Origin: an uncultured Schlesneria sp.
GTDB lineage: Bacteria > Planctomycetota > Planctomycetia > Planctomycetales > Planctomycetaceae
Direction: 5' to 3'
DNA: 64,000 nt
NCBI GenBank assembly: GCA_903904835.1
Contig: CAIVEI010000128.1
Location: 1 to 64,000 of the forward strand
Below the pieces are notes generated by a model. The model saw nothing but the letters and a program-made list of their open reading frames with translations, had not been told where the DNA came from and made no database searches. Of this stretch, positions 1 through 64,000 are shown piece by piece (the first letter of the stretch is position 1; the number at the start of each line of letters is the position of its first letter). The position numbers and the translations under genes were made by a program.

Positions 1-127
1 AGATCCCGCTTTGAATTGAAGACAAGATCCCGCTTTGAATTGAAGACAAGATCCCGCTTTGAATTGAAGACAAGATCCCGCTTTGAATTGAAGACAAGAT
101 CCCGCTTTGAATTGAAGACAAGATCCC
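1..127. repeat. 24-bp tandem repeat, five full copies
   Basis: Five identical 24-bp units start at 1, 25, 49, 73 and 97, each beginning AGATCCCGCTTT, and the first 7 bases of a sixth end the array at 127. The window edge cuts it, so more copies may lie upstream. Because 24 is a multiple of 3, + frame 1 stays open as a repeated octapeptide RSRFELKT up to a TAA at 145-147, so the end of a repetitive protein cannot be excluded. A non-coding variable-number repeat is more likely given the repeat-rich surroundings. Confidence 0.9.
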
Positions 128-527
128 TCGCTTGCGCTTCGGGCTAACGTTTCTGGGTGTTTTCTGTGATGGCAGCTTAACTCTCGTTCGGCAAATAACT
201 TGTGTCGAATTGCAGAGAATGCGTGAATAATCCGGGTTGCGTCGGAACCAGTCCGTTAATTTATTTCATAAGCACCTTCCAAACGTTAAGAAGCTTGTTA
301 TTGCTTTCTGTTGACGTACGGTAAAATAACTTGTAATAATATGGTGGTATTTTGTGTTGTGAATAAGTTTGATTGTTTCGGTCGAGAAATCCGAGAAATA
401 ACAGCCACGCATCTTTTGGGGGCAAATTCAGAACTGGCAATGAAAAGCGCGGGCCGAGTCCCGGATTTGTGATGTTTTAGAATGATTTTGATCTTTGACA
501 TCTTGGATTAAATTTAAGATGGCTGCC

Positions 528-632
528 CCCCCCGTCGTTGGTTTGAAGCGACGGGGGGTGTGTCGGTTCGTTATTTGGCTTGTGGGTGCTGTCGTTTGCT
601 GTGCGAAGTCCAGAGGCTCTCGCACAGCAAAC
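528..632 (+). other. Two-hairpin module, copy 1 (candidate structured RNA or DNA element)
   Basis: Hairpin 1 has arms CCCCCCGTCG (528-537) and CGACGGGGGG (549-558). Hairpin 2 has a perfect 13-bp stem, GTTTGCTGTGCGA (594-606) with TCGCACAGCAAAC (620-632). The homologous copy lies on the minus strand at 33356-33467, with the same loop TTGGTTTGA(A/G)G in hairpin 1 and the same inner stem GCTGTGCGA in hairpin 2. Several stem pairs differ between copies but remain paired. It is preceded in both loci by ATCTTTGACATC. Function unknown; no Rfam family recognised by eye. Confidence 0.7.
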
Positions 633-650
633 GAACCAGTTCGAACTGTG

Positions 651-690
651 ACGAACTCGGGTGAACTCGGGTGAACTCGGGCGAACTCGG
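651..690. repeat. 10-bp tandem repeat GAACTCGGGT-like, four copies
   Basis: Four consecutive 10-bp units (acGAACTCGG, gtGAACTCGG twice, gcGAACTCGG) follow directly after the hairpin module. Related GATCGAACTT words continue at 748-765. The other locus has a single AAACTCGGGTGAACTTTGAC in the corresponding block on the minus strand. Confidence 0.85.
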
Positions 691-1076
691 ACGCGACGAA
701 AAAAATTGACGAAAGCCTATGAATTACGGGGAATGGTCGAAGTCGATCGAACTTGATCGAACTTTGACACCAAATTTGGTTTCGATGGGACGAATGGGAC
801 AGATGGGAGAAATGAGGCCGATAAGTGAGGTATTCAACAGGTGTACTTGCCGGGAACCGTTCGGCGAACCTGTTGCGCCCACATCATGCGGGAGTTTTCT
901 TTGAGGGAGTTCGGCGTTCCATTCTTCGAAAAACGTTACGCCGCCTCGCGAACGAATCAGAAACGATCAGGTTGGCCAACTTCTTCTGGGAATTCAACGA
1001 CGCATTTATCGATATTTTGGAGGGCCTCGAAGACTCGACAATACCCTACGACGTTTCGAATCTCCCGGTTGAGTTG

Positions 1077-1376
1077 TCCATCGTTGCGCAAGCTTTACCA
1101 GTGTTGCGCATCCATAGTTGCGCAAACTCTCAGAACTCTGAATTGCCAAAAAGCCCTGTAAATGGCCATAGTTGCGCAAATGCCGCGATCGTTGCACCTT
1201 CGTCGTTTCGGAAGCTTTGTCAGTGTTGCGCATCCATCATCGCGCAAATGTCGACAGCGTTGAGCACCCATAGTTGCTCAAGTTTTGCCATAGTTGCGCA
1301 AGCTCTCAGTGCTCTGAATGGTCAAAAAGCCCTATATTTGGCCATAGTTGCGCAAATGCCGTCATCGTTGCGCAAC
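1077..1376. repeat. Array of TTGCGCAA palindromes
   Basis: The 8-bp perfect palindrome TTGCGCAA occurs six times (1084, 1118, 1172, 1294, 1348, 1368), with further near-copies (TTGCGCAT at 1103 and 1225; CGCGCAAA near 1240; TTGCTCAA near 1275). A larger unit is repeated: the 54-bp spacing 1118-1172 recurs at 1294-1348, with matching sequence between (AAAAAGCCCT at 1148 and 1324). The array is followed about 210 bp later by the gene at 1586. It resembles the GTTGCC-word array of the second locus. It could be a protein-binding array or a decayed tandem repeat. Confidence 0.8.
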
Positions 1377-1585
1377 GACTCGCAATTATGATTCGATCCC
1401 TTCGCAATCATCGCGTGGTCCTCAAACAATGCTCATCACGCGGGAGTGCTGATTGTGACTTTGGGCTGACGTGAAACGTTGCTGGAATTTCCGAAAATTC
1501 CGGGAATGGACTTTCGACGTCAGATGAATGACGATAAAAGTCTTAACTCAGGTCGAAATTTGCTTTCAATTGGGCGGAAAGAGTG

Positions 1586-2998
1586 ATGCTTCAATACTCT
1601 GATGAGCGCCAGAAATTACTGTCTCGACGGCGTGCGATTCAAATTGGTTCGGCGGGCCTTTTGGGTTTGTCCCTGCCGGAATTGCTGGCGATGAAAGCTC
1701 GGGGGGATTCTGGCAATCGTGCTCCCGCCGCAAAGAATGTGCTGGTCATTCTCGAGCAAGGTGGGGTGTCCCATATGGATACATGGGATCCCAAGCCTGA
1801 CGCTCCGTCCGATCATCGAAGTCCGTTCAAACCAATCTCAACGAGTGCCCCGGGAATTCAGTTCACCGAACTCTTGGCAAACACGTCGCGAGTGGCGAAC
1901 AAACTCGCTGTCGTCCGTTCCATGCGGCATCCGAAATCGGGCGCAAACGGACATCCCGACGGAACTCAGTACATGCTTTCCGGGTCACATCCCAGTAGTC
2001 CGGTAGAGATGCCCGATATCGGATGTATCGTTACAAAACTCATCGGCAGCAAATGTCGCGATCTGCCCCCGTATATCATGGTGCCGGGAAACGACGAGCA
2101 GAATGCGTCCGCGCGAACCGGGTTCCTTCCCGCCGCCTCACGAGTCTTCAAGACAGGTGGCCGCGACGTTTCAGCACTGAATTGGAAAGTTGCCGATCTG
2201 TTACCTCGAACCGAGAATGAGGGTCATCGTTTGAATGGTCGGCGTGAGATGCTTGCGTCGCTCGACGCGAGATTCTCGACGAATCATAACGTGGAAGGGA
2301 TGGACCGATTCTATTCGCAGGCATTTGACACGTTGACCAGTCCCGGTGTCGAAAATGCCTTCAACCTGGCGACGGAATCTCAGGCGACTCGCGAACTTTA
2401 TGGGCAGGGCCATCGCGGGGCATGTTATCTGGTTGGGCGCAAATTGATCGAGGCGGGAGTTCGGTTTGTGACGGTTGATACTCGCTGGCCCCTCACCGAC
2501 GAAACGCCTGGTGGCTTTAACTTGAACTGGGATCATCACGACTTGATTTATACCTCAGGTTCGTGCGGGACGATTCGTAATAAGGCGGGTGGTGAGGGGC
2601 GTTATGGAATTGGCCACTGGGTGATGATGGGGAGTACAGACCGGGCCTTCGCCGCGTTGATCGAAGATCTCGACCAGCGGGGATTGCTTTCGGAAACACT
2701 AGTTTGTTTCGTGACGGAATTTGGTCGGACACCTCGGCTGAATCAATTTGGCGGTCGTGATCATTGGACGGACGCGTATTCGATTGTTTTTGCTGGAGCG
2801 GGGGTTCCCGGAGGACGCATCATCGGTCGCTCGGATGCAGAAGGTGGCTATGTCCTCGACGATCCGCATACGCCGGAAGAATATGCTGCAACCATCTATG
2901 AAAAGCTGGGGATCGATCGGTCAAAGCCGCTTTATACGTCTGCAAATCGACCGGTGTACTTTGCTCATGCGGACGATCCGATTGCTGGTGTGATGTAG
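1586..2998 (+). CDS. DUF1501 domain-containing protein, Tat-exported
   Basis: A 470-residue protein of the DUF1501 family, which has an alkaline-phosphatase/sulfatase-like fold and unknown substrate and is expanded in Planctomycetes. The N-terminus carries SRRRAIQIGSAGLLGLSLP, a twin-arginine-like export signal, so the product probably acts outside the cytoplasm. Family motifs visible include EQGGVSHMDTWDPKPDAP near the start, NGHPDGTQYM, and the C-terminal EFGRTPRLNQFGGRDHW. ATG at 1586 is preferred because GGAAAG lies just upstream; a GTG directly before it (1583) is an alternative. DUF1501 genes usually follow a DUF1549/DUF1553 cytochrome-c gene; here it stands alone behind the repeat locus, so its partner is elsewhere or lost. 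Confidence 0.9.
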   Translation: MLQYSDERQKLLSRRRAIQIGSAGLLGLSLPELLAMKARGDSGNRAPAAKNVLVILEQGGVSHMDTWDPKPDAPSDHRSPFKPISTSAPGIQFTELLANTSRVANKLAVVRSMRHPKSGANGHPDGTQYMLSGSHPSSPVEMPDIGCIVTKLIGSKCRDLPPYIMVPGNDEQNASARTGFLPAASRVFKTGGRDVSALNWKVADLLPRTENEGHRLNGRREMLASLDARFSTNHNVEGMDRFYSQAFDTLTSPGVENAFNLATESQATRELYGQGHRGACYLVGRKLIEAGVRFVTVDTRWPLTDETPGGFNLNWDHHDLIYTSGSCGTIRNKAGGEGRYGIGHWVMMGSTDRAFAALIEDLDQRGLLSETLVCFVTEFGRTPRLNQFGGRDHWTDAYSIVFAGAGVPGGRIIGRSDAEGGYVLDDPHTPEEYAATIYEKLGIDRSKPLYTSANRPVYFAHADDPIAGVM

Positions 2999-3375
2999 TA
3001 GCCCTCTCGCTCCGAAGCTGTCAATTTTTGTAAGTTGAGAATGGTGAGCCACAACCCGTAGCATGGGCGTCAGCCCGTGCGACACAACATCTTGTGCGGG
3101 TTAAAGCCTACACTACAAAAACTGACAGCCTTTCCGCGTGATGAGCATCGAATGAGAATCAGGCGAATACCTATCCGATTTTTTTCCATTCAAGGATTCA
3201 AACGCCGTATCTGTTACGACGCTGAAGCAACGATTGAATCGTTTTCGATACATGCTCATCACGCGTAGCGATGATGGCTACTTTCGGAGAAATCCCTGAA
3301 CTTGACGCAATGAGTCAAGTTCCGAGCTTTAAGAAGTCGCATGAATTGGCACTTCGTGTGGACTGACGTCGTCGT
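2999..3375. other. Intergenic region, no gene seen
   Basis: This lies between the DUF1501 gene and the convergent nitroreductase gene. It contains an imperfect palindrome around TAGCATGGGCGTCAGCCCGTG (3060-3080), where GGGCG...CAGCCC can pair. The word GCTCATCACGCG near 3252 also occurs near 1431. I see no convincing coding frame. Confidence 0.5.
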
Positions 3376-3927
3376 CTATTTCAGTCGACGCAGGAACGAT
3401 TCAACTGGTTGCCGCGTCTGTTCGGGGATCACAGCGGGATATCCGTACCAGATCAGTCCGACGACGCGTTCCAGGTTTGGGGCGATGCCAAGTAATTCGA
3501 AAAAGTGTTCATGGCGGGTGACATCTCCCGTCGACCATTTGGTCCCGATGCCGCTCGACCACAGACCGAGTGTCAGGTTTTGGACGAAGCAGCAGCAGGC
3601 GGCGTAGTCTTCTTCGTGACGGAATTGATCTTCTGAACGAATGCACGTCACAGCGAGCCAGCCTGGGACGGCAGACCACGACTTTCGTTTCGCCTCAGCC
3701 TCCCCCTCCCCTTTTTTCGCCGCGATGATGCTTGAGTTCAATTCAATGACGGCGCGGGCGGTTTCGGGTCCTACCCAATAGACTCGCCAGGGTTCGGTCT
3801 TCTTGTGGTTCGGAGCCCAGCGAGCCAATTCGATGGCATTCTCGACTTCGTGGACTGGAGGGACTTCCGGGCGAAATGAGCCAATCGTTCTTCGGCCACG
3901 AATGATATTTGCGATACTCAAATCCAT
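3376..3927 (-). CDS. Nitroreductase family protein
   Basis: A 183-residue flavin-dependent nitroreductase-family enzyme, the typical size for the single-domain YdjA-like subgroup. The N-terminal IRGRRTIGSFRPE fits the FMN-phosphate-binding RRS/T region, and ARWAPNHKKTEPWR is the conserved substrate/FMN stretch. The C-terminal VVGLIWYGYPAVIPEQTRQPVESFLRR matches the usual GxGYP...R..-type tail. Such enzymes reduce nitro or quinone groups with NAD(P)H in the cytoplasm; the natural substrate is unknown. The gene is convergent with the DUF1501 gene and separated from the ABC permease gene by about 80 bp, with no evident shared operon. Confidence 0.88.
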   Translation of the reverse strand: MDLSIANIIRGRRTIGSFRPEVPPVHEVENAIELARWAPNHKKTEPWRVYWVGPETARAVIELNSSIIAAKKGEGEAEAKRKSWSAVPGWLAVTCIRSEDQFRHEEDYAACCCFVQNLTLGLWSSGIGTKWSTGDVTRHEHFFELLGIAPNLERVVGLIWYGYPAVIPEQTRQPVESFLRRLK

Positions 3928-4007
3928 GGTATTTTCTCAGTTAGTTCGATTCGAATTTTCTGATCAGCGAAGATGAGTGCAGTTTAATGCTTCAATCCTT
4001 CTTAACT

Positions 4008-5330
4008 TTATCCTCGTCTTATTGCTTCCATCGGAGACATCTTCAGGGCCCAGATGGCGGGGTATAAACCGCCGATCATTCCCAGCACCGTGCTGAAGAT
4101 TAAGCTGAAGAGTAACAGGCCGGGACTGGCGTAAAGATGAAGTTTTGTAGGGAAAATCGCATTCACAACTTGGACGGCAACCCATCCGGCCAGGCAACCG
4201 AGCACGCCGCCGCTCAGTCCCAGTAGTGCACTTTCCCATGTGATCAGTTTCATCACGTCCCAGGCGGACCAGCCGTTAGCTTTCAGCACTCCGAATTCGA
4301 TCAGTCGTTCAGCGACACTCATCAGCATGGTATTTAGGATACTGAGTAGCGCGATCAAGACACCGATCCCTGTCATCAGATAAAGAAAGATATCGAGGTC
4401 CGAACTGAATTCGGCGATTTTGTCACCCCAATCCTGAGCCGACCGGACTTCGATCGCCTCTTCGACGGTCGGTTTTTCAGGTTCGGGTTTTGATGATGTC
4501 TGACGTGATTCCTGAGGAGCGTCTTTCGCTGACGCTCCATTTCCTTGCAATAATTTGGCGGCGGCATTCAGCATGTTGATCGCCCCCGCCTCGGGAAAAG
4601 CCACCATGGCGTTTGCTCGCCAATCGTCGGCTCGTCGGCCTCGAAAATGCTTGCAGACGTCCTCGGTCAGTTGTGATTTGGAGACGGTTCCATCCGGTTC
4701 GATGTAAACAGACGAGATTAATGCCTCGTCAAAATGACCGATTTTTCTGACGCTTTCGCTATCGAGCACGATGGCGACATCGAGGAGCAACGAACCACAG
4801 TGATAGATTCCGACAATCGACAGATCGAATCCATCGACTCGCAGGTTATCGCCAACCTTTTTGTGAAAGGCTTCGGCGATTGTTCGACTGATGACGCAGT
4901 TCATCGTTCCGACGTCATCTCGCGTCAGGAAGCGTCCGGAAATCATATCATCGCGATAAACCGCCAGCTTCAGCTTCAATGTGGCTTCGATATCGGTACC
5001 AAACAGAAACCGAGGGGGGCTGAACGTCGGTTTGCCTTCGACGAGTTGAGCGCGGGCCCAGACTTCCATGCGAGCGGTTCGAACTCCTGGAATCGCGGCG
5101 ATTTCCTGACACCAGCCGACTGGTAATCGAGAAAAAAGCGGGATGGGGGCACCGGGCTGCATGGCCGCAAGACCAGGGATTCGGCTGAAGGTCTTTCCCA
5201 CCGTGTCATCGATTCCCGTGGCAATCGAAAATAGACCGACCATCCCAGCGATGGCAACGGTCAACCCCAGCAGCGCGAGCACCGAACGAACCGGGCGACT
5301 GACAAGGTTCCGAAACGCAAACCGAAGCAT
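4008..5330 (-). CDS. ABC transporter permease, MacB/FtsX type
   Basis: A 440-residue membrane protein with the MacB/FtsX layout: one N-terminal transmembrane helix (SVLALLGLTVAIAGMVGLFSI), a large extracytoplasmic domain, then three C-terminal helices from about residue 310 (IFLYLMTGIGVLIALLSILNTMLMSV; LLGLSGGVLGCLAGWVAVQVV; LLLFSLIFSTVLGMIGGLYPAI). The end PMEAIRRG is typical of the FtsX permease domain. Such permeases work with an LolD/MacB-type ATPase in lipoprotein or substrate export, but no ATPase gene is in the window. ATG 5330 directly follows a GTG alternative at 5333. The methyltransferase gene ends 19-22 bp upstream on the same strand, suggesting co-transcription. Confidence 0.88.
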   Translation of the reverse strand: MLRFAFRNLVSRPVRSVLALLGLTVAIAGMVGLFSIATGIDDTVGKTFSRIPGLAAMQPGAPIPLFSRLPVGWCQEIAAIPGVRTARMEVWARAQLVEGKPTFSPPRFLFGTDIEATLKLKLAVYRDDMISGRFLTRDDVGTMNCVISRTIAEAFHKKVGDNLRVDGFDLSIVGIYHCGSLLLDVAIVLDSESVRKIGHFDEALISSVYIEPDGTVSKSQLTEDVCKHFRGRRADDWRANAMVAFPEAGAINMLNAAAKLLQGNGASAKDAPQESRQTSSKPEPEKPTVEEAIEVRSAQDWGDKIAEFSSDLDIFLYLMTGIGVLIALLSILNTMLMSVAERLIEFGVLKANGWSAWDVMKLITWESALLGLSGGVLGCLAGWVAVQVVNAIFPTKLHLYASPGLLLFSLIFSTVLGMIGGLYPAIWALKMSPMEAIRRG

Positions 5331-5352
5331 CACAAACTTTCAACAGAAAAAA

Positions 5353-6132
5353 TCAAACTCGCTGAAAAACGTAAACGACATCTTCCGTATCGTCCGAGAT
5401 GTCGATTGGCCATTCGAGGTCGTAACGGAAGTCATACATCTCCAGTAAACGCAAACGAGGCTCGGTCGCAATCAGAGCAAACATCTGCTCGGCAGTATAG
5501 GTTCTGAAAATCGTCTCGTCCGTGATCCGGAACTGTTTTGTAGGAGTATAGACATCATACGTGACGCCGATTCGTTCCTGTCGTTTTTTGAGATTGGTTT
5601 CGATCGACCAGAGGTTAGAGACGACCGACAAATTGCCTCGCGACGACGACCACGACTCGGATGTACATTTAGCAGGCGTACGGGGAGTCAGATGGAGGCC
5701 CAGGAAAAAAAGTCCTCCCTTGTTCAAGGAGTCTGCCACGCAACGGAAATGGGCTTCAGCCGTCTCTTCGGTTGGCAAATGCCGAAACGTATTGATCATG
5801 TTAAACGCGGCGTCAACCTTCTTCTTGACGGTGAAGTCCGCCATATCGCCGACGTAAGTTGATTCAGGAAACCCGGCTTTTTTTAATCGTGCGTTGCAAT
5901 AGGCGATCGCCTTTTCATTCAGATCATTGCCGGAGATTTCGTAACCGGCTTTGGCAAATTGAATGACCAGTCGACCCGTCCCGCAGGCGGGTTCAAATAA
6001 CCGTTTGACCGGTTTTTTCGAATAACGTTCGAAGCAGTTTTTTAAAAACTTGAATTCCGCAGCCCAGTCCGATCCGAAGATCAGGTCATAGTATTTCGGG
6101 TAGTCATAAAGGTGACCGGCGATCGTTTCCAT
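5353..6132 (-). CDS. Class I SAM-dependent methyltransferase
   Basis: A 259-residue cytoplasmic methyltransferase. Motif I is seen as RLFEPACGTGRLVIQFAKAG, followed by the acidic motif ISGNDLNEKAI and a motif around AAFNMINTFRHL. The N-terminal HLYDYPKYYDLIFG resembles YPDYYDLMFG-type starts in small-molecule methyltransferases. The substrate cannot be told from sequence. It is the first gene of an apparent two-gene unit with the downstream ABC permease (gap about 20 bp). A 187-bp gap separates it from the gamma-glutamyltransferase gene upstream. Confidence 0.88.
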   Translation of the reverse strand: METIAGHLYDYPKYYDLIFGSDWAAEFKFLKNCFERYSKKPVKRLFEPACGTGRLVIQFAKAGYEISGNDLNEKAIAYCNARLKKAGFPESTYVGDMADFTVKKKVDAAFNMINTFRHLPTEETAEAHFRCVADSLNKGGLFFLGLHLTPRTPAKCTSESWSSSRGNLSVVSNLWSIETNLKKRQERIGVTYDVYTPTKQFRITDETIFRTYTAEQMFALIATEPRLRLLEMYDFRYDLEWPIDISDDTEDVVYVFQRV

Positions 6133-6318
6133 GAATCGGTACAGGCTCCAAAAAGAACAAGGTCATTGTCGAAGATTTTTTTCGGTCATCAGTGATCGAT
6201 GTTTGAGCAAGGGAGTGTAGCCGAACGATCGGCAGACTTCGAACGTTCAGTCGAACGAACAAGCCAACGCGAAAGCGATCCACCTATTTTGAACCCATCC
6301 CACATCGCGCGTTAAGAA

Positions 6319-8040
6319 TCATTGGGGGGCGGCCCAGCCGTCTCGGCGTTGATCGGCGGCGCCGGTTCTTTTGCCGGTATCGAGATTCACGGAGATTGAA
6401 TGAGCGTCCCCCTGGCGTTTTGGTGTAGGGCTGATGTGATGTCCCATTTCCGTCAACTGGTTGATTTTCGTTTTGTGATTGTCGAGTAAAGCAGACTCCA
6501 TTGTGACCATGTCAGGCATCCAGGCATGGTGAAAGCGTGGAGCGTCGACGGCGTCTCTCAGCGGCATTTCGAATTCGAGGACATTCAGCAGAATGCAGAA
6601 CACCGTGTTGATGATCGTTCGACCGCCCGGGCTGCCGGTCACTAAGGTAACGCGTCCGTCTTTTGAAACGATGACGGGGGTCATGGAACTGAGCATTCGC
6701 TTTCCGGGGACGATCTGGTTTGGTTTCGTGCCAATCAGGCCTTTGGAATTGGTGATTCCCGGTCGCGGGTTGAAATCGCCCATTTCATCGTTTAAGAGGA
6801 ATCCTGCACCTCGAACGACAATTCGTGATCCCCAACTGTCTTCCAACGTATATGTATTTGCGACCGCCATTCCGTCCCGATCAATGACACTGAAATGAGT
6901 CGTATTGGGAGCTTCTTCCGGAGAGAGGATTTCGGCTCCTAGCTTTGCGGACGAAGTGGCGTTTGTGAGAGAGAGAGAACTCGCCAATTCTGATGCGTAT
7001 TCTTTCGTCGTAAGCTGTCCGGGAATTTTGGTAAAATCGGGATCGCCCAGCCAACGGGCGCGGTCGAAGTAGGCTCGGCGCATGCTTTCGAGCATGACGT
7101 GGATCGTCTTCGCCGACCAACGTCCTTCTTGTCGAAGTTTGAATGGCTCAACGATATTCAGCATTTCCACGACTGCGGTCCCGCCGGAGCTTGGTGGAGG
7201 GGAGGCGAAGATGTCAAAGCCGCGATAGGTTCCGTGAATCGGAGTGCGGATTTTGGCCTGATATCCAGCGAGATCGGCCTTGGTGATGATCCCATCTCCA
7301 AGTTTCATTTCGGCATCGAAGGCATCAGCGATTTTCCCGGTGTAGAACGCATCGGCACCATCGGAGGCAATCGAGGCGAGTGTGTTCGCCAAGTCGGATT
7401 GAACTAATCGGTCGTTAACTTTCCATGCTCGTTGTCCGTTGTCTTGCCCATACACCCGCCGAAGCTCGTTGTTTTCGGGTGAAGTTTCAATCACTTGATT
7501 CAATGAGCTTGCGAGTTCAGCACTGATTTGAAAGCCATCACGAGCCAAAGTGACGGCTGGTTCGACAAGATCCTTCCAAGGGAGACGACCAAATTGTTCA
7601 TGTGCCAGTTTGAGACCACGGACCGTTCCAGGAACACCAACGAGTCGATACTGCGAGCCGATCCCCTTGGCGAACATGTCGACTGTGGCGGCAGCAGGAG
7701 CGATCTCGCGGTAATCGATGACAATTGGCGGCTGTCCGTTACCAGGATGGACGAGCATAAATCCACCCCCGCCGATGTTACCTGCTTCAGGCCAGGTAAC
7801 GGCGAGGGCAAATGCCGTGGCGATGGCGGCATCGACAGCGTTTCCGCCGGAGTTCAGTGTGGCACGACCAACTTCGGAGGCAGGTTTTGAAACGGAGACG
7901 ACCATCCCAAGTTCAGATTGGGCGGTGAGACCGCCTGGAGGGTTTTCATCTGCTTGGGCGTTTGCCGAGCCGAATAGCAGGCATACCGACAATGCGATTA
8001 TGGCATGAAGAATGGATCGCGGTGACGAAAGGGTTCGCAA
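6319..8040 (-). CDS. ggt: Gamma-glutamyltransferase (gamma-glutamyltranspeptidase)
   Basis: A 573-residue N-terminal-nucleophile hydrolase that cleaves or transfers the gamma-glutamyl group of glutathione and related peptides; it is exported and self-cleaves into two subunits. A signal peptide is present (AIIALSVCLLFGSANAQA). The self-processing site is NTTHFSV, with the predicted nucleophile Thr380; PGKRMLSSMTP and GSPGGRTIINT match the substrate and oxyanion regions of the family. The length is normal. The start is a TTG: no ATG precedes the signal peptide, and a good ribosome-binding site AAAGAGGT lies about 8 bp upstream on the minus strand (8049-8056). Confidence 0.93.
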   Translation of the reverse strand: MRTLSSPRSILHAIIALSVCLLFGSANAQADENPPGGLTAQSELGMVVSVSKPASEVGRATLNSGGNAVDAAIATAFALAVTWPEAGNIGGGGFMLVHPGNGQPPIVIDYREIAPAAATVDMFAKGIGSQYRLVGVPGTVRGLKLAHEQFGRLPWKDLVEPAVTLARDGFQISAELASSLNQVIETSPENNELRRVYGQDNGQRAWKVNDRLVQSDLANTLASIASDGADAFYTGKIADAFDAEMKLGDGIITKADLAGYQAKIRTPIHGTYRGFDIFASPPPSSGGTAVVEMLNIVEPFKLRQEGRWSAKTIHVMLESMRRAYFDRARWLGDPDFTKIPGQLTTKEYASELASSLSLTNATSSAKLGAEILSPEEAPNTTHFSVIDRDGMAVANTYTLEDSWGSRIVVRGAGFLLNDEMGDFNPRPGITNSKGLIGTKPNQIVPGKRMLSSMTPVIVSKDGRVTLVTGSPGGRTIINTVFCILLNVLEFEMPLRDAVDAPRFHHAWMPDMVTMESALLDNHKTKINQLTEMGHHISPTPKRQGDAHSISVNLDTGKRTGAADQRRDGWAAPQ

Positions 8041-8055
8041 AATTAATACCTCTTT
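8041..8055 (-). promoter_or_regulatory. Ribosome-binding site deciding the TTG start of ggt
   Basis: On the minus strand the sequence reads AAAAGAGGTATTAATTTTG. The AGAGG core is spaced normally from the TTG at 8040, and there is no in-frame ATG between it and the hydrophobic signal peptide. Confidence 0.6.
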
Positions 8056-8327
8056 TAATAACGGTTCAATCCAACTGTTTTCAGGATTGAACGTCTTTTA
8101 ATCAAGTCAGAAGGGACGCTATTGTGATTGGAGACTTGCTTTTGAAAATGGTTCGTCGACCGCCATGCCAAGCAAAGCTTGCGGTTTATTCATGTCTGCG
8201 AATTGCCAATCTCACGGGAAACATGTGACAATTCGTGCCGTCCAGTTGCGATCCCAGGCAGAGATGAGATCTGCGTGTTTGAAACAGATCTCACTTATTC
8301 CGTACGGCCATCGAAAGGATTTTCCAA

Positions 8328-8771
8328 ATGAAGGCATCTTCAATCCAAACAAGGCTTCTCGTATTTGGAATGTTTGTGCTCTCTGCGGGGTGCCTCAAGT
8401 CCAGTGAAGTCGCCCCACGGTCTTCTGCAGCCGCCGACGCTAAAACGGCGAAACTCCATCAACTGCGAAAAGACAAGGTTGAAGTTTTGCAAAAGATTTT
8501 CAACGCTTGCGAGAACGGGTTTAAAAGAGGGGAAATCGATTTCATCAAACTCTGCGACGCCAGGCGGCCATTACGTCGAGCCCAACTTGAAATGTGTGAC
8601 ACGGATGCGGAACGGATTGGTGTGCTTGAAAAGTCATTGGAAGAAGCGAAGGAGATTGAAGGCATTGCCCAGACAATTGAACAGGGTTCAGGTGAAATGA
8701 GTAAAATCGACGTACATCGAGCTCGTGCAGAATGTCTGGACATCGAAATCGAATTGGCACGTCTGAGATAG
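8328..8771 (+). CDS. Small putative lipoprotein with coiled-coil body (paralog 1 of 2)
   Basis: A 147-residue protein that I do not recognise from a named family. It starts with a lipoprotein signal: MKASSIQTRLLVFGMFVLSAGC, with LSAGC as lipobox and Cys22 as the lipidated residue, so it is probably attached to a membrane facing the periplasm. The rest is charged and helical, with a predicted coiled coil (KVEVLQKIFNACE; ERIGVLEKSLEEAKEIEG; AECLDIEIELARL). It is paralogous over its full length to the equally long protein at 8925-9368. The upstream regions are also alike (GAAACAG...TTC...TCGAAAGGA before each ATG), so the duplication included the leader. An AAAGGA ribosome-binding site precedes the ATG. 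Confidence 0.75.
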   Translation: MKASSIQTRLLVFGMFVLSAGCLKSSEVAPRSSAAADAKTAKLHQLRKDKVEVLQKIFNACENGFKRGEIDFIKLCDARRPLRRAQLEMCDTDAERIGVLEKSLEEAKEIEGIAQTIEQGSGEMSKIDVHRARAECLDIEIELARLR

Positions 8772-8924
8772 AAGACATTGGTACGCACTTCGACGCTAAA
8801 AATGTTCGCGTCGGACCTCATTTCGTCGACGGCGTCAGTCGCGAAATCGACGTCCGAAGATTGGATTTATTTGTTTGAAACAGTTCTCAATTCGTTCTTA
8901 CCGCACTCGAAAGGAATTTTCAAA

Positions 8925-9368
8925 ATGAACGTGTTTCGTATCCAGCCCATGTTTCTCGTATTTGGAATTCTTGTGTTGGCAATGAGCTTCAAGTCGAATG
9001 GAGTCGCCCCACAGGCCTCTGCAGCCGCCGACGTAAAAGGCGCGAAAGTCAACCAACTGATGAATGCCAAGGTCGAGGTCTTGCAGGATGTGGTGACGCT
9101 TTGCGAGAAAGCGGTGGCAACGGCGAGGATCGATTACAAACAACTCTACGACGCCAAGCGACAACTGTGCCGCGCGCAGCTCGATGTGTGCACCACAGAC
9201 GCGGAGCGGATTGTTGTGCTTGAGAAGTGTCTGGAAGAAGCCAAACAGTATGAGGGTATCGTCCGGGAACGTGTACAAAATGCAGCAGCGTCGAAAATGG
9301 ACGAACTTCGAGCTCAAGTCGATTGCCTGGACATTGAAATCGAATTGGAACGTCTCAAATCAAAGTAA
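8925..9368 (+). CDS. Small secreted or membrane-anchored coiled-coil protein (paralog 2 of 2)
   Basis: A 147-residue paralog of the preceding protein, matching through AQL(D/E).C.TDAERI.VLEK.LEEAK and CLDIEIEL.RL. The start chosen is the ATG at 8925 because it gives the same length as paralog 1 and has AAAGGA upstream; an in-frame extension back to 8778 is not conserved. The lipobox of paralog 1 (LSAGC) is replaced by LAMSF, so this copy lacks the lipidation cysteine and may be secreted or held by its N-terminal helix. It has four additional cysteines in the body. Function unknown. Confidence 0.72.
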   Translation: MNVFRIQPMFLVFGILVLAMSFKSNGVAPQASAAADVKGAKVNQLMNAKVEVLQDVVTLCEKAVATARIDYKQLYDAKRQLCRAQLDVCTTDAERIVVLEKCLEEAKQYEGIVRERVQNAAASKMDELRAQVDCLDIEIELERLKSK

Positions 9369-9425
9369 CTGGACAGCACTTGACGCTGTCGGCGTTCATA
9401 TTCGGCTTGCACTTCGTCGGAAGCG

Positions 9426-10250
9426 TCAATCGGGAAATCCCGCTGCCGTGAAATCGATGTCCGGATAATAATTCCGCATTCGTACAAGCGAGTCTTTCTG
9501 GGCATTCGAAAGTTTTTCACCGCGGCCGATAATGCCTTTGTTCAGACGAGTTGGTTGGTACGCCGTTCGATCGACCGCTGCTTGCGCTTTGCTCTGAGAA
9601 CGGGGCAGTCCGAAGTGTTCACAGATTTTGAGAAGCTCGCTGCATGGATCGACCTTTAAGTTCTCGTAACGACAGACGTAGGCACCTTTGTTACGTACAA
9701 GCTCGCTGGCAAACCAGCCCGCATAAAAGTTGAAGTACCAGGGTGCAACCATGTCGACAATGAACTGAAGCCTCGATGCTTCATTGAGCAGGCACCAATG
9801 CGCGTCGTCCATATAGGCCATCGGCCAAACGGTCGATTCGTTGAGGAAATGGTCGCAGCAACTAACGAGGGAGTCGTGAATGTCTCGCGTTTGAATGATG
9901 GGCCAAATTGACGCGCGACGGATCAGTCTAAGAGTTGATTCCGACGCCCGAGTATGCTGGTGCTTCCAAAGTATTCTGTCGATCGAAGCCGCCTCTGCTA
10001 ACGCACGTAAACTTGGCTCTTGTTCCCGACGATCAAACGAGTGAGTTAATTGACGTGATTCCCATCCCAGGTAATTTTCAAGCATGGCCGAAAGCCAAGT
10101 GGAGCCTGTTTTAGGTGCCGCAATTATCCACATTTGCATGCGTGGCTTACGAAGCATCGAATAAATAAAATTGTCCGAATATACGGACGGAGGCGGCTTT
10201 TTCAGCAGCGTTGAAAGTATGACACCTGGACGGAAATCAATAAGATTCAT
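9426..10250 (-). CDS. Sulfotransferase family protein
   Basis: A 274-residue protein of the PAPS-dependent sulfotransferase family, which moves sulfate from 3'-phosphoadenylyl sulfate to an acceptor hydroxyl or amine. The 5'-phosphosulfate-binding loop is visible as IIAAPKTGSTWLSAML (Lys47), and TRDIHDSLVS (residues 121-130) fits the 3'-phosphate-binding motif. The late CRYENLKVDPCSELLKICEHFGL is also typical of this family, and KGIIGRGEKLS resembles the family's GxxGxW-type tail without the Trp. The acceptor is unknown; planctomycetes carry many such enzymes. It converges with the coiled-coil gene pair (58 bp gap). Confidence 0.85.
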   Translation of the reverse strand: MNLIDFRPGVILSTLLKKPPPSVYSDNFIYSMLRKPRMQMWIIAAPKTGSTWLSAMLENYLGWESRQLTHSFDRREQEPSLRALAEAASIDRILWKHQHTRASESTLRLIRRASIWPIIQTRDIHDSLVSCCDHFLNESTVWPMAYMDDAHWCLLNEASRLQFIVDMVAPWYFNFYAGWFASELVRNKGAYVCRYENLKVDPCSELLKICEHFGLPRSQSKAQAAVDRTAYQPTRLNKGIIGRGEKLSNAQKDSLVRMRNYYPDIDFTAAGFPD

Positions 10251-10584
10251 GCAACAGTCATCCCTGACAGGTTGGGGGAATCAATTGGCTTGATAAAAAA
10301 ATCTGTAGGAATGGCGAGCGACTGCGGAAAACAAGAAACGCGAAAATGGAGGCATAGGCCCGGGTGTTTATCAGGAAATTACAGTTTCGACAATATGAAT
10401 CTGCGCTCCAATTTGACCGGTTGCATCCGATTTCACGTTGCACAGTGTTGTATCGTTCGAAATATCGGAATCATCGAATCACAATTGATCTGAGATTCAT
10501 AGAGGTTTGTTCTCAAAATGAAATATATTCCGACGATGGTCAGTAACTCAAAGTGCCCTAAGCTTAAAAACAAGAAAGATTGCG
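10251..10584. other. Divergent intergenic region, no gene seen
   Basis: It separates the minus-strand sulfotransferase gene from the plus-strand hydrolase gene and must contain both promoters. It is AT-richer towards 10584. Open frames here (for example around 10364-10546) have no recognisable features. Confidence 0.5.
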
Positions 10585-12849
10585 ATGGCCTTTAAATTCC
10601 CAAGAATTGTGGACGAGTTTGAATTCAGATCGGCTTTTCAACTGATCGTGTTCCTTTACTTTGGTATCGCCAGTAACCACCTAAATGCCGAGGATTGGGG
10701 CGCCTATTCGATTATCCCCGTGAGTGCTCCGTCACTGGTTCTCGAAGCGGTTGGTTCCGGAGCAGAAGACGGGACGGTGGTCTCAATTGGCAAGCCGGGC
10801 AAAACACCAAACCAGAAATGGATTATCACTCCCAAGGGGGACAACTTTTATTCGATCAAACCGATTTCGGGTTCTGATCTTGTCTTGTCTGCTGCGAAAG
10901 GGGCTACGGCTCATGGGACAGCAATTGTCCTTGAAAAGGACAAAGGAGACTCTTGGCAGCTTTGGGAGTTAAAGAAACACGACAGTGGATTTTACAGCCT
11001 GATTCCCAAGCACGCGCCTCAGATGGGATTGGATCATTTTGGTGGAAAACAAAGTCCTGGGGCGAGGATTGATCTGTGGACTTACAAAGCCGATGACCAG
11101 CATCTGCATTGGATCATCAAGCCTCTCGCGGGAACGGTTTCGTCAACTGCGAGTAGTTCATCAGAAACTGATTCAAGTTATGTCATTCCCGAGATCAAAC
11201 CAGAAGATGTTCCTGTCGCCGAAATCAAGTCGTTTTCGTTTTCTGGCAGTACCATCTACCCGGGGACAGTCAGGGATGTGACAGTCTTCATACCGGCTCA
11301 ATATGATCGTACTAAACCTGCCTGCGTCTATGTGAAAACAGACGGATATAATCCTCATGAAAAGGGGATTCTTGAAACGCTAATCGCTACCAAACAAATT
11401 CCAGTAACAGTCGGTGTGTTCGTCAGGCCCGGCGACTTGCCTGCGACGGTGAAGAATACGATGGGCCGCCGAAATCGATGTTTCGAATATGATGGCGTGG
11501 GGGATCATCACGTCCGTTTTCTCGTTGATGAACTGTTGCCGTTTATCGCGAAGAAATTTGATCTGAACTTGTCCACAAGCGGCAATGATCGCTGTATCGC
11601 GGGTGGAAGCAGTGGCGGCATCGCTGCCTTTAATGCGGCGTGGGAACGTCCCGATGCCTTCAGTCGAGTCTATGCCAATAGTGGCAGTTTCGTGGCGTTT
11701 CGGGGTGGCCATGAATTCCCGACGCTGGTTCGTAAATTTGAAGCCAAACCGATTCGAGCGTTTCTCACGACGGGTATGCGAGACATGGAAAATTGTGCTG
11801 GTGACTGGTTTCTGCTTGATCAAGAGATGGATAAGTCGCTGCGATTTTCGGGGTATGATTACAAATTCCGAATTATTAACGGCGGACACGTAGCGGGCTA
11901 TTACGAGAATTTTCCCGAAGCGATGAGCTACATCTGGAAAGACTGGCCAAAACCGATCAAGGCTGGGCCCAGTGCGCCTCGGGCGCAAGAGATCTTCGTT
12001 CCCGACGAGAACTGGGAACTGGTCTCACAAGACCGAAAAACGGGGATTGGTCCGGCGTTCAATGCTAAGGGAGAAGTCTTTTTTGTCGATCCTTCGGAAA
12101 ACATAATTTACTTGATTGACGTCCACGGAAAAGTCGCGGAGTTCCTGCCCGATGCCGGTCAGGCGAACGGTCTTTCGTTCAGTTCAGATGGTCAGCTCTA
12201 TACTGTCTCGAATAAGACGGGAAAGGTGATGAGTTATGGGTTAAAATCGGATGGCAGTCTTGATACTGCAGGACGTTTAGTTGTCGACGGATTGCCGGGT
12301 CAACATGCGTTGGCCGCTCCAACGGGGGGACTGTATGTCACGAGCAACGTGACCACGGCTCAAGAGTCAGGTTCTGTCTGGTTCGTCAAAGATGGCAAAA
12401 AAACCGAGGTCGGTACAGGACTAAAATTCGCCACCGGATTAGCTTACCGGCCTGATCAGCGGCTTCTTTCGGTGGCTGACGGAAATTCGAAATGGGTCCA
12501 CAGTTTCCAGATCAATACTGATGGAACTCTTACAAACCAGGAACGTTTTTTCTGGTTGCATGTTTCTGACTGGGAAGATGACGCTGGTGCTCAGTCGGTC
12601 TGTTATGCGAAGGAAGGTCAGATGCTCGTGGCGACGCGCTGGGGGGTGCAGGTTTGTGCCGATGATGGTCCTACTCAGGTGATCATCACGCTTCCTGATC
12701 GAAGTCGCGTTTTCGGTCTCTGTTTTGGCGGGAACGAATTCGATACTCTTTTCGCGTTCAGTTCCGACAAAATCTGGAAGCGTAAGTTAAAGCTCCACGG
12801 GATCGCTGCGTTCTCACCGTGGATGGCAGCCCGTGGGTCTAAGTTATAA
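10585..12849 (+). CDS. Three-domain exported hydrolase: ricin-type lectin, esterase, SMP-30-like propeller
   Basis: A 754-residue protein with an N-terminal signal segment (about 1-35, FQLIVFLYFGIASNHLNA). Residues about 38-180 repeat QxW-type ricin B lectin units (NQKWIITPKG, DSWQLWELKK, LHWIIKPLAG). Residues about 205-450 form an alpha/beta-hydrolase esterase of the enterochelin-esterase/IroE type, with the nucleophile elbow IAGGSSGGIAAF (about 338-349) and a likely catalytic His in NGGHVAGYY (about 435). Residues about 470-735 resemble SMP-30/gluconolactonase propellers. The natural substrate is probably a carbohydrate ester in the periplasm or outside the cell (inference). An L-lactate permease gene begins 11 bp downstream and is probably co-transcribed. 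Confidence 0.85.
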   Translation: MAFKFPRIVDEFEFRSAFQLIVFLYFGIASNHLNAEDWGAYSIIPVSAPSLVLEAVGSGAEDGTVVSIGKPGKTPNQKWIITPKGDNFYSIKPISGSDLVLSAAKGATAHGTAIVLEKDKGDSWQLWELKKHDSGFYSLIPKHAPQMGLDHFGGKQSPGARIDLWTYKADDQHLHWIIKPLAGTVSSTASSSSETDSSYVIPEIKPEDVPVAEIKSFSFSGSTIYPGTVRDVTVFIPAQYDRTKPACVYVKTDGYNPHEKGILETLIATKQIPVTVGVFVRPGDLPATVKNTMGRRNRCFEYDGVGDHHVRFLVDELLPFIAKKFDLNLSTSGNDRCIAGGSSGGIAAFNAAWERPDAFSRVYANSGSFVAFRGGHEFPTLVRKFEAKPIRAFLTTGMRDMENCAGDWFLLDQEMDKSLRFSGYDYKFRIINGGHVAGYYENFPEAMSYIWKDWPKPIKAGPSAPRAQEIFVPDENWELVSQDRKTGIGPAFNAKGEVFFVDPSENIIYLIDVHGKVAEFLPDAGQANGLSFSSDGQLYTVSNKTGKVMSYGLKSDGSLDTAGRLVVDGLPGQHALAAPTGGLYVTSNVTTAQESGSVWFVKDGKKTEVGTGLKFATGLAYRPDQRLLSVADGNSKWVHSFQINTDGTLTNQERFFWLHVSDWEDDAGAQSVCYAKEGQMLVATRWGVQVCADDGPTQVIITLPDRSRVFGLCFGGNEFDTLFAFSSDKIWKRKLKLHGIAAFSPWMAARGSKL

Positions 12850-12860
12850 AGAGGGAATAG

Positions 12861-14561
12861 ATGGATTGGGTTCAGGTTTACGATCCTTGCGGCTCGCCGT
12901 TTTGGTCGACGGTTCTTGCTGCGTTACCGATCATTGCCTTGCTGGGCCTTCTTGCCGTTGGGGTTGATGCCCCGAAGTCAGCGCTTGTGGGGTTGATTCT
13001 GGCCCTGTTTGTGGCGATTTTCGGATTTGGCATGCCGGCTGTCTCGGCTTTAGCGGCGGCTCTGTATGGCGGCTTATTTGGACTTCTACCGATTGGTTGG
13101 ATCGTCGTCGCGGCGGTGTTTCTGTTTCACCTGACGGTGATGGGGGGGCAATTTGAAGTCGTCAAACGATCGGTTGCGGCGTTGTCCCCGGATCGTCGAG
13201 TGCAGGCACTGTTAATCGCATTTTGTTTCGGGACATTTATTGAAGGGGCCGCCGGGTTTGGTACGCCCGTGGCGATTTGCTCGGCGCTGATGATCGGGCT
13301 TGGTTTCTCGCCACTTTATGCTGCGGGACTCGCTTTGATCGCGAATACATCACCTGTGGCATTTGGTGCGCTGGGAACGCCGATCATCACGTTGGCAAAA
13401 GTCTCTGGCCTGGATGAAATGGCGTTATGTCAGATGGCCGGGCGACAGCTACCGTTTTTTTCGTTGATTGTTCCCGTATGGCTGGTTGCAGTCATGTCGG
13501 GATGGCGCGGAGTGATGGGATGCTGGCCAGCAATTCTTGTTTGCGGGGGAACATTCGCATTTCTGCAATTCGTTATGGCGAACTTTCACGGTCCGGCATT
13601 GGTTGATGTTGTCGGGGGATTGGGTTCTTTAATCGTTCTGGCGGTGATGTTGCGGTTCTGGCAACCCAAGACGATCTGGCGTTTTCCGAATGAACCGGTC
13701 AGTGCGACGGTTTCTTCACAAAAGCTCACTGCGGGCAAGATTATCTACGCATGGATGCCTTGGGTCTTTTTGTCGATATTCGTTTTTATGTGGGGTTCCC
13801 TCAAGGTGCCGTTAAATGGCGGTAATGACAATCATCCGAACGCATTAGCGGGGTTCACAAAGTTCTCTTTTCCCGTACCTGGATTGCACAATCGGATCTA
13901 TCGAGCGGCGCCAGTCGCTCCCGTCGCCTATGGAGTCAACCGTGCCGCCGAGGCAGAGAAAGCGGTGTTTGAGATTCCCTGGCTGGGTACGACAGGAACA
14001 GGAATTTTCCTCGCTGCGATCCTGACTGGATTCTGGTTGCGAATTCCCGCCAACGAATTCGTCAGTCAGTTCGGTGTTACGATCTGGGAAATGAGATGGG
14101 CCTTATTCACGATCGTCGCCATGCTTGCCTTGGCTTTTACAACCAAATACGGCGGCAGCGACGCCACAATGGGGCTTGCTTTCACACGGACGGGACCTCT
14201 TTATCCATTCTTCGCTCCGTTGCTCGGGTGGCTTGGTGTCGCATTGACTGGCAGTGATACCTCCTCGAACGCATTGTTCGGTAGCTTGCAACGCATTACG
14301 GCAGAACAACTTGGGCTGAATCCGACTTTGATCGTTACATCCAACAGCACTGGTGGGGTCATGGGAAAGATGATCGACGCTCAAAGCATCGTGGTTGCGG
14401 CGGTGGCGACTGAGCAAAACGGGGGCGAAGGGGCGATTTTGCGATTCGTCTTCTGGCACAGCGTCGTGCTCGCTGCGTTAGTTGGCGCATTAACGATGCT
14501 TCAGGCCTATTTTTTGACGTGGATGATCCCTCAAGTGACAAATCGGCTATTAATTCAATAA
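12861..14561 (+). CDS. lctP: L-lactate permease family transporter
   Basis: A 566-residue polytopic membrane protein of the LctP/LldP lactate permease family, with normal length and about a dozen hydrophobic helices. Conserved stretches are visible: FGTFIEGAAGFGTPVAICSALMIGLGF, NTSPVAFGALGTPI, GWLGVALTGSDTSSNALFG and SNSTGGVMGKMIDAQSIVVA. It imports lactate or related 2-hydroxy acids with protons. A strong ribosome-binding site AGAGGGA lies before the ATG. It follows the ricin/esterase/propeller gene by 11 bp, so the two are probably one transcript, perhaps linking ester hydrolysis outside with uptake of a released hydroxy acid (inference). Confidence 0.92.
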   Translation: MDWVQVYDPCGSPFWSTVLAALPIIALLGLLAVGVDAPKSALVGLILALFVAIFGFGMPAVSALAAALYGGLFGLLPIGWIVVAAVFLFHLTVMGGQFEVVKRSVAALSPDRRVQALLIAFCFGTFIEGAAGFGTPVAICSALMIGLGFSPLYAAGLALIANTSPVAFGALGTPIITLAKVSGLDEMALCQMAGRQLPFFSLIVPVWLVAVMSGWRGVMGCWPAILVCGGTFAFLQFVMANFHGPALVDVVGGLGSLIVLAVMLRFWQPKTIWRFPNEPVSATVSSQKLTAGKIIYAWMPWVFLSIFVFMWGSLKVPLNGGNDNHPNALAGFTKFSFPVPGLHNRIYRAAPVAPVAYGVNRAAEAEKAVFEIPWLGTTGTGIFLAAILTGFWLRIPANEFVSQFGVTIWEMRWALFTIVAMLALAFTTKYGGSDATMGLAFTRTGPLYPFFAPLLGWLGVALTGSDTSSNALFGSLQRITAEQLGLNPTLIVTSNSTGGVMGKMIDAQSIVVAAVATEQNGGEGAILRFVFWHSVVLAALVGALTMLQAYFLTWMIPQVTNRLLIQ

Positions 14562-14716
14562 TCAAGACTTTCCTGGCAAGTGGCGTCCGAAAGAATCCGT
14601 TGTTGAGATCATCTGCTGCTTGATTTCGACGGGCCTTTCTTTCAGAATCCCTGTTAGACCGGTGGAACCGGTAAGTGCCGGGACGAAAATCCAAACGACT
14701 GCGGAGCGATGGCCAG

Positions 14717-15340
14717 ATGTCGATCGAACGTGCGGAAAAATTAAAAGAATTGCTCACGGACAAGTTTGTCGTCGTGGACGCAGACGTTCCTGAGCTTCGT
14801 CGGTTCGAAAATTGGACCGGCAAAGTCAGAACAGTCAACATGAATTGTCGAGCTTTAGTTGAGTTCGATGGACCCGTCGATATTGGCTGGTACGACATCG
14901 ATCCCGATTATTTGAAGGTCGTCGACGCACCCGTGAAGAAAGCTCCGGCGCCGGCCGCGAAGGCCGCTCCCGCTGCAAATGCAGCTCCTGCTGAGGTCAA
15001 GCCCGCAGCAAAACCTGCCGCAGCAGGTAAAAGCCCCCTCGATGCAATACGCGCCCAACAAGCGGCTAAGGCTGGTGCGGCTCCAGCGGCGGCAGGAACG
15101 GCCAAACCATCCCCTTTAGATATGATCCGCAAACAGCAGGCAGCAAAGGCTGCTGCGGCATCACCGGTTGAGACTGCTTCCGCTGCGCCCGCAGCTCCAA
15201 CAGAAGCGGTTGCCCCCCAGCCCGCTCCCGTTGTTGTGCCACCAGTTGTCGCACCTAAGCCTGTTCCAGCCACTGGTCTCGATGGCAAACCGCTGTCCAA
15301 ACTTGATCAGATTCGCATGCAAGGCGCGGCGAAGAAGTAA
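14717..15340 (+). CDS. Ala/Pro-rich protein with small N-terminal domain and repeated LDxIRxQxAAK motif
   Basis: A 207-residue protein I cannot assign to a named family. The ATG at 14717 is favoured; an in-frame frame continues to 14675 but looks unlike a conserved N-terminus. Residues 1-70 form a small compact domain (KFVVVDADVPELRRFENWTGKV; ALVEFDGPVDIGWYDIDPDYLKVV) that looks SH3-like. The rest is a low-complexity Ala/Pro/Lys linker carrying three spaced copies of a short motif: SPLDAIRAQQAAKAG, SPLDMIRKQQAAKAA and the terminal KLDQIRMQGAAKK. There is no signal peptide, so it is probably cytoplasmic. It sits between the lactate permease gene and hemL on the same strand. Confidence 0.7.
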   Translation: MSIERAEKLKELLTDKFVVVDADVPELRRFENWTGKVRTVNMNCRALVEFDGPVDIGWYDIDPDYLKVVDAPVKKAPAPAAKAAPAANAAPAEVKPAAKPAAAGKSPLDAIRAQQAAKAGAAPAAAGTAKPSPLDMIRKQQAAKAAAASPVETASAAPAAPTEAVAPQPAPVVVPPVVAPKPVPATGLDGKPLSKLDQIRMQGAAKK

Positions 15341-15374
15341 ATCCTTTTCCCAACTGTCTGGCTAGATCGACTTC

Positions 15375-16673
15375 ATGACTTTCACTCAGCGGCAAAGTCA
15401 GGAACATTTCCTGCGTGCCCAAAAATCAATTCCGGGCGGAGTTAATAGCCCAGCCCGTGCGTTTGGAGCGGTGGGTGGATCGCCTGTGGTCATGGATCGC
15501 GCTGACGGAGCGTATCTGTTCGATATTGATGGCAACCGGTACATCGACTACATCGGTTCCTGGGGTCCCCATATTCTGGGACATCGACATCCCGCAGTGA
15601 TTGATGCAATTCTTGCTGCACTCGGCAAGGGAACAAGTTTCGGTGCCCCATGCGAATTGGAAACCGAACTCGCAGAACTCGTGATTGATGCGGTTCCGTC
15701 AATTGAACGTATTCGGATGGTGAATTCGGGAACTGAAGCAACGATGAGTGCCATTCGCGTGGCACGAGGTTTCACCGGTCGAAACGTGCTGATTAAGTTC
15801 GCCGGTTGTTATCATGGGCATGTCGATAGCCTGTTGGTGAAAGCGGGTAGTGGAGCTTTGACATTAGGTACCCCTTCCAGTCCAGGTGTTCCACCGGGAT
15901 GTACCGCCGATACGATAGTTCTCGAATACAACGATCCACAGGGACTTGAGGAGGCATTCGCTGCGCGGGGCGCTCAGATTGCCGCAGTCATTTTGGAGCC
16001 GGTCGTTGGAAATATGGGTGTTGTTGTTCCCACGCCAGAGTTTTTAACCGCAATGCAGAATGTCTGTCACAAGCATGGATCGCTGCTTATTTTCGATGAA
16101 GTGATGACGGGATTCCGTGTCGCGTTTGGCGGCGCACAGTCTCGTTTTGGAATCCGGCCCGATCTGACCACGCTGGGAAAGATCATCGGCGGTGGCTTGC
16201 CGGTCGGCGCATACGGTGGTCGTGCGGACATCATGAATGTTGTCTCACCGGTTGGTCCGGTTTATCAGGCAGGAACGCTTTCCGGTAATCCCGTGGCGAT
16301 GGCGAGTGGAATCGCCACACTGAAAAGGCTGAAAGAGTCGAACCCGTATCCACAGTTGGAATCGATGACAAGATCGTTGGTTGCGGGGCTTTCGAAATTG
16401 GCGACAGACGCTGGAATTCCTCATACGATTCCGCAAGTCGGAAGTATGTTTACATTTTTCTTTAACCCTTCCGTCGTGACAAACCTCGAAATCGCGTCGA
16501 AGAGCGACACGAAAGCGTTTGGTCGATACTTCCACGCCATGCTGGAACGAGGCGTGTATCTGGCTTGCAGTCAGTTTGAAGCCAATTTCGTATCTGCGGC
16601 GCATACGGACCATGATCTCAATGTCACGCTGGGTGCAGCCGAGCAAGCCTTTAGAATCGTCAGAGCGGCGTGA
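15375..16673 (+). CDS. hemL: Glutamate-1-semialdehyde 2,1-aminomutase
   Basis: A 432-residue PLP enzyme of class III aminotransferase fold that converts glutamate-1-semialdehyde to 5-aminolevulinate, the C5 route to tetrapyrroles in the cytoplasm. Family motifs are intact: SIPGGVNSPARAFGAVGG near the start, NSGTEATMSAIRVARG, ILEPVVGNMGVV, FDEVMTGFRVAFGGAQ, and the PLP-binding lysine Lys269 in TTLGKIIGGGLPVGAYGG, followed by GTLSGNPVAMA. The length matches the family. No other haem gene is nearby. Confidence 0.96.
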   Translation: MTFTQRQSQEHFLRAQKSIPGGVNSPARAFGAVGGSPVVMDRADGAYLFDIDGNRYIDYIGSWGPHILGHRHPAVIDAILAALGKGTSFGAPCELETELAELVIDAVPSIERIRMVNSGTEATMSAIRVARGFTGRNVLIKFAGCYHGHVDSLLVKAGSGALTLGTPSSPGVPPGCTADTIVLEYNDPQGLEEAFAARGAQIAAVILEPVVGNMGVVVPTPEFLTAMQNVCHKHGSLLIFDEVMTGFRVAFGGAQSRFGIRPDLTTLGKIIGGGLPVGAYGGRADIMNVVSPVGPVYQAGTLSGNPVAMASGIATLKRLKESNPYPQLESMTRSLVAGLSKLATDAGIPHTIPQVGSMFTFFFNPSVVTNLEIASKSDTKAFGRYFHAMLERGVYLACSQFEANFVSAAHTDHDLNVTLGAAEQAFRIVRAA

Positions 16674-16842
16674 GGCATGTTAATTTGCGAAAGTACCGCC
16701 AAGCTGTTGTTCTTGACTGTCTGTTTTGTGGCCGCAGACTGGCTTGTGTCGTGTCGCTGACAAAATCATCATATTTGTTAAGTACTACGTGAAATTCTCG
16801 TCGGTTATGTGATATGTGAGAATTCGCAAATAGGTGATCGTT

Positions 16843-19800
16843 ATGGCTCGTAACTATTCGATTTTGTGCATTAGTCTCATCGCCATGTTCGGTCGCGGGA
16901 TTATTGCATCCGAACCGACAAATGTTGATTTCAACCGCGATATCCGTCCGATTCTCTCGGAAAATTGCTTTGTATGTCACGGTCCCGACGAAGCGAACCG
17001 AAAGGGAGGGTTACGGCTTGACTCGCGCGATCCAGCCATTGTCCCCGCCGAATCGGGCAAGGTCGCAATAGTTCCCGGGCAGCCTGCCGTCAGCCATTTA
17101 ATGAGTCGCGTAATCAGTACCGATCCAGAGCTGGTAATGCCGCCTCCGTCTTCCAAGAAGGGTTCACTCTCGAAGGACCAGATCCAGTTGCTGACTCGCT
17201 GGATTGCTCAAGGGGCCGAATACACATCGCACTGGGCGTTTAAAGCTCCTGTTCGACCGCAATTGCCAAATCTTTCAGCGATTGAATCGAGCTGGGTAAG
17301 GAACCCAATTGATGCGTTCATTCTGGCCAAACTCAAAACAGAAGGGTTGTCACCCTCAAGTCCAGCAGACCGCATCACCTGGCTAAGACGGCTCAGTTTA
17401 GATGTTGTTGGTCTACCGCCGTCGATTTCGGATGTCGATGCTTACGCTGTCGACAACAGTCCAGCGGCTGACTCTACGCAAATTGAGCGTCTTTTGAAGT
17501 CACCTCATTACGGCGAGAGGTGGGGGCGACACTGGCTCGACGCCGCTCGTTATGCTGACTCCGACGGATTTGAAAAGGATAAGTCGCGACAAGTCTGGTT
17601 CTATCGTGACTGGGTTGTTGATGCCTTGAATCGGGACTTGCCTTACGATCAATTTATTATTGAGCAAATTGCGGGAGATCTGCTTCCCAATCCGGCTCAA
17701 GACCAGATCGTGGCGACGGGATTCCTGAGGAATTCGATGCTGAACGAAGAGGGAGGGGTTGATCCTGAGCAATTCCGGATGGATGCCATGTTCGACCGGA
17801 TGGATGCCATCGGCAAAAGTATTCTGGGTCTGACGATTCAGTGCACTCAATGTCATTCGCACAAGTACGATCCCATGACGCATGAAGAGTACTACCGGCT
17901 CTTTGCGTTCCTCAATAACGATCATGAAGAACAGCGGGTCGTTTATACGAGTGAAGAGCTCGTCAAGATCGCGGGTTTGAAGGCGCAAATGGCCGAAATC
18001 GAACGGCAACTCAAACAACAAAACCCCGACTGGCAAGACCGCCTTGATGCATGGGAAGCGGCCACGCTGGCGAAAAATCCCACGTCTGGCGCATCTGATG
18101 GGAATGATGGGAATTCGGTTCAAAAGTCGGGGTGGACGACGTTGAGTCTTGTGAATACAGGGGATAACGGCCAGCGATATTTCGATATGGGTGATGGCTC
18201 AATTCTCGCCCAGGGATACGCTCCGACAAAGTACTCGACAACGTTGCGAGGGACGACCAATCAAACCGGAATGACCGCCGTTCGTTTGGAATTGCTGAAT
18301 GATCCTAATCTGCCCTGTAGTGGTCCGGGGCGATCGTTTATGGGGACCTCAGCTCTGACCGAAATTTCGATCGAAGCGGTGGAGTCCGGCCATCCCGAAA
18401 ACAAGCGGACAATCAAATTCGTTCGCGCGACGGCGGACTATGCAAATCCCGAGCGTGAACTGGAAATGAATTTTTATGACAAATCCAACAAGCGTCGAGT
18501 CACCGGACCCGTTGATTTTGCGATTGATGGTAATGACGACACGGCTTGGGGGATCGATGCTGGGCCTGGCCGCCGGAACGTACCTCGAAACGCCGTATTT
18601 GTTGCTGATCAGCCATTTGGATATGAAGGTGGAACAACGCTGAACATTGCCCTCAAGCAGAATCACGGAGGTTGGAACAGCGATGATCATATGAATAACA
18701 ATCTCGGACGATTTCGGCTTTCGGTCACAACGGCGGTCAACGCCGAAGCGGATCGAGTTCCGAAATCGGTTCGCGAAGTGCTGGTCATTCCACGTGCAAA
18801 GCGGACCACAGATCAGACCGCTTCAGTGTTTTCTTACTGGCGGACAACCGTTCCTGAATTTCAATCGACAAACGACCAAATCGAAGCTTTATGGAGAGAA
18901 TGGCCAGTCGGATCGACCACATTGACGTTGCAGCATCGACAGGTGCCGCGCGAAACCAGGGTCTTGAAGAGAGGCGATTTCCTTAAGCCCGAAAAGCCCG
19001 TTGCGCCGGGCGTTCCATCATTCCTTCATCCGCTGCAAAATGAAGGCGAGCCGCAAGACATGAACCGGCTGACGCTGGCTAAATGGTTGGTTGATCGACG
19101 CAGTCCGACGACAGCCCGTGTTATCGTTAACCGTATCTGGCAGGCTTACTTTGGAATGGGGCTTGTCAGTACCCCGGAAGATCTTGGTACACAGAGCGAA
19201 TCACCCAGTCATCCCGAATTACTCGATTGGCTGGCCGTCGAATTAATGGAACCGACTTTGATGCTTCCGGGTGAAACCACACGAAAACCATGGAGTCTCA
19301 AGCATCTGCATCGGTTAATTCTGGGAAGTTCACTTTATCATCAGGCCAGTCAAGTCACGCCGGAATTATTTGAACGCGACCAGTTTAATCGGTTGCTTGC
19401 GAGGGGGCCGCGGAGTCGAGTGGAAGGTGAGGTCGTGCGTGATATCGCGCTCAGTGCCAGTGGGTTGTTAAATGAGACGCTTGGCGGACCTAGCGTATTC
19501 ACGCCAGCACCGGCATTTCTCTTTTTACCTCCTGCCAGTTACGGCCCTTTCACATGGACCGATGCGACGGGGCCAGATCGGTATCGGCGCGGATTGTATA
19601 CATTCAGGCGCCGATCCACGCCGTACCCGATGTTGACAAATTTTGATGTTCCGAACGCTGATTTTTCATGCGTCAGACGTCCACGATCGAATACTCCGCT
19701 ACAAGCTCTGACGACGCTCAATGAAACTCTTTTTATGGAAGCGGCTCGTGGTCTGGCGCTCTTGACGATAAAAGAAGGAGGGACGGATGAGGATGCTCGA

Positions 19801-20049
19801 TTAACGTTTGCATTTCGAAGATGTTTATCGCGTCTCCCGTTGCAAGCCGAACATCGAGTTCTTAGTACAACGCTCGCCCAGCAAAAGGCTCGATTCCGGA
19901 CAAATGTTGCCAAGCCGTGGGATCTTGCAGCCAACGATCCCGAGCATCCTCCCGAGCTTCCCAAGGGGACAACGCCTGCGGATGCGGCCGCATGGACAGT
20001 TGTCAGTAGAATTCTTTTGAACCTTGATGAAACGATGACAAAAGAATAG
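16843..20049 (+). CDS. DUF1549/DUF1553 protein with planctomycete-type cytochrome c domain
   Basis: A 1068-residue exported protein. After a signal peptide comes a cytochrome-c-like domain with CFVCHGPDE (about residue 42-50) and MPPPSSKKGSLS. DUF1549 follows, including HYGERWGRHWLDAARYADSDG and a second heme-type CTQCHSHKYDPM (about 334). A long middle insert (about 430-660) looks like a beta-sandwich, and DUF1553 ends the protein (SPTTARVIVNRIWQAYFGMGLV; RRSTPYPMLTNFDVPNADFSCVRR). The ATG at 16843 is preferred because AGGTGA lies 5 bp upstream; a GTG at 16834 is the alternative. The family is proposed to act in the periplasm on complex carbohydrates, but biochemistry is lacking. The usual DUF1501 partner is not adjacent. 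Confidence 0.92.
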   Translation: MARNYSILCISLIAMFGRGIIASEPTNVDFNRDIRPILSENCFVCHGPDEANRKGGLRLDSRDPAIVPAESGKVAIVPGQPAVSHLMSRVISTDPELVMPPPSSKKGSLSKDQIQLLTRWIAQGAEYTSHWAFKAPVRPQLPNLSAIESSWVRNPIDAFILAKLKTEGLSPSSPADRITWLRRLSLDVVGLPPSISDVDAYAVDNSPAADSTQIERLLKSPHYGERWGRHWLDAARYADSDGFEKDKSRQVWFYRDWVVDALNRDLPYDQFIIEQIAGDLLPNPAQDQIVATGFLRNSMLNEEGGVDPEQFRMDAMFDRMDAIGKSILGLTIQCTQCHSHKYDPMTHEEYYRLFAFLNNDHEEQRVVYTSEELVKIAGLKAQMAEIERQLKQQNPDWQDRLDAWEAATLAKNPTSGASDGNDGNSVQKSGWTTLSLVNTGDNGQRYFDMGDGSILAQGYAPTKYSTTLRGTTNQTGMTAVRLELLNDPNLPCSGPGRSFMGTSALTEISIEAVESGHPENKRTIKFVRATADYANPERELEMNFYDKSNKRRVTGPVDFAIDGNDDTAWGIDAGPGRRNVPRNAVFVADQPFGYEGGTTLNIALKQNHGGWNSDDHMNNNLGRFRLSVTTAVNAEADRVPKSVREVLVIPRAKRTTDQTASVFSYWRTTVPEFQSTNDQIEALWREWPVGSTTLTLQHRQVPRETRVLKRGDFLKPEKPVAPGVPSFLHPLQNEGEPQDMNRLTLAKWLVDRRSPTTARVIVNRIWQAYFGMGLVSTPEDLGTQSESPSHPELLDWLAVELMEPTLMLPGETTRKPWSLKHLHRLILGSSLYHQASQVTPELFERDQFNRLLARGPRSRVEGEVVRDIALSASGLLNETLGGPSVFTPAPAFLFLPPASYGPFTWTDATGPDRYRRGLYTFRRRSTPYPMLTNFDVPNADFSCVRRPRSNTPLQALTTLNETLFMEAARGLALLTIKEGGTDEDARLTFAFRRCLSRLPLQAEHRVLSTTLAQQKARFRTNVAKPWDLAANDPEHPPELPKGTTPADAAAWTVVSRILLNLDETMTKE

Positions 20050-20122
20050 CCGGATTGGCAATTCTTTAACCCCAGCAGGATATGGCGGTTGAGCCGCAGA
20101 TTAATGGAGACCAGTGTAGACG

Positions 20123-20740
20123 ATGTTGGAACGAGTTGCGGCGGTGTCGATTATTATTGGAACGGTCCTCGGGGTGATCGGACTTTGTTGGATGTTCATA
20201 CGTCTGATGGAAGTCTGGCTGCGAAAGATGCCATGGAAGCGTTTGAAGGCACCCGCGTTGCTGATCGTGCTCTCCATGCTGATGACAGGCCTGCCGATCG
20301 TGATCAATTCGGCGCTGACTCGGCTGATCAGCCTGGGGCCGTTGGAAAAAATCGTTGCTGGAGAAAGGCACATCACTTTGACTGGTTGGGATCGTCATGA
20401 CTACTCCGTGATTGCCAACCGGACAGATACGATCGTTTTGCAAATGGCCAATGCAGACGTCACGGATGAAACTCTCAGGTATCTTGCAGGCCTGAAAGAA
20501 TTGCGAGAACTTGATTTGAACAATACCCAAGTGACAGATGCGGGGCTGAAGGAGCTTTCGGAATTACCAAAACTACGTGATTTGCGTCTTGCTCGGACCA
20601 GGATTACCGATGATGGATTCCGCCAGTATCTGCTCGGTAAAGAAAGTTTGTTGAACCTCGATTTGACGGGAACAAGTGTCGCATCGAAAACGGTCCGAGA
20701 ATGGAAGTCTGCCAATTCCGAACGCAAAGCACTCAAGTAG
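20123..20740 (+). CDS. Membrane protein with C-terminal leucine-rich repeats
   Basis: A 205-residue protein. Two hydrophobic helices lie at about 7-29 (AAVSIIIGTVLGVIGLCWMFI) and 42-65 (APALLIVLSMLMTGLPIVINSALT). From about residue 105 there are leucine-rich repeats of the kind common in planctomycetes (ADVTDETLRYLAGLKELRELDLNNTQVTDAGLKEL and two further units), probably forming a small protein-binding arc. Function unknown. It starts 73 bp after the DUF1549/DUF1553 gene on the same strand and might be co-transcribed, although the spacing does not prove it. Confidence 0.78.
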   Translation: MLERVAAVSIIIGTVLGVIGLCWMFIRLMEVWLRKMPWKRLKAPALLIVLSMLMTGLPIVINSALTRLISLGPLEKIVAGERHITLTGWDRHDYSVIANRTDTIVLQMANADVTDETLRYLAGLKELRELDLNNTQVTDAGLKELSELPKLRDLRLARTRITDDGFRQYLLGKESLLNLDLTGTSVASKTVREWKSANSERKALK

Positions 20741-21068
20741 CCCAAGTCAATCGATTATGAAAACGTCTCTTCGGCTCTCACTTCAAAAAAACCTTTCTGT
20801 CTGGATCAGTTTCTGACATTCTGTTAGAAAATTGTAGAATTCCGCGTTACTTTTACGGGATTGCTCGCAATTTACACTGAGAGAGTCGTTATAGTTCCAC
20901 GAGTTTCTGCGGTGCAGAAAGCAACGTTGGTTGCGCTGCAAATGTGACAAAATAGGTAGTTCTGTTTTTTTGCAGGAACTTTGGAAAGTCGTGATCGTCG
21001 AAATCCTTTTTTACGTTGCCTAGGAGCGGGTGGTTAATAAGCCAAAACGCTTATGAGAGGATCGACAT
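20741..21068. other. Intergenic region upstream of the FHA protein gene
   Basis: No coding frame is supported. TTCTGACATTCTGTTAGAA (about 20812-20830) is an imperfect inverted repeat. The final 20 bp contain the ribosome-binding site GAGAGG for the gene at 21069. The promoter could not be placed with confidence. Confidence 0.5.
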
Positions 21069-22988
21069 ATGCCAATTACGCTTGCAATCCAAGGACGACC
21101 GTCAATCACGGTTGGTGAAGAAGAGATTTCGCTCGGAAGTGCCCCAGATTGCCTGGTGTCATTCACTGATGTGGAAGAAATCAAGCCCAACCATGCTGTC
21201 ATTCGTGAAATTGGCGGTAAGTGGTTGATTGAAGCGCGTGAGGCCGATTCTTTGATCGTGGGAAACGCGAAGCCTGCACGTGTTCATTATCTGAAACCGG
21301 GAGACGTGATTCGGCTGACGGAAAATAGCCCTCCGGTCACATTTGAACCAATTGACGACTTTCTACCGGTGGTCGATGATGGTCCGGACGCAGGATCAAT
21401 GAGATTGCTGCTCGACGATGACGATTCGTCGTCAGGATCAAATCGAACGCCTCGGAAACCATCTTCCGGGACAATTCCAGCGGCAGGAACTGCTTCGAAG
21501 GGACAATCCGGAACTGGTAAACCTCCGTCATCTGGAACGATCCCCGCGACGAAGCCGCCATCATCTTCAACGATGCGCTCAGTGAAAACGCCGGAGAATG
21601 GAGTTTCGTCGACAAAGCGAACGGACGGGAAGAACACGTCTTCCAGTGCGAAGCGACCTGGCAGTAGTGGCCAGATTCCAGCACGTAAGCCGACTGAAGA
21701 CGAATTCGAAGCCAATTTACCAACATTGCAACGAACATCGTCCTGGGATGATCTGCCGGAAGCTCCTCGCCGCCGTCGCTCGAGCGATAAAGACGAAATG
21801 CAATGGATCATGATGATCGTCGGGCGCGCCGTGGCGGGCGGTTTGGCCGTGTTGTTTGCATGGCTGATTCTGAGTTTCCTTTGGAAGTCATTAAGCCAAC
21901 CGGGGCAAAATCTGCCAAGCGCAATTAATAATCAGCAGATTCAAGAAACACCAGTTCCTGGCGTTGCTTCCGTTCCGTCAAATATTCAGACGCAACCGGC
22001 AATTAAACGTGCGCCGGTTGAAAAGGCTCCGCCGGTAAAAGTGCCGTCGAACGACGAGAAGTCTGTCGATATGGCACAAGGTGAAATGACGGAGACCGAT
22101 CCTGACACCGATGATTCCATGGAGAAAGAATCCGATCCTCCCATGCCATCCGCCATGGAAAAGCCCAGTTCAAACGGTGATTCCGATGATGTTTCCATGT
22201 CCCCTCTGCTACAAGCGGCAGTCGACAGTCTTTATGCCATCGTGCTTAAGGATCCGGATGGAGACGGACAATGTCAAATCGGGACAGCCTGGGCAGTGAC
22301 CGACCGCCATCTGGTCACTTCTGCATCCGTGGCAACGTCGATTGAAAAATCCCGCAAGCAAAAACGAATCCCCGTCGCTGTTCATCCGACGTCCATGCAA
22401 GAGTTTCCGATCAAGAATATTCGAATACATATTAACTACAGGCAGGCGACCGAAGCTGCAAAAGAGGCGGCCGAGCTTTCGCTTGAAAAGAAGCTCGACG
22501 CCGCACAAAAATTGCAGGTGCGTTACAACATTGCTGTCGTTGATGTGAGCGCGGCCGATCCACTTGAATCTCAATTGTCGTTATTTACGCGATCTCTCAA
22601 AAACACCAAAGAGACGTCATTTGCGATGGTGGGATATCCCTTTGAAAACAATGACGATGAATCGACCAATTCGCTGACCTACAAGTCGGACGCTGTCGGA
22701 CCACCGAAAGAACGTCATTCCAAAAAACTGGCGGCCAAAATGGGAACGATGCCCAAGAATAGTAAGGAATTGGGAATTTCGGTTCAATTTGGTTCGTCGA
22801 ATAGTGACTGGTCTGGATGTCCAATATTGAATAAAGATCACAAAGTGATCGGTATTTACGGTGAGGTGTCACAACCAAAAGGAGCGAATGGAAAGCGTCC
22901 TGCGAAGGAACGTGGGGTCGTTTCGATCCATCACTTAAATGAAGTTGCTCCGGAAATTAATCTTCTGAAGCGAATCAATGAAGATTGA
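21069..22988 (+). CDS. FHA domain / transmembrane / degenerate trypsin-like domain protein
   Basis: A 639-residue protein. Residues 1-95 look like a divergent FHA phosphothreonine-binding domain (ISLGSAPDCLVSF, KPNHAVIREIGGKWLIEA). Residues 110-235 are a Ser/Pro/Thr-rich linker with SSGxIPA three times. A transmembrane helix spans about 246-271, so the FHA part is cytoplasmic and the rest lies across the membrane. After an acidic Pro-rich linker, residues 378-630 resemble a trypsin-like fold (GTAWAVTDRHLVTSASV, YNIAVVDV, SDWSGCPILNKDHKVIGIYGE). The catalytic His and Asp positions are Ser420 and Asn487 while Ser582 is kept, so it is probably a pseudoprotease. GAGAGG precedes the ATG. Confidence 0.8.
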   Translation: MPITLAIQGRPSITVGEEEISLGSAPDCLVSFTDVEEIKPNHAVIREIGGKWLIEAREADSLIVGNAKPARVHYLKPGDVIRLTENSPPVTFEPIDDFLPVVDDGPDAGSMRLLLDDDDSSSGSNRTPRKPSSGTIPAAGTASKGQSGTGKPPSSGTIPATKPPSSSTMRSVKTPENGVSSTKRTDGKNTSSSAKRPGSSGQIPARKPTEDEFEANLPTLQRTSSWDDLPEAPRRRRSSDKDEMQWIMMIVGRAVAGGLAVLFAWLILSFLWKSLSQPGQNLPSAINNQQIQETPVPGVASVPSNIQTQPAIKRAPVEKAPPVKVPSNDEKSVDMAQGEMTETDPDTDDSMEKESDPPMPSAMEKPSSNGDSDDVSMSPLLQAAVDSLYAIVLKDPDGDGQCQIGTAWAVTDRHLVTSASVATSIEKSRKQKRIPVAVHPTSMQEFPIKNIRIHINYRQATEAAKEAAELSLEKKLDAAQKLQVRYNIAVVDVSAADPLESQLSLFTRSLKNTKETSFAMVGYPFENNDDESTNSLTYKSDAVGPPKERHSKKLAAKMGTMPKNSKELGISVQFGSSNSDWSGCPILNKDHKVIGIYGEVSQPKGANGKRPAKERGVVSIHHLNEVAPEINLLKRINED

Positions 22989-23042
22989 ACTTTGTACGGA
23001 ATAAGTTTTCTACCGGCTTTACTTTAAGCTAACCAACAAAGA

Positions 23043-23993
23043 TTAACCGCATTGGCACACAATCGCGGGTTCAATCTGCTGTGAAAGGTTCATTCGCTGA
23101 ATCCTGCCGATTCGTGCTGGGCCGCATTTTTCGCAGTCAAAAAACCGGGTCGCATCCCACACATCCATGAAGATACGAGTCGTTGGGCTCGATGTTTGAA
23201 CGTATTCAAGACCTTGTTCCAGGATACGCTCCATATTTTTAATTCTTGGTGGCGAGAAATTGCCTTCAGCCTCAAGACGCTCCATCAATCCATTTCCTGA
23301 TCGTGTCGGGATCAAGCTGATACAGCTGACTCCAATTTCTAGGGCATGTTTTATTGATCGAAACGCCCAGTCGACTCCGGATTCTTCGTCCAAACCAGGT
23401 GGTTTCAGCAACAAAAACGTTCTGACAGCGACCTGATTTTTGATCAACATTTGGGCCGCCTTATCAAAGTCGTTGACGGTCATTCGCTTGTTGAGACTTG
23501 CCAGAATTGCGGGGTGAATCGTCTCTAGTCCGATTGCGATTTCCAGGCTCGTCTGAATCAAGTCTCGAAATCGAATACACTCGTCCCCTGTAAAACGGGG
23601 GTGGTTCTCGACAATGACCGTTGCGAACTTCCTGACGCGCCTGGCGATATCAATATAATCTTCTCGAGGAATTGCCTGGGGATCAAAAAAATTCCCGGCG
23701 TTATAAAGTTTTAGGTGATTCGCCGGTGGTAATCGTTCGCACGCATAATCTATTTGAGCCGGAATCGCTCCGACAGGAACGCGTTCATCCAGAGTATTCC
23801 GCCACAGGTCACACATTGTGCATCGAAATGGGCACTCCCGATTGGTAAGGAAAATCGTCAAGACATCGTCAATACGTCCGGCTGAAGATCGTTCCGGTTC
23901 AACCAGAAATGCGTACGGTTTCCACGGGTCCAGCGGATTTTTCCGGGGTCGAACAGCCAGTACATCGCCGTCCGTAATTTGCGGCCAAGTCAT
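23043..23993 (-). CDS. Radical SAM protein
   Basis: A 316-residue enzyme with the cluster motif ECPFRCTMCDLW (Cys54, Cys58, Cys61), which binds a 4Fe-4S cluster and SAM. The following barrel has IEN-type and LETI elements (VIVENHPRFTGDE, IAIGLETIHPAILASLNKRMT) as in the Elp3/MiaB-like superfamily. A C-terminal cysteine set (CEKCGPARIGRIQRMN and a terminal CQCG) may bind another metal or cluster. It resembles the group that includes archaeosine-type RaSEA enzymes, but the substrate cannot be told. A strong AAGGAGG ribosome-binding site (24003-24009 on the minus strand) supports the start. It is divergent from lnt. Confidence 0.83.
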   Translation of the reverse strand: MTWPQITDGDVLAVRPRKNPLDPWKPYAFLVEPERSSAGRIDDVLTIFLTNRECPFRCTMCDLWRNTLDERVPVGAIPAQIDYACERLPPANHLKLYNAGNFFDPQAIPREDYIDIARRVRKFATVIVENHPRFTGDECIRFRDLIQTSLEIAIGLETIHPAILASLNKRMTVNDFDKAAQMLIKNQVAVRTFLLLKPPGLDEESGVDWAFRSIKHALEIGVSCISLIPTRSGNGLMERLEAEGNFSPPRIKNMERILEQGLEYVQTSSPTTRIFMDVWDATRFFDCEKCGPARIGRIQRMNLSQQIEPAIVCQCG

Positions 23994-24002
23994 GTGAATT
24001 CA

Positions 24003-24009
24003 TCCTCCT
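24003..24009 (-). promoter_or_regulatory. Consensus ribosome-binding site of the radical SAM gene
   Basis: The minus strand reads AAGGAGGATGAATTCACATG. The AAGGAGG core sits 9 bp before the ATG at 23993, which fixes that start. An ATG immediately after the core is too close to be used. Confidence 0.7.
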
Positions 24010-24084
24010 TCAAACATCGACTTCCCTGAATTGTCGCATTGGATTAACTTAATCAGATCCAACAATCCAGGGAGGGAGTCGGAC

Positions 24085-25956
24085 ATGGCGACGGTCACAA
24101 TGAAAGAGACAAGGCACGAATCTGATCGGTCGATTCGCGAGATTATCGCATCGGCACGGACCATCCGACAGAATACGAAGACTCGCGTTGGAATGCGCGG
24201 CGCGTTGGGGATGTCGTTCCTGTCAGGACTGCTGATGTGGCTTTGCTTTACCCCCGTCAATGCCAGTCCACTCGCCTGGTTGGCTCTATTGCCCTTACTC
24301 CTGCTGGTGAGAATTGAAGAGCGGACTCGCTGGATGTACGGAGCCATCTATGCCGGAAGTGCGATCAGCCAGCTGGCAATGCTTCAGTGGATGCGTCTTG
24401 GAGATCCAACGATGTATATCGCATGGGCAGCCTTATCGTTCTATCTCGCGATTTATTCTGTCGTCTTTGTAGCCATTTCAAGGATCGCTATTCATCGCTG
24501 GTCACTTCCACTCGTCGCGGTTGGGCCGATCGTATGGACCGGTCTGGAATACTTGCGAGCACACTTGATGACGGGATTCGCCTGGTATTTTCTTGGCCAT
24601 TCGCAATATCGCTGGCTGGAATTGATCCAGATCAGTGATGTCGTGGGGGCTTATGGCGTCAGTTTTGTGATTGTCATGTCGGCTGCGGCTCTGACCTTGC
24701 TGGTGCCTCACTCGTGGTTGATTCGGCTCCGTCTCGTGCTCCCGTCGACCGGGCCGATCACGGCGTCGGGATTGAGTCTGTCCGAACTTATCCAGGTGAC
24801 TTTGGCTTTCGGTGTATTTGCTTTCACGCTGGGGTACGGCTATGTTCGGCGAGCTCAAGCCGATTTTCACCCGGGGCCAAGAATTGCATTGATTCAAGGA
24901 AATTTTGTTGCTTCGTTACGTCAGAAACCTCCTACCCGTGACGATGTCTATTTGACACATCTGCGTCTGAATTCCCGTGCCGTCAGGGAACAGGCACAGA
25001 TCATTATCTGGCCGGAAGGGATGTTCCCCTGGCCAATGATGCTACCCGCCAGTGATTTGACTAATGACGATCTGCGTGAACTTGTCCCCGATGTGAATCC
25101 GGAGATGTGGCACGACGACACCGTTCGCTCGGTGCTTCTTGAAGAAAGCCAGCGGTCAGGAGCTGCACTAATCTTTGGAATCAATTCTGTTGAGGCAACG
25201 AGGAATAATATCTCTCACCACAATTCGGCAGTATTTGTGAGACCGGACGTCGGAATTGCCGGTCGTTACGACAAGATGCATCTTGTCCCGTTTGGCGAGT
25301 ACATTCCGCTTGCAGGGTTTCTCCCATTCCTGAAGGCTTTTTCTCCCTATAGCGAATCCAGTGATAGTGATTCCAATGGGATGGTGGCGGGAAAAGAAGC
25401 TGCCGTATTCGAATACGGAAATTGGCGTCTAGCCCCGGTGATTTGCTTCGAAGATACGGTTCCACATCTTGTGAGGCAGATCGTTGCGTCGGGTTCGGAC
25501 TCCGATCGAGGGAAGTCGATTGACGTCCTGGTGAATCTTACGAACGACGGTTGGTTTCATGGTTCCAGCGAACTCGACCAGCATCTCATTACGGCAGCAT
25601 TCCGGGCTGTAGAGTGCAGGACGCCACTGGTTCGTGCTGTCAACACGGGCATTTCGGCAGTGATTGATGGCGACGGAGCAATTCGCGAACCAGATCTGTT
25701 TATCGATGGAGACGTTCGCAAAAATGCTGAAAAACCGCCACGAACCACCTCTCGCGATCCGAAAACCGGCGCGTGGCACAAGCAACTTAACGCCGCTCTC
25801 ATTCATACGGTCCCGCTGGATGGACGCCGCAGTCTTTACGTCCGATACGGTGACTGGTTCGCGATGCTTTGTTTGATTGCAACACTCGGCGCCGCAGCTT
25901 CAGTATTTCTGTCGAGACGTAATGATCAAGGTGCGATTATGTCAAATCCTCAATGA
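24085..25956 (+). CDS. lnt: Apolipoprotein N-acyltransferase
   Basis: A 623-residue inner-membrane enzyme that adds the third acyl chain to lipoprotein N-terminal cysteine. It has several N-terminal helices (about 40-255) followed by a periplasmic nitrilase domain with the catalytic triad Glu311 (IIIWPEGMFP), Lys397 (YDKMHLVPFGEYIPL) and Cys454 (PVICFEDTVP), and the conserved NLTNDGWFHGSSELDQH. A last helix ends the protein. ATG 24085 is chosen because AGGGAGGGAG lies just upstream; an in-frame TTG at 24031 would add 18 residues. It is longer than the E. coli enzyme because of an N-terminal extension and loops. Its presence fits the predicted lipoproteins in this window. Confidence 0.93.
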   Translation: MATVTMKETRHESDRSIREIIASARTIRQNTKTRVGMRGALGMSFLSGLLMWLCFTPVNASPLAWLALLPLLLLVRIEERTRWMYGAIYAGSAISQLAMLQWMRLGDPTMYIAWAALSFYLAIYSVVFVAISRIAIHRWSLPLVAVGPIVWTGLEYLRAHLMTGFAWYFLGHSQYRWLELIQISDVVGAYGVSFVIVMSAAALTLLVPHSWLIRLRLVLPSTGPITASGLSLSELIQVTLAFGVFAFTLGYGYVRRAQADFHPGPRIALIQGNFVASLRQKPPTRDDVYLTHLRLNSRAVREQAQIIIWPEGMFPWPMMLPASDLTNDDLRELVPDVNPEMWHDDTVRSVLLEESQRSGAALIFGINSVEATRNNISHHNSAVFVRPDVGIAGRYDKMHLVPFGEYIPLAGFLPFLKAFSPYSESSDSDSNGMVAGKEAAVFEYGNWRLAPVICFEDTVPHLVRQIVASGSDSDRGKSIDVLVNLTNDGWFHGSSELDQHLITAAFRAVECRTPLVRAVNTGISAVIDGDGAIREPDLFIDGDVRKNAEKPPRTTSRDPKTGAWHKQLNAALIHTVPLDGRRSLYVRYGDWFAMLCLIATLGAAASVFLSRRNDQGAIMSNPQ

Positions 25957-26113
25957 TGAGGTTTCGATGAAGATTCGTTGAACCTTTGTCGTGACGATGG
26001 CTGGACTCGTCTCAAATCGCTAACGTGACGGCGAGATCGCCATGTCTCGGTCGCATCATCGATGTTGACCCGGATCGGGCGCAGGAACGTTTCGCCTTCA
26101 CAGGATCAACGCG

Positions 26114-28624
26114 ATGCGACAATACCGCTCGTTTCAGTTAGCGATCATTTTTGCCATAGCCGCAATCGGTTGGGCTTTGCCCAGTTCCGGACAAGACGTT
26201 CCGGTCTCCAAGACGGTCTGGCCGGGCCTTATGCGCGACGGCACCGTGCTGCTACCAAACGGATGGTCGATCAAATCGGCCGGACGTCAGTCTCGATTGG
26301 GTGATTTACCTGTCCTCGCAGAACTGCATCCAACCGATTCTATCATCGCTATTTTGCATGCAGGCTACGGCGAACACGAAGTCGTGACCGTCGATGCGAA
26401 CAGTGGTAAGGTCATTGGTCGAGTTTCGATGCCGGAAACGTTTGCCGGACTTGTCTGGTCACGCGACGGAAAATCATTGTTCGTCGGCGGTGGTTGGGAC
26501 GATGTCATTTATCGATTCGATTACGCCGATGGGCTTCTGTCGCATCAAGTCAAGATTGGGTACCCCAAACCGCTCGGCGAACGACTACGGCGAACACCTG
26601 CAGGACTGGTGCTCTCAAATGACGGACAGACAATCTGGGTTGCGAATGTCATTGGTCATACCGTAGCAAAGTTCAAAACAAGTGACGGTGCACTCGAAGG
26701 CGAATGGCAGCTTGCTAAGGATTCCTATCCGTATGGGCTGGCCCTGGATGAATCACGAAATCGTCTCTATGTGAGTCTTTGGGGAAAGGCCGAAGTCGCT
26801 GTTCTTGATAGTCGTAACGGTGAAATTCAGGGGAGTTGGAAGTCGGAACAACATCCCAATGAGATGCTTTTGGCTCGCGGTGGAAGCGTGTTGTACGTTG
26901 CCAACGCGAATCGAAACTCGGTTTCCGTCTTCAATACAGAGCTAGGGAAAGCGGTCGAAGTCATTGGAACAGCCATTGATCCACGAGCACCCAGCGGCAG
27001 TACGCCGAGTTCTCTCGCACTGACTTCTGATGAATCCGTCCTGTTTATCGCGAATTCCAATACGAATAACCTGGCTGTGGTAAACGTCAAGGAAGTCGGT
27101 GTCAGCACGCCGCTCGGGTTCATCCCGACGGGCTGGCATCCTACAGCCGTCAGGCTATCCCAGGACAATAAGACGATTTACGTTCTGAATGGTAAAGGTC
27201 AGTCATCCAAGTCGAACCGTGACGGACCGAACCCGCTTGCAAAAGGGGATCGGCTGAGAGACTACATTGGCGGCTTGTTCCAAGGGACAATGTCGATTAT
27301 TCCAATGCCTGGTCCACAGGAAATGGCGGCCTATTCCAAAACTGTCTACGACTGCAGTCCCCTCAAACGCGAAGATCCAACGGCCGTTGTTGGTACCATG
27401 ACACATGGTAATCCGATTCCCTCAAAAGTCGGTATCCCGTCACCAATCACCCATTGCGTTTACATCATCAAAGAGAACCGGACATACGATCAGGTTTTGG
27501 GGGACATCCCCGAAGGGAACGGTGAGCCGAGTCTGTGTCTGTTCCCTGAATCGATCACGCCAAACCACCACGCCCTGGCGAAGGAATTCGTGTTACTGGA
27601 TAACTTCTACGTCGATGGAGAAGTCAGCGCCGATGGGCACGAATGGACCATGGGAGCCTACGCCAGCGACTACGTCGAACGAACCTGGCCACTCAGTTAC
27701 CGAGGGGATCGTCGAGTCCCCTATCCGTCGGAAGGAGCATTGGAAATCTCTCGCCCGTTCGGTGGCTACCTCTGGGATCGCGCTGCAGAGAAAGGGGTCA
27801 GTTATCGTAGCTACGGCGAATTTACGAATAACGGAGCGACCCCAGCCGATCCCGCTTTTACACGGGTCAAGACTCTTGACGGACACTTTGATCCCCTGTT
27901 TCGAAGTTACGATCTCAACTATCCCGATGTCGATCGAGCCAAGCGTTTCCTGACGGAACTCGCCGAATTTGAAAAGGCTGGAGAGATGCCGAAATTGATC
28001 GTGATGCGGCTTCCGAATGATCATACGTCGGGAACCAGACCTGGCAGTCCTACCCCGACAGCGTACGTCGCCGATAACGATCTGGCTTTTGGGCTTGTCG
28101 TTGAGGGACTTTCGAAAAGCCGCTTCTGGAAATCACTGGCGATTTTTGTTGTCGAGGATGACGCTCAGAATGGTTCCGACCACGTCGACGCTCATCGAAC
28201 AATCGCATTCGCCATCAGTCCCTACATCAAACGGAAATCTGTCGATTCAACCATGTACAGCACGTCATCAATGCTCAGGACGATGGAACTGTGTCTCGGT
28301 CTTGAGCCAATGAGTCAATTCGATGCCGCCGCCCGGCCCATGTCGAACGCCTTCACGGACAAACCCGATTTGACACCGTTCAACCACCGACCTGCGAAGG
28401 TTGATCTTAACGAGAAAAACCTGGCTTCGGCGTGGGGAGCCGATGCGTCCATGAACCTCGATCTTGAGATCGAAGACCGAGCTGATGATCTGGTGTTTAA
28501 TGAAATTATCTGGAAATCAGTCAAAGGTGCCGACTCAGAAATGCCGCCACCAGTACGAGCCGCATTCGTCTTCCCGACCCCGAAGCACGATGAGGATGAC
28601 GACGAAGAAGATGCCGACGATTAG
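26114..28624 (+). CDS. Bifunctional YncE-like propeller / phosphoesterase family protein
   Basis: An 836-residue exported protein with signal peptide (AIIFAIAAIGWALPSSGQ). Residues about 35-370 form a seven-bladed YncE/NHL-like propeller (repeats such as DGKSLFVGGGWDDVIYRFD, RNRLYVSLWGKAEVAVLDS, ESVLFIANSNTNNLAVVNV). Residues about 440-760 match the alkaline-phosphatase-superfamily phosphoesterase family (IIKENRTYDQVLGDIPEG, DNFYVDGEVSADGHEWTMGAY, VVEDDAQNGSDHVDAHRT). The tail is Asp/Glu-rich. It probably hydrolyses a phosphoester outside the cytoplasm; the substrate is unknown. The gene is followed by a 100-bp palindromic element and a convergent gene. Confidence 0.9.
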   Translation: MRQYRSFQLAIIFAIAAIGWALPSSGQDVPVSKTVWPGLMRDGTVLLPNGWSIKSAGRQSRLGDLPVLAELHPTDSIIAILHAGYGEHEVVTVDANSGKVIGRVSMPETFAGLVWSRDGKSLFVGGGWDDVIYRFDYADGLLSHQVKIGYPKPLGERLRRTPAGLVLSNDGQTIWVANVIGHTVAKFKTSDGALEGEWQLAKDSYPYGLALDESRNRLYVSLWGKAEVAVLDSRNGEIQGSWKSEQHPNEMLLARGGSVLYVANANRNSVSVFNTELGKAVEVIGTAIDPRAPSGSTPSSLALTSDESVLFIANSNTNNLAVVNVKEVGVSTPLGFIPTGWHPTAVRLSQDNKTIYVLNGKGQSSKSNRDGPNPLAKGDRLRDYIGGLFQGTMSIIPMPGPQEMAAYSKTVYDCSPLKREDPTAVVGTMTHGNPIPSKVGIPSPITHCVYIIKENRTYDQVLGDIPEGNGEPSLCLFPESITPNHHALAKEFVLLDNFYVDGEVSADGHEWTMGAYASDYVERTWPLSYRGDRRVPYPSEGALEISRPFGGYLWDRAAEKGVSYRSYGEFTNNGATPADPAFTRVKTLDGHFDPLFRSYDLNYPDVDRAKRFLTELAEFEKAGEMPKLIVMRLPNDHTSGTRPGSPTPTAYVADNDLAFGLVVEGLSKSRFWKSLAIFVVEDDAQNGSDHVDAHRTIAFAISPYIKRKSVDSTMYSTSSMLRTMELCLGLEPMSQFDAAARPMSNAFTDKPDLTPFNHRPAKVDLNEKNLASAWGADASMNLDLEIEDRADDLVFNEIIWKSVKGADSEMPPPVRAAFVFPTPKHDEDDDEEDADD

Positions 28625-28974
28625 GCAAGGAGAAGAGACACGGCCAGCGTAGCGGCGACTTCCATCCGCCGCACTCTGGCCTGATGATGAAAAGACCAGG
28701 CGAGCGGTGGGAAATGCGGTTGCGCTTGATGATCCGAATACTGGTCATCCAAACTCGGGGTACCACGGTTTTGGAGTCTTCAACAAGGCCGTGTCTTCAT
28801 GGTTCTATAATACGTTCCAAGAGCACGGCCTTACCGAAGACGGTAAAACCGTGGCACCCTTTCCACGAATTTCTGTTCCAAATGCACTAAGTTTCAAAAA
28901 ACCTAATCGTCACATTGTCATTTCGCTTCAAAAGTCGCCGCCGAGCCCTCCCAAGCAACGCGCGAACGATCACC
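28625..28974. other. Convergent intergenic region with a 100-bp palindromic element
   Basis: This lies between two convergent genes. Its main content is the palindromic repeat 28759-28858, which could serve as a bidirectional terminator. I see no gene; open frames across it are forced by the repeat. Confidence 0.6.
28759..28858. repeat. 100-bp palindromic repeat element, copy 1
   Basis: The ends are inverted repeats: CCACGGTTTTGGAGTCTTC near the left end pairs with GAAGACGGTAAAACCGTGG near the right end, and an inner pair GGCCGTG / CACGGCC continues the stem, leaving a central loop around TTCATGGTTC. A copy of the same length and orientation, about 88% identical by my count, lies at 35131-35230. 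The element carries no gene. It behaves like a MITE or a REP/BIME-type intergenic palindrome; if transcribed it would form a long hairpin. Confidence 0.85.
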
Positions 28975-30786
28975 CTAGTCTGAACCCGTCGTCCGACGCG
29001 CATCAACCGGCTGTGCCGGCAATTCAAAGCAGGCCATTTCTTCGGCGTTGCGGGCAAACAGTTTTCCATGTGCGATGACGGGATGATTCCATGTCTTTCC
29101 TTCGATCGCTTTGACTTTCGCAATCTCCTGGTGCGAATCTGGTTTGGCGGCGACAAGAGCCACCTCTCCTGTCTCGGTCAAAATCAGCAATTGTTGGTCG
29201 TCTGTCAGAAGCAGGACCTGTCCGTTGCCGTAACCACGTGCTCGCCACTTGATCTTGCCGTCGTTCAGGCTGACGCACATGAACACGGCGCCATCGAATC
29301 CGTAAAGATATTCGCCCGACACAACAAGATCGTTGAAGTAAGGCTTGATCGATTTCGTCGTCCACAGTTCCTCAACATTCCACTTGTCGCCGTCCCGAGT
29401 GACATGCAGGCGTCGCGTTCCGCCTGCCATGCCCGTTCCAAGAAGCACGTCAGTGTCGCTGAGAACTGCTGGCTGAACAACTCGAGCCTGTTCCACCGGC
29501 CAGCGATTTTCCCAGAGAATTACGCCTGATCCAGGGTCAAATGAGAACAGTCCAGCGTTTGTCGCAATCAATAATTGCTCAACTTGCCCGATCATTGCTG
29601 ACTGAGTCGAACAGTAACTTTGCAAGCCCTCTCCAGACGCCCATGCCAGCTTGCCTGATTCGATATGATATGCGAGGACACTCTTTCCATCGGGGCCACC
29701 GGCATAGACGGAAACCAGGTCCTGAAGCACGAAATGAGAACTGGAAAACCCCCACAGTGGTAACTTTGCCTGGGAATCCGCAGCGATGTCGGCCCCCCAG
29801 TAGAGTTGTCCCGTGGCCGCATTCAGGCAGTTGAGCCGACCGTTTGCACCCATCGCGTAGATACGACCGTCATGAAACGTCGGAGTGGCCCGAGGACCCG
29901 GGCCGGCAACGACTTCTTCGAAACGTGTCGTATCCCGATGAGACCAGACCTCGTTGCCGTTATCAGCGTCATAACAAATGACGAATTCATCTTCGCCACG
30001 CTGTTCTTGAGTGAACAGCCGGTTGCCAATAACGGCAAACGACGACCAGCCTGGCCCAACCCGATGTCGCCACAACTCGCGCGGCGGAGCCTTGTCCCAG
30101 TCGCTCCGAATTCGAACCCCGTCCAACTGACCATTTCGTGCCGGACCGCGAAAACCTGGCCAGTCACCCTCGCTTAACGTCAGGTCAGCAATCGAGGCGG
30201 ATTCAGAAGATTCCGACGGCTTTGTTACCGTTTTCAATTCCGATAGCAATTTTGCTTCGGATGTTGGCGTCCATCTCCAACTGATTTTTGAGTTAAAACT
30301 GCCATCCATTCCTTCAACACGCAGCAGCGAGTAATAAGTACCGACCGCCAGGAAGGCCAGCAGCAGGCCGAGTCGACGAATCGGCCATGCGAGCGTCCAG
30401 CTCAAGACTAACGAGCCGACCCAAGCCAAGGCTGCAACTGGCAACGCGTACATGATCAGTGCCATCGGAGGAAAATCCTTTCCGGCAATTTTCATGGTCG
30501 CGGCAGCAACAGTGAGAAACGCTCCAGTTCCCAGCAATCGATCACCCCAGCGCAGTCGGCTGGCAAATAGCCACCAGAGATTCAACAGCAAAGTCACGAG
30601 AACAGGCGCAATGATGAGGCCGCCAAAGAACTTCGAAGGAGCCGGTTCACCTGTCAGAGCCCAGACCCGGGCCAGCCCGAGTACCGCGAGTATCACGATC
30701 GCTGGCCAGAGACGAAGGCCATTTCGTGGAATATTCGTCGGCAATTCTGTCCAAGCGGAATCGACTTGCTTTACAACGTCACTCAT
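28975..30786 (-). CDS. Membrane-anchored PQQ-like (BamB-type) beta-propeller protein
   Basis: A 603-residue protein. Residues about 25-160 contain four to five transmembrane helices (LWPAIVILAVLGLARVWAL, IIAPVLVTLLLNLWWLFA, MALIMYALPVAALAWVGSLVLSW, LGLLLAFLAVGTYYSLL). From about residue 215 to 595 there is a PQQ-like propeller with characteristic blades (DWPGFRGPARNGQLDGV, ELWRHRVGPGWSSFAVIGNRLFTQEQRG, GRLNCLNAATGQLYWGADI, DGKIKWRARGYGNGQVLLL). Such proteins are common in planctomycetes; no dehydrogenase active-site Asp/Ca signature was identified, so this may be structural. An AAGGGTGAG site precedes the ATG. It is convergent with the phosphoesterase gene and divergent from the methyltransferase gene. 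Confidence 0.87.
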   Translation of the reverse strand: MSDVVKQVDSAWTELPTNIPRNGLRLWPAIVILAVLGLARVWALTGEPAPSKFFGGLIIAPVLVTLLLNLWWLFASRLRWGDRLLGTGAFLTVAAATMKIAGKDFPPMALIMYALPVAALAWVGSLVLSWTLAWPIRRLGLLLAFLAVGTYYSLLRVEGMDGSFNSKISWRWTPTSEAKLLSELKTVTKPSESSESASIADLTLSEGDWPGFRGPARNGQLDGVRIRSDWDKAPPRELWRHRVGPGWSSFAVIGNRLFTQEQRGEDEFVICYDADNGNEVWSHRDTTRFEEVVAGPGPRATPTFHDGRIYAMGANGRLNCLNAATGQLYWGADIAADSQAKLPLWGFSSSHFVLQDLVSVYAGGPDGKSVLAYHIESGKLAWASGEGLQSYCSTQSAMIGQVEQLLIATNAGLFSFDPGSGVILWENRWPVEQARVVQPAVLSDTDVLLGTGMAGGTRRLHVTRDGDKWNVEELWTTKSIKPYFNDLVVSGEYLYGFDGAVFMCVSLNDGKIKWRARGYGNGQVLLLTDDQQLLILTETGEVALVAAKPDSHQEIAKVKAIEGKTWNHPVIAHGKLFARNAEEMACFELPAQPVDARRTTGSD

Positions 30787-30911
30787 GGAACACTCACCCT
30801 TATCATTGCTTATCGGGTTATTTTGAAGCGAAGACGACAGAGGATGATAGTTGCCCCACGTCGATTAGCCAGCACGGCGAAGTTGTCGTCGGTTTACCAG
30901 GGAAATTCAAT

Positions 30912-31625
30912 ATGAAGTCATCGGTCGAAGAAATCCGCCAGCGCTTTGATGCTGATGTGGAACGCTTCTCAAATCTCCAGACCGGTCAGTCAGCAACCAT
31001 CGATGCCCCGCTTGCGATGGAACTTGTTGCCCAGGCGGCGGCTGTGGTCACTCCCCAGGCAAAACATGTCGTCGATGTCGGCTGCGGCGCCGGTAATTAC
31101 ACGCTGAAGCTGCTCGAACAAGTTCCAAATCTGGACGTCACACTGATTGACCTCAGCCAACCGATGCTCGATCGAGCGGTCCAGCGAGTTCAAACGCAGA
31201 CAAAAGGACGAGTCACCTGCATTCAAGGTGATATTCGAGAAATTTCGCTGCCAGAATCAGGATGCGACGTAATCCTGGCGGCAGCCGTATTACATCATTT
31301 GCGGACGGATGCAGAATGGGAACACGTTTTCTCGTCATTTCATCGAACGCTCAGACCAGGAGGCTCGATCTGGATTTTCGATTTGATCGAGAGTTCTATC
31401 GGCGCAGTTCAATCACTGATGTGGAAGCGATACGGAGACTATCTGGTAAATTTCAAAGACGAAGCCTATCGAGACCACGTCTACGCCTACATTGAACAAG
31501 AAGACACACCGCGTCCGCTGATGTATCAGTTAGACCTGTTACGAAAAGTCGGGTTTCAGCAGGTGGAAATCCTGCACAAGAACAGTTGCTTCGCCGCTTT
31601 TGGCGCATTAAAGGCCCGTGACTAA
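30912..31625 (+). CDS. Class I SAM-dependent methyltransferase
   Basis: A 237-residue methyltransferase. Motif I is VVDVGCGAGNYTLKLLE, the post-I acidic residue is in VTLIDLSQPMLDRAV, and DVILAAAVLHHL is motif II. The layout resembles Trans-aconitate/CmoA-like small methyltransferases; no substrate is assigned. ATG 30912 is chosen because the protein from MKSSVEEIRQRFDADVERFSN reads like a family N-terminus; an in-frame extension to 30726 would overlap the start of the divergent propeller gene. The DUF2721 gene follows after 40 bp. Confidence 0.85.
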   Translation: MKSSVEEIRQRFDADVERFSNLQTGQSATIDAPLAMELVAQAAAVVTPQAKHVVDVGCGAGNYTLKLLEQVPNLDVTLIDLSQPMLDRAVQRVQTQTKGRVTCIQGDIREISLPESGCDVILAAAVLHHLRTDAEWEHVFSSFHRTLRPGGSIWIFDLIESSIGAVQSLMWKRYGDYLVNFKDEAYRDHVYAYIEQEDTPRPLMYQLDLLRKVGFQQVEILHKNSCFAAFGALKARD

Positions 31626-31665
31626 ATACTTTTGAACCAGGTCGTTTTCAGGCTCACTCATCAAA

Positions 31666-32184
31666 ATGGACTCAAATCCGTTCGCGGTACTATCGCTGAT
31701 CGTCGCACCAGCAATCCTGACCAACGCGACATCGGTACTTATTATGAGTACGAGCAATCGATTGGCACGAGGGGTTGATCGAGCCAGGGAACTTTCAAGG
31801 CAGCTTGAAGAAACCACCGACTTCGATTGTACGGAAGCGAGGCGACGTCTTAATGAGCTCGCGGCGACCGAAGAACGGACATTACTGCTGCTTCACAGTC
31901 TCAGAAGTTTCTATATCGCTTTAGGGGCATTTGCCTCGTCAGCATTTACTTCTCTGATTGGCGCTGTTCTTGCGCCGGCGCAACTGGCCATGTTTGTAGT
32001 ACCGCTGGAAATCGCGGCCGTAGTCGCGGGAATGGTCGCCGTCAGTGCGATGGTTCACGGTTCAGTATTGCTTCTTCGAGAAACGCGGATTGCCGTTCAA
32101 GTGATTACTCAACGAGCCGCCAACGTCCGTGAACGAGTTCGCCAACGTCAACCTTTGGTTAACGATTTGGACAAACAAGTCTGA
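31666..32184 (+). CDS. DUF2721 family membrane protein
   Basis: A 172-residue protein matching the DUF2721 pattern: an N-terminal helix with LIVAPAILTNATSVLIMSTSNRLARGVDRAREL, a cytoplasmic helical segment with EARRRLNELAATEERTLLLLHSLR, then two hydrophobic helices (IALGAFASSAFTSLIGAVLA; MFVVPLEIAAVVAGMVAVSAMVHGSVLLL) and a charged tail. The function of the family is unknown. It lies just before the second repeat locus. Confidence 0.78.
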   Translation: MDSNPFAVLSLIVAPAILTNATSVLIMSTSNRLARGVDRARELSRQLEETTDFDCTEARRRLNELAATEERTLLLLHSLRSFYIALGAFASSAFTSLIGAVLAPAQLAMFVVPLEIAAVVAGMVAVSAMVHGSVLLLRETRIAVQVITQRAANVRERVRQRQPLVNDLDKQV

Positions 32185-32581
32185 ACCAGCCAGCCAATCA
32201 AATTCATCCAGGCGAGCCCCGGATGTTAATCCGGGGATTCTTAGACGGGATAATTCAACGAAGTATTGGCTTCAATAAAGTTCGTTCTAACGTCTACGAA
32301 GGGAGCTCCCGCATGATCTGCGGAAAACAAGTTCCCCTGCCTTCGAACCGTTCCAGGCAAGAACGCCAATTGAATACCTCACTCACAGGCCCCATGAGTC
32401 CCATATGTCGCATAAGTCCCATTCGTCCCATCGAAAACAGGTTTGATGTCAAAGTTCACCCGAGTTTGATTGAGTTCGATAAACTTCGTGTTTTCGAACT
32501 TTCGAGTTTTCGCGACAAGTTTTTGATCTTTGATTCACGGAACGGTTCGAGTCTCAAAAGTTTCAAGCAACTACGATAGGC

Positions 32582-33350
32582 AACTCTGGATGTTCTTAGG
32601 CAACATTGCTGATTTCCACGGGCTTTTTCAAAAATCGCGTCTCAAAATGTTTAGGCAACACTGAAGGGGAACTCTGGCGGAGCTTAGGCAACTCTGGATG
32701 GGCAACCATGAAACCGCTTGGGCAATAATGGGAGTTTTTAGGCAACATTGGCGATTTCCGCAGGCATTTTCAAAAATCGCGTCTCAAAATGTTTAGGCAA
32801 CACTGATGGGGAACTCTGGCGGAGCATAGGCAACTCTGGATGGGCAACCATGAAACCGCTTGGGCAACTCTGGACGTTCTTAGGCAACATCGGCGATTTC
32901 CGCGGGCTTTTTCAAAAATCGAGTCCCAAAATGTTTAGGCAACACTGATGGGCAACTCTGGCGGAGCATAGGCAACTCTGGATGGGCAACAATGAAACCG
33001 CTTGGGCAACTCTGGACGTTCTTAGGCAACATTGGTGATTTCCGCGGGCATTTTCGAAAATCGAGTCTCAAAATGTTTAGGCAACACTGATGGGGAACTC
33101 TGGCGAAGCTTAGGCAACTATGAATGGGCAACCATGAAACCGCTTAGGGAACTCTGGGAGTTCTTAGGCAACATTGGTGATTTCCACGGGCTTTTTCGAA
33201 AATCGAGTTTCAAAATGTTTAGGCAACACTGATGGGGAACTCTGGCGGAGCTTAGGCAACTATCGATGGGCAACCATGAATCCGTCTGGACAACTCTGGG
33301 AGTTCTTAGGTGACATTGGCGATTTCCATGGGCTTTTCCGAAATTCGATC
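32582..33350. repeat. 142-bp tandem repeat, five copies plus partial ends
   Basis: The word ATGTTTAGGCAACACTGA recurs at 32647, 32789, 32931, 33073 and 33215, exactly 142 bp apart each time. Every unit holds several GGCAAC words (GTTGCC on the minus strand), for example at 32701, 32741, 32796, 32829 and 32843, plus a segment TTTTTCAAAAATCG. The copies differ by scattered substitutions but no indels inside the core. The period is not a multiple of 3, so it is non-coding. Its GTTGCC words resemble the GTTGCGCA words of the locus 1 array. Confidence 0.93.
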
Positions 33351-33355
33351 AAATT

Positions 33356-33467
33356 CGGCTGCTGTGCGAGAGTCTCCTGACCTCGCACAGCAGCCGACGC
33401 ACCCAAAAGGCAAGCAACGAACCGCCACGGCTGACCTCGTCGCCTCAAACCAACGACGGGGTCAGCC
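33356..33467 (-). other. Two-hairpin module, copy 2 (candidate structured RNA or DNA element)
   Basis: Read on the minus strand, hairpin 1 spans 33467-33429 with arms GGCTGACCCCGTCG and CGACGAGGTCAGCC (one internal mismatch). Hairpin 2 spans 33396-33356 with a perfect 15-bp stem, CGGCTGCTGTGCGAG and CTCGCACAGCAGCCG. The homologous copy is at 528-632 on the plus strand. Stem differences between the two copies are compensated (for example T-A/T-A in copy 1 against C-G/G-C in copy 2 next to GCTGTGCGA). Confidence 0.7.
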
Positions 33468-33539
33468 ATGCTAAAATTGATACCGTGATGTCAAAGATCA
33501 ACGTCGTTGTAGTACATCACGGAGCCGGAACGGCTCAGA

Positions 33540-33640
33540 AAGTGGAGAGCCGCTACAAGCGGTTCACCAGGAGCTGCGGCTTTATGAACCCGAGGAACTT
33601 TAGCGACACTCCAAACGTCAAGTTCCTCAAGATTAGACCA
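33540..33640. repeat. Intergenic repeat module shared with 38630-38725, copy 1
   Basis: Shared words in the same order are GCTACAAGCGGTT, CGAGGAAC/CAAGGAAC and GTCAAGTTCCTCAAGA. On the minus strand both copies read in one frame as LEELD...AKVP.VH.A...G.PLVAA, so a short conserved peptide cannot be excluded. The surrounding frames are otherwise dissimilar. It lies between the D word and the hairpin module of locus 2 and is absent from locus 1. Confidence 0.65.
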
Positions 33641-33967
33641 GATCAAGAAAGAAATCGTTGTCCTGACACATCTATTTGCGACTCTCTCAAAACGACTTTC
33701 TGCCGCTGCGGTCTGGCTGCGGGTGAAACGGCCAATCGCCACCTGCAATTTCGCTAAAAACATAAAACGATAAAAGTATTACACGCAGTAAGTCGCTTGT
33801 AAATAGAAAAACGGGAATGTTTTCTTAACGTTTGGAAGGTGCCCATGACAATAGCCGGGTCCGCTTGAAGCCGTCCGAGGCTGGCAGGGCCACGTGGGCG
33901 ACGCTGCTAGCGTCGGACTTAACAACTTCCAAACCTACGATGACCCGTCGAATACGCAAGTTGCAAT

Positions 33968-35029
33968 TCATCCCCCGACAAATCTCGCATACATTCCACG
34001 GGCGGTGCTGATATCGTCTGTCCCTTTGATGATGGCTCGCCCGTCTCGGAAGATGGTTATTTCGTATGCCGGGTCGGACAGGGTCAGGCGGACCAGGAAG
34101 GGATTGCGTGTGATGGGGCCTGATTGTTCCAGCTTTTTCGCCAGATCTTCGAGTGACAGGCTGGTTGGTTGAGCCGGTGAGATCTGAACCGAATTCCTGC
34201 CGCAAAGTTTCGTCGATTGCGATGCGTTGCCGCCGTGAAGCCAGTCGCGTCGACCTTGGACACAGGCGGGACACTCGCTTCGCTCGCGCAGGTTCGCGAG
34301 GTTCATTTGTCTGAGCGTTCCTTCCCAGACATCAATGATCGTGAGCTTGGGCAACACCAGATCTTTGCGACCTGCCAGAATCTTGAGTGCGGTTGTTGCC
34401 TGTAACGCGGTTACCATGTGGATTGCTGGTGCCAGGACTCCTGCCGTATCACAGGTTTCGGTGGCACCGGGATCGGGCGGAGTTTCGATCACGCAGCGCA
34501 GGCAGGCCGATTCGTTGGGAAAGATGGCCATCGTCTGGCCGTGGCTTCCGACGCAGCCGGCGTAGACCCAGGGGATGCCCAAGTCTAAGGCGAGATCGTT
34601 GATCAGGAACCGAATCTCAAAATTGTCGGTTCCGTCCAGGATCAGATCGACATCCTGCGCGAATCCGCGAATGTTACGCCAGTCGATATCGGCGACGTGT
34701 GGATCGATCGTCACCTGCGAGTTGATTCGGGCCAGCTTTTTCGCGGCGACAATCGATTTCGGCAGATGGTCGACGACGTCCTGTTCATCGAACAGAACTT
34801 GCCGCTGAAGATTCGTCAGATCGACAAAATCACGGTCGACAATTCGTAAAAAACCGACACCCGCTCGAACAAGCGTATCGGCGAGAACCGTTCCTAACGC
34901 CCCGCAGCCGCACAGGAGGACTCGTGAGCCGCGTATTCGTTCCTGGCCTTCCGTTCCAATACCGGGAAATCGAATCTGGCGGCTGTATCGTTCGAGAGTT
35001 TCTGTTACCGGTGAGTTGGTCGTTGTCAT
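33968..35029 (-). CDS. ThiF/MoeB/HesA-type adenylyltransferase with extra C-terminal domain
   Basis: A 353-residue E1-like enzyme that adenylates the C-terminus of a small sulfur-carrier protein (MoaD/ThiS-like) for molybdopterin or thiamine synthesis. Motifs: RYSRQIRFPGIGTEGQERI, the nucleotide-binding VLLCGCGALGTVLA, ILDGTDNFEIRFLINDLA, and zinc pairs CLRC (176-179) and CPAC (253-256). ETCDTAGVLAPA carries a conserved Cys193. Residues about 280-353 form an additional domain (LSLEDLAKKLEQSGPITRNP; RDGRAIIKGTDDISTAR) that is not the rhodanese domain of some MoeB proteins. ATG 35029 is chosen; a GTG lies at 35041. No carrier protein gene is in the window, so the pathway is open. Confidence 0.87.
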   Translation of the reverse strand: MTTTNSPVTETLERYSRQIRFPGIGTEGQERIRGSRVLLCGCGALGTVLADTLVRAGVGFLRIVDRDFVDLTNLQRQVLFDEQDVVDHLPKSIVAAKKLARINSQVTIDPHVADIDWRNIRGFAQDVDLILDGTDNFEIRFLINDLALDLGIPWVYAGCVGSHGQTMAIFPNESACLRCVIETPPDPGATETCDTAGVLAPAIHMVTALQATTALKILAGRKDLVLPKLTIIDVWEGTLRQMNLANLRERSECPACVQGRRDWLHGGNASQSTKLCGRNSVQISPAQPTSLSLEDLAKKLEQSGPITRNPFLVRLTLSDPAYEITIFRDGRAIIKGTDDISTARGMYARFVGG

Positions 35030-35130
35030 TGTTTGTTCCACGGGAGGGCGAGGCTACGCTGATGAAACGGCCGAAGCGACGTAGGGAAATACCGTTGTAC
35101 GTTATCGGTGTGATAGCGGTCGAAACGCGG

Positions 35131-35230
35131 GGTGGCACGATTTTGGAGTCTTCGACAAGGCCGTGTCTTCATGGTTCGATAACGTGTCCGAAGAGCACAG
35201 CCTTACCGAAGACGGTAAAACCGTGCCACC
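35131..35230. repeat. 100-bp palindromic repeat element, copy 2
   Basis: Same length and orientation as 28759-28858. Its outer arms pair perfectly over GGTGGCACG / CGTGCCACC. At the fifth base pair it has G-C where copy 1 has C-G, a compensatory change. It lies between the 3' end of the DTW gene and the 5' end of the ThiF-type gene (both minus strand), where it could end transcription of the former. Confidence 0.85.
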
Positions 35231-35331
35231 CATTTTCGCCACTTTCTGTTCCAAAAGCATCTCGTTAAGCACGTCGTTTGATTATTCCAGCTTCGCCCTT
35301 CCCTGCGTCGGTGTGGTTTTCAGATCGAAAG

Positions 35332-36018
35332 TTAATGTTTGCGAGCCTCGGCGGGAATTCCCGAATGGATACATTGTTCGGCAGGGAGTTTTCCCTTGGA
35401 CCAGAGTGTTCGTTCCACCATGACACGCATCACCTGTTCCAATTGCTCTTGTGCTTCGGGACTTTCCAAAACGCCGATCGCTCGGGCAATCGCTTCCAGC
35501 GTACAGACCCCGGTCTCATTCCGTTGAGTCCTCAAATAATACTCGGATGGTGGCCCCGCACTCAGCTTGACCCTGGGGATACCGACCAGGGCCGGTTCGC
35601 GGCGCATGAATTTCGTCGTCTGTCTCCAGTTCGCATCAGGGACGATCAGCAAGACAGGTGCCGTCAATGTGGCTGCGAACTCGGGCGTCAATTCAATCGC
35701 ATTGGGGCTGGGATAAAGCAGCAGCGATGTCATCCCAAGCAGGTGCAAACTTTCGGATGAAAGTCGTTCATCTCTCTTTCCGTGGATCTGAATCTCACTG
35801 TTCGTCAAGGCTTTATTGGTCAGCTTGGCCGTGTTTGTCGTGAGTGGTTCTTCAAACGTGTGCATCAGGATCATGACGCGGGTTTGAAGCGTGATTTTCG
35901 GAATCCACTTACAAAAACAAAGCGGCTTACGAATCTCGCAGCGTGGACAACGATGTTCAGCAATTCCTGGTCGCATAAGTCGGATAGCAAAGTCGAAAGG
36001 CAAAATACGATTGGGCAT
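35332..36018 (-). CDS. DTW domain-containing protein, probable tRNA-uridine aminocarboxypropyltransferase
   Basis: A 228-residue member of the DTW/TDD family, whose characterised members (TapT/YfiP) transfer the aminocarboxypropyl group of SAM to a uridine in tRNA. It has the N-terminal cysteines HRCPRCEIRKPLCFCKW, the segment TRVMILMHTFEEPLTTNTAKL, and a DTW-type core LLIVPDANWRQTTKFMRREP (here DANW rather than DGTW), followed by TGVCTLEAIARAIGVLE. The ATG at 36018 is preferred because GAAGGG lies upstream; a TTG at 36033 is in frame. The exact modified position is inferred only from the family. Confidence 0.85.
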   Translation of the reverse strand: MPNRILPFDFAIRLMRPGIAEHRCPRCEIRKPLCFCKWIPKITLQTRVMILMHTFEEPLTTNTAKLTNKALTNSEIQIHGKRDERLSSESLHLLGMTSLLLYPSPNAIELTPEFAATLTAPVLLIVPDANWRQTTKFMRREPALVGIPRVKLSAGPPSEYYLRTQRNETGVCTLEAIARAIGVLESPEAQEQLEQVMRVMVERTLWSKGKLPAEQCIHSGIPAEARKH

Positions 36019-36373
36019 TGATTCGCCCTTCAATCGTTCGTTCTCTCAGATCATAAAACAATCGTCGGCATCCCCATAGCCAACCCGGGTTGTGAACGAG
36101 TTGGTGGACGATTCATATTTTGGAACGCAGTTTTACCGGTGCTTTGTCGTTGTGAGAGTACTTGTAGAACCGTTTGCGAATGAAAAACGAGTTCTTCCAG
36201 AAGGATGGAGCGCACCGGCTACCCTGCCGAAAGCCGAGTGAGAATTACACGGATTGCTTGCTCGGTCGATTTTCCCTGGATACGCTGCCGCTACTGCCGG
36301 ACTGCGATTGTTTCAGCGGGACCACGGACCATCCGTTAGACTCATCTCTCCCAGACCTTATTCGGAAAAAACG
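36019..36373. other. Divergent intergenic region, no gene seen
   Basis: It separates the minus-strand DTW gene and the plus-strand xylanase gene and must hold both promoters. An open frame runs from 36254 into the xylanase gene, but the segment before ATG 36374 has no signal-peptide character and looks non-coding. Confidence 0.5.
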
Positions 36374-37729
36374 ATGAATTGCTTCAGATGCCTGAAGAGC
36401 ATGTTGTTATTAGTCGGGTTCGCCTCGTTTGCATTTGCGCTTGATCCGGGACCTAAGCTTCCAGGCGTTTCGGAGATGAAAGGCGAACGGGCGGTCGCGA
36501 TTGCGAACGCTTCCAGACAGAGCACGGCGAATGACAGGCCTGACGATCCGCTGACGGCGGTCGGACAGTGTTCCCCACGCCTGAACTTCGTCCAATTGGC
36601 CCAAGCACAGAACGAGCCTGCTCAGCGGCAGACGATTCAATCAAACCCCGTGACTGACCGGCGGTCGTTGAAGGAGGCCGTTGGCGACCGCTTCAAGATC
36701 GGCGTCGGAGTCGGCCATCAAGTCTTAAAACAGCCGGACGACGCAGCGTTGATTCGGCAGCACTTCCAGATCCTCACGCCCGAAAACTGTATGAAGCCTC
36801 AAAGCATCCATCCTAAAGAGGATCAGTGGAACTTCGAAGCCTCTGATCAATTCGCCGAATTTGCTCGTGACAATAAGCTCGATGTCGTTGGTCATTGCCT
36901 CGTCTGGGCGAAGGACGACCGTACCGATGAATGGATGAAGCAGGAGAACGGTCAGCCGGTCTCGCGTGAGACGCTGCTACGTCGCATTGAAACACACATT
37001 GAGACAGTTGTCGGACGTTACGGGGATGTCGTGACGATGTGGGATGTGTTGAACGAAGCTCTGGCCGATACCGGTGACAATCTACTACGGGATTCGGTTT
37101 ATTCTCGCGCGACGGGAATCGATTTCATTGTCACGGCGTTCAAGACTGCGCGTGCCAAAGATCCCGACGCGCTGCTGATCTACAATGACTACAACGACCA
37201 CAAGCCCGAGAAACGCGAGAAGCTGATTCGCCTGTTGACCGAGCTGAGGGAAAAAGGTGCCCCCGTCGATGCGTATGGGATGCAGGGACACTTCGAACTT
37301 GGTGAAAATGAAATCCCGCAGCTCCGAAAAACATTCGATGAGTTGCGAAAACTGAAGATTAAAGTCGTCGTTTCCGAGCTGGATATTGACGTGGTTACTC
37401 GCGGTCGATGGTGGGCAGACAACGGAAGTCATCGCGAGGAACTGGCCAAGTACGATCCCTATAAGGACGGCCTCCCGTCAGAAATTCAGCAGAAACAGAT
37501 CGAACAATACGTGCAATTGTTCAAGCTATTTGAAGAGTACCCCGACCTGATCGTCCGCATCTCGTTCTGGAACCTGCACGACGGCCAGAGCTGGCTGAAT
37601 TATTTCCCCTGGAACCGTGTTAACTATCCACTGTTGTTTGATCGCGAACGAAAGCCAAAACCTGCGTTCGATGCGGTCTATGAAACATTGCGGAGTGCAC
37701 GTCCTGGCGGGGCCAAAGCGGCACCTTGA
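36374..37729 (+). CDS. Glycoside hydrolase family 10 endo-1,4-beta-xylanase
   Basis: A 451-residue exported enzyme that cleaves internal beta-1,4 bonds of xylan. The signal peptide is MNCFRCLKSMLLLVGFASFAFA. A low-complexity stretch of about 70 residues follows, then the GH10 barrel from about residue 97. The acid/base is Glu228 (MWDVLNEALAD) and the nucleophile Glu335 (VVVSELDIDV). Other marks are TPENCMKPQSIHP, VVGHCLVWAKDD and the final SFWNLHDGQSWLNYFPW. The family usually has HTLVWH where this has HCLVWA, a small deviation near the active site. No carbohydrate-binding module is seen. The ATG is chosen for the signal peptide. Confidence 0.93.
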   Translation: MNCFRCLKSMLLLVGFASFAFALDPGPKLPGVSEMKGERAVAIANASRQSTANDRPDDPLTAVGQCSPRLNFVQLAQAQNEPAQRQTIQSNPVTDRRSLKEAVGDRFKIGVGVGHQVLKQPDDAALIRQHFQILTPENCMKPQSIHPKEDQWNFEASDQFAEFARDNKLDVVGHCLVWAKDDRTDEWMKQENGQPVSRETLLRRIETHIETVVGRYGDVVTMWDVLNEALADTGDNLLRDSVYSRATGIDFIVTAFKTARAKDPDALLIYNDYNDHKPEKREKLIRLLTELREKGAPVDAYGMQGHFELGENEIPQLRKTFDELRKLKIKVVVSELDIDVVTRGRWWADNGSHREELAKYDPYKDGLPSEIQQKQIEQYVQLFKLFEEYPDLIVRISFWNLHDGQSWLNYFPWNRVNYPLLFDRERKPKPAFDAVYETLRSARPGGAKAAP

Positions 37730-37853
37730 ATTGCGATAGTGTCAGGGCTTGCGCGCTTCGATGCATGCGGCAGGGATCGTCAACGCGAGTTCCCCCTGCT
37801 CTGCCGCGACCGTATTCAATCGGTGCTCCCAAACAAATAAAACTAACTGAATT

Positions 37854-38507
37854 TCATTCAGAAATCTCATGACCGGCGTGCTGAAGGCCGTAGCGGAAAT
37901 CTCTGTACATCCCGGGTGACGTGAGGTGGTCCACCATGACAGCTCCGCTTTGGATCAGCTTGAAAGCCTCCGGAAGTGCGACAACTGTTCGTAACACACC
38001 GGACATGCAAAGCTGGTTTTTGAAGCCAGTTCTGTCATCCCCCTTACGATTGTCGAACACCGTGGCTTGTTTTCCCAGGAATCGTTCGAGTCGCTGACAA
38101 ATTCGATTCAATTCTGGGAAAACGTTTTGAAGTCGAGCGGTCGGAAACCATATTTCACCGGTCACCCAGTATCGTCTATCTCGGAAATCAGGGAGTTTGA
38201 TTCCTGCAACAGCACTCGAGTCAACATCGATCAGGGGCTGATGGGGAGTCTCCTGCTGTTTCAACGAGGCCATAATGACACGCATTGCTCTGGGGCTGTT
38301 GTCACCGATTTCAGGCAGCTTGATTTTCGATGGCCAAAACTTAACGGGGCCAATTGCAGGGAAGTGTACAGGGAATTCTCGACCATCAGTTATCCCATCA
38401 AATTCCAGTTTGTCACCACCGATCCGTGTCGCTCCGGCGTTTTTCAGCCAGTTCACGATCAATTCAGTATCGTTCTTCGTTCCAAACCAGGTATGTGTCT
38501 TTGACAC
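37854..38507 (-). CDS. Hypothetical protein, unrecognised family
   Basis: A 217-residue soluble protein without signal peptide or transmembrane helix that I do not recognise. It starts with GTG (MSKTHTWFGTKNDTELIVNWLKNAGA), supported by CGGAG 8 bp upstream on the minus strand. Notable segments are PAIGPVKFWPSKIKLPEIGDNSPRAMRVIMASLK and DRRYWVTGEIWFPTARLQNVFPELNRICQRLERFLGKQATVFDNRKGDDRTGFKNQLC. The even mix of charged and aromatic residues and the length argue for a real gene. It stands between the xylanase gene (convergent) and a 225-bp gap with the repeat module at 38630-38725. Confidence 0.7.
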   Translation of the reverse strand: MSKTHTWFGTKNDTELIVNWLKNAGATRIGGDKLEFDGITDGREFPVHFPAIGPVKFWPSKIKLPEIGDNSPRAMRVIMASLKQQETPHQPLIDVDSSAVAGIKLPDFRDRRYWVTGEIWFPTARLQNVFPELNRICQRLERFLGKQATVFDNRKGDDRTGFKNQLCMSGVLRTVVALPEAFKLIQSGAVMVDHLTSPGMYRDFRYGLQHAGHEISE

Positions 38508-38629
38508 GGGTCAGCTCCGAATTACAATCGGCTAAACAATCTCTTCAACTTCGAACTGTTAAGAATCTGCCAACCTTATCCTTCATTCGTATCAATGATC
38601 TGCTGCAATGTCGCGGCAAATCCTTCTGG

Positions 38630-38725
38630 CAAGCTGCTACAAGCGGTTTGCCATGACATTCCGCGCCGTGGACGCAAGGAACCTTGGCGATATTTATAAG
38701 GTCAAGTTCCTCAAGAGCTTTGAAA
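38630..38725. repeat. Intergenic repeat module shared with 33540-33640, copy 2
   Basis: It carries GCTACAAGCGGTT, AAGGAAC and GTCAAGTTCCTCAAGA in the same order and orientation as copy 1. The minus-strand reading gives LEELDLINIAKVPCVHGAECHGKPLVAA against LEELDVWSVAKVP.. in copy 1. It ends a few bases before the 3' end of the DUF1552 gene. Confidence 0.65.
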
Positions 38726-38732
38726 AAGTTCT

Positions 38733-40049
38733 TCAAGCGAACAGCTCCTTGATGACGCCGGTACTGTCTCCGTGACGTGGGACATTGACTCCAAGACAGT
38801 GGAGCAATGTCAGCCAGGCGTTGCAGAGCGGAGTGTCCTTGGCAACAACAAGATGTTGCCCGAGTTTGACTCCGGCGCCGCCCCCGGTCAGGAGCGTGGG
38901 ACAGTTATCCAGATAATGGACGTTGCGGATATTGCTGCCGAAAACGACGCAGGTATTGTCAAACAAGCTTGATCCGTCGGCTTCTCTCGTCGCTTTCAGT
39001 TGATCGATCAGGCCGGCGAGAAGCTGGCTCTGGATAAGATCTCGTTTTTGCGAGGCTTCTATGCGTTCGCCGGGGGCGTAATGGCTCATGTCGTGTGGAG
39101 CGACCCTGATCCCGAGACTTGTCAGTAATGTGCTGATCGGTTGGCGGTACGTCATGACTCTTGTGGAGTCAGTTTGGAAGGCGGCGACGATCAGATCGTA
39201 CATCAGCTTGACTTCGTCCACCCCGGAAAGGCTCGACGATGGTGCATCAAATCGAGCGGTCGGCTTGGGGATGTTTTGCCATTGTTCCTCTTTTGTGAGT
39301 GTGGTTTCGATATCTCGAATCCCCTGGAAATATTCGTCGAGTTTTGCGTTGTCGTTCTTGCTGATGTGGCGCTGGATGTCTTTGGCGTCGTCCATGACCG
39401 CGTCCAGAACACTCCGTTTCTGCCTCAACATTTCCTGGCGTTGTTCGATCGGGGTTGTGTCGGTTGAGAACATTCGGTGAAACGCGGCCAGTGGCTTGTT
39501 AAGACCCGCCACTGGCTTACCGCGAACGTCCCAGGCGAGCGACAGGCCCGGGCCATGTCCGTTTGCTGCGATATCATGATCGCTTCCGTTGAGTTGCAGC
39601 GATGCAAAACGGGTCTCTTTGCCGAGGGCTCCTGCGGCGACTTGATCGACAGAAATACTGTTATGGAATGCGGCCCCCGCCTCGAAACGGTTGGCCCCGG
39701 TGAGCCAGAACGTGCTGCCCCAATGCGCTTCTTCCGTGTATTTGTTCGTCAAACCCTGGACGATGGTGAAGTCGGACTTATGCCGGGCGAGGGGAGCCAG
39801 TCCAGTGGGTAACGTGTAATTCTCACCCCGATCATTCACATTGGGGAACCATGTTTCCTGAGTGACCCCATAGCCGATCCCTAGAAACACGACGCGTTTG
39901 GGTGGTTTGATGGCGTTGTTTGCCGAGCAGAACCGTGGAAAACCAAGCGATTCAAGAAGCGGCAGTGCAATAAGCGATGTACCGGCTTGAAGGAACTTGC
40001 GGCGTGAACTTTTCGAAGTCATGAATTGTCGCCTGCGAAAAAATTTCAT
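38733..40049 (-). CDS. DUF1552 domain-containing protein, Tat-exported
   Basis: A 438-residue protein of the DUF1552 family, expanded in Planctomycetes and of unknown function. The N-terminus has a twin-arginine signal, SSRRKFLQAGTSLIALPLLESLG. Family segments include PPKRVVFLGIGYGVTQETWFP, EEAHWGSTFWLTGANRF and SISVDQVAAGALGKETRFASLQL. The start at 40049 overlaps the stop of the DUF1592 gene by 4 bp (ATGA), implying translational coupling; an internal ATG at 40022 would start directly before the Tat motif. The DUF1592-DUF1552 pairing is a recurrent gene couple, so the two products probably act together outside the cytoplasm. Confidence 0.9.
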   Translation of the reverse strand: MKFFRRRQFMTSKSSRRKFLQAGTSLIALPLLESLGFPRFCSANNAIKPPKRVVFLGIGYGVTQETWFPNVNDRGENYTLPTGLAPLARHKSDFTIVQGLTNKYTEEAHWGSTFWLTGANRFEAGAAFHNSISVDQVAAGALGKETRFASLQLNGSDHDIAANGHGPGLSLAWDVRGKPVAGLNKPLAAFHRMFSTDTTPIEQRQEMLRQKRSVLDAVMDDAKDIQRHISKNDNAKLDEYFQGIRDIETTLTKEEQWQNIPKPTARFDAPSSSLSGVDEVKLMYDLIVAAFQTDSTRVMTYRQPISTLLTSLGIRVAPHDMSHYAPGERIEASQKRDLIQSQLLAGLIDQLKATREADGSSLFDNTCVVFGSNIRNVHYLDNCPTLLTGGGAGVKLGQHLVVAKDTPLCNAWLTLLHCLGVNVPRHGDSTGVIKELFA

Positions 40050-42736
40050 TTCGAACGGAATTCGTTGCTGCCGACAAGGACCTTGATGAATTCTCGCATG
40101 GCGAAATCTTTCTGGCGAGACTGATTGACCATCTGTGCGATCAGCGGTTCATCGCAGAAACTGCGAGATCGCCCGAGAGCATACTCAAGAACGGCAATAC
40201 TGAACCCTCGGGCGAATGCATCCGACTTGGTGGCAATGACGTCACGTAGTTCATAGAAATCCTTGAACGCGGGGCCATGATGAAACGCGCCGGAAGGGTC
40301 GATCGTCCAGGTCTTCTTGCCCAGTCCTACTGCTTCATACGTATCTTCCGTGCGCCATTGTCCAACCGCATTGAAATTTTCCAGGGCGAGTCCGACGGGA
40401 TCGATCTTGCGATGGCAACTTGCACATTGAGCCTCTTCCTGATGAGCTCGAAGCCGTTCACTTGTGGTCAGCAATTTGTCTTGCAGTCGCGAAATCTGAG
40501 GGACGTTCGCCGGCGCGGGTGGTGGTGGATCGTTAATCAGTTTTCGCAGGACCCAGGCCCCTCGTTCCACAGGGCTGGTCTGTTCTCCGTTACTTCCCAT
40601 GGCGAGGATTGCCGCCATACCGATCAGGCCACCTCGCGGCAGTCCGTTGGGGACGGCGACCTTTTGATAGGCATCCCCCTTCACTCCTTCGATGCCATAA
40701 TAGATCGCAAGCAGACTGTTGATGACAACAAAATCGGATTTCAAGAGATTTCTCAGGCTTTCATTGTGGTGCAGCAGATAACCGACTGTTTCGTAAACTT
40801 CGTTTCGCGCCGCCATCTTTGTGCTTTCATCAAAAGCAGGATAACGCACGTTGTTGAATCGGAAGAAATCGAGTCGATCCATGCCGAGCCACTGGTGTGT
40901 GAAAGGAATAACAAAACCGGATGATCTCGGGTCATCGATCAGGCGATCTGTCTCGGCCAGGAGCGCTTCTGCTTTGAGTAATTCACCGCTCGCGGCGAGG
41001 TCACGCAAGTTCTGGTCAGGTGGCGCACCCCAAAGGAAGAATGACAGGCGTGTGGCGAGTTCCAGGCCACTGAGTTCATGTCTGTCCTGTTCGCTGGTTT
41101 CTTCGACAAGGTAAAGAAATCGAGGGGATGCGAGGATGACGGCCAGCGTGTCCTTGAGGGCAGAGCCGTGCCCGGAACCACTCTTTCGGCGTTCAAGGTA
41201 AATGTTGACCAGCTTGTCGAGGAACGCGGGAGAGGCAGGATTGCCACGACAGGCTTCCGAGGTGAAGCGATCAAGTGCGGCTCTCAATTCATCATGGGTC
41301 AAAGCCGGTGCCTCATCACCCAGCGGGATACAGAGTGTGCGAATCCCTCGTGGAATTTGCTGTTCGGAAATCGTTTTACGCTCGACTTCAGTCCAGTCGA
41401 CCCACAAGGCGAACTCGGGGCCAATACCGTTTTGCTTTTCTCCCTCGGCAAAGACGCGATGTCCTTGCTCGTTGCTGTCGAATGTCCCTTTCTCACGGAT
41501 AAAAAATGACCCGCCGCGACTTTTTGTCAGGTTGAAGGGGATCTCGATCACCTGAGGTGCTTCCATTGTTCCAGAGACTTCGTGGGTACTCAGATGAGTC
41601 GATTGCACACCGAATTCGACGAATCGTCGTGCAGGAGTCGCCTGCTTGGTGGCCGCAATACGAATTCGGACAATACATTCGCCTGACGGCCAGCCACCGA
41701 TTCCGAAGTAATGAAGCGGGTTGACTCCATTGTCTCGAATGGTCAGAAACGCGCCGTTCTTCACTTCGGGTTGAGCGAGGAAGTAGGCCTGATATGGCAG
41801 CAGGTTCCAGGCACTAATCCCTTCGTGCGTGGCATGCTCGCCATCGGCAAAACCAAACTCCGTTGGCGAAGGGACCTCTTTCAGTTTCTGCCAGGAATGA
41901 TAAAAATTCCACGGAGGTTGATTGGTCAATCCTTTACGAATCTCTGCTGCAATCGCCTGATTCTCAGGCCGAACTGCTGCGGCATCGATGGCCTTGGTCC
42001 AGATGTTGTACTTGCGCCGCAGTTCGATCCGATTCGCCAGATTGCTTTTTATTCGATCAACGACATCTTCAGCTTCGAATCGTTGTTTGTTGTTGGAAGA
42101 GGCATGCGCGACTCGTTCGAATGCTTCGGCCAGCGCTTCAAGACCCAACGCGTGATATTGCTCGAACTGATCGCTCGACATGAACAGGTTTGAGCCGCTG
42201 GTATCGAAACCCCCGTTGCCAGTGTCGGCAGGAAGTTCGCTCACATCGATTTGTACGCCGAGAAGTTCTCGTAGCGAGTTGCCATATTCCCGGCGATTCA
42301 GTCGGCGCATGGTAATGATGCCATGCTGATCACGCAGGTTCCGCCTGACGTCCGTCATAACATTGGTGAGATCATCCAGAAAATCCGTTTTTACTCCGTT
42401 TGCTGGCTGCGTTTCGTCTGCTGGTGGCATGGAACCTGAGTTCAGGGCATTGAGTACTTTCTGCCACCGCTCGGCCGATTCGTTGTCAGTGATCTCTAAT
42501 GGAAGCGTATCGACGCGAAACTTCCCCTCGGGCTTTTCGGCGTTGTGGCACTTGAGGCAGTATTTCTGCAACAGCGACTTGTGCCGTTCGTTCAAGGCGG
42601 CTTTCGCATCAGTCTCGGCTGAGCGTGCCGAGTGACAGGCCAGAAGCAGTGTGAGGCCAATCAGGAGACAGAGTCTGTCAGGCCCTATTTTGGTGGGCCT
42701 CGAAGACTCGACCCACCCTACAGTTTTCCGATCCAT
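40046..42736 (-). CDS. DUF1592-type multidomain protein with cytochrome-c-like motifs
   Basis: An 896-residue exported protein with the order heme-type domain (KYCLKCHNAEKPEGKFRVDTL), DUF1587 (RLNRREYGNSLRELLGV), DUF1595/DUF1592 (ASPRFLYLVEE; LATRLSFFLWGAPPDQNLRDLA), DUF1588 (GLIGMAAILAMGSNGEQTSPVERGAWVLRKL; CASCHRKIDPVGLALENFNAVGQWR) and DUF1585 at the end. ATG 42736 is preferred: it begins 1 bp after the selO stop, while the frame open to 42817 would overlap selO by 80 bp. The residues after the start (TVGWVESSRPT) are encoded by an intergenic-type palindromic repeat. The signal segment LLIGLTLLLAC could be a lipobox. It is coupled to the DUF1552 gene. Confidence 0.9.
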   Translation of the reverse strand: MDRKTVGWVESSRPTKIGPDRLCLLIGLTLLLACHSARSAETDAKAALNERHKSLLQKYCLKCHNAEKPEGKFRVDTLPLEITDNESAERWQKVLNALNSGSMPPADETQPANGVKTDFLDDLTNVMTDVRRNLRDQHGIITMRRLNRREYGNSLRELLGVQIDVSELPADTGNGGFDTSGSNLFMSSDQFEQYHALGLEALAEAFERVAHASSNNKQRFEAEDVVDRIKSNLANRIELRRKYNIWTKAIDAAAVRPENQAIAAEIRKGLTNQPPWNFYHSWQKLKEVPSPTEFGFADGEHATHEGISAWNLLPYQAYFLAQPEVKNGAFLTIRDNGVNPLHYFGIGGWPSGECIVRIRIAATKQATPARRFVEFGVQSTHLSTHEVSGTMEAPQVIEIPFNLTKSRGGSFFIREKGTFDSNEQGHRVFAEGEKQNGIGPEFALWVDWTEVERKTISEQQIPRGIRTLCIPLGDEAPALTHDELRAALDRFTSEACRGNPASPAFLDKLVNIYLERRKSGSGHGSALKDTLAVILASPRFLYLVEETSEQDRHELSGLELATRLSFFLWGAPPDQNLRDLAASGELLKAEALLAETDRLIDDPRSSGFVIPFTHQWLGMDRLDFFRFNNVRYPAFDESTKMAARNEVYETVGYLLHHNESLRNLLKSDFVVINSLLAIYYGIEGVKGDAYQKVAVPNGLPRGGLIGMAAILAMGSNGEQTSPVERGAWVLRKLINDPPPPAPANVPQISRLQDKLLTTSERLRAHQEEAQCASCHRKIDPVGLALENFNAVGQWRTEDTYEAVGLGKKTWTIDPSGAFHHGPAFKDFYELRDVIATKSDAFARGFSIAVLEYALGRSRSFCDEPLIAQMVNQSRQKDFAMREFIKVLVGSNEFRSK
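42693..42718. repeat. Short palindromic repeat inside the 5' end of the DUF1592 gene
   Basis: The outer arms GGTGGG (42693-42698) and CCCACC (42713-42718) can pair, and an inner TCGA...TCGA pair closes an AGAC loop. Similar sequences lie at 44334-44364 (intergenic, opposite orientation) and, degraded, at 1016-1050. Read on the minus strand here it stays in frame and encodes part of the N-terminal extension before the signal segment. Confidence 0.7.
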
Positions 42737-42737
42737 T

Positions 42738-44222
42738 CTAAGTCCCACAGAATGTTCTGTAACTGCCATTGTCGGACGGAGGCTCTTCATACATCGCGGC
42801 ATCTGCGCCAACTTCATTCGGCTTTACCAGCACTTCCAGTAGTCGGTGAAGTGCAGAGAGGTCGTCGTGATCCTCTGCGGCGGCGAGTGCTTCCTCGACG
42901 CGGTGGTTCCGGGGGATAATGGCTGGATTGACGAGTCTCATTCCCGCCTTGACCAGCGTGATCGGGCGGCTCTCGCGGCTAAAGCGCTTCTGCCAATTCG
43001 CATGCCATTCTCGGAAGTCGGGACCAGAATATTGGTCCTTTGTCGGAAGTTCATCCGCAGAGAGATCGCGGAAAGTGTTCGTAAAATCAGCCTTGGATTT
43101 CTCCATCCACGTCAACAGTGATTGAACTAAATCCAAGTCGTCAGGCTCACTGGTTTGCAACCCCAGTTTCGCCCGCATTCCGTCCAGCCAGTACTCCTGA
43201 TAAAGGGCGGGATATTCGCCAAGGGCTTCTGTCGCGATGCCGATGGCGGTTTCCTGTTCAGGGTCAATAAGAGGTATCAGTGTTTCGCCGAACCGGGCGA
43301 GGTTCCACTGCGCGATAGCAGGTTGGTTGCGATAAGCATATCGGCCAGCATGATCGATCGAACTGAAGACCGTGTCCGCGCGGTAAGTGTTCATGAATGC
43401 ACAGGGGCCATAATCAATGGTCTCACCCGAAATGGCCATGTTGTCGGTATTCATGACGCCGTGGATGAAACCGACAAGCTGCCAACGGGCGATGAGTGCG
43501 GCTTGTCGGTCCAGGACCGCACGAAAAAACTCGAGATACTTGTGCGGAGAATCCGCCAGTTCCGGATAGTGCCGATTGATCGTATAGTCCGCCAGCACTC
43601 GCAGGTTGGTTTCGTCACCTCGGGCGGCGACGTACTCGAACGTCCCGACTCGGATATGACTGGCCGCGACTCGGGTGAGGATCGCGCCTTGTAGTCTCGT
43701 TTGTCGGTAGACAGTTTCACCTGTGGTGACGACAGCGAGACTTCGTGTTGTCGGAATACCAAGAGCGAACATCGCCTCGCTGATGATGTATTCACGCAGC
43801 ATGGGACCGAGCGCGGCATAGCCATCGCCTCCGCGCGAGAATGCCGTCCGCCCTGCCCCTTTGAACTGGATGTCAACGAGATCGCCGTTTGGAGACCGGT
43901 GCTCACCCAGCAGAATCGCTCGTCCGTCGCCGAGCATTGTGAAGCCGCCGAACTGATGACCTGCATAAGCCTGTGCGATCGGATTGGAACCATTTGGCAA
44001 ATCCTGGCCGGAGAACAAGGCGGCGGCGGCTTCCGGAGAAACTCCATTCAGGTTGAGACCAAGTTGATTTGCCAGTTGACGATTGAGAATGGCCAAGCGG
44101 GGTTCTTTTGCCGTGGCTGGCTTTGCGGGAGCAAAAAAGGTGTCTGGCAGGCGCGAATAGGTATTGTCAAACCGCCAGCCGATTGGGTCTTGTCCGGGAT
44201 GTTCGTTGTTCGCATTCACCAT
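42738..44222 (-). CDS. selO: SelO-family protein adenylyltransferase (YdiU/UPF0061)
   Basis: A 494-residue pseudokinase-fold enzyme that transfers AMP from ATP to Ser/Thr/Tyr of target proteins, linked to oxidative stress in characterised members. The N-terminal FDNTYSRLPDTFFAP, the QFKGAGRTAFSRGGDG region with Lys121, the PMLREYIISEAMFALGIPTTRSL helix, GFIHGVMNTDNM (Asp260) and IDYGPCAFMNTY (Asp270) are all intact, so it should be active. The length is normal. ATG 44222 follows AAGGA; a GTG at 44225 is the alternative. The DUF1592 gene starts 1 bp after its stop, so the three minus-strand genes probably form one unit. Confidence 0.94.
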   Translation of the reverse strand: MVNANNEHPGQDPIGWRFDNTYSRLPDTFFAPAKPATAKEPRLAILNRQLANQLGLNLNGVSPEAAAALFSGQDLPNGSNPIAQAYAGHQFGGFTMLGDGRAILLGEHRSPNGDLVDIQFKGAGRTAFSRGGDGYAALGPMLREYIISEAMFALGIPTTRSLAVVTTGETVYRQTRLQGAILTRVAASHIRVGTFEYVAARGDETNLRVLADYTINRHYPELADSPHKYLEFFRAVLDRQAALIARWQLVGFIHGVMNTDNMAISGETIDYGPCAFMNTYRADTVFSSIDHAGRYAYRNQPAIAQWNLARFGETLIPLIDPEQETAIGIATEALGEYPALYQEYWLDGMRAKLGLQTSEPDDLDLVQSLLTWMEKSKADFTNTFRDLSADELPTKDQYSGPDFREWHANWQKRFSRESRPITLVKAGMRLVNPAIIPRNHRVEEALAAAEDHDDLSALHRLLEVLVKPNEVGADAAMYEEPPSDNGSYRTFCGT

Positions 44223-44225
44223 CAC

Positions 44226-44530
44226 ATTCCTTCAGTGGCGTTTCCTGACCAAATGAGTATAGGTAGTAAAATGAAACAGCGAGAGCCTGGAAGCGAAATA
44301 TTGCGTCAGCGTCTGAAACCGACGAAAGAGTACGCTGGGTGCGGTCGAGTCTTCGAAGCCCACCATTTGTCGAAGGTTTTTCGGGTAATCGAATTGGGAC
44401 TCGATCGGAGCAATTCGCCGTGTGGTTCCAGCTCAGTTTTTCCTTCAAATCAAATGATTCGCTTCCTGCCAGACGACGTACTTTGATAGGATCATTGATG
44501 AAACGAAAAACTTCCGCCAGTTGATCGAAC
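44226..44530. other. Divergent intergenic region with a palindromic repeat
   Basis: It separates selO and the truncated Uma2 gene. The repeat at 44334-44364 contains GGTCGAGTCTTCGAAGCCCACC. I see no gene; open frames are antisense or repeat-driven. Confidence 0.5.
44334..44364. repeat. Short palindromic repeat, intergenic copy
   Basis: GTGCGGTCGAGTCTTCGAAG followed by CCCACC matches, in opposite orientation, the repeat at 42693-42718. The core GAGTCTTCGA is also present in the 100-bp palindromic elements at 28759 and 35131, which may be distantly related. Confidence 0.65.
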
Positions 44531-44827
44531 ATGTCGACCATATTCGAACCAAAATTATTGACAGCAGAAGAATACGGACGCCTGACGGACGATGGTCGGT
44601 TGACCGAACTCGTGCGCGGAAGAATCATTGAGTTGAATCGTCCATTCACCTCGCACGGGTATCTTGTTTACCGAGTTGCCATGTTGTTGGGGCAATTCGT
44701 GGACCAGCATCGTCTTGGTCGAATTGTCACTGGCGATGCAGGCGTTGTGACACAGCGAGATCCTGATACCGTTCGGGGGCCAGACGTCGCGCACTACAGC
44801 TATCAACGAATCCAGTATCAGGGTTAG
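44531..44827 (+). pseudogene. Truncated Uma2-family (DUF820) nuclease-like gene
   Basis: The 98-residue product matches the N-terminal half of Uma2 family proteins, which have a restriction-endonuclease-like fold: LLTAEEYGRLTDDGRLTELVRGRIIELNRP, then GYLVYRVAMLLGQFVDQHRLGRIVTGDAGVVTQRDPDTVRGPDVAHYS. Full-length members are about 180-200 residues and continue after RGPDVA with the part that carries the remaining active-site residues (the LVVEVLSP-type strand). Here the frame stops at QYQG, 2 bp before the next gene. It is probably a remnant of a deletion, although a short expressed form cannot be excluded. Confidence 0.75.
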
Positions 44828-44829
44828 AA

Positions 44830-45780
44830 ATGACCGATCGCCATTGCCTGAGCCGCCGCAATTTTTTGTCTGCCAGTATCACTGCTGTCGGAGGCCTGAT
44901 GACGACTTCAATTGATGCCGCCGAAACAGAACTTCCTTGGATCGATGCCCATTCGCACATCTGGCCTCCGGAGACTGACAAATTTCCGCTTGTGTCAGGA
45001 CAGACGAAGAAGGACTTGAATCCACCAAGTTTCACTGACGAAGAACTGATGGCAATCGCTCGGCCTGAAGGGGTTGGACGCGTCGTGCTGATTCAGCATT
45101 CCGTGTATCACCTGTTCGATAACTCGTACCTGATCGATGCGGTGCGGCGGCATCCCAAACTGTTTCGGATTCAGGGGATGGTTGATGACCACCAGCCAAA
45201 CCCCGGCGAAGCGATGAAGAAGCTGCTGCCTCAAGGAGTGACTGGGTTTCGCATCACTCCGTTCATTCGAAAACTGGACGATCAGCCCAAATGGTTGGAA
45301 ACGCCAGGGATGGTTGAAATGTGGAAAACCGGAGCGGCAACTCGGCAGGCGATGTGCCTGTTGATCAACGCGGCGGATTTGCCAGCGACCGACCAGATGT
45401 GCGAGCGACATCCAGACACACCCGTGGTGATCGACCACTTTGCTCGAATTGGTGTCGATGGCCAGATGCGCGATGGCGAAATTGCAAACCTTTGTCGATT
45501 AGCGCGTCATCCACACACCAGCGTCAAGATCTCGGCATACTACGCCCTCGGCCAGAAGAAGCCGCCGCATGATGAATTGATACCGATGATCAAGCGATTG
45601 TATGAAGCCTTCGGCCCACAGCGTCTGATGTGGGCCAGTGATTCGCCGTACCAGATTCAGGGCGCCAATACCTACAAAGCATCGATCAGCCTCGTACGAG
45701 ACCGCCTCGATTTCATATCAAAAGAGGACCGCGAGTGGTTGCTGTGTAAGACGGCGGAACGTCTGTTTTTCTATGCGTGA
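44830..45780 (+). CDS. Amidohydrolase-2 family TIM-barrel hydrolase, Tat-exported
   Basis: A 316-residue metal-dependent hydrolase. The N-terminus has a twin-arginine signal, CLSRRNFLSASITAVGGLM. The metal-binding IDAHSHIWPP starts the barrel; VVIDHFARIG provides a further His and LMWASDSPYQ the conserved late Asp. This set is typical of the amidohydrolase-2 family (lactonases and decarboxylases); substrate unknown. It begins 2 bp after the truncated Uma2 frame, so the present transcription start may be shared with that remnant. Confidence 0.88.
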   Translation: MTDRHCLSRRNFLSASITAVGGLMTTSIDAAETELPWIDAHSHIWPPETDKFPLVSGQTKKDLNPPSFTDEELMAIARPEGVGRVVLIQHSVYHLFDNSYLIDAVRRHPKLFRIQGMVDDHQPNPGEAMKKLLPQGVTGFRITPFIRKLDDQPKWLETPGMVEMWKTGAATRQAMCLLINAADLPATDQMCERHPDTPVVIDHFARIGVDGQMRDGEIANLCRLARHPHTSVKISAYYALGQKKPPHDELIPMIKRLYEAFGPQRLMWASDSPYQIQGANTYKASISLVRDRLDFISKEDREWLLCKTAERLFFYA

Positions 45781-45837
45781 TTGAGGTCTGTAAACGAATT
45801 GGATGCTAAAGATAGACCGTGTTTTGCCGGCATCAAA

Positions 45838-46872
45838 ATGGCAGACACGACGCGGGCTGTGTTTAATGACTCAGCGACTGCGGAAGATTTTCGTAAGCTT
45901 GCGAAACAGCCGCTCGTGACCGTGTTGCAGTGCTCAGAGCCGGTCCGCGATTCTGTGTGGAGTCTGGTCAACGAGCATTTCTGTCGCGTAAGACCTGATG
46001 TTTGTTTGCGAGTCTTTGCTCACTATCTGTTCGAATGCGATTTATCGTTTGCGCGTCTGCTGACAAACGTTCGCCGGTTTTCCGCAGACTCCCTGATGAA
46101 TGCAAAAAATGTCGAGGCGATTGCTGCCATGACCGGGCTCGAGTCATTACACATCGGTATCTTCGAATTGAATGACTTCAGTTTCCTCAATCTCGTTACA
46201 CCAAAATTGACTTCTCTCAGTCTTTCCGCCACACGATCGAAGAAGCCCAGTCTCGCTCCGTTGAGCCGATTTCGTTCACTAAAACAAATCTATATTGAAG
46301 GGCATCACAAACAGATCGAAGTTTTGAGCGAGTTGTCTGAACTGGCAGATGTGACGCTCAGGTCAATCTCGACGCCTGATGTTGAATATCTGTCGGGTCT
46401 ATCGAAACTCTGGTCACTCGATATCAAGCTTGGCGGAATCCGGAACTTCAAGGGAATCGAAGGGAAAGAGAGTATTAAGCACCTGGAATTATGGCAGGTA
46501 CGGGAACTTGGCAACATTGATTTCATATCGACTTTGTCCGGTCTGCAAAATCTTTTTCTCCAGTCTCTGCCGCAAATTCAGTCGATTCCGCTACTAAGGA
46601 ATTCAACAAAGCTGCGTCGGGTTGTGATCGAGAATCTGAAAGGGCTGAACGACTTCACGGCTTTAGAGTCAGCCCCTGCTCTTGAGGAGTTTGTTTTGAT
46701 GGATGCACGCAAACAGTGTCCCCAACAGCTTCAACCCGTTTTGAATAACCCGAACGTCAACCGAGTCAGTGCTTACTTTGTTTCCCTTCGCAAACATAGC
46801 GAGTTCCTGCAAATGCGTGAAAAATACGGAAAAGACGAAATGAACCGTTGGGACACATTCGAGTACCAATAA
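45838..46872 (+). CDS. Leucine-rich-repeat-like protein, function unknown
   Basis: A 344-residue protein, probably cytoplasmic as no signal peptide is seen. From about residue 95 it has irregular leucine-rich strands of about 20-23 residues (LESLHIGIFELNDFSFL, LTSLSLSATRSKKPSLAPL, LKQIYIEGHHKQIEVLSEL, LWSLDIKLGGIRNFKGI, LQNLFLQSLPQIQSIPLL), a likely protein-binding solenoid. ATG 45838 is chosen; an in-frame TTG at 45781 would begin directly at the previous stop. The next gene starts 24 bp later and may be co-transcribed. Confidence 0.72.
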   Translation: MADTTRAVFNDSATAEDFRKLAKQPLVTVLQCSEPVRDSVWSLVNEHFCRVRPDVCLRVFAHYLFECDLSFARLLTNVRRFSADSLMNAKNVEAIAAMTGLESLHIGIFELNDFSFLNLVTPKLTSLSLSATRSKKPSLAPLSRFRSLKQIYIEGHHKQIEVLSELSELADVTLRSISTPDVEYLSGLSKLWSLDIKLGGIRNFKGIEGKESIKHLELWQVRELGNIDFISTLSGLQNLFLQSLPQIQSIPLLRNSTKLRRVVIENLKGLNDFTALESAPALEEFVLMDARKQCPQQLQPVLNNPNVNRVSAYFVSLRKHSEFLQMREKYGKDEMNRWDTFEYQ

Positions 46873-46896
46873 GGTTATCGTGTTCAATCGATTAAT

Positions 46897-47952
46897 TTGT
46901 TAACAAACTCCGATTTGGTACTGAGCGCGAATTCGCGGAAATTACAAAATGGGTACTGGCGTGAGGGTCTGACGAATGAATACGATCGTAAAGACGGCAA
47001 GGTCCAATTGCTCCGTTGGCATGATCGTAATTTCGTTAGGCTTCTGTCTGTCTCCCCAATACTGATCGAGCGACTTATGGCCCGTATTTTTTTTGAATTA
47101 AGCGAATTCGCACCCCTCGTACACGAGATTGCGAACCGACGTCAGCCATTGTTGACAAGGACGATTGGCAAGGGCCCGTGGCCAGTGAATGTTCAGCTTC
47201 ACATTATCCTGCACGCCCTGGAATCGATCGAGTCTGCCGGACCGATCACAGTCGAGTCCGCGTTCCAGCCTGGTGAGACTTGGATCAAGTTCAACGCAAA
47301 AGTTCCAAGAACAAACTTGAAGATTCAATGCACGCTGAAGGGCGGAACATCGTTAATCAAGGACGGCGATTGGCCGCTCGAAATCAATTTCGAATCTACG
47401 ATCACGGGCCAAGTCCATCTGACGGGGGGGCCGAATGATGAACCAATCTTAACCCCGTCACAGCGCAATGTTCAGGTCGAATTCAAAAACTTCCAGTTCC
47501 GATGCCTGGCGTTCCCTCAGTGGATAGAATACCCCATGCAGCGGATCCTGGAACGAATGTTAAGTTCAATCATCGGCGAAATGATTCCCGTTGAGTTACG
47601 TCGACCGTTCACGAGTTCGGCTCGTGAGACATCCTCGACTCAATCGACTCAGGTTGCAGCCCTGGTCGAACAGGTACCGTCGCTTACTGAAAGGCAACCT
47701 CCTTTGCAGAAGGGTGCCGTCTATTGGTCCGCCTTTTATCTGGGCTATGGGTTAACGTTTCCTGCCGCATGGGTTTCAGCAGCTTTTCTGCGGAACACCG
47801 TTGTGGAGGCCGGCTTGCAAGATGGCGCGCATTCGGCCGCGAACGCAGCCGATCGCTTGATAACGCGTTGGTCTGCGAGAATCGACGAGAAACCGAATGG
47901 AGAATACAGTCTTTCCGTCGAATCTGCGTCAACGTTGGTTACCAGCGCGTGA
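46897..47952 (+). CDS. Hypothetical protein, unrecognised family
   Basis: A frame of 351 residues with no in-frame ATG in its first third; the best candidate start is the TTG at 46897, but the true start is uncertain. No signal peptide or confident domain is seen. The middle (VQLHIILHALESIESAGPITVESAFQPG; LEINFESTITGQVHLTGG) reads like a beta-rich lipid- or protein-binding fold. Near the C-terminus is a hydrophobic stretch YWSAFYLGYGLTFPAAWVSAAFLRNTV. Composition matches the neighbours. It follows the leucine-rich protein gene by 24 bp. Confidence 0.6.
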   Translation: MLTNSDLVLSANSRKLQNGYWREGLTNEYDRKDGKVQLLRWHDRNFVRLLSVSPILIERLMARIFFELSEFAPLVHEIANRRQPLLTRTIGKGPWPVNVQLHIILHALESIESAGPITVESAFQPGETWIKFNAKVPRTNLKIQCTLKGGTSLIKDGDWPLEINFESTITGQVHLTGGPNDEPILTPSQRNVQVEFKNFQFRCLAFPQWIEYPMQRILERMLSSIIGEMIPVELRRPFTSSARETSSTQSTQVAALVEQVPSLTERQPPLQKGAVYWSAFYLGYGLTFPAAWVSAAFLRNTVVEAGLQDGAHSAANAADRLITRWSARIDEKPNGEYSLSVESASTLVTSA

Positions 47953-47960
47953 ATTAACTA

Positions 47961-47984
47961 GTTACCAGGCTCCGGCTTGGTAAC
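47961..47984. repeat. Palindromic repeat GTTACCA-type, copy 1
   Basis: Arms GTTACCAGGC and GCTTGGTAAC pair almost perfectly around TCCG. A second copy lies at 48170-48193. It begins 9 bp after the 3' end of the upstream gene and could act as a terminator. Confidence 0.7.
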
Positions 47985-48169
47985 TTCCTGTCGTCGAAGC
48001 TCTGCTTTGCAACCCAAACAACGGCAGGTCACGAGATTGCGGTGTTCTTGCGTGCTGCGCAATATGCTCTGCTCGCTTGAACGAACGTTGCGACCGGAAA
48101 GACGGGAAGTTGTTCCGCGCTGTTTAAACTGAATTCTCCGACGGCGAACCAGCGCTTCGAAGAGCGGCG

Positions 48170-48193
48170 TTACCAAGCTGGAGCTTGGTGACG
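48170..48193. repeat. Palindromic repeat GTTACCA-type, copy 2
   Basis: Arms GTTACCAAGCT and AGCTTGGTGAC pair with one G-T type mismatch, around GG. It is followed by a partial further echo, GTTGGAGCTTGCC. Confidence 0.7.
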
Positions 48194-48311
48194 AGTTGTT
48201 GGAGCTTGCCAACTCTCAAAATGAGCACGAATTTATCTTCGCCTCATGGGAGTTTCAGCGGGAGCGAGTATTCTTGTTACATCCGATGATGGTGGTTAAT
48301 GAGGCTTCTGG

Positions 48312-48992
48312 ATGAGCGTACGGATTCTCTTGATCGAAGACGAAGATGAGATTGCCGACTTCCTGGTCCGCGGGCTTCGGGAAGAGGGGTTCGTCGTTGA
48401 GCGTGCGGCCGACGGTCAGGAGGGTTGGCATCAACTCAAGACGAGTGCCTGGGATGTTGTGCTGCTGGACTGGTGGCTACCTGTAACAGACGGGTTGGCG
48501 CTGCTCCGCAGATTTCGCCAGCAAAATCAAGTCACGCCTGTTTTATTCCTGACCGCTCGTGATGCTGTTTCTGATCGTGTGAAAGGGCTGGACAACGGAG
48601 CCGACGATTATCTGTGCAAGCCGTTCGCTTTCGATGAGCTACTGGCTCGTGTCCGAGTTCTGGCCCGTCGACAAAGTCAGTCAGGATTTACGGCGTTGTC
48701 ATATCAGGACTTGAGTGTGAACCTGGCGTCGCAACGGGTTGAGCGGTCTGGTCAAAGGATCGAATTGACTTCAAGGGAATACGCCTTGCTGGTCTTCATG
48801 CTGCGACATCCAGGAGAAGTGCTCAGCCGGACTCGAATCTACGAGCATGTCTGGGAAGAACGCTACGACGGGCTATCGAACACGCTCGAAGTGCACGTGA
48901 TGGAGTTACGTCGAAAGCTGGAAGCTTACGGACCACGCCTGATCCACACACTACGTAACCGTGGCTATCGTTTTGGCGGGGAAGATACTTAA
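48312..48992 (+). CDS. OmpR/PhoB-family response regulator
   Basis: A 226-residue two-domain regulator. The receiver domain (1-118) has the acidic pocket in ILLIEDEDE, the phosphoacceptor Asp53 (VVLLDWWLP), Thr81 (LFLTARD) and Lys103 (LCKPFAFDELLARV). The C-terminal winged-helix DNA-binding domain (about 125-224) shows IELTSREYALLVFMLRHPGEVLSRTRIYEHVWEERYDGLSNTLEVHVMELRRKL. It is the partner of the kinase gene that starts 5 bp downstream. Close relatives are the heavy-metal (CusR-like) regulators, but no metal genes are adjacent. Confidence 0.94.
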   Translation: MSVRILLIEDEDEIADFLVRGLREEGFVVERAADGQEGWHQLKTSAWDVVLLDWWLPVTDGLALLRRFRQQNQVTPVLFLTARDAVSDRVKGLDNGADDYLCKPFAFDELLARVRVLARRQSQSGFTALSYQDLSVNLASQRVERSGQRIELTSREYALLVFMLRHPGEVLSRTRIYEHVWEERYDGLSNTLEVHVMELRRKLEAYGPRLIHTLRNRGYRFGGEDT

Positions 48993-48996
48993 CGTC

Positions 48997-50418
48997 ATGA
49001 CACTGACAACTCGACTTTCCTTGTTTTTTCTGTCGATGCTGGCCGTTGTGTTACTGGGCTTTTCGACAGTGCTTTATTGGCTGGCCGATCAATACCTGCA
49101 TCGACAGTCTCAAGAACGACTGGACTCGGTCCTCAGAACGCTGAGTGCTGCTTTCGATATCGGAACCGAAGGGGTTGAATGGGAGCCTGCCGCGCGACAT
49201 ATCAACCTGGAAACCCCTGCTTACACTGATCCTGTCGTGTGGATTATCGGTGACCATCGGGGTGATGTAGTTGATCAGTCGAAGGCCGCTGGCACTGACC
49301 AATTTCTCGACCAGGTTTCACCTTCCCTACTTCCATCGAATCACGATGTGGTGTATCGCCAGGGGACTTGGAACATCGGCCAACGATGGGTCAAAGGAAT
49401 TGGCGAAAAAGCCAATGCCATCGACATGACGGAAGAAGGGGACAAGTACCCGATGCTATCGATCACGGCCGGTGTTTCGCTTGTCCCGGTTCACACAACG
49501 TTGCGTCGATTAGGCGTTTGCTTAGCTGGCTTGTCGCTGGCGATCTGGATCACGGCGCTTTTTCTTGGTCGATTCATTTGTCGTCGTGCATTGCTGCCAT
49601 TGAGAAAGATGGCCGCCATCGCTTCCGAAATGCAGACCAGTGATCTCACGGGGCGGTTACCGGTCCTCACGAGTCGGGATGAATTGGAAGACCTGGGCCG
49701 CGCGTTCAACAGTCTGCTGGACCGTGTTCAACAAACGTTCGAACGTCAGAGCCGTTTTACTGGTGACGCCTCACACCAGTTGAGGACTCCACTTACCGCA
49801 ATTCTCGGCCAGATTGATGTTGCCTTACGGAAAGAGCGTACCAACGAAGAGTATCAGCGAGTCCTTTCGACGGTGCAGTCAAAGGCTCATCGCCTCAGTC
49901 GGATCGTGGAATCATTACTTTTCTTAGCCCGTGCCGATTCCGATGCTCCCGAGCCTCGATTGGAACAACTTGATTTTGGATCGTGGTTACCGACGTATTT
50001 CGAATCCTGGAAAGACCACGAAAGAGCGAACGATATCACGCTCGAAAATCATTGTTCGGGGACGTGCATGATCACCGTGGAGCCCGAGCTCTTTCGAGAA
50101 TTACTCGACATTCTTCTGGATAACGCCTGCAAGTACAGTCCGCCAGGAACGGCGATTCAGGTGAGGTTGGAAAGCAGTGACAGTCATGTCGCAATTCATG
50201 TTGTCGACAATGGCTATGGCATTGCGGAAAGTGATCTTCCGAATCTTTTTGTTCCGTTTGTGCGTTCCGACGAATCCCGCCTTAAGGGGATTGAAGGAAT
50301 TGGTTTGGGATTGTCGATTGCCAAACGATTAACTGCGGTGTTTAAGGGTGAGTTAACGGTGACCAGTCGAAAAAACGTTGAGACATGCTTCACCGTCAAG
50401 TTGCCTTGCGGTCGTTAA
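48997..50418 (+). CDS. Sensor histidine kinase
   Basis: A 473-residue membrane kinase. Helix 1 (about 8-30) and helix 2 (about 171-193) flank a periplasmic sensor region; a HAMP linker follows (about 190-245), then HisKA with the phosphorylated His260 in FTGDASHQLRTPLTAILGQ, and the HATPase domain with the N box DNACKYSPPG, VVDNGYGIAESDLPNLFVPFVRSD and GIGLGLSIAKR. ATG 48997 is chosen, 5 bp after the regulator's stop; an in-frame GTG-type extension to 48961 would overlap it. The sensed signal is unknown. Confidence 0.93.
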   Translation: MTLTTRLSLFFLSMLAVVLLGFSTVLYWLADQYLHRQSQERLDSVLRTLSAAFDIGTEGVEWEPAARHINLETPAYTDPVVWIIGDHRGDVVDQSKAAGTDQFLDQVSPSLLPSNHDVVYRQGTWNIGQRWVKGIGEKANAIDMTEEGDKYPMLSITAGVSLVPVHTTLRRLGVCLAGLSLAIWITALFLGRFICRRALLPLRKMAAIASEMQTSDLTGRLPVLTSRDELEDLGRAFNSLLDRVQQTFERQSRFTGDASHQLRTPLTAILGQIDVALRKERTNEEYQRVLSTVQSKAHRLSRIVESLLFLARADSDAPEPRLEQLDFGSWLPTYFESWKDHERANDITLENHCSGTCMITVEPELFRELLDILLDNACKYSPPGTAIQVRLESSDSHVAIHVVDNGYGIAESDLPNLFVPFVRSDESRLKGIEGIGLGLSIAKRLTAVFKGELTVTSRKNVETCFTVKLPCGR

Positions 50419-50635
50419 TATCAATGGCCTTTCACCGGTGTCAAACTGATTCCAATATCATAGTTGTCTCTATGGCAATAACTCTCTTCGTAGCGTTTTC
50501 CGGGAGCACAGCTGGATTTCCAGGTTTTGCTTTCGAATGGAGGTTGGATCAGATACAGTTTATGGGTGCCAAGTTGCCCCCTGCCAATAAGCCCTCCGTC
50601 CTCGGCATCTGTCCCGCCGTATCCGAGAAGTCATC

Positions 50636-53503
50636 ATGAACAATCCGATTATCTCCCGTCGCGCACTTGAAGGATTTTTCCTGTCGTTTGGAATCATTTT
50701 CTTAGTATCGCTTAACGGAAAAAGTCTTAAAGCTCAGGTCGATTTCAATCACGAGGTCCGTCCAATCCTGGCTGAGAATTGTTTTCAGTGTCATGGTCCC
50801 GACGCAAAAAAACGGAGTGGCGATTTACGATTGGATCTCGAAGCCGAGGCAAAGAAGTCGGCTATCGTTGCTGGTGCAGCCGCAGGCAGCGAACTTGTGA
50901 AGCGCATCCAGTCGACAGATCCTGAAACGGTGATGCCTCCCCCTGCTACCGGAAAAGTTCTGACAGCAGCGCAGAAAGCGATTCTCAGTCAATGGATTCA
51001 GGAAGGTGCCAAGTATTCAAATCACTGGGCTTTTCAGCCGATTGCCAATTCACAAGTTCTTCTAAAAGCGCTCCCCGCGTCAGAGGTTGGCACGTCTTCC
51101 ATTGATCGTTTTTTGCAGGAAAAACTTAAGAAGGCTGGCCTGGGTTACTCTCGGCCAGTCAGTCGATCTCAGTTCATTCGTCGTGCAACGTTCGATTTGA
51201 CCGGGCTTCCTCCCACTTGGGCCGAAGTGGAAGCGTTTGAAAACGACAAAGCGGACGGGAGTGAACAGCGATTAATTGACCGTTTGCTGGAATCGCCTCG
51301 CTACGGCGAACGCTGGGGACGTCACTGGCTGGATATTGCTCGTTACGCAGATACTCATGGCGGTGCTGCAATTGGTTTCACGACTTTTCCGTTCTCTTAT
51401 ACCTACCGCGATTACGTGATCAACGCGTTCAATAAGGACTTGCCGGTCGATCGGTTTCTGCTGGAGCAGATCGCTGCGGATCAGCTTGGACTGTCGGACG
51501 AAGATCCGTCATTGGCGGCACTGGGATTTCTGACTGTCGGGATGCAGTTTCGAAACTTTCACGACACGATCGATGATCAGATCGACGTGATCACTCGGGG
51601 ACTGATGGGACTGACCGTCACGTGTGCCCGCTGTCACGACCACAAGTTCGATCCGATCCCGACATCAGACTATTATTCCCTGTATGCTTCGATTGCACCC
51701 AGTAAATCCCCGTCGCAACTTCCGGCCATCGGAGCTGTCGCCGACGAGAATGCTCGTCAGCAGTACGAACGGCAACTGAGCGAGCTAAAATTCAAATATC
51801 AGCAGTTTTCCCGCGAGCAAAACGAAATCATGCGGAATCGCCTGCGAATGCAGGTCGGACTTTACCTGGCGGAGATTGCCAAAGGAGTCGGTGAGCAGGA
51901 TCTGTCGACACAGTTTCTTTCGTATCGGACCGACGATATTCGACCTTACGTTTTCAATCGCTGGCTGGCTTACCTGAAGGGACTCGGCAAAGACGATCCT
52001 GTGTTTGGTCCGTGGCTTGAAATGCACGCGTGGGGTGCGATCCCTGAAGCAGAATTTCAGAAACGCCGCGATGAGTACCTTGGCCGTCTTTCTGCTGAAC
52101 TGGATTCCATCGGCCGGACACCTGACAAACTGTATGCACTGCGCGCCGAACCACCAAAATGGAATCCGTTCATTGTCGACGCTCTCGTGTCGCAGAAACC
52201 GAATTCGCTGAGTGACGCGGCTGCCGTCTACGGAAAAGTGTTTGCCGAACAGCAGCGGTTGTGGCTGCAATCGCTGCTGGAAACAGCGAATGAAGCCGCG
52301 CCGGGTGGCACAGTCCTGCCCGATGATCATCCTGGACACCAGGTTATCAACAGTTCGTCGCATCGACAGATCCGTCATCACCTTTATGCGCCCGAATCGC
52401 CATTCGATGTTCCTGACGAAGAAGCGGTTAAGCTGACCAATCGAACGATCAACGATCTGATCAGTGGAAAGAAGGGGGCGATTCATCAGTTGAACCTGGC
52501 GTCACCCGGATCACCTCCACGAGCCATGATTGTTAAGGAAGATCCGACTCCGAAAGAGACTCATATCTTCCTGCGAGGAAATCCGCTCGCACGAGGAGAA
52601 ACAGTTAAGGCCCGGTTTCTGTCGGTCTTGTCGGGCGACCAGACTCCTGTCTATGAAAATGGAAAACGCCGCCTGAGTCTTGCTCGGTCGGTGATTTCAG
52701 ACAGCAATCCACTCACCGCGCGGGTTCTGATCAATTGGGCATGGCAGAATCATTTTGGTTCTGGTCTTGTCCGGACGCCGGATGATTTTGGCACCCGTGG
52801 TCAGGCTCCGACACATCCCGAGTTGCTCGATTACCTCGCCGATCAGTTCCGCAAGAATGGATGGTCGATGAAGTGGCTTCATCGACAGATCATGCTCAGT
52901 CAGGCTTATCATCAGGCCGCTATCGAAAGCGAACAGAGTCGTCAGGTCGATCCAGAGAATCAGCTCCTCTGGCGCATGCCGCGTCGACGACTCGACTTCG
53001 AATCGATGCGTGATTCGATGCTCGCTGTTTGTGATGAGTTGGATACCACGATGGGAGGCCGTCCGATTGACTTGAATGCCTCACCAGCAATCCCGCGACG
53101 CAGCGTCTATGGCTTCACCAATCGGGACATCATCGCCAACTTAATGAGTACCTTTGACACGGCAAATCCGAATGCGTGTACTGCCAAGCGGCCTGAGACT
53201 ACGGTCCCACAGCAAACATTGTTCGCCCTGAACTCAGACTTCATCCAGGACCGAGCGATGCGGCTGGCAGCGCTCACAAAGCAAATGAATCCGGAATCAG
53301 AAGAAGGTCGTATCGTATCAATGGTCCGAAAAGCCCTCTGCCGAAATCCGACGGCGCCTGAAATTGGCCAGGCAAAGAAATTCTTGAGTGAAGCGGTTCT
53401 CCACACGACAACGGCGGACAGCACTGCCGCCGATCCCGAGCGAAGCTGGCGGCTACTGGCGCACGCGTTGATGGCTTCGAACGAGTTTACATTTTTGGAC
53501 TAA
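50636..53503 (+). CDS. DUF1549/DUF1553 protein with planctomycete-type cytochrome c domain
   Basis: A 955-residue exported protein. After a hydrophobic signal (FFLSFGIIFLVSLNGKSLKAQ) comes the cytochrome-c-like domain with NCFQCHGPDAKKRSGDLRLD and TVMPPPATGKVLTAAQKAIL. DUF1549 spans about 155-370 (RYGERWGRHWLDIARYADTHGGAA; second heme-type motif CARCHDHKFDPIP). DUF1553 spans about 670-925 (NPLTARVLINWAWQNHFGSGLVRTPDDFG; RRSVYGFTNRDIIANLMSTFDTANPNACTAKR). It is followed at 150 bp by a DUF1501 gene on the same strand, the usual pairing, so the two products probably act together outside the cytoplasm. Confidence 0.93.
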   Translation: MNNPIISRRALEGFFLSFGIIFLVSLNGKSLKAQVDFNHEVRPILAENCFQCHGPDAKKRSGDLRLDLEAEAKKSAIVAGAAAGSELVKRIQSTDPETVMPPPATGKVLTAAQKAILSQWIQEGAKYSNHWAFQPIANSQVLLKALPASEVGTSSIDRFLQEKLKKAGLGYSRPVSRSQFIRRATFDLTGLPPTWAEVEAFENDKADGSEQRLIDRLLESPRYGERWGRHWLDIARYADTHGGAAIGFTTFPFSYTYRDYVINAFNKDLPVDRFLLEQIAADQLGLSDEDPSLAALGFLTVGMQFRNFHDTIDDQIDVITRGLMGLTVTCARCHDHKFDPIPTSDYYSLYASIAPSKSPSQLPAIGAVADENARQQYERQLSELKFKYQQFSREQNEIMRNRLRMQVGLYLAEIAKGVGEQDLSTQFLSYRTDDIRPYVFNRWLAYLKGLGKDDPVFGPWLEMHAWGAIPEAEFQKRRDEYLGRLSAELDSIGRTPDKLYALRAEPPKWNPFIVDALVSQKPNSLSDAAAVYGKVFAEQQRLWLQSLLETANEAAPGGTVLPDDHPGHQVINSSSHRQIRHHLYAPESPFDVPDEEAVKLTNRTINDLISGKKGAIHQLNLASPGSPPRAMIVKEDPTPKETHIFLRGNPLARGETVKARFLSVLSGDQTPVYENGKRRLSLARSVISDSNPLTARVLINWAWQNHFGSGLVRTPDDFGTRGQAPTHPELLDYLADQFRKNGWSMKWLHRQIMLSQAYHQAAIESEQSRQVDPENQLLWRMPRRRLDFESMRDSMLAVCDELDTTMGGRPIDLNASPAIPRRSVYGFTNRDIIANLMSTFDTANPNACTAKRPETTVPQQTLFALNSDFIQDRAMRLAALTKQMNPESEEGRIVSMVRKALCRNPTAPEIGQAKKFLSEAVLHTTTADSTAADPERSWRLLAHALMASNEFTFLD

Positions 53504-53541
53504 CGACCGGTTTGAAATGACGAGATTATCAAGTGCCATTT

Positions 53542-53574
53542 CTTGACCGTCTGCGGTCAAGCAGTGCTCTTCAA
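53542..53574. repeat. 33-bp repeat with hairpin, copy 1
   Basis: CTTGACCG (53542-53549) pairs with CGGTCAAG over a 4-base loop, followed by CAGTGCTCTT. The same 33 bp with few changes is at 61001-61033. It lies in the gap between the DUF1549/DUF1553 and DUF1501 genes and could attenuate read-through. Confidence 0.8.
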
Positions 53575-53653
53575 TCAACGCAAAGACAATGACGCCACTG
53601 CATCTCCGAAGACTCCGATGCAGTGCCACAAATTGCCGACAAGGAAAACCATC

Positions 53654-55051
<1,398 letters not shown>

Positions 55052-55145
55052 CACGATGACGAACCAGAATTCCCAGAGTTCGAGATTGTGATCCCGATGG
55101 CTTCTCGCCAATTTCTGACAAGTCGAATCCGATCCGTGCGATGTT

Positions 55146-57125
55146 TCATTGCTGGCGTGGATTTTTCAGGAAATAAAAACGGCCATCCTCTGCTCCCCCC
55201 AGGAAATCAGGGATTCCATTTCCGTCGAAATCGACGGTTGTCGGGCTGACGTCGTGGCCTTCGATGTTTTGTGACGCGAGCGTTCCTTCACGATGAAAAC
55301 ACCATACGCCGTCTTGTTTGCCGAGTCCGCGATAGAAGTCGGCGTTGGCTGAGTTGAGCAAAATATCCAATTGACCGTCGCCATCCCAATCAACCACTGC
55401 GATCTTGCGTCGCCCGCTCGCTCCTGCGGTCCGCTCGTTAAATCTTAACGGTTTACCGTCGGCGTCAGTAAAAACTCGCTTTGGAGGCTTGAGTAATAAT
55501 TGCCCGTCTTGCTGGAATCGTTCAAAAAGAGCGAAGTAACCTTCACTGTCGAGAATTGCCAGATCGAGCAATCCATCGCCCGTGAAATCGTGTACGACAG
55601 GGGTTGTCCGCCATTGAGTGGCGAGTTCTTTATCTGTCGGTTGCCACCATGTCCAAGTGGGCTTTTGCGGACCATCAGGCCATTCTACTTGTATTGATTG
55701 GGGAGAAGTCAGTTCTGGTTTCGTGCGAGTGCCGATGTTTTTCATCCACAGCACTCGGCCCAGAATGGAATTCAGAACGATGTCCGGCAGGCCATCCCCG
55801 TCCCAATCGGCAACGTTGAGTGTCGTGTAACCCCACTTCGCTTCAGCCGGTCCCTGAACACTGCCGTTCGGTCCCGCCATGACTCTGAAGACTTTTCCTT
55901 GGACTTGAAGCCGAGTCGGGGCTGCCCATTTCGGTTGCGCGATACGAAATCCACTCAGGTTTTCGAAAAACTCGATGTATCCTGCCGTGTTCCCCGAGAT
56001 GATATCGATGTCGCCGTCACCATCCCAGTCGACTCCACAGGGCGTTGCGAGTGCTCCACACTTCAGTGTGTCGGCTTCTTGCTGAAAGTATCTCGGGGGT
56101 GCAAAGTTGAACGGTAAACGTGGTGGTGAATTACCCTCATTCAAGCGATTGAGGTTTTCGATTAATGCAACGCGTCCATCTTCATCCCCGACGATCAAAT
56201 CCATGTCGCCATCTTTGTCCCAATCGAATGCGATGGGAACGATCATTTCGAGATCCATTTTCAGGGGTGTGCCGTCTGACGTCGTGACACGTTGCCCCGC
56301 TCGGTATTCAGGCTTGGTTCTGGAACCGACGTTTTCAAAATAAGTGAAGCCGTCCAGGAACTCGCCACAGAGTAGATCAAGATCACCGTCATTGTCGAAA
56401 TCGGCGAAATTGGGAGATGGACAACCAAACGTATCGATCGGTTTGCCACCCGCTTCGAGTTTGCGAGGAGGTAGGTATTTCGGAGCTTCTGTCGTTCCGA
56501 GATTGCGGTGCAGCAGGACAAACCCGTGTAGCGGGCCATTGGTCCATTCTCCGCGTGAGTTGAAGGCGTCATCCCAACCGTATTCGCTCCAGTCTTCGAT
56601 ACCAGTCACGAGATCCAGTGCGCCATCACCATCTTCATCCACGTATCGCCACTGATTGTGTCGAATCTTCGGACCCTTTGTTTGTGACCAGCCGGGTTGA
56701 TAAAAATCCTTCCGAATGGGGAGTTCAATTCGCTCCTGTAATCCGGTTTTTTCAAAGTTCTGGTACTCAATTCCCGGTGTCAGTATCCGCATCGTTCCGT
56801 TGATGTAACTTGGCATCACGTAATGGACCGTGGGGCTCAACCTTCGAGCGGCTTTAAAGACAGGCATCTTGTTGACAGAAATGTCGCCGGTTGTGTTCTC
56901 GAACAGCCAGACCCCATTTGACGGTTTGTCGGGGCAAGAGACGATCAAGTCGAAGTCGCCATCACCATCCGCGTCACATGGCACAGGCCACGCCCACAAA
57001 CCGACGCCAAGATCGACTGTCAGGCCGGGGTTATTGTAAGGCAACCTTTCGAGAACATCCGCGAATAGCCATTCCGTCAACATCATCACGCAAATGAGGG
57101 ATAACCAAAGCGGACTTGAGTTCAT
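55146..57125 (-). CDS. VCBS/FG-GAP repeat-containing exported protein
   Basis: A 659-residue protein with an N-terminal signal (LWLSLICVMMLTEWLFA). At least seven calcium-binding D.DGDGD.D-type repeats are spread over its length (CDADGDGDFDLIVSCPD, VDEDGDGALDLVTGIED, FADFDNDGDLDLLCGEF, FDWDKDGDMDLIVGDEDG, VDWDGDGDIDIISGNT, VADWDGDGLPDIVLNS, VDWDGDGQLDILLNSAN), forming an integrin-alpha-like propeller. No catalytic domain is visible, so it probably binds a surface or matrix ligand. Its promoter region is shared with the divergent small gene at 57192 and holds a 12-bp palindrome. Confidence 0.9.
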   Translation of the reverse strand: MNSSPLWLSLICVMMLTEWLFADVLERLPYNNPGLTVDLGVGLWAWPVPCDADGDGDFDLIVSCPDKPSNGVWLFENTTGDISVNKMPVFKAARRLSPTVHYVMPSYINGTMRILTPGIEYQNFEKTGLQERIELPIRKDFYQPGWSQTKGPKIRHNQWRYVDEDGDGALDLVTGIEDWSEYGWDDAFNSRGEWTNGPLHGFVLLHRNLGTTEAPKYLPPRKLEAGGKPIDTFGCPSPNFADFDNDGDLDLLCGEFLDGFTYFENVGSRTKPEYRAGQRVTTSDGTPLKMDLEMIVPIAFDWDKDGDMDLIVGDEDGRVALIENLNRLNEGNSPPRLPFNFAPPRYFQQEADTLKCGALATPCGVDWDGDGDIDIISGNTAGYIEFFENLSGFRIAQPKWAAPTRLQVQGKVFRVMAGPNGSVQGPAEAKWGYTTLNVADWDGDGLPDIVLNSILGRVLWMKNIGTRTKPELTSPQSIQVEWPDGPQKPTWTWWQPTDKELATQWRTTPVVHDFTGDGLLDLAILDSEGYFALFERFQQDGQLLLKPPKRVFTDADGKPLRFNERTAGASGRRKIAVVDWDGDGQLDILLNSANADFYRGLGKQDGVWCFHREGTLASQNIEGHDVSPTTVDFDGNGIPDFLGGAEDGRFYFLKNPRQQ

Positions 57126-57170
57126 TAAATCATCTCGACAGGAAAACGTATTTTATCTGGTTTGCAACCC

Positions 57171-57182
57171 GTATCATGATAC
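57171..57182. promoter_or_regulatory. 12-bp perfect palindrome in a divergent promoter region
   Basis: GTATCATGATAC is a perfect inverted repeat lying 9 bp before the ATG at 57192 and 45 bp before the divergent start at 57125. It could be an operator for either gene; no second copy was seen in the window. Confidence 0.35.
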
Positions 57183-57191
57183 ACTTCGGGT

Positions 57192-57455
57192 ATGAAACCC
57201 ACGAATATGACACCTGCTCTTGAACGAATTGTCGACTCACTCAGCGAATGTCTGACACCGCAGACGGCCCGGCGTATTCTCTGTTTAAAGGCAGATCGCA
57301 TATTGCAAGGTCGCGTGGACTATCTTGCCAGTCGTTTCGCCGAAGGGACGATCACTCGTGAGGAACAAGTGGAGTACGGTCAGTGCGTTTCCTATGGGAC
57401 ATTCGTCGCGATACTCAAGTCCAAATCTGGTCAGATTCTTGCCAAAAGCAAATAA
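57192..57455 (+). CDS. Short conserved protein of unknown function
   Basis: An 87-residue protein resembling a short family frequent in planctomycetes, with the pattern ARRILxLKADxxLQxRVDxLAxRxxEGTxTxEExxEYxxxVxxxxFVAILKxKxxxxL. Here these read ARRILCLKADRILQGRVDYLASRFAEGTITREEQVEYGQCVSYGTFVAILKSKSGQIL. It is predicted all-helical and soluble. In other genomes such genes often sit beside an HNH endonuclease gene, which is not present here. Function unknown. Confidence 0.72.
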   Translation: MKPTNMTPALERIVDSLSECLTPQTARRILCLKADRILQGRVDYLASRFAEGTITREEQVEYGQCVSYGTFVAILKSKSGQILAKSK

Positions 57456-57518
57456 TGGGCTCGTCTGTCAGGGGTTTCGTGAGGGACCGGGCAGTCAATC
57501 GTTTCAAAGGAGTCACGG

Positions 57519-58712
57519 ATGATGTCTGCGAATCTCGACCTCTTCCGGCTTGATGATCTGATTTCACTGGAAGACAAGGTTGTCAGAGGTCAAATCCGGC
57601 ACTGGGTTCAAACGCGGTTTGTGCCACAGATCAACCGCTGCTGGAACGCGGGGACGTTTCCTCTGGAACTTCTTCCCGAAATCGCCGAATTGGGGGTTTT
57701 TGGAGCCAACATTCAGGGTTATGGCTGTGCGGGTTGGAGTCCCTTGCGGTATGGATTGGCTCTGGCGGAACTGGAACGTGGCGATACGGGCTTACGGACA
57801 TTCGTTTCGGTACAGGGCGCCCTCGCCATGACCGCGATTTATTTGTTCGGCAGTGAAGAGCAAAAGCAACGTTGGCTTCCCGAGATGGCTCGTGCGCGGA
57901 AGTTGGGTTGTTTTGGATTGACCGAACCACTGCATGGGTCTAATCCGGGTGGCATGGAAACTCGTGCTGTGAAAACTGCGGATGGATATGAACTGACCGG
58001 GTCCAAGATGTGGATCGGCGGCGGGACACTGGCCGACGTCGCAGTCGTGTGGGCCAAGGTCGACGGGGAACCGGGGCTTGACCCGAACAGCCCTGCTGCC
58101 GTTCGAGGATTTCTTGTGGAGCGTGGGACACCCGGATTCAGTGCCTCGGTGATCGAAGGGAAATATTCGCTTCGAATCGGAATTACCTGCCGCCTGGAAT
58201 TCCATAAGTGCAAAGTTCCTTCTAGTTCTCTGCTACCGGGTACCAATGGTTTGAAATCACCACTCCAATGTCTGAATCACGCTCGTTATGGAATCGCCTG
58301 GGGCGCCCTCGGAGCGGCTCAAGTCTGTTTTGAAGAGGCTCGTGACTATGCACTTCGCCGCATCCAATTTGGCAAACCACTCGGTGCATTTCAATTGGTA
58401 CAGAGCAAACTGGCGCGGATGGCGACCGAGATTACAAATGCCCAACTGATGGTCTGGCGGCTGGCTCAATTGAAAGAAGCGGGTCAGGCAACATTCGTGC
58501 AGATTTCGATGGCCAAGCGAAACAACGTTTCGATGGCGCTACAGATTGCTCGAACGGCTCGGGAAATTCTGGGTGGCGTTGGAATTCTCGACGAACACGT
58601 TTCGTTCCGACATCTGTGCAATCTGGAAAGTGTCTACACGTACGAAGGGACAGACGACATGCATCTGCTGATTCTGGGAGAACATCTCACGGGACTGTCA
58701 GCATTTGTATGA
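57519..58712 (+). CDS. Acyl-CoA dehydrogenase, glutaryl-CoA dehydrogenase-like
   Basis: A 397-residue FAD enzyme. The central region has GCFGLTEPLHGSNPGGMETRA and SKMWIGGGTLADVAVVWAK, and the C-terminal helices show RYGIAWGALGAAQVCFEEARDYALRRIQFGKPLGAFQLVQSKLA. ILGGVGILDEH and VYTYEGTDDMHLLILGEHLTG carry the catalytic base Glu, about residue 376, in the position used by glutaryl- and short-chain-type enzymes. The overall pattern is closest to glutaryl-CoA dehydrogenases, but substrate specificity is inferred. AAAGGAG lies before two consecutive ATG codons (57519, 57522). Its 3' end overlaps the convergent VOC gene by 15 bp. Confidence 0.9.
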   Translation: MMSANLDLFRLDDLISLEDKVVRGQIRHWVQTRFVPQINRCWNAGTFPLELLPEIAELGVFGANIQGYGCAGWSPLRYGLALAELERGDTGLRTFVSVQGALAMTAIYLFGSEEQKQRWLPEMARARKLGCFGLTEPLHGSNPGGMETRAVKTADGYELTGSKMWIGGGTLADVAVVWAKVDGEPGLDPNSPAAVRGFLVERGTPGFSASVIEGKYSLRIGITCRLEFHKCKVPSSSLLPGTNGLKSPLQCLNHARYGIAWGALGAAQVCFEEARDYALRRIQFGKPLGAFQLVQSKLARMATEITNAQLMVWRLAQLKEAGQATFVQISMAKRNNVSMALQIARTAREILGGVGILDEHVSFRHLCNLESVYTYEGTDDMHLLILGEHLTGLSAFV

Positions 58713-59087
58713 GGCCAGTGCGAGCATGTTACCGTCAGGGTCCTTGAAGAAGGCCATCCATTCCTCTCCGCCTGCGCCAAAAGTTCCTTTCTCGTCGCGA
58801 TAAATCAGATGCGGTGCGGAGTCAAACTGAATCCCTTTTGATTTCATGTTGGCGTATGCCGCTTCAATATCCGGGACTTCAAAATACAATACGGCGTCGC
58901 TCGCCCTTCCCGCGGCAGAACGTTCTAACAGCAAGCGGGTCGAGCCCAGACGAAAGAAGGCGAGACCGGGTGGATCGTATTGGGCGATGAACTCGAGCCC
59001 GAGTTGATCCCTGTAGAACTGAATCGTTCGTGAAAGATCTCCCGATGGAAGGGAGACTTGACGCAGCGGGCCTAGCTTTACTGTCAT
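58698..59087 (-). CDS. VOC (glyoxalase/bleomycin-resistance) family protein
   Basis: A 129-residue protein with the paired beta-alpha-beta-beta-beta repeats of the vicinal oxygen chelate fold: LRQVSLPSGDLSRTIQFYRDQLGLEFIAQYDPPGLAFFRLG, then ASDAVLYFEVPDIEAAYANMKSKGIQF and WMAFFKDPDGNMLALASYKC. The usual late metal-ligand Glu is replaced by Leu/Ala around NMLALAS, so metal binding may be partial. ATG 59087 is chosen because AAGGA lies upstream on the minus strand; the frame open to 59174 is less credible. It overlaps the 3' end of the acyl-CoA dehydrogenase gene by 15 bp. Confidence 0.85.
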   Translation of the reverse strand: MTVKLGPLRQVSLPSGDLSRTIQFYRDQLGLEFIAQYDPPGLAFFRLGSTRLLLERSAAGRASDAVLYFEVPDIEAAYANMKSKGIQFDSAPHLIYRDEKGTFGAGGEEWMAFFKDPDGNMLALASYKC

Positions 59088-59372
59088 CGTCACTTTTCCT
59101 TGATTTCCTGCAGGCCGCTCGATGGCGGATTGTCGCAATGCGCGTTTCATCTGCAATGCAAAATGAATTTTCAAGCGCGCCGATCATCCGGCGTTTCGTT
59201 AGAACATTTTGAAGCGAACCAATCGGGCTGTCAAACTTTCCTGGGCGATCGCCGCCGCGTCATCGTGCAACTGCAGGTCCAACGTCTTTTCCGACGACCG
59301 CTTGTCTTCAATAACTTTCTCAAAAAGTCTCAACCTGGCGATGTTAAATAAGATGAGTTTGTCCACAACGAG

Positions 59373-59401
59373 TTGACAACTCAACGTAAGGCGGGTACAC
59401 A
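59373..59401 (+). promoter_or_regulatory. Candidate sigma-70-type promoter of the PEP-CTERM gene
   Basis: TTGACA (59373-59378) is separated by 17 bp from TACACA (59396-59401), giving a leader of about 55 bp before the ATG at 59463. The -10 box is weak. The -35 box overlaps the imperfect palindrome GAGTTGACAACTC. Confidence 0.35.
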
Positions 59402-59462
59402 ATCAGATACAGGGACGTTTCTGTTTTGTCCGCCTGAAAAAACTCAAATTAAGGTGTGCCCG

Positions 59463-60089
59463 ATGAAGAAATTGATTTGCACAACGGTTTTAGCAGCATC
59501 AATTGTGTTGTCCGTTGTTTGTAATAACGCGTCGGCGAATCTGATCGTTGGCCCCACGTCCGGTTATGACATTGGTATTGTTGGTGGAAGCGCGAGTAAC
59601 ACACAGCCAAGTACTTGGGGACTGCAATTTACGGCGAATCAAAGCTCTCACTTCGTCAGTTTTGACTTTAATCAGAAAGCAGGCGTGACTGGAAGTGACA
59701 CAGCAGGAACGATCAATCTGAAGGACGTCACTTCAAGCATAACAGTAGATACCTGGGACGTACCTCACGTTTCTGGCCCTGTCGCCGGAACGGTCTCTTT
59801 TTCTGGTTTCGATGATATTCTCAATTCAGGTGACACATATCAACTTGTTTACACGCAGACGGCTGGTGCCTATAGCAATGAAGCGCTCATAGCAATTTAC
59901 AGTACTCATTACGCACCATATACCAACGCCGATATCACGGTGACGAATGGTATAGAAAACAGTACCACTTCGACTGGCATTTGGTACGCTTTCGGCAATC
60001 TCCAAACCGTTCCAGAGCCATCAACGTTTGCAATGCTCGGACTTGGTGGATTGGTTTTGACGCTCAGACGACGACAGACCGTCGTCTGA
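59463..60089 (+). CDS. PEP-CTERM sorting-domain protein
   Basis: A 208-residue exported protein. It has a signal peptide (LICTTVLAASIVLSVVCNNASA), a beta-rich middle of Thr/Ser/Gly-rich strands, and a C-terminal PEP-CTERM sorting signal: TVPEPSTFAMLGLGGLVLTLRRRQ, with the PEP motif, a hydrophobic helix and an arginine cluster. Such proteins are processed by an exosortase and placed at the cell surface or in extracellular material; no exosortase gene is in the window. ATG 59463 begins the signal peptide. A rho-independent terminator follows at 60122-60150. Confidence 0.88.
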   Translation: MKKLICTTVLAASIVLSVVCNNASANLIVGPTSGYDIGIVGGSASNTQPSTWGLQFTANQSSHFVSFDFNQKAGVTGSDTAGTINLKDVTSSITVDTWDVPHVSGPVAGTVSFSGFDDILNSGDTYQLVYTQTAGAYSNEALIAIYSTHYAPYTNADITVTNGIENSTTSTGIWYAFGNLQTVPEPSTFAMLGLGGLVLTLRRRQTVV

Positions 60090-60121
60090 GACGTCCGGTT
60101 GACGAAATATCAAAATTAAGG

Positions 60122-60150
60122 AAAGCCGCTCGTACTTGGGCGGCTTTTTT
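60122..60150 (+). terminator. Rho-independent terminator after the PEP-CTERM gene
   Basis: AAAGCCGC (60122-60129) pairs with GCGGCTTT (60140-60147) around CGTACTTGG, and the stem runs into a T tract. It lies 33 bp after the stop codon. Confidence 0.8.
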
Positions 60151-60348
60151 CGTTTTATTGCGTGAAGTAGGCGGCTTTCGAAATTATTGGTCGGGCACGA
60201 CCGATGATCGATTTTGTGCTCGCAACGATCTTAATTTGCCCAAACTTGTGTTGTTCCTCTGTTGTGAAGATCACAGTGGTTACAATTACTTGTGGATGGC
60301 GTTTCGTATTGTCTAACTATTGTCACCGTGAAGGATGATGGGATCGCA

Positions 60349-60990
60349 ATGGATTCGGTGGAAAAATCAATTAAACCATCAATGACGCCCAAGTCGCTTC
60401 AGGCAGTCTATGTCGTGACCGCGATTTGGATCTGTAGTGTCGTTGCCGGAACAATGTTGCTTGCCAAGTACAGTTCATCGCCTGGTTCGGCAGCAGGGCC
60501 ACCTCATTCCTGGCCGGCGATCCCTGGATTCCCTCGCCAATCTTCGCGACCCTCGCTAATGATGTTTGTTCATCCAAAGTGTCCCTGTTCACGGGCGAGT
60601 ATCAATGAACTGGCGCGACTTACGGCACGATGCCGTGATCGAATGGATTTGACAGCGTTATTCGTTGTTCCACCGGGCTGTCCGCCAGACTGGCATAAGT
60701 CAGCACTTTGGGAGAATGCGAACGCGATACCGGGTCTGCGAGTCATCGATGACCAGGGTGGAAGGCTCGCATCGGCGTTCGGCATCACGACATCAGGACA
60801 CTGTCTAGTTTATGATGCCGGTGAAAAATTGATTTTCAGTGGTGGAATCACGTCCGGACGTGGCCATGAAGGAGACAGCCTCGGGCAAGCCATCGTCACC
60901 GGTATTGCTTTACAGTCAGCCGTCAACGGTTCCCACGAGTGTGCAACGTATGGATGTCCCTTGACGGCCAAAATACATCAAACAAATTAG
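60349..60990 (+). CDS. RedB-like thioredoxin-fold membrane-anchored protein
   Basis: A 213-residue protein with one N-terminal transmembrane helix (about 19-41, AVYVVTAIWICSVVAGTMLLA) and a thioredoxin-like domain outside the membrane. The motif MMFVHPKCPCSRASINELARL has a CPC pair (Cys78, Cys80) instead of CxxC, as in proteins annotated RedB in planctomycetes. GCLVYDAG-like GHCLVYDAGEKLIFSGGITSGRGHEGDS fits the late strand and turn. Extra cysteines lie at the C-terminus (CATYGCPL). A redox role is likely but unproven. ATG 60349 is chosen since the helix follows. Confidence 0.78.
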   Translation: MDSVEKSIKPSMTPKSLQAVYVVTAIWICSVVAGTMLLAKYSSSPGSAAGPPHSWPAIPGFPRQSSRPSLMMFVHPKCPCSRASINELARLTARCRDRMDLTALFVVPPGCPPDWHKSALWENANAIPGLRVIDDQGGRLASAFGITTSGHCLVYDAGEKLIFSGGITSGRGHEGDSLGQAIVTGIALQSAVNGSHECATYGCPLTAKIHQTN

Positions 60991-61000
60991 CGTGCCTCTG

Positions 61001-61033
61001 CTTGACCGTCGTCGGTCAAGCAGTGCTCTTTAA
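61001..61033. repeat. 33-bp repeat with hairpin, copy 2
   Basis: CTTGACCG and CGGTCAAG form the stem, followed by CAGTGCTCTT, as at 53542-53574. It lies between two convergent gene ends (60990 and 61097), where it could serve as a terminator. Confidence 0.8.
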
Positions 61034-61096
61034 CCGATCAAACAAGTAAAATCGAAGGCTTCACAGAAGACTTAAGCGCAGTGTCACAACTCACGT

Positions 61097-64000
61097 TTAG
61101 ACGTTTGAAAATGCGCTCGCCTTGTTTTCCATATCGCCCGACTCGGTTTCTGACTTTGCCAGGTGATTCTTTAATGCAGTCATCAGACGGTCGACTTCTC
61201 GAATGAGATCCTGGCAACCCTCTTCAAGTTGAGCCAGTTGGTGCTCATGGCAAATCTGTTCTAATCGCATTGCCGCGTGATATGTCGGTTCGGCGCAGAG
61301 ATTCGAAACACTCCCTTTGATGGTGTGGACTGCTTTGCCTGCGGATTCGCAGTCTTGTTGTTCGAGCGCTGACTTCAGGGATGAGATTAATTCCGGGATC
61401 GAATTGAGAATTAATCCACAAATCTCATTGACGAATCCACCGTCACCCTCAAATCTTTTGAGCGCTGCAGGAAAATCGAATACCTGTTGTTCCGGCGCGA
61501 TTTCCAATGGTTGTTGAGTTTGAGCGCTGACTGCTGCGTCAACCGGCGATCGATGAAACTTTTGGATCAGAGAGAACGCCTTGGCCACAGAAGCTTCGTT
61601 GATTGGCTTGCTGACATAATCGTCCATACCAGCCGCAAGGCAGCGTTCGCGGTCACCCGACATCGCGTAAGCGGTCATTGCAATGATCGGAATGTGGTCT
61701 CCCGTCAATTCCTCCTGTTTGCGAATGGCGGTCGTTGCTTTAAATCCGTCCATGACGGGCATTTGGATGTCCATCAGGACCACGTCGAATTCGTCTTGCT
61801 TTAAAGCTTGGAGTGCCTTTTCCCCGTTTTCGACGACGCGAACAGTGTGACCAAGCTTGTTCAGAAATCGAGTCGCGACTCGTTGATTGATGAGATTATC
61901 TTCCGCCATGAGGACACGAAAATGTTGGGCCGGTACAAGCTCTGACGCGGATTGATTTGCGGTGAGACTGTCTTGATTCCGATCTGTCAGGCCAAGAGTC
62001 TTAACGATTGTTTCACGCAATTCTGATTGCTTCAGTGGCTTCAAAAGCGTCGCAGCAATGCCGAGGTCGGTGCAGTGTGCGCTGGCTCCCGGTCGATCAG
62101 AGGAAGTCAGCATCATGATAACGGAACGAGCCAGCTCAGGGAATTTTTTCAGTTCTTCAACGAACATGAAGCCGTCCATTTTGGGCATGTGGCAGTCGGT
62201 CAGGATCAGGCTAAAAGGTTTGTTATCACTTGCAGCCTTGTGCAGTTCGTCGAGTGCTGCCGGACCTCCATCGGCCAGTGTCGGTATCATATTCCAGCCG
62301 CGAAGCACGTCTTCCAGAATACGCCGATTCGTTGGATTGTCGTCAACGACCAAAACCCGCAATCCATCCAGTGTCACGGACTGAGTGGCGTCGGTGACTT
62401 CTGCAGGAGCGACCGTCACCGGCAATTCAATCGTGAAATAAAATGTGCTTCCTGCGTTTTCAACACTGTTTAAAGCAAGTTCACCACCCATTAATTGAAC
62501 GAGTTGTTTGGAAATCGAGAGACCCAATCCGGTGCCACCGTAGGAACGGGTCGTGGAAATATCTGCCTGAGTAAATGCGTCGAAAATGACGGACTGCTTG
62601 TCTAACGGAATGCCGATGCCAGTGTCCCGAACTGAAAAATGCAACACGGCAATTGAATCGGTTCGACTGACCATTTCGACAATCACTCCAACCTCACCTT
62701 GATCGGTGAACTTGATGGCATTGCCAACGAGATTCACCAGAATTTGTCGAAGACGTCCAGGGTCACCGATCAGCCAGTCGGGAATGTCCGTCGAGATGTG
62801 CCAATACAGTTCGAGATCCTTCTCATGAGCCCGCGCGGCGAGCGTTTTCATGGTTTCACCCAGGGATTCGCGAAGCTGGAAAGTCTGGGGGTCGAGTTCA
62901 AATTTCCCTGATTCGATCTTCGAGAAGTCCAGGATGTCGTTGATGATTCGAAGTAGCGAATCGGCCGACAATTTGACACTCTCAAGATACTCGCGCTGTT
63001 CGGGATTGAGTGGCGTGTCGAGGGCCAGATCGGTCATGCCGATGATGCCATTCATGGGTGTACGAATCTCGTGACTCATGTTCGCGAGGAATTCGCTCTT
63101 TGCTCGATTGGCGTGCTCTGCAGCGACAAGTGCTCGCTTCACGGCGGTATCAGAAAACTTGCGTTCGATGCCAAGGCTGATCCCATCCGCAATGGCGGTG
63201 AGCGATTCAAATGCGGTTTCAGTTAAAGGATGCCAGGCGTACATTCCCATGACGCCAACCAGTCGGTTCTCCACGATCAGCGGATGGCCCGCAAAGGAGA
63301 CCAACCCTTCTCGTCGTGCCCATTGCCGTTCTTCGTCTTGAGATTCACCGACCACGTCGTTGGTCAAACGAGGCTTTCGTTCCTGTGCAATCTTACCAAT
63401 TTTGAACTCGCCGACGCGGATGCGGGAGTGGGTGCCATTCAGATGCGTATAGAGACCTGCACTCGCCTGCAATTCCAGGACATCACTGGAATCAGAGATC
63501 GTCCAGATCCGAACAAACGCCGCATCAAGATACTGAATGATTACTTCGGCACAACCCTGCAACGTCTCGTGCAGAGGACCGCTGGCGGTGAGCGCCAATC
63601 CAATCTTGCCGGTCAATTCGGACAGCATCGTCCGCTCGCTCAGAGCGGCAGCAAATCGCTTGCGGTCAGTGATGTCGCGGACAAAACTGGTGAAGATGAG
63701 TCCGTGATCCAGTTCGACTTCGCTGACCGTTAGCTCGGCATGAAAAATCGTTCCGTCCTTGCGAACCCCATCAACCTCTCGTCCAATCCCAATCACGTGT
63801 TTTTCTCCGGTTAACCGGTATCGAGCCAGATAACCATCGTGTTCGGCGCGAAACGGTGCGGGCATCAACACATTGATGTTTTTCCCGACCAGTTCTGTCG
63901 GGTTGTAACCGAACAGTTTTTCGGTGGCTGGATTCGCGGATTCAATGATCCCACGGGCATCAATCGTGATGACAGCGTCGACGGCTGCATCGAGAATGGC
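61097..64000 (-). CDS. Hybrid sensor histidine kinase (PAS-GAF-HisKA-HATPase-REC-REC-HPt), 5' end beyond the window
   Basis: The frame stays open to the window end at 64000, so the N-terminus is missing. Numbering from the methionine at 63871: a PAS/PAC domain ends near 75 (its start, [20 protein letters not shown], lies upstream of that methionine), GAF spans about 80-240, HisKA has His267 ([19 protein letters not shown]), and HATPase spans about 375-485 ([26 protein letters not shown]). REC1 has Asp559 ([13 protein letters not shown]), REC2 has Asp701 ([13 protein letters not shown]), and HPt has His849 ([11 protein letters not shown]). All phosphorelay residues are present. Such BarA/TorS-like kinases pass phosphate within one chain; the target regulator is not visible. 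Confidence 0.93.

Follow-up and report, generated by a model that had tools for sequence, protein, structure and literature searches.

Dispersed noncoding units in Schlesneria with a candidate promoter box in common with a phage-particle operon

Two noncoding units in the window

The window analysed here, a stretch of 64,000 nucleotides from an uncultured Schlesneria sp. (contig CAIVEI010000128.1), contains two copies of a pair of adjacent hairpins, at 528-632 on the forward strand and 33356-33467 on the reverse strand. An earlier note had described them as a two-hairpin module, and both copies are indeed present. However, there are dozens of copies rather than two, and the module does not stand alone: each window copy is part of an apparently noncoding unit of 1.1-1.6 kb, led by a promoter and carrying a boxA-like block. 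Read 5' to 3', a unit comprises a dyad box, a sigma-70-type promoter, a leader, the boxA-like block, hairpin 1, hairpin 2 and arrays of short words. Conservation starts upstream of the hairpins, the boxA-like block lying 20-40 nt and the promoter box 235-375 nt before them. The features of the two units are as follows (G000 is the window's own genome; other G numbers are relatives).

264-1378, forward: copy 1, whole noncoding unit; ortholog at G001 C139:29603
272-292, forward: copy 1 promoter box GCACCTTCCAAACGTTAAGAA, imperfect dyad TTCnnAACGTTnnGAA, putative activator site
311-339, forward: copy 1 promoter, predicted by sequence; -35 TTGACG, 17-nt spacer, -10 TAATAA
488-508, forward: copy 1 boxA-like block TTGATCTTTGACATCTTGGAT
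520-566, forward: copy 1 hairpin 1; match to the hairpin 1 model (R1) at 509-581, E 4.4e-9
562-581, forward: copy 1 conserved linker GTCGGTTCGTTATTTGGCTT
592-634, forward: copy 1 hairpin 2, from its fold and ortholog
642-693, forward: copy 1 array of a 10-bp word, GAACTCGGGT
1080-1378, forward: copy 1 TTGCGCAA words around a AAAAAGCC core
32263-33873, reverse: copy 2, whole noncoding unit, ~1.6 kb; its left flank match falls in a REP-like repeat
33822-33842, reverse: copy 2 promoter box
33775-33803, reverse: copy 2 promoter, predicted by sequence; -35 TTTACA, 17-nt spacer, -10 AATACT
33481-33501, reverse: copy 2 boxA-like block TTGATCTTTGACATCACGGTA
33426-33470, reverse: copy 2 hairpin 1; R1 match at 33407-33479, E 9.0e-15
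33355-33397, reverse: copy 2 hairpin 2, from its fold
32579-33348, reverse: copy 2 tandem array, 142-bp period, 5.4 copies, 90% matches, with TTGCCTAA words

The left edge of copy 1 is the point at which conservation in the family starts; its right edge, the last GTTGCGCAA word, is approximate. Directly before this unit, at the contig end (1-127), lies a perfect 24-bp tandem repeat, AGATCCCGCTTTGAATTGAAGACA, of 5.3 copies without spacers. A nested repeat of the form GCCGAAGCGGCGAGAAAGTAGTTTTGAGAAAGTAG...CCGCTTCGGC is found in the leaders of many units and after boxA, for example at window positions 33700-33500 and in L062.

Other descriptions fit the units poorly. A stand-alone small RNA of 105-112 nt suits neither copy: conservation begins at the promoter box, and neither hairpin 2 is followed by a run of T. 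A coding frame in the array of copy 1 is unlikely because the open reading frame there (825-1391) has no Pfam match and the ortholog differs from it by indels, one of a single base. The tandem arrays of the window are not CRISPR arrays, being head-to-tail copies rather than constant repeats with unrelated spacers.

Hairpin 1, the boxA-like block and the word arrays

The strand of each window copy folds more stably than all of 200 shuffles (z -5.8 for copy 1 and -7.4 for copy 2). In hairpin 2, the differences reported between the copies are real: outside the constant GCTGTGCGA, the stem pairs TT with AA in copy 1 and GC with GC in copy 2. The long stem is kept at the ortholog of copy 1 (G001 C139) with one G-T wobble, and at the ortholog of copy 2 (G002 C17), where one pair is compensated (G-C to T-A), one is a wobble and one is broken. 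Nevertheless, hairpin 2 is recognizable by eye in only 21 of 45 aligned copies, and across 22 rows picked by eye (these 21 plus one ortholog) pairing shows no excess over shuffles, at 79.0% versus 78.3%, a value reached by 151 of 500. Because hairpin 2 fails against its own shuffles, its two compensated pairs are insufficient alone.

Hairpin 1 behaves differently, so that the compensatory pairing proposed for the module holds across the family for this hairpin and not for hairpin 2. From 94 boxA places we aligned the 45 with the linker in place, using MAFFT without structure. The other 49, where allowing 5 edits revealed no linker in the range of 55-100 nt, were left out; among them are units with nested insertions, as well as decayed copies and non-members. 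Over 12 pairs in the 45 sequences, 86.6% of cells form standard pairs; shuffles give 77.4% (sd 1.1), and sliding the partners gives 29-51%. Two-sided changes fill 41 cells (16 in shuffles) and covariation is 0.261 (0.136 in shuffles). Four of five measures were reached by none of 500 shuffles, in a test where kinship among sequences can beat shuffles even without structure; the weak measure, the count of pairs that change on both sides (8 versus 5.8), was reached by 41 of 500. We drew the structure by hand from the alignment and the folds of single sequences, and so chose it knowing the data; the shuffles and slides serve as the safeguard. RNAalifold predicted 0 pairs on the MAFFT alignment of hairpin 1, perhaps owing to unequal stem lengths. 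The compensatory changes beyond shuffles support hairpin 1 as a structured noncoding RNA.

A conserved linker near CGGTTCGTTGYTTGCCTT follows hairpin 1, and hairpin 2 is then present in some copies. Inside hairpin 1 of several units (L081, L093) sits a small inverted repeat of the GGAACAAAA...AGTCCCGGTTTTGTTCC type, with both stem sides left.

A covariance model of hairpin 1 (R1) finds 150 matches, training sequences included: 42, 27, 32 and 49 in G000, G001, G002 and G005. In 11 other congeners, with 150 first-look candidates scored per genome, it finds none at E 0.01, and it finds no hairpin 1 in 787 kb of the outgroup G006 and G007 (best E 1.3). The 64 kb window has no match above the gathering score among 4227 Rfam families. 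With further copies, compensated changes in hairpin 1 and no match in Rfam, the proposal of an undescribed element with an RNA-like covarying hairpin is sustained, for hairpin 1. The other option raised by the earlier note, a DNA hairpin recognized by a protein, we favour less because the hairpin of the window copies lies well inside the unit (~175-300 nt), 3' of the conserved promoter and its predicted start.

The best conserved part of the unit is the block TTGATCTTTGACATCTTGGAA before the hairpins, not the hairpins themselves. A search with window positions 480-640 gives 42 matches in the own genome at E ≤10, of which 18 have E below 0.001. The block is present at 54 places at ≤3 mismatches (reversed control 0), at least one of which, on C33, looks unrelated. 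An exact scan of 84,980 genomes located it in 23 stretches, which all belong to three bins of uncultured Schlesneria. Its core, CTTTGA(A/C)AA, resembles blocks in the 16S (TGATCTTTGAAAACACGG) and 23S (GATATTTGACAATTCGG) leaders of the same genome. The similarity appears good for the G005 form, which agrees with the 16S leader at 15 of 21 positions and the 23S leader at 16 of 21 (equalled by 30 and 5 of 2000 shuffles), and only fair for the own form, at 14 of 21 and 13 of 21 (equalled by 110 and 268 of 2000 shuffled leaders). In rRNA leaders boxA is the site of NusB/NusE antitermination. We call the block boxA-like and suggest, by analogy with rRNA, that it may be linked to NusB/NusE. The own 16S and 23S genes, one match each, lie on separate contigs (G000 C178:38792 and C10:544), and upstream of each are a promoter-like sequence and a boxA-like block.

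The remainder of the unit is a mosaic of modules: arrays of short, often self-complementary words around a core, AAAAAGCCTATGAAATA. We counted words in 81 units with 1.7 kb available and in 104 upstream flanks. The core is found in 49 of the units and 3 of the flanks, TTGGCCAA in 40 and 6, TTGCGCAA in 24 and 3, and TCGATCGAA/TCGAACTCGA in 43 and 5. Enrichment is weak or absent for TTTTCGTG (16 of 81 units, 11 of 104 flanks), and TTGCCTAA, in 5 of 81 units, is no more frequent than in shuffled units. The core pattern is present 26, 24, 27 and 18 times in G000, G001, G002 and G005, and 0 or 1 times in each of 11 other congeners. Contig ends fall within 1.7 kb downstream of 19 of 57 own boxes, compared with 6 upstream; the arrays therefore probably interrupt the fragmented assembly and may extend further than the contigs show.

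The promoter box and the particle operon

At ≤2 mismatches the box GCACCTTCCAAACGTTAAGAA is found 58 times in the own genome and 33, 46 and 41 times in the congeners G001, G002 and G005. It is restricted to these, the own genome and three of 14 congeners, among the 99 genomes searched: the other 95 have none at ≤2 mismatches, and the reversed box gives 0 in the four box-bearing genomes. We sampled 120 of the 178 boxes counted, from loci of the four genomes at ≤4 mismatches (22 of 33 in G001, 20 of 46 in G002 and 21 of 41 in G005). In 103 of the 120, a TTGAC-like -35 element begins 38-40 nt after the start of the box, and the -10 element, with the consensus TATTTT, lies 17 nt beyond the -35. 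The box is an imperfect dyad, TTCCAAACGTTAAGAA, centred ~62 nt upstream of the start site expected from sequence; class I activators bind around 62 nt upstream of the start site. The TTAAGAA half is the nearer in 119 of the 120, with one tie, in a set collected by a query of TTAAGAA form, a pattern that would overlook the palindromic form TTCCAAACGTTTGGAA.

A boxA at ≤4 mismatches follows within 900 nt in 77 of the 120 sampled boxes, at a distance of 153-524 nt (77 pairs). In the 43 boxes with no boxA at that range and threshold, at least 900 nt were available in 30, and 13 reach a contig end sooner; looser inspection of them turned up candidates in only some. The box itself is absent upstream of the 16S gene, since the best fuzzy match there needs 6 edits.

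On reading eight boxA-poor or word-poor boxes of the 120, we found that one own box (C58:49023) leads, after 75 nt, directly into the first gene of an operon of ~15.5 kb (G000 C58, 49.0 to 33.4 kb; loci L177 and L284). The first gene encodes a 440-aa protein whose only match is phrog_11321, with no named function there; from its position and sequence we take it to be a prohead protease. The operon also encodes a phage capsid (PF05065, E 2.1e-37), a head-tail adaptor, a neck/tail completion protein (PF05069), a tail tube (PF18906) and a 704-aa protein taken, from its length, for a tape measure. No integrase, terminase or portal was matched among the 16 operon proteins scanned (two further ORFs were left out). 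The first protein is present in 9 of the 15 genus genomes, own included, at 63-93% identity at the main places; a second, partial place exists in G005, and in G003 the protein is split, one piece having 56% identity and a stop. Its identity falls roughly in step with that of the ThiF gene. Judged by sequence, the operon carries genes for phage heads and tails that have been passed down together with the host genome, one feature expected of a GTA, and it is a possible planctomycete GTA.

The operon box stands ~55 nt before the first gene, at one distance in G000, G001, G002 and G005. At the same place G006 and G007 have the perfect palindrome TTCCAAACGTTTGGAA, G004 and G003 have near-palindromes, and the operon of G014 has no clear box. 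From box to TTTAAT there are 41 nt in G000, G001, G002, G005, G006, G007 and G003; G004 has TCTAAT at 41 nt. This spacing equals that of the dispersed units. Most of the operon -35 hexamers are poor, and the short leader has no boxA. In G000, G001 and G002 a unit lies 3-5 kb from the operon box, pointing away.

We also considered a viral origin of the box. The viral collection holds no exact copy, and ten of its contigs with capsids 61-89% identical to the operon capsid lack the box at the corresponding promoter place. Two of these contigs have an adjacent helicase gene, one of the two also sliding-clamp and SSB genes, and one contig has an adjacent portal gene; free relatives of the operon may thus exist. 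A published analysis places a prophage terminase from Zavarzinella formosa, a planctomycete, close to the RcGTA-like terminases (PMC7947584).

Beyond the box-bearing clade we sampled 587 kb of G006 and 200 kb of G007. In G006 there are four exact copies of the 16-nt palindrome TTCCAAACGTTTGGAA, where chance predicts ~0.0001: at the operon, behind ThiF (the locus of window copy 2) and at two other places. Two of the four had been found before sampling, which leaves the other two as the evidence for dispersal. The 200 kb of G007 contain no exact palindromic box and one at 2 mismatches, so dispersal is claimed for G006 only. At 2-3 mismatches, the first 400 kb of outgroup sequence contain a control palindrome just as often as that of the box, so only exact palindromes count. 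By eye, the ThiF palindrome has word arrays with a related core behind it, and the one on C79 is followed by a word array, a core, the boxA-like TTGATCTTTGGCAATTTGGCG and a 13-bp hairpin. The palindrome at C9:48991 (L336) is followed instead, also by eye, by a small ORF that starts with MSVALVPSSAEF and might be a regulon member encoding a protein. In sequence, the boxes look like targets of a single trans-acting factor, because operon and dispersed boxes share a half: TTAAGAA in one clade, TTTGGAA in G006.

Interpretation and relation to known systems

We propose that the ~50 units of this genome give rise to dispersed long noncoding RNAs that are co-activated with a domesticated phage-particle operon, and whose elongation is sustained by boxA antitermination; we put the probability of this reading at roughly 0.6. 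Transcription of the units, the activator and antitermination are all things we infer from the DNA. A dimeric activator would occupy the dyad box, in a class I position, and recruit sigma-70 RNA polymerase, as at the particle operon promoter. The nascent RNA would present the boxA-like sequence with hairpin 1 immediately after it. The boxA would load NusB/NusE-type antitermination factors, as in rRNA leaders, and hairpin 1 would stabilize or position the complex, so that polymerase could cross at least 1 kb of untranslated repeat without Rho termination. We favour co-activated RNAs protected by boxA because the operon and dispersed boxes match and because the Caulobacter GTA offers a parallel. 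The claim spans four genomes for hairpin 1 and five for the dispersed boxes, the fifth from a small sample.

The alternative that survives best is a MITE-like noncoding mobile element that picked up the promoter of the particle operon together with a boxA leader and then spread, its RNAs having no function in the cell and its transcription and hairpins being passengers or serving its own movement. A high copy number confined to one clade and the nesting of other dispersed repeats in the units fit such an element, as does one case of presence and absence: the copy 2 unit lies behind ThiF in the own genome and G002, whereas in G005 ~23 nt separate flanks that stand 1.6 kb apart in the own genome (in G001 the contig ends there). 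That case is not clean, however, since the left junction falls within a REP-like repeat and, in G005, a further 1.2 kb bounded by REPs adjoins it. Nor did we see, by eye at this one locus, terminal inverted repeats or a clear target-site duplication. Searches with two further own units met flanks on separate contigs and cross-matches among arrays, and yielded no empty sites. The REP-like palindromes CCGACGCTAGCAGCGTCGG lie at window positions 33874-33930, beside the left edge of the unit, and downstream of ThiF in G005 (L248, L247); in G005 and G002 they bound a stretch that resembles, by eye, a REP-associated transposase gene.

Also against an element of this kind, the units keep their promoter spacing and hairpin 1 pairing while differing widely in length and interior, the more distant G006 has palindromic boxes with array units, and several units are common to orthologous flanks between genomes. 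The sampled loci include 31 similar flank pairs, many of them true orthologs and some repeats within one genome; they do not measure turnover because the congener boxes were only partly sampled. Copy 1 and its ortholog on G001 C139, for example, have the same DUF1501 gene downstream. We consider the mobile element credible and still unlikely. Mobility and function of the units are compatible with each other.

Within the co-activation reading, it is conceivable, and on balance rather doubtful, that one activator turns on the virion operon and the ~50 units so that the long RNAs, or the word-array DNA opened by transcription, serve the particles. They might, for instance, provide start points for chromosomal DNA amplification or packaging, or an RNA component of the process.

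A more improbable view holds that the units are DNA elements, the palindromic arrays of 8-12 bp words being iteron-like protein sites which transcription only opens, for example for chromosomal DNA amplification or packaging by the particle system. TTGGCCAA, TTGCGCAA and TCGATCGAA/TCGAACTCGA are or contain palindromes and are enriched in units relative to flanks, and the box is common to units and operon. Yet a DNA site needs neither a covarying RNA hairpin nor a boxA-like block, and the type of word varies from unit to unit. Least probable by far is that the units are long regulatory leaders of downstream genes: copy 1 does end ~200 bp before a co-directed DUF1501 gene, but copy 2 faces a DUF2721 gene from its 3' end, and neighbouring frames (longest open frames, not annotated genes) show no orientation bias, being co-directed downstream in only 13 of 33 units and upstream in 16 of 33.

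If co-activated, boxA-protected RNAs are confirmed, the units would represent a domesticated phage programme whose dispersed targets are RNAs. The ~180 box sites in five species could then be used to find the regulator, and both the way in which GTA-like particles choose DNA and the role of long untranslated planctomycete RNAs would become testable. Even as a mobile element, this would be a high-copy noncoding element with the promoter of a virion operon and an antitermination-like signal. Among the matches listed in a search of the open-access PMC literature, nothing concerned planctomycete boxA noncoding units or noncoding members of a GTA regulon, and we know of no bacterial regulon that combines one virion operon with dozens of long noncoding units.

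Parts of the arrangement are familiar. Some CRISPR arrays have boxA leaders, and the units likewise have a boxA before a repetitive noncoding array; unlike CRISPR, their arrays are head-to-tail, have no unrelated spacers and differ between units. REP, BIME and MITE-type repeats are intergenic, multi-copy and hairpin-rich, as are the units, with their one presence/absence case; the units differ in having a promoter, a boxA-like block, a fixed 5' order, a length of 1-1.6 kb and no terminal inverted repeat that we could see. The nut site of phage lambda consists of boxA plus the boxB hairpin in the leader RNA. The predicted leader RNA of the units also has boxA and then a hairpin, but hairpin 1 is longer and two-tiered, and the units are chromosomal and dispersed; we know of no N-like protein for them. 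Like rRNA leaders, the units carry a CTTTGA(A/C)AA-like block after a sigma-70 promoter and before a predicted untranslated RNA. In the units the hairpin follows boxA, whereas the hairpin-like stretch of the 16S leader precedes it (by eye), and, unlike rRNA leaders, the units have a product that is not rRNA and number ~50 copies.

A further parallel is the GTA of Caulobacter crescentus. There, GafY acts at the particle cluster and at other promoters, ~18 promoters in all, and GafZ gives antitermination with NusA, NusG and NusE (PMC11150451). The two systems would be alike in pairing antitermination with one activator, both putative here, for particle genes and scattered promoters. They differ in that the dispersed targets here are noncoding and the boxA-like block lies in the units rather than in the operon leader.
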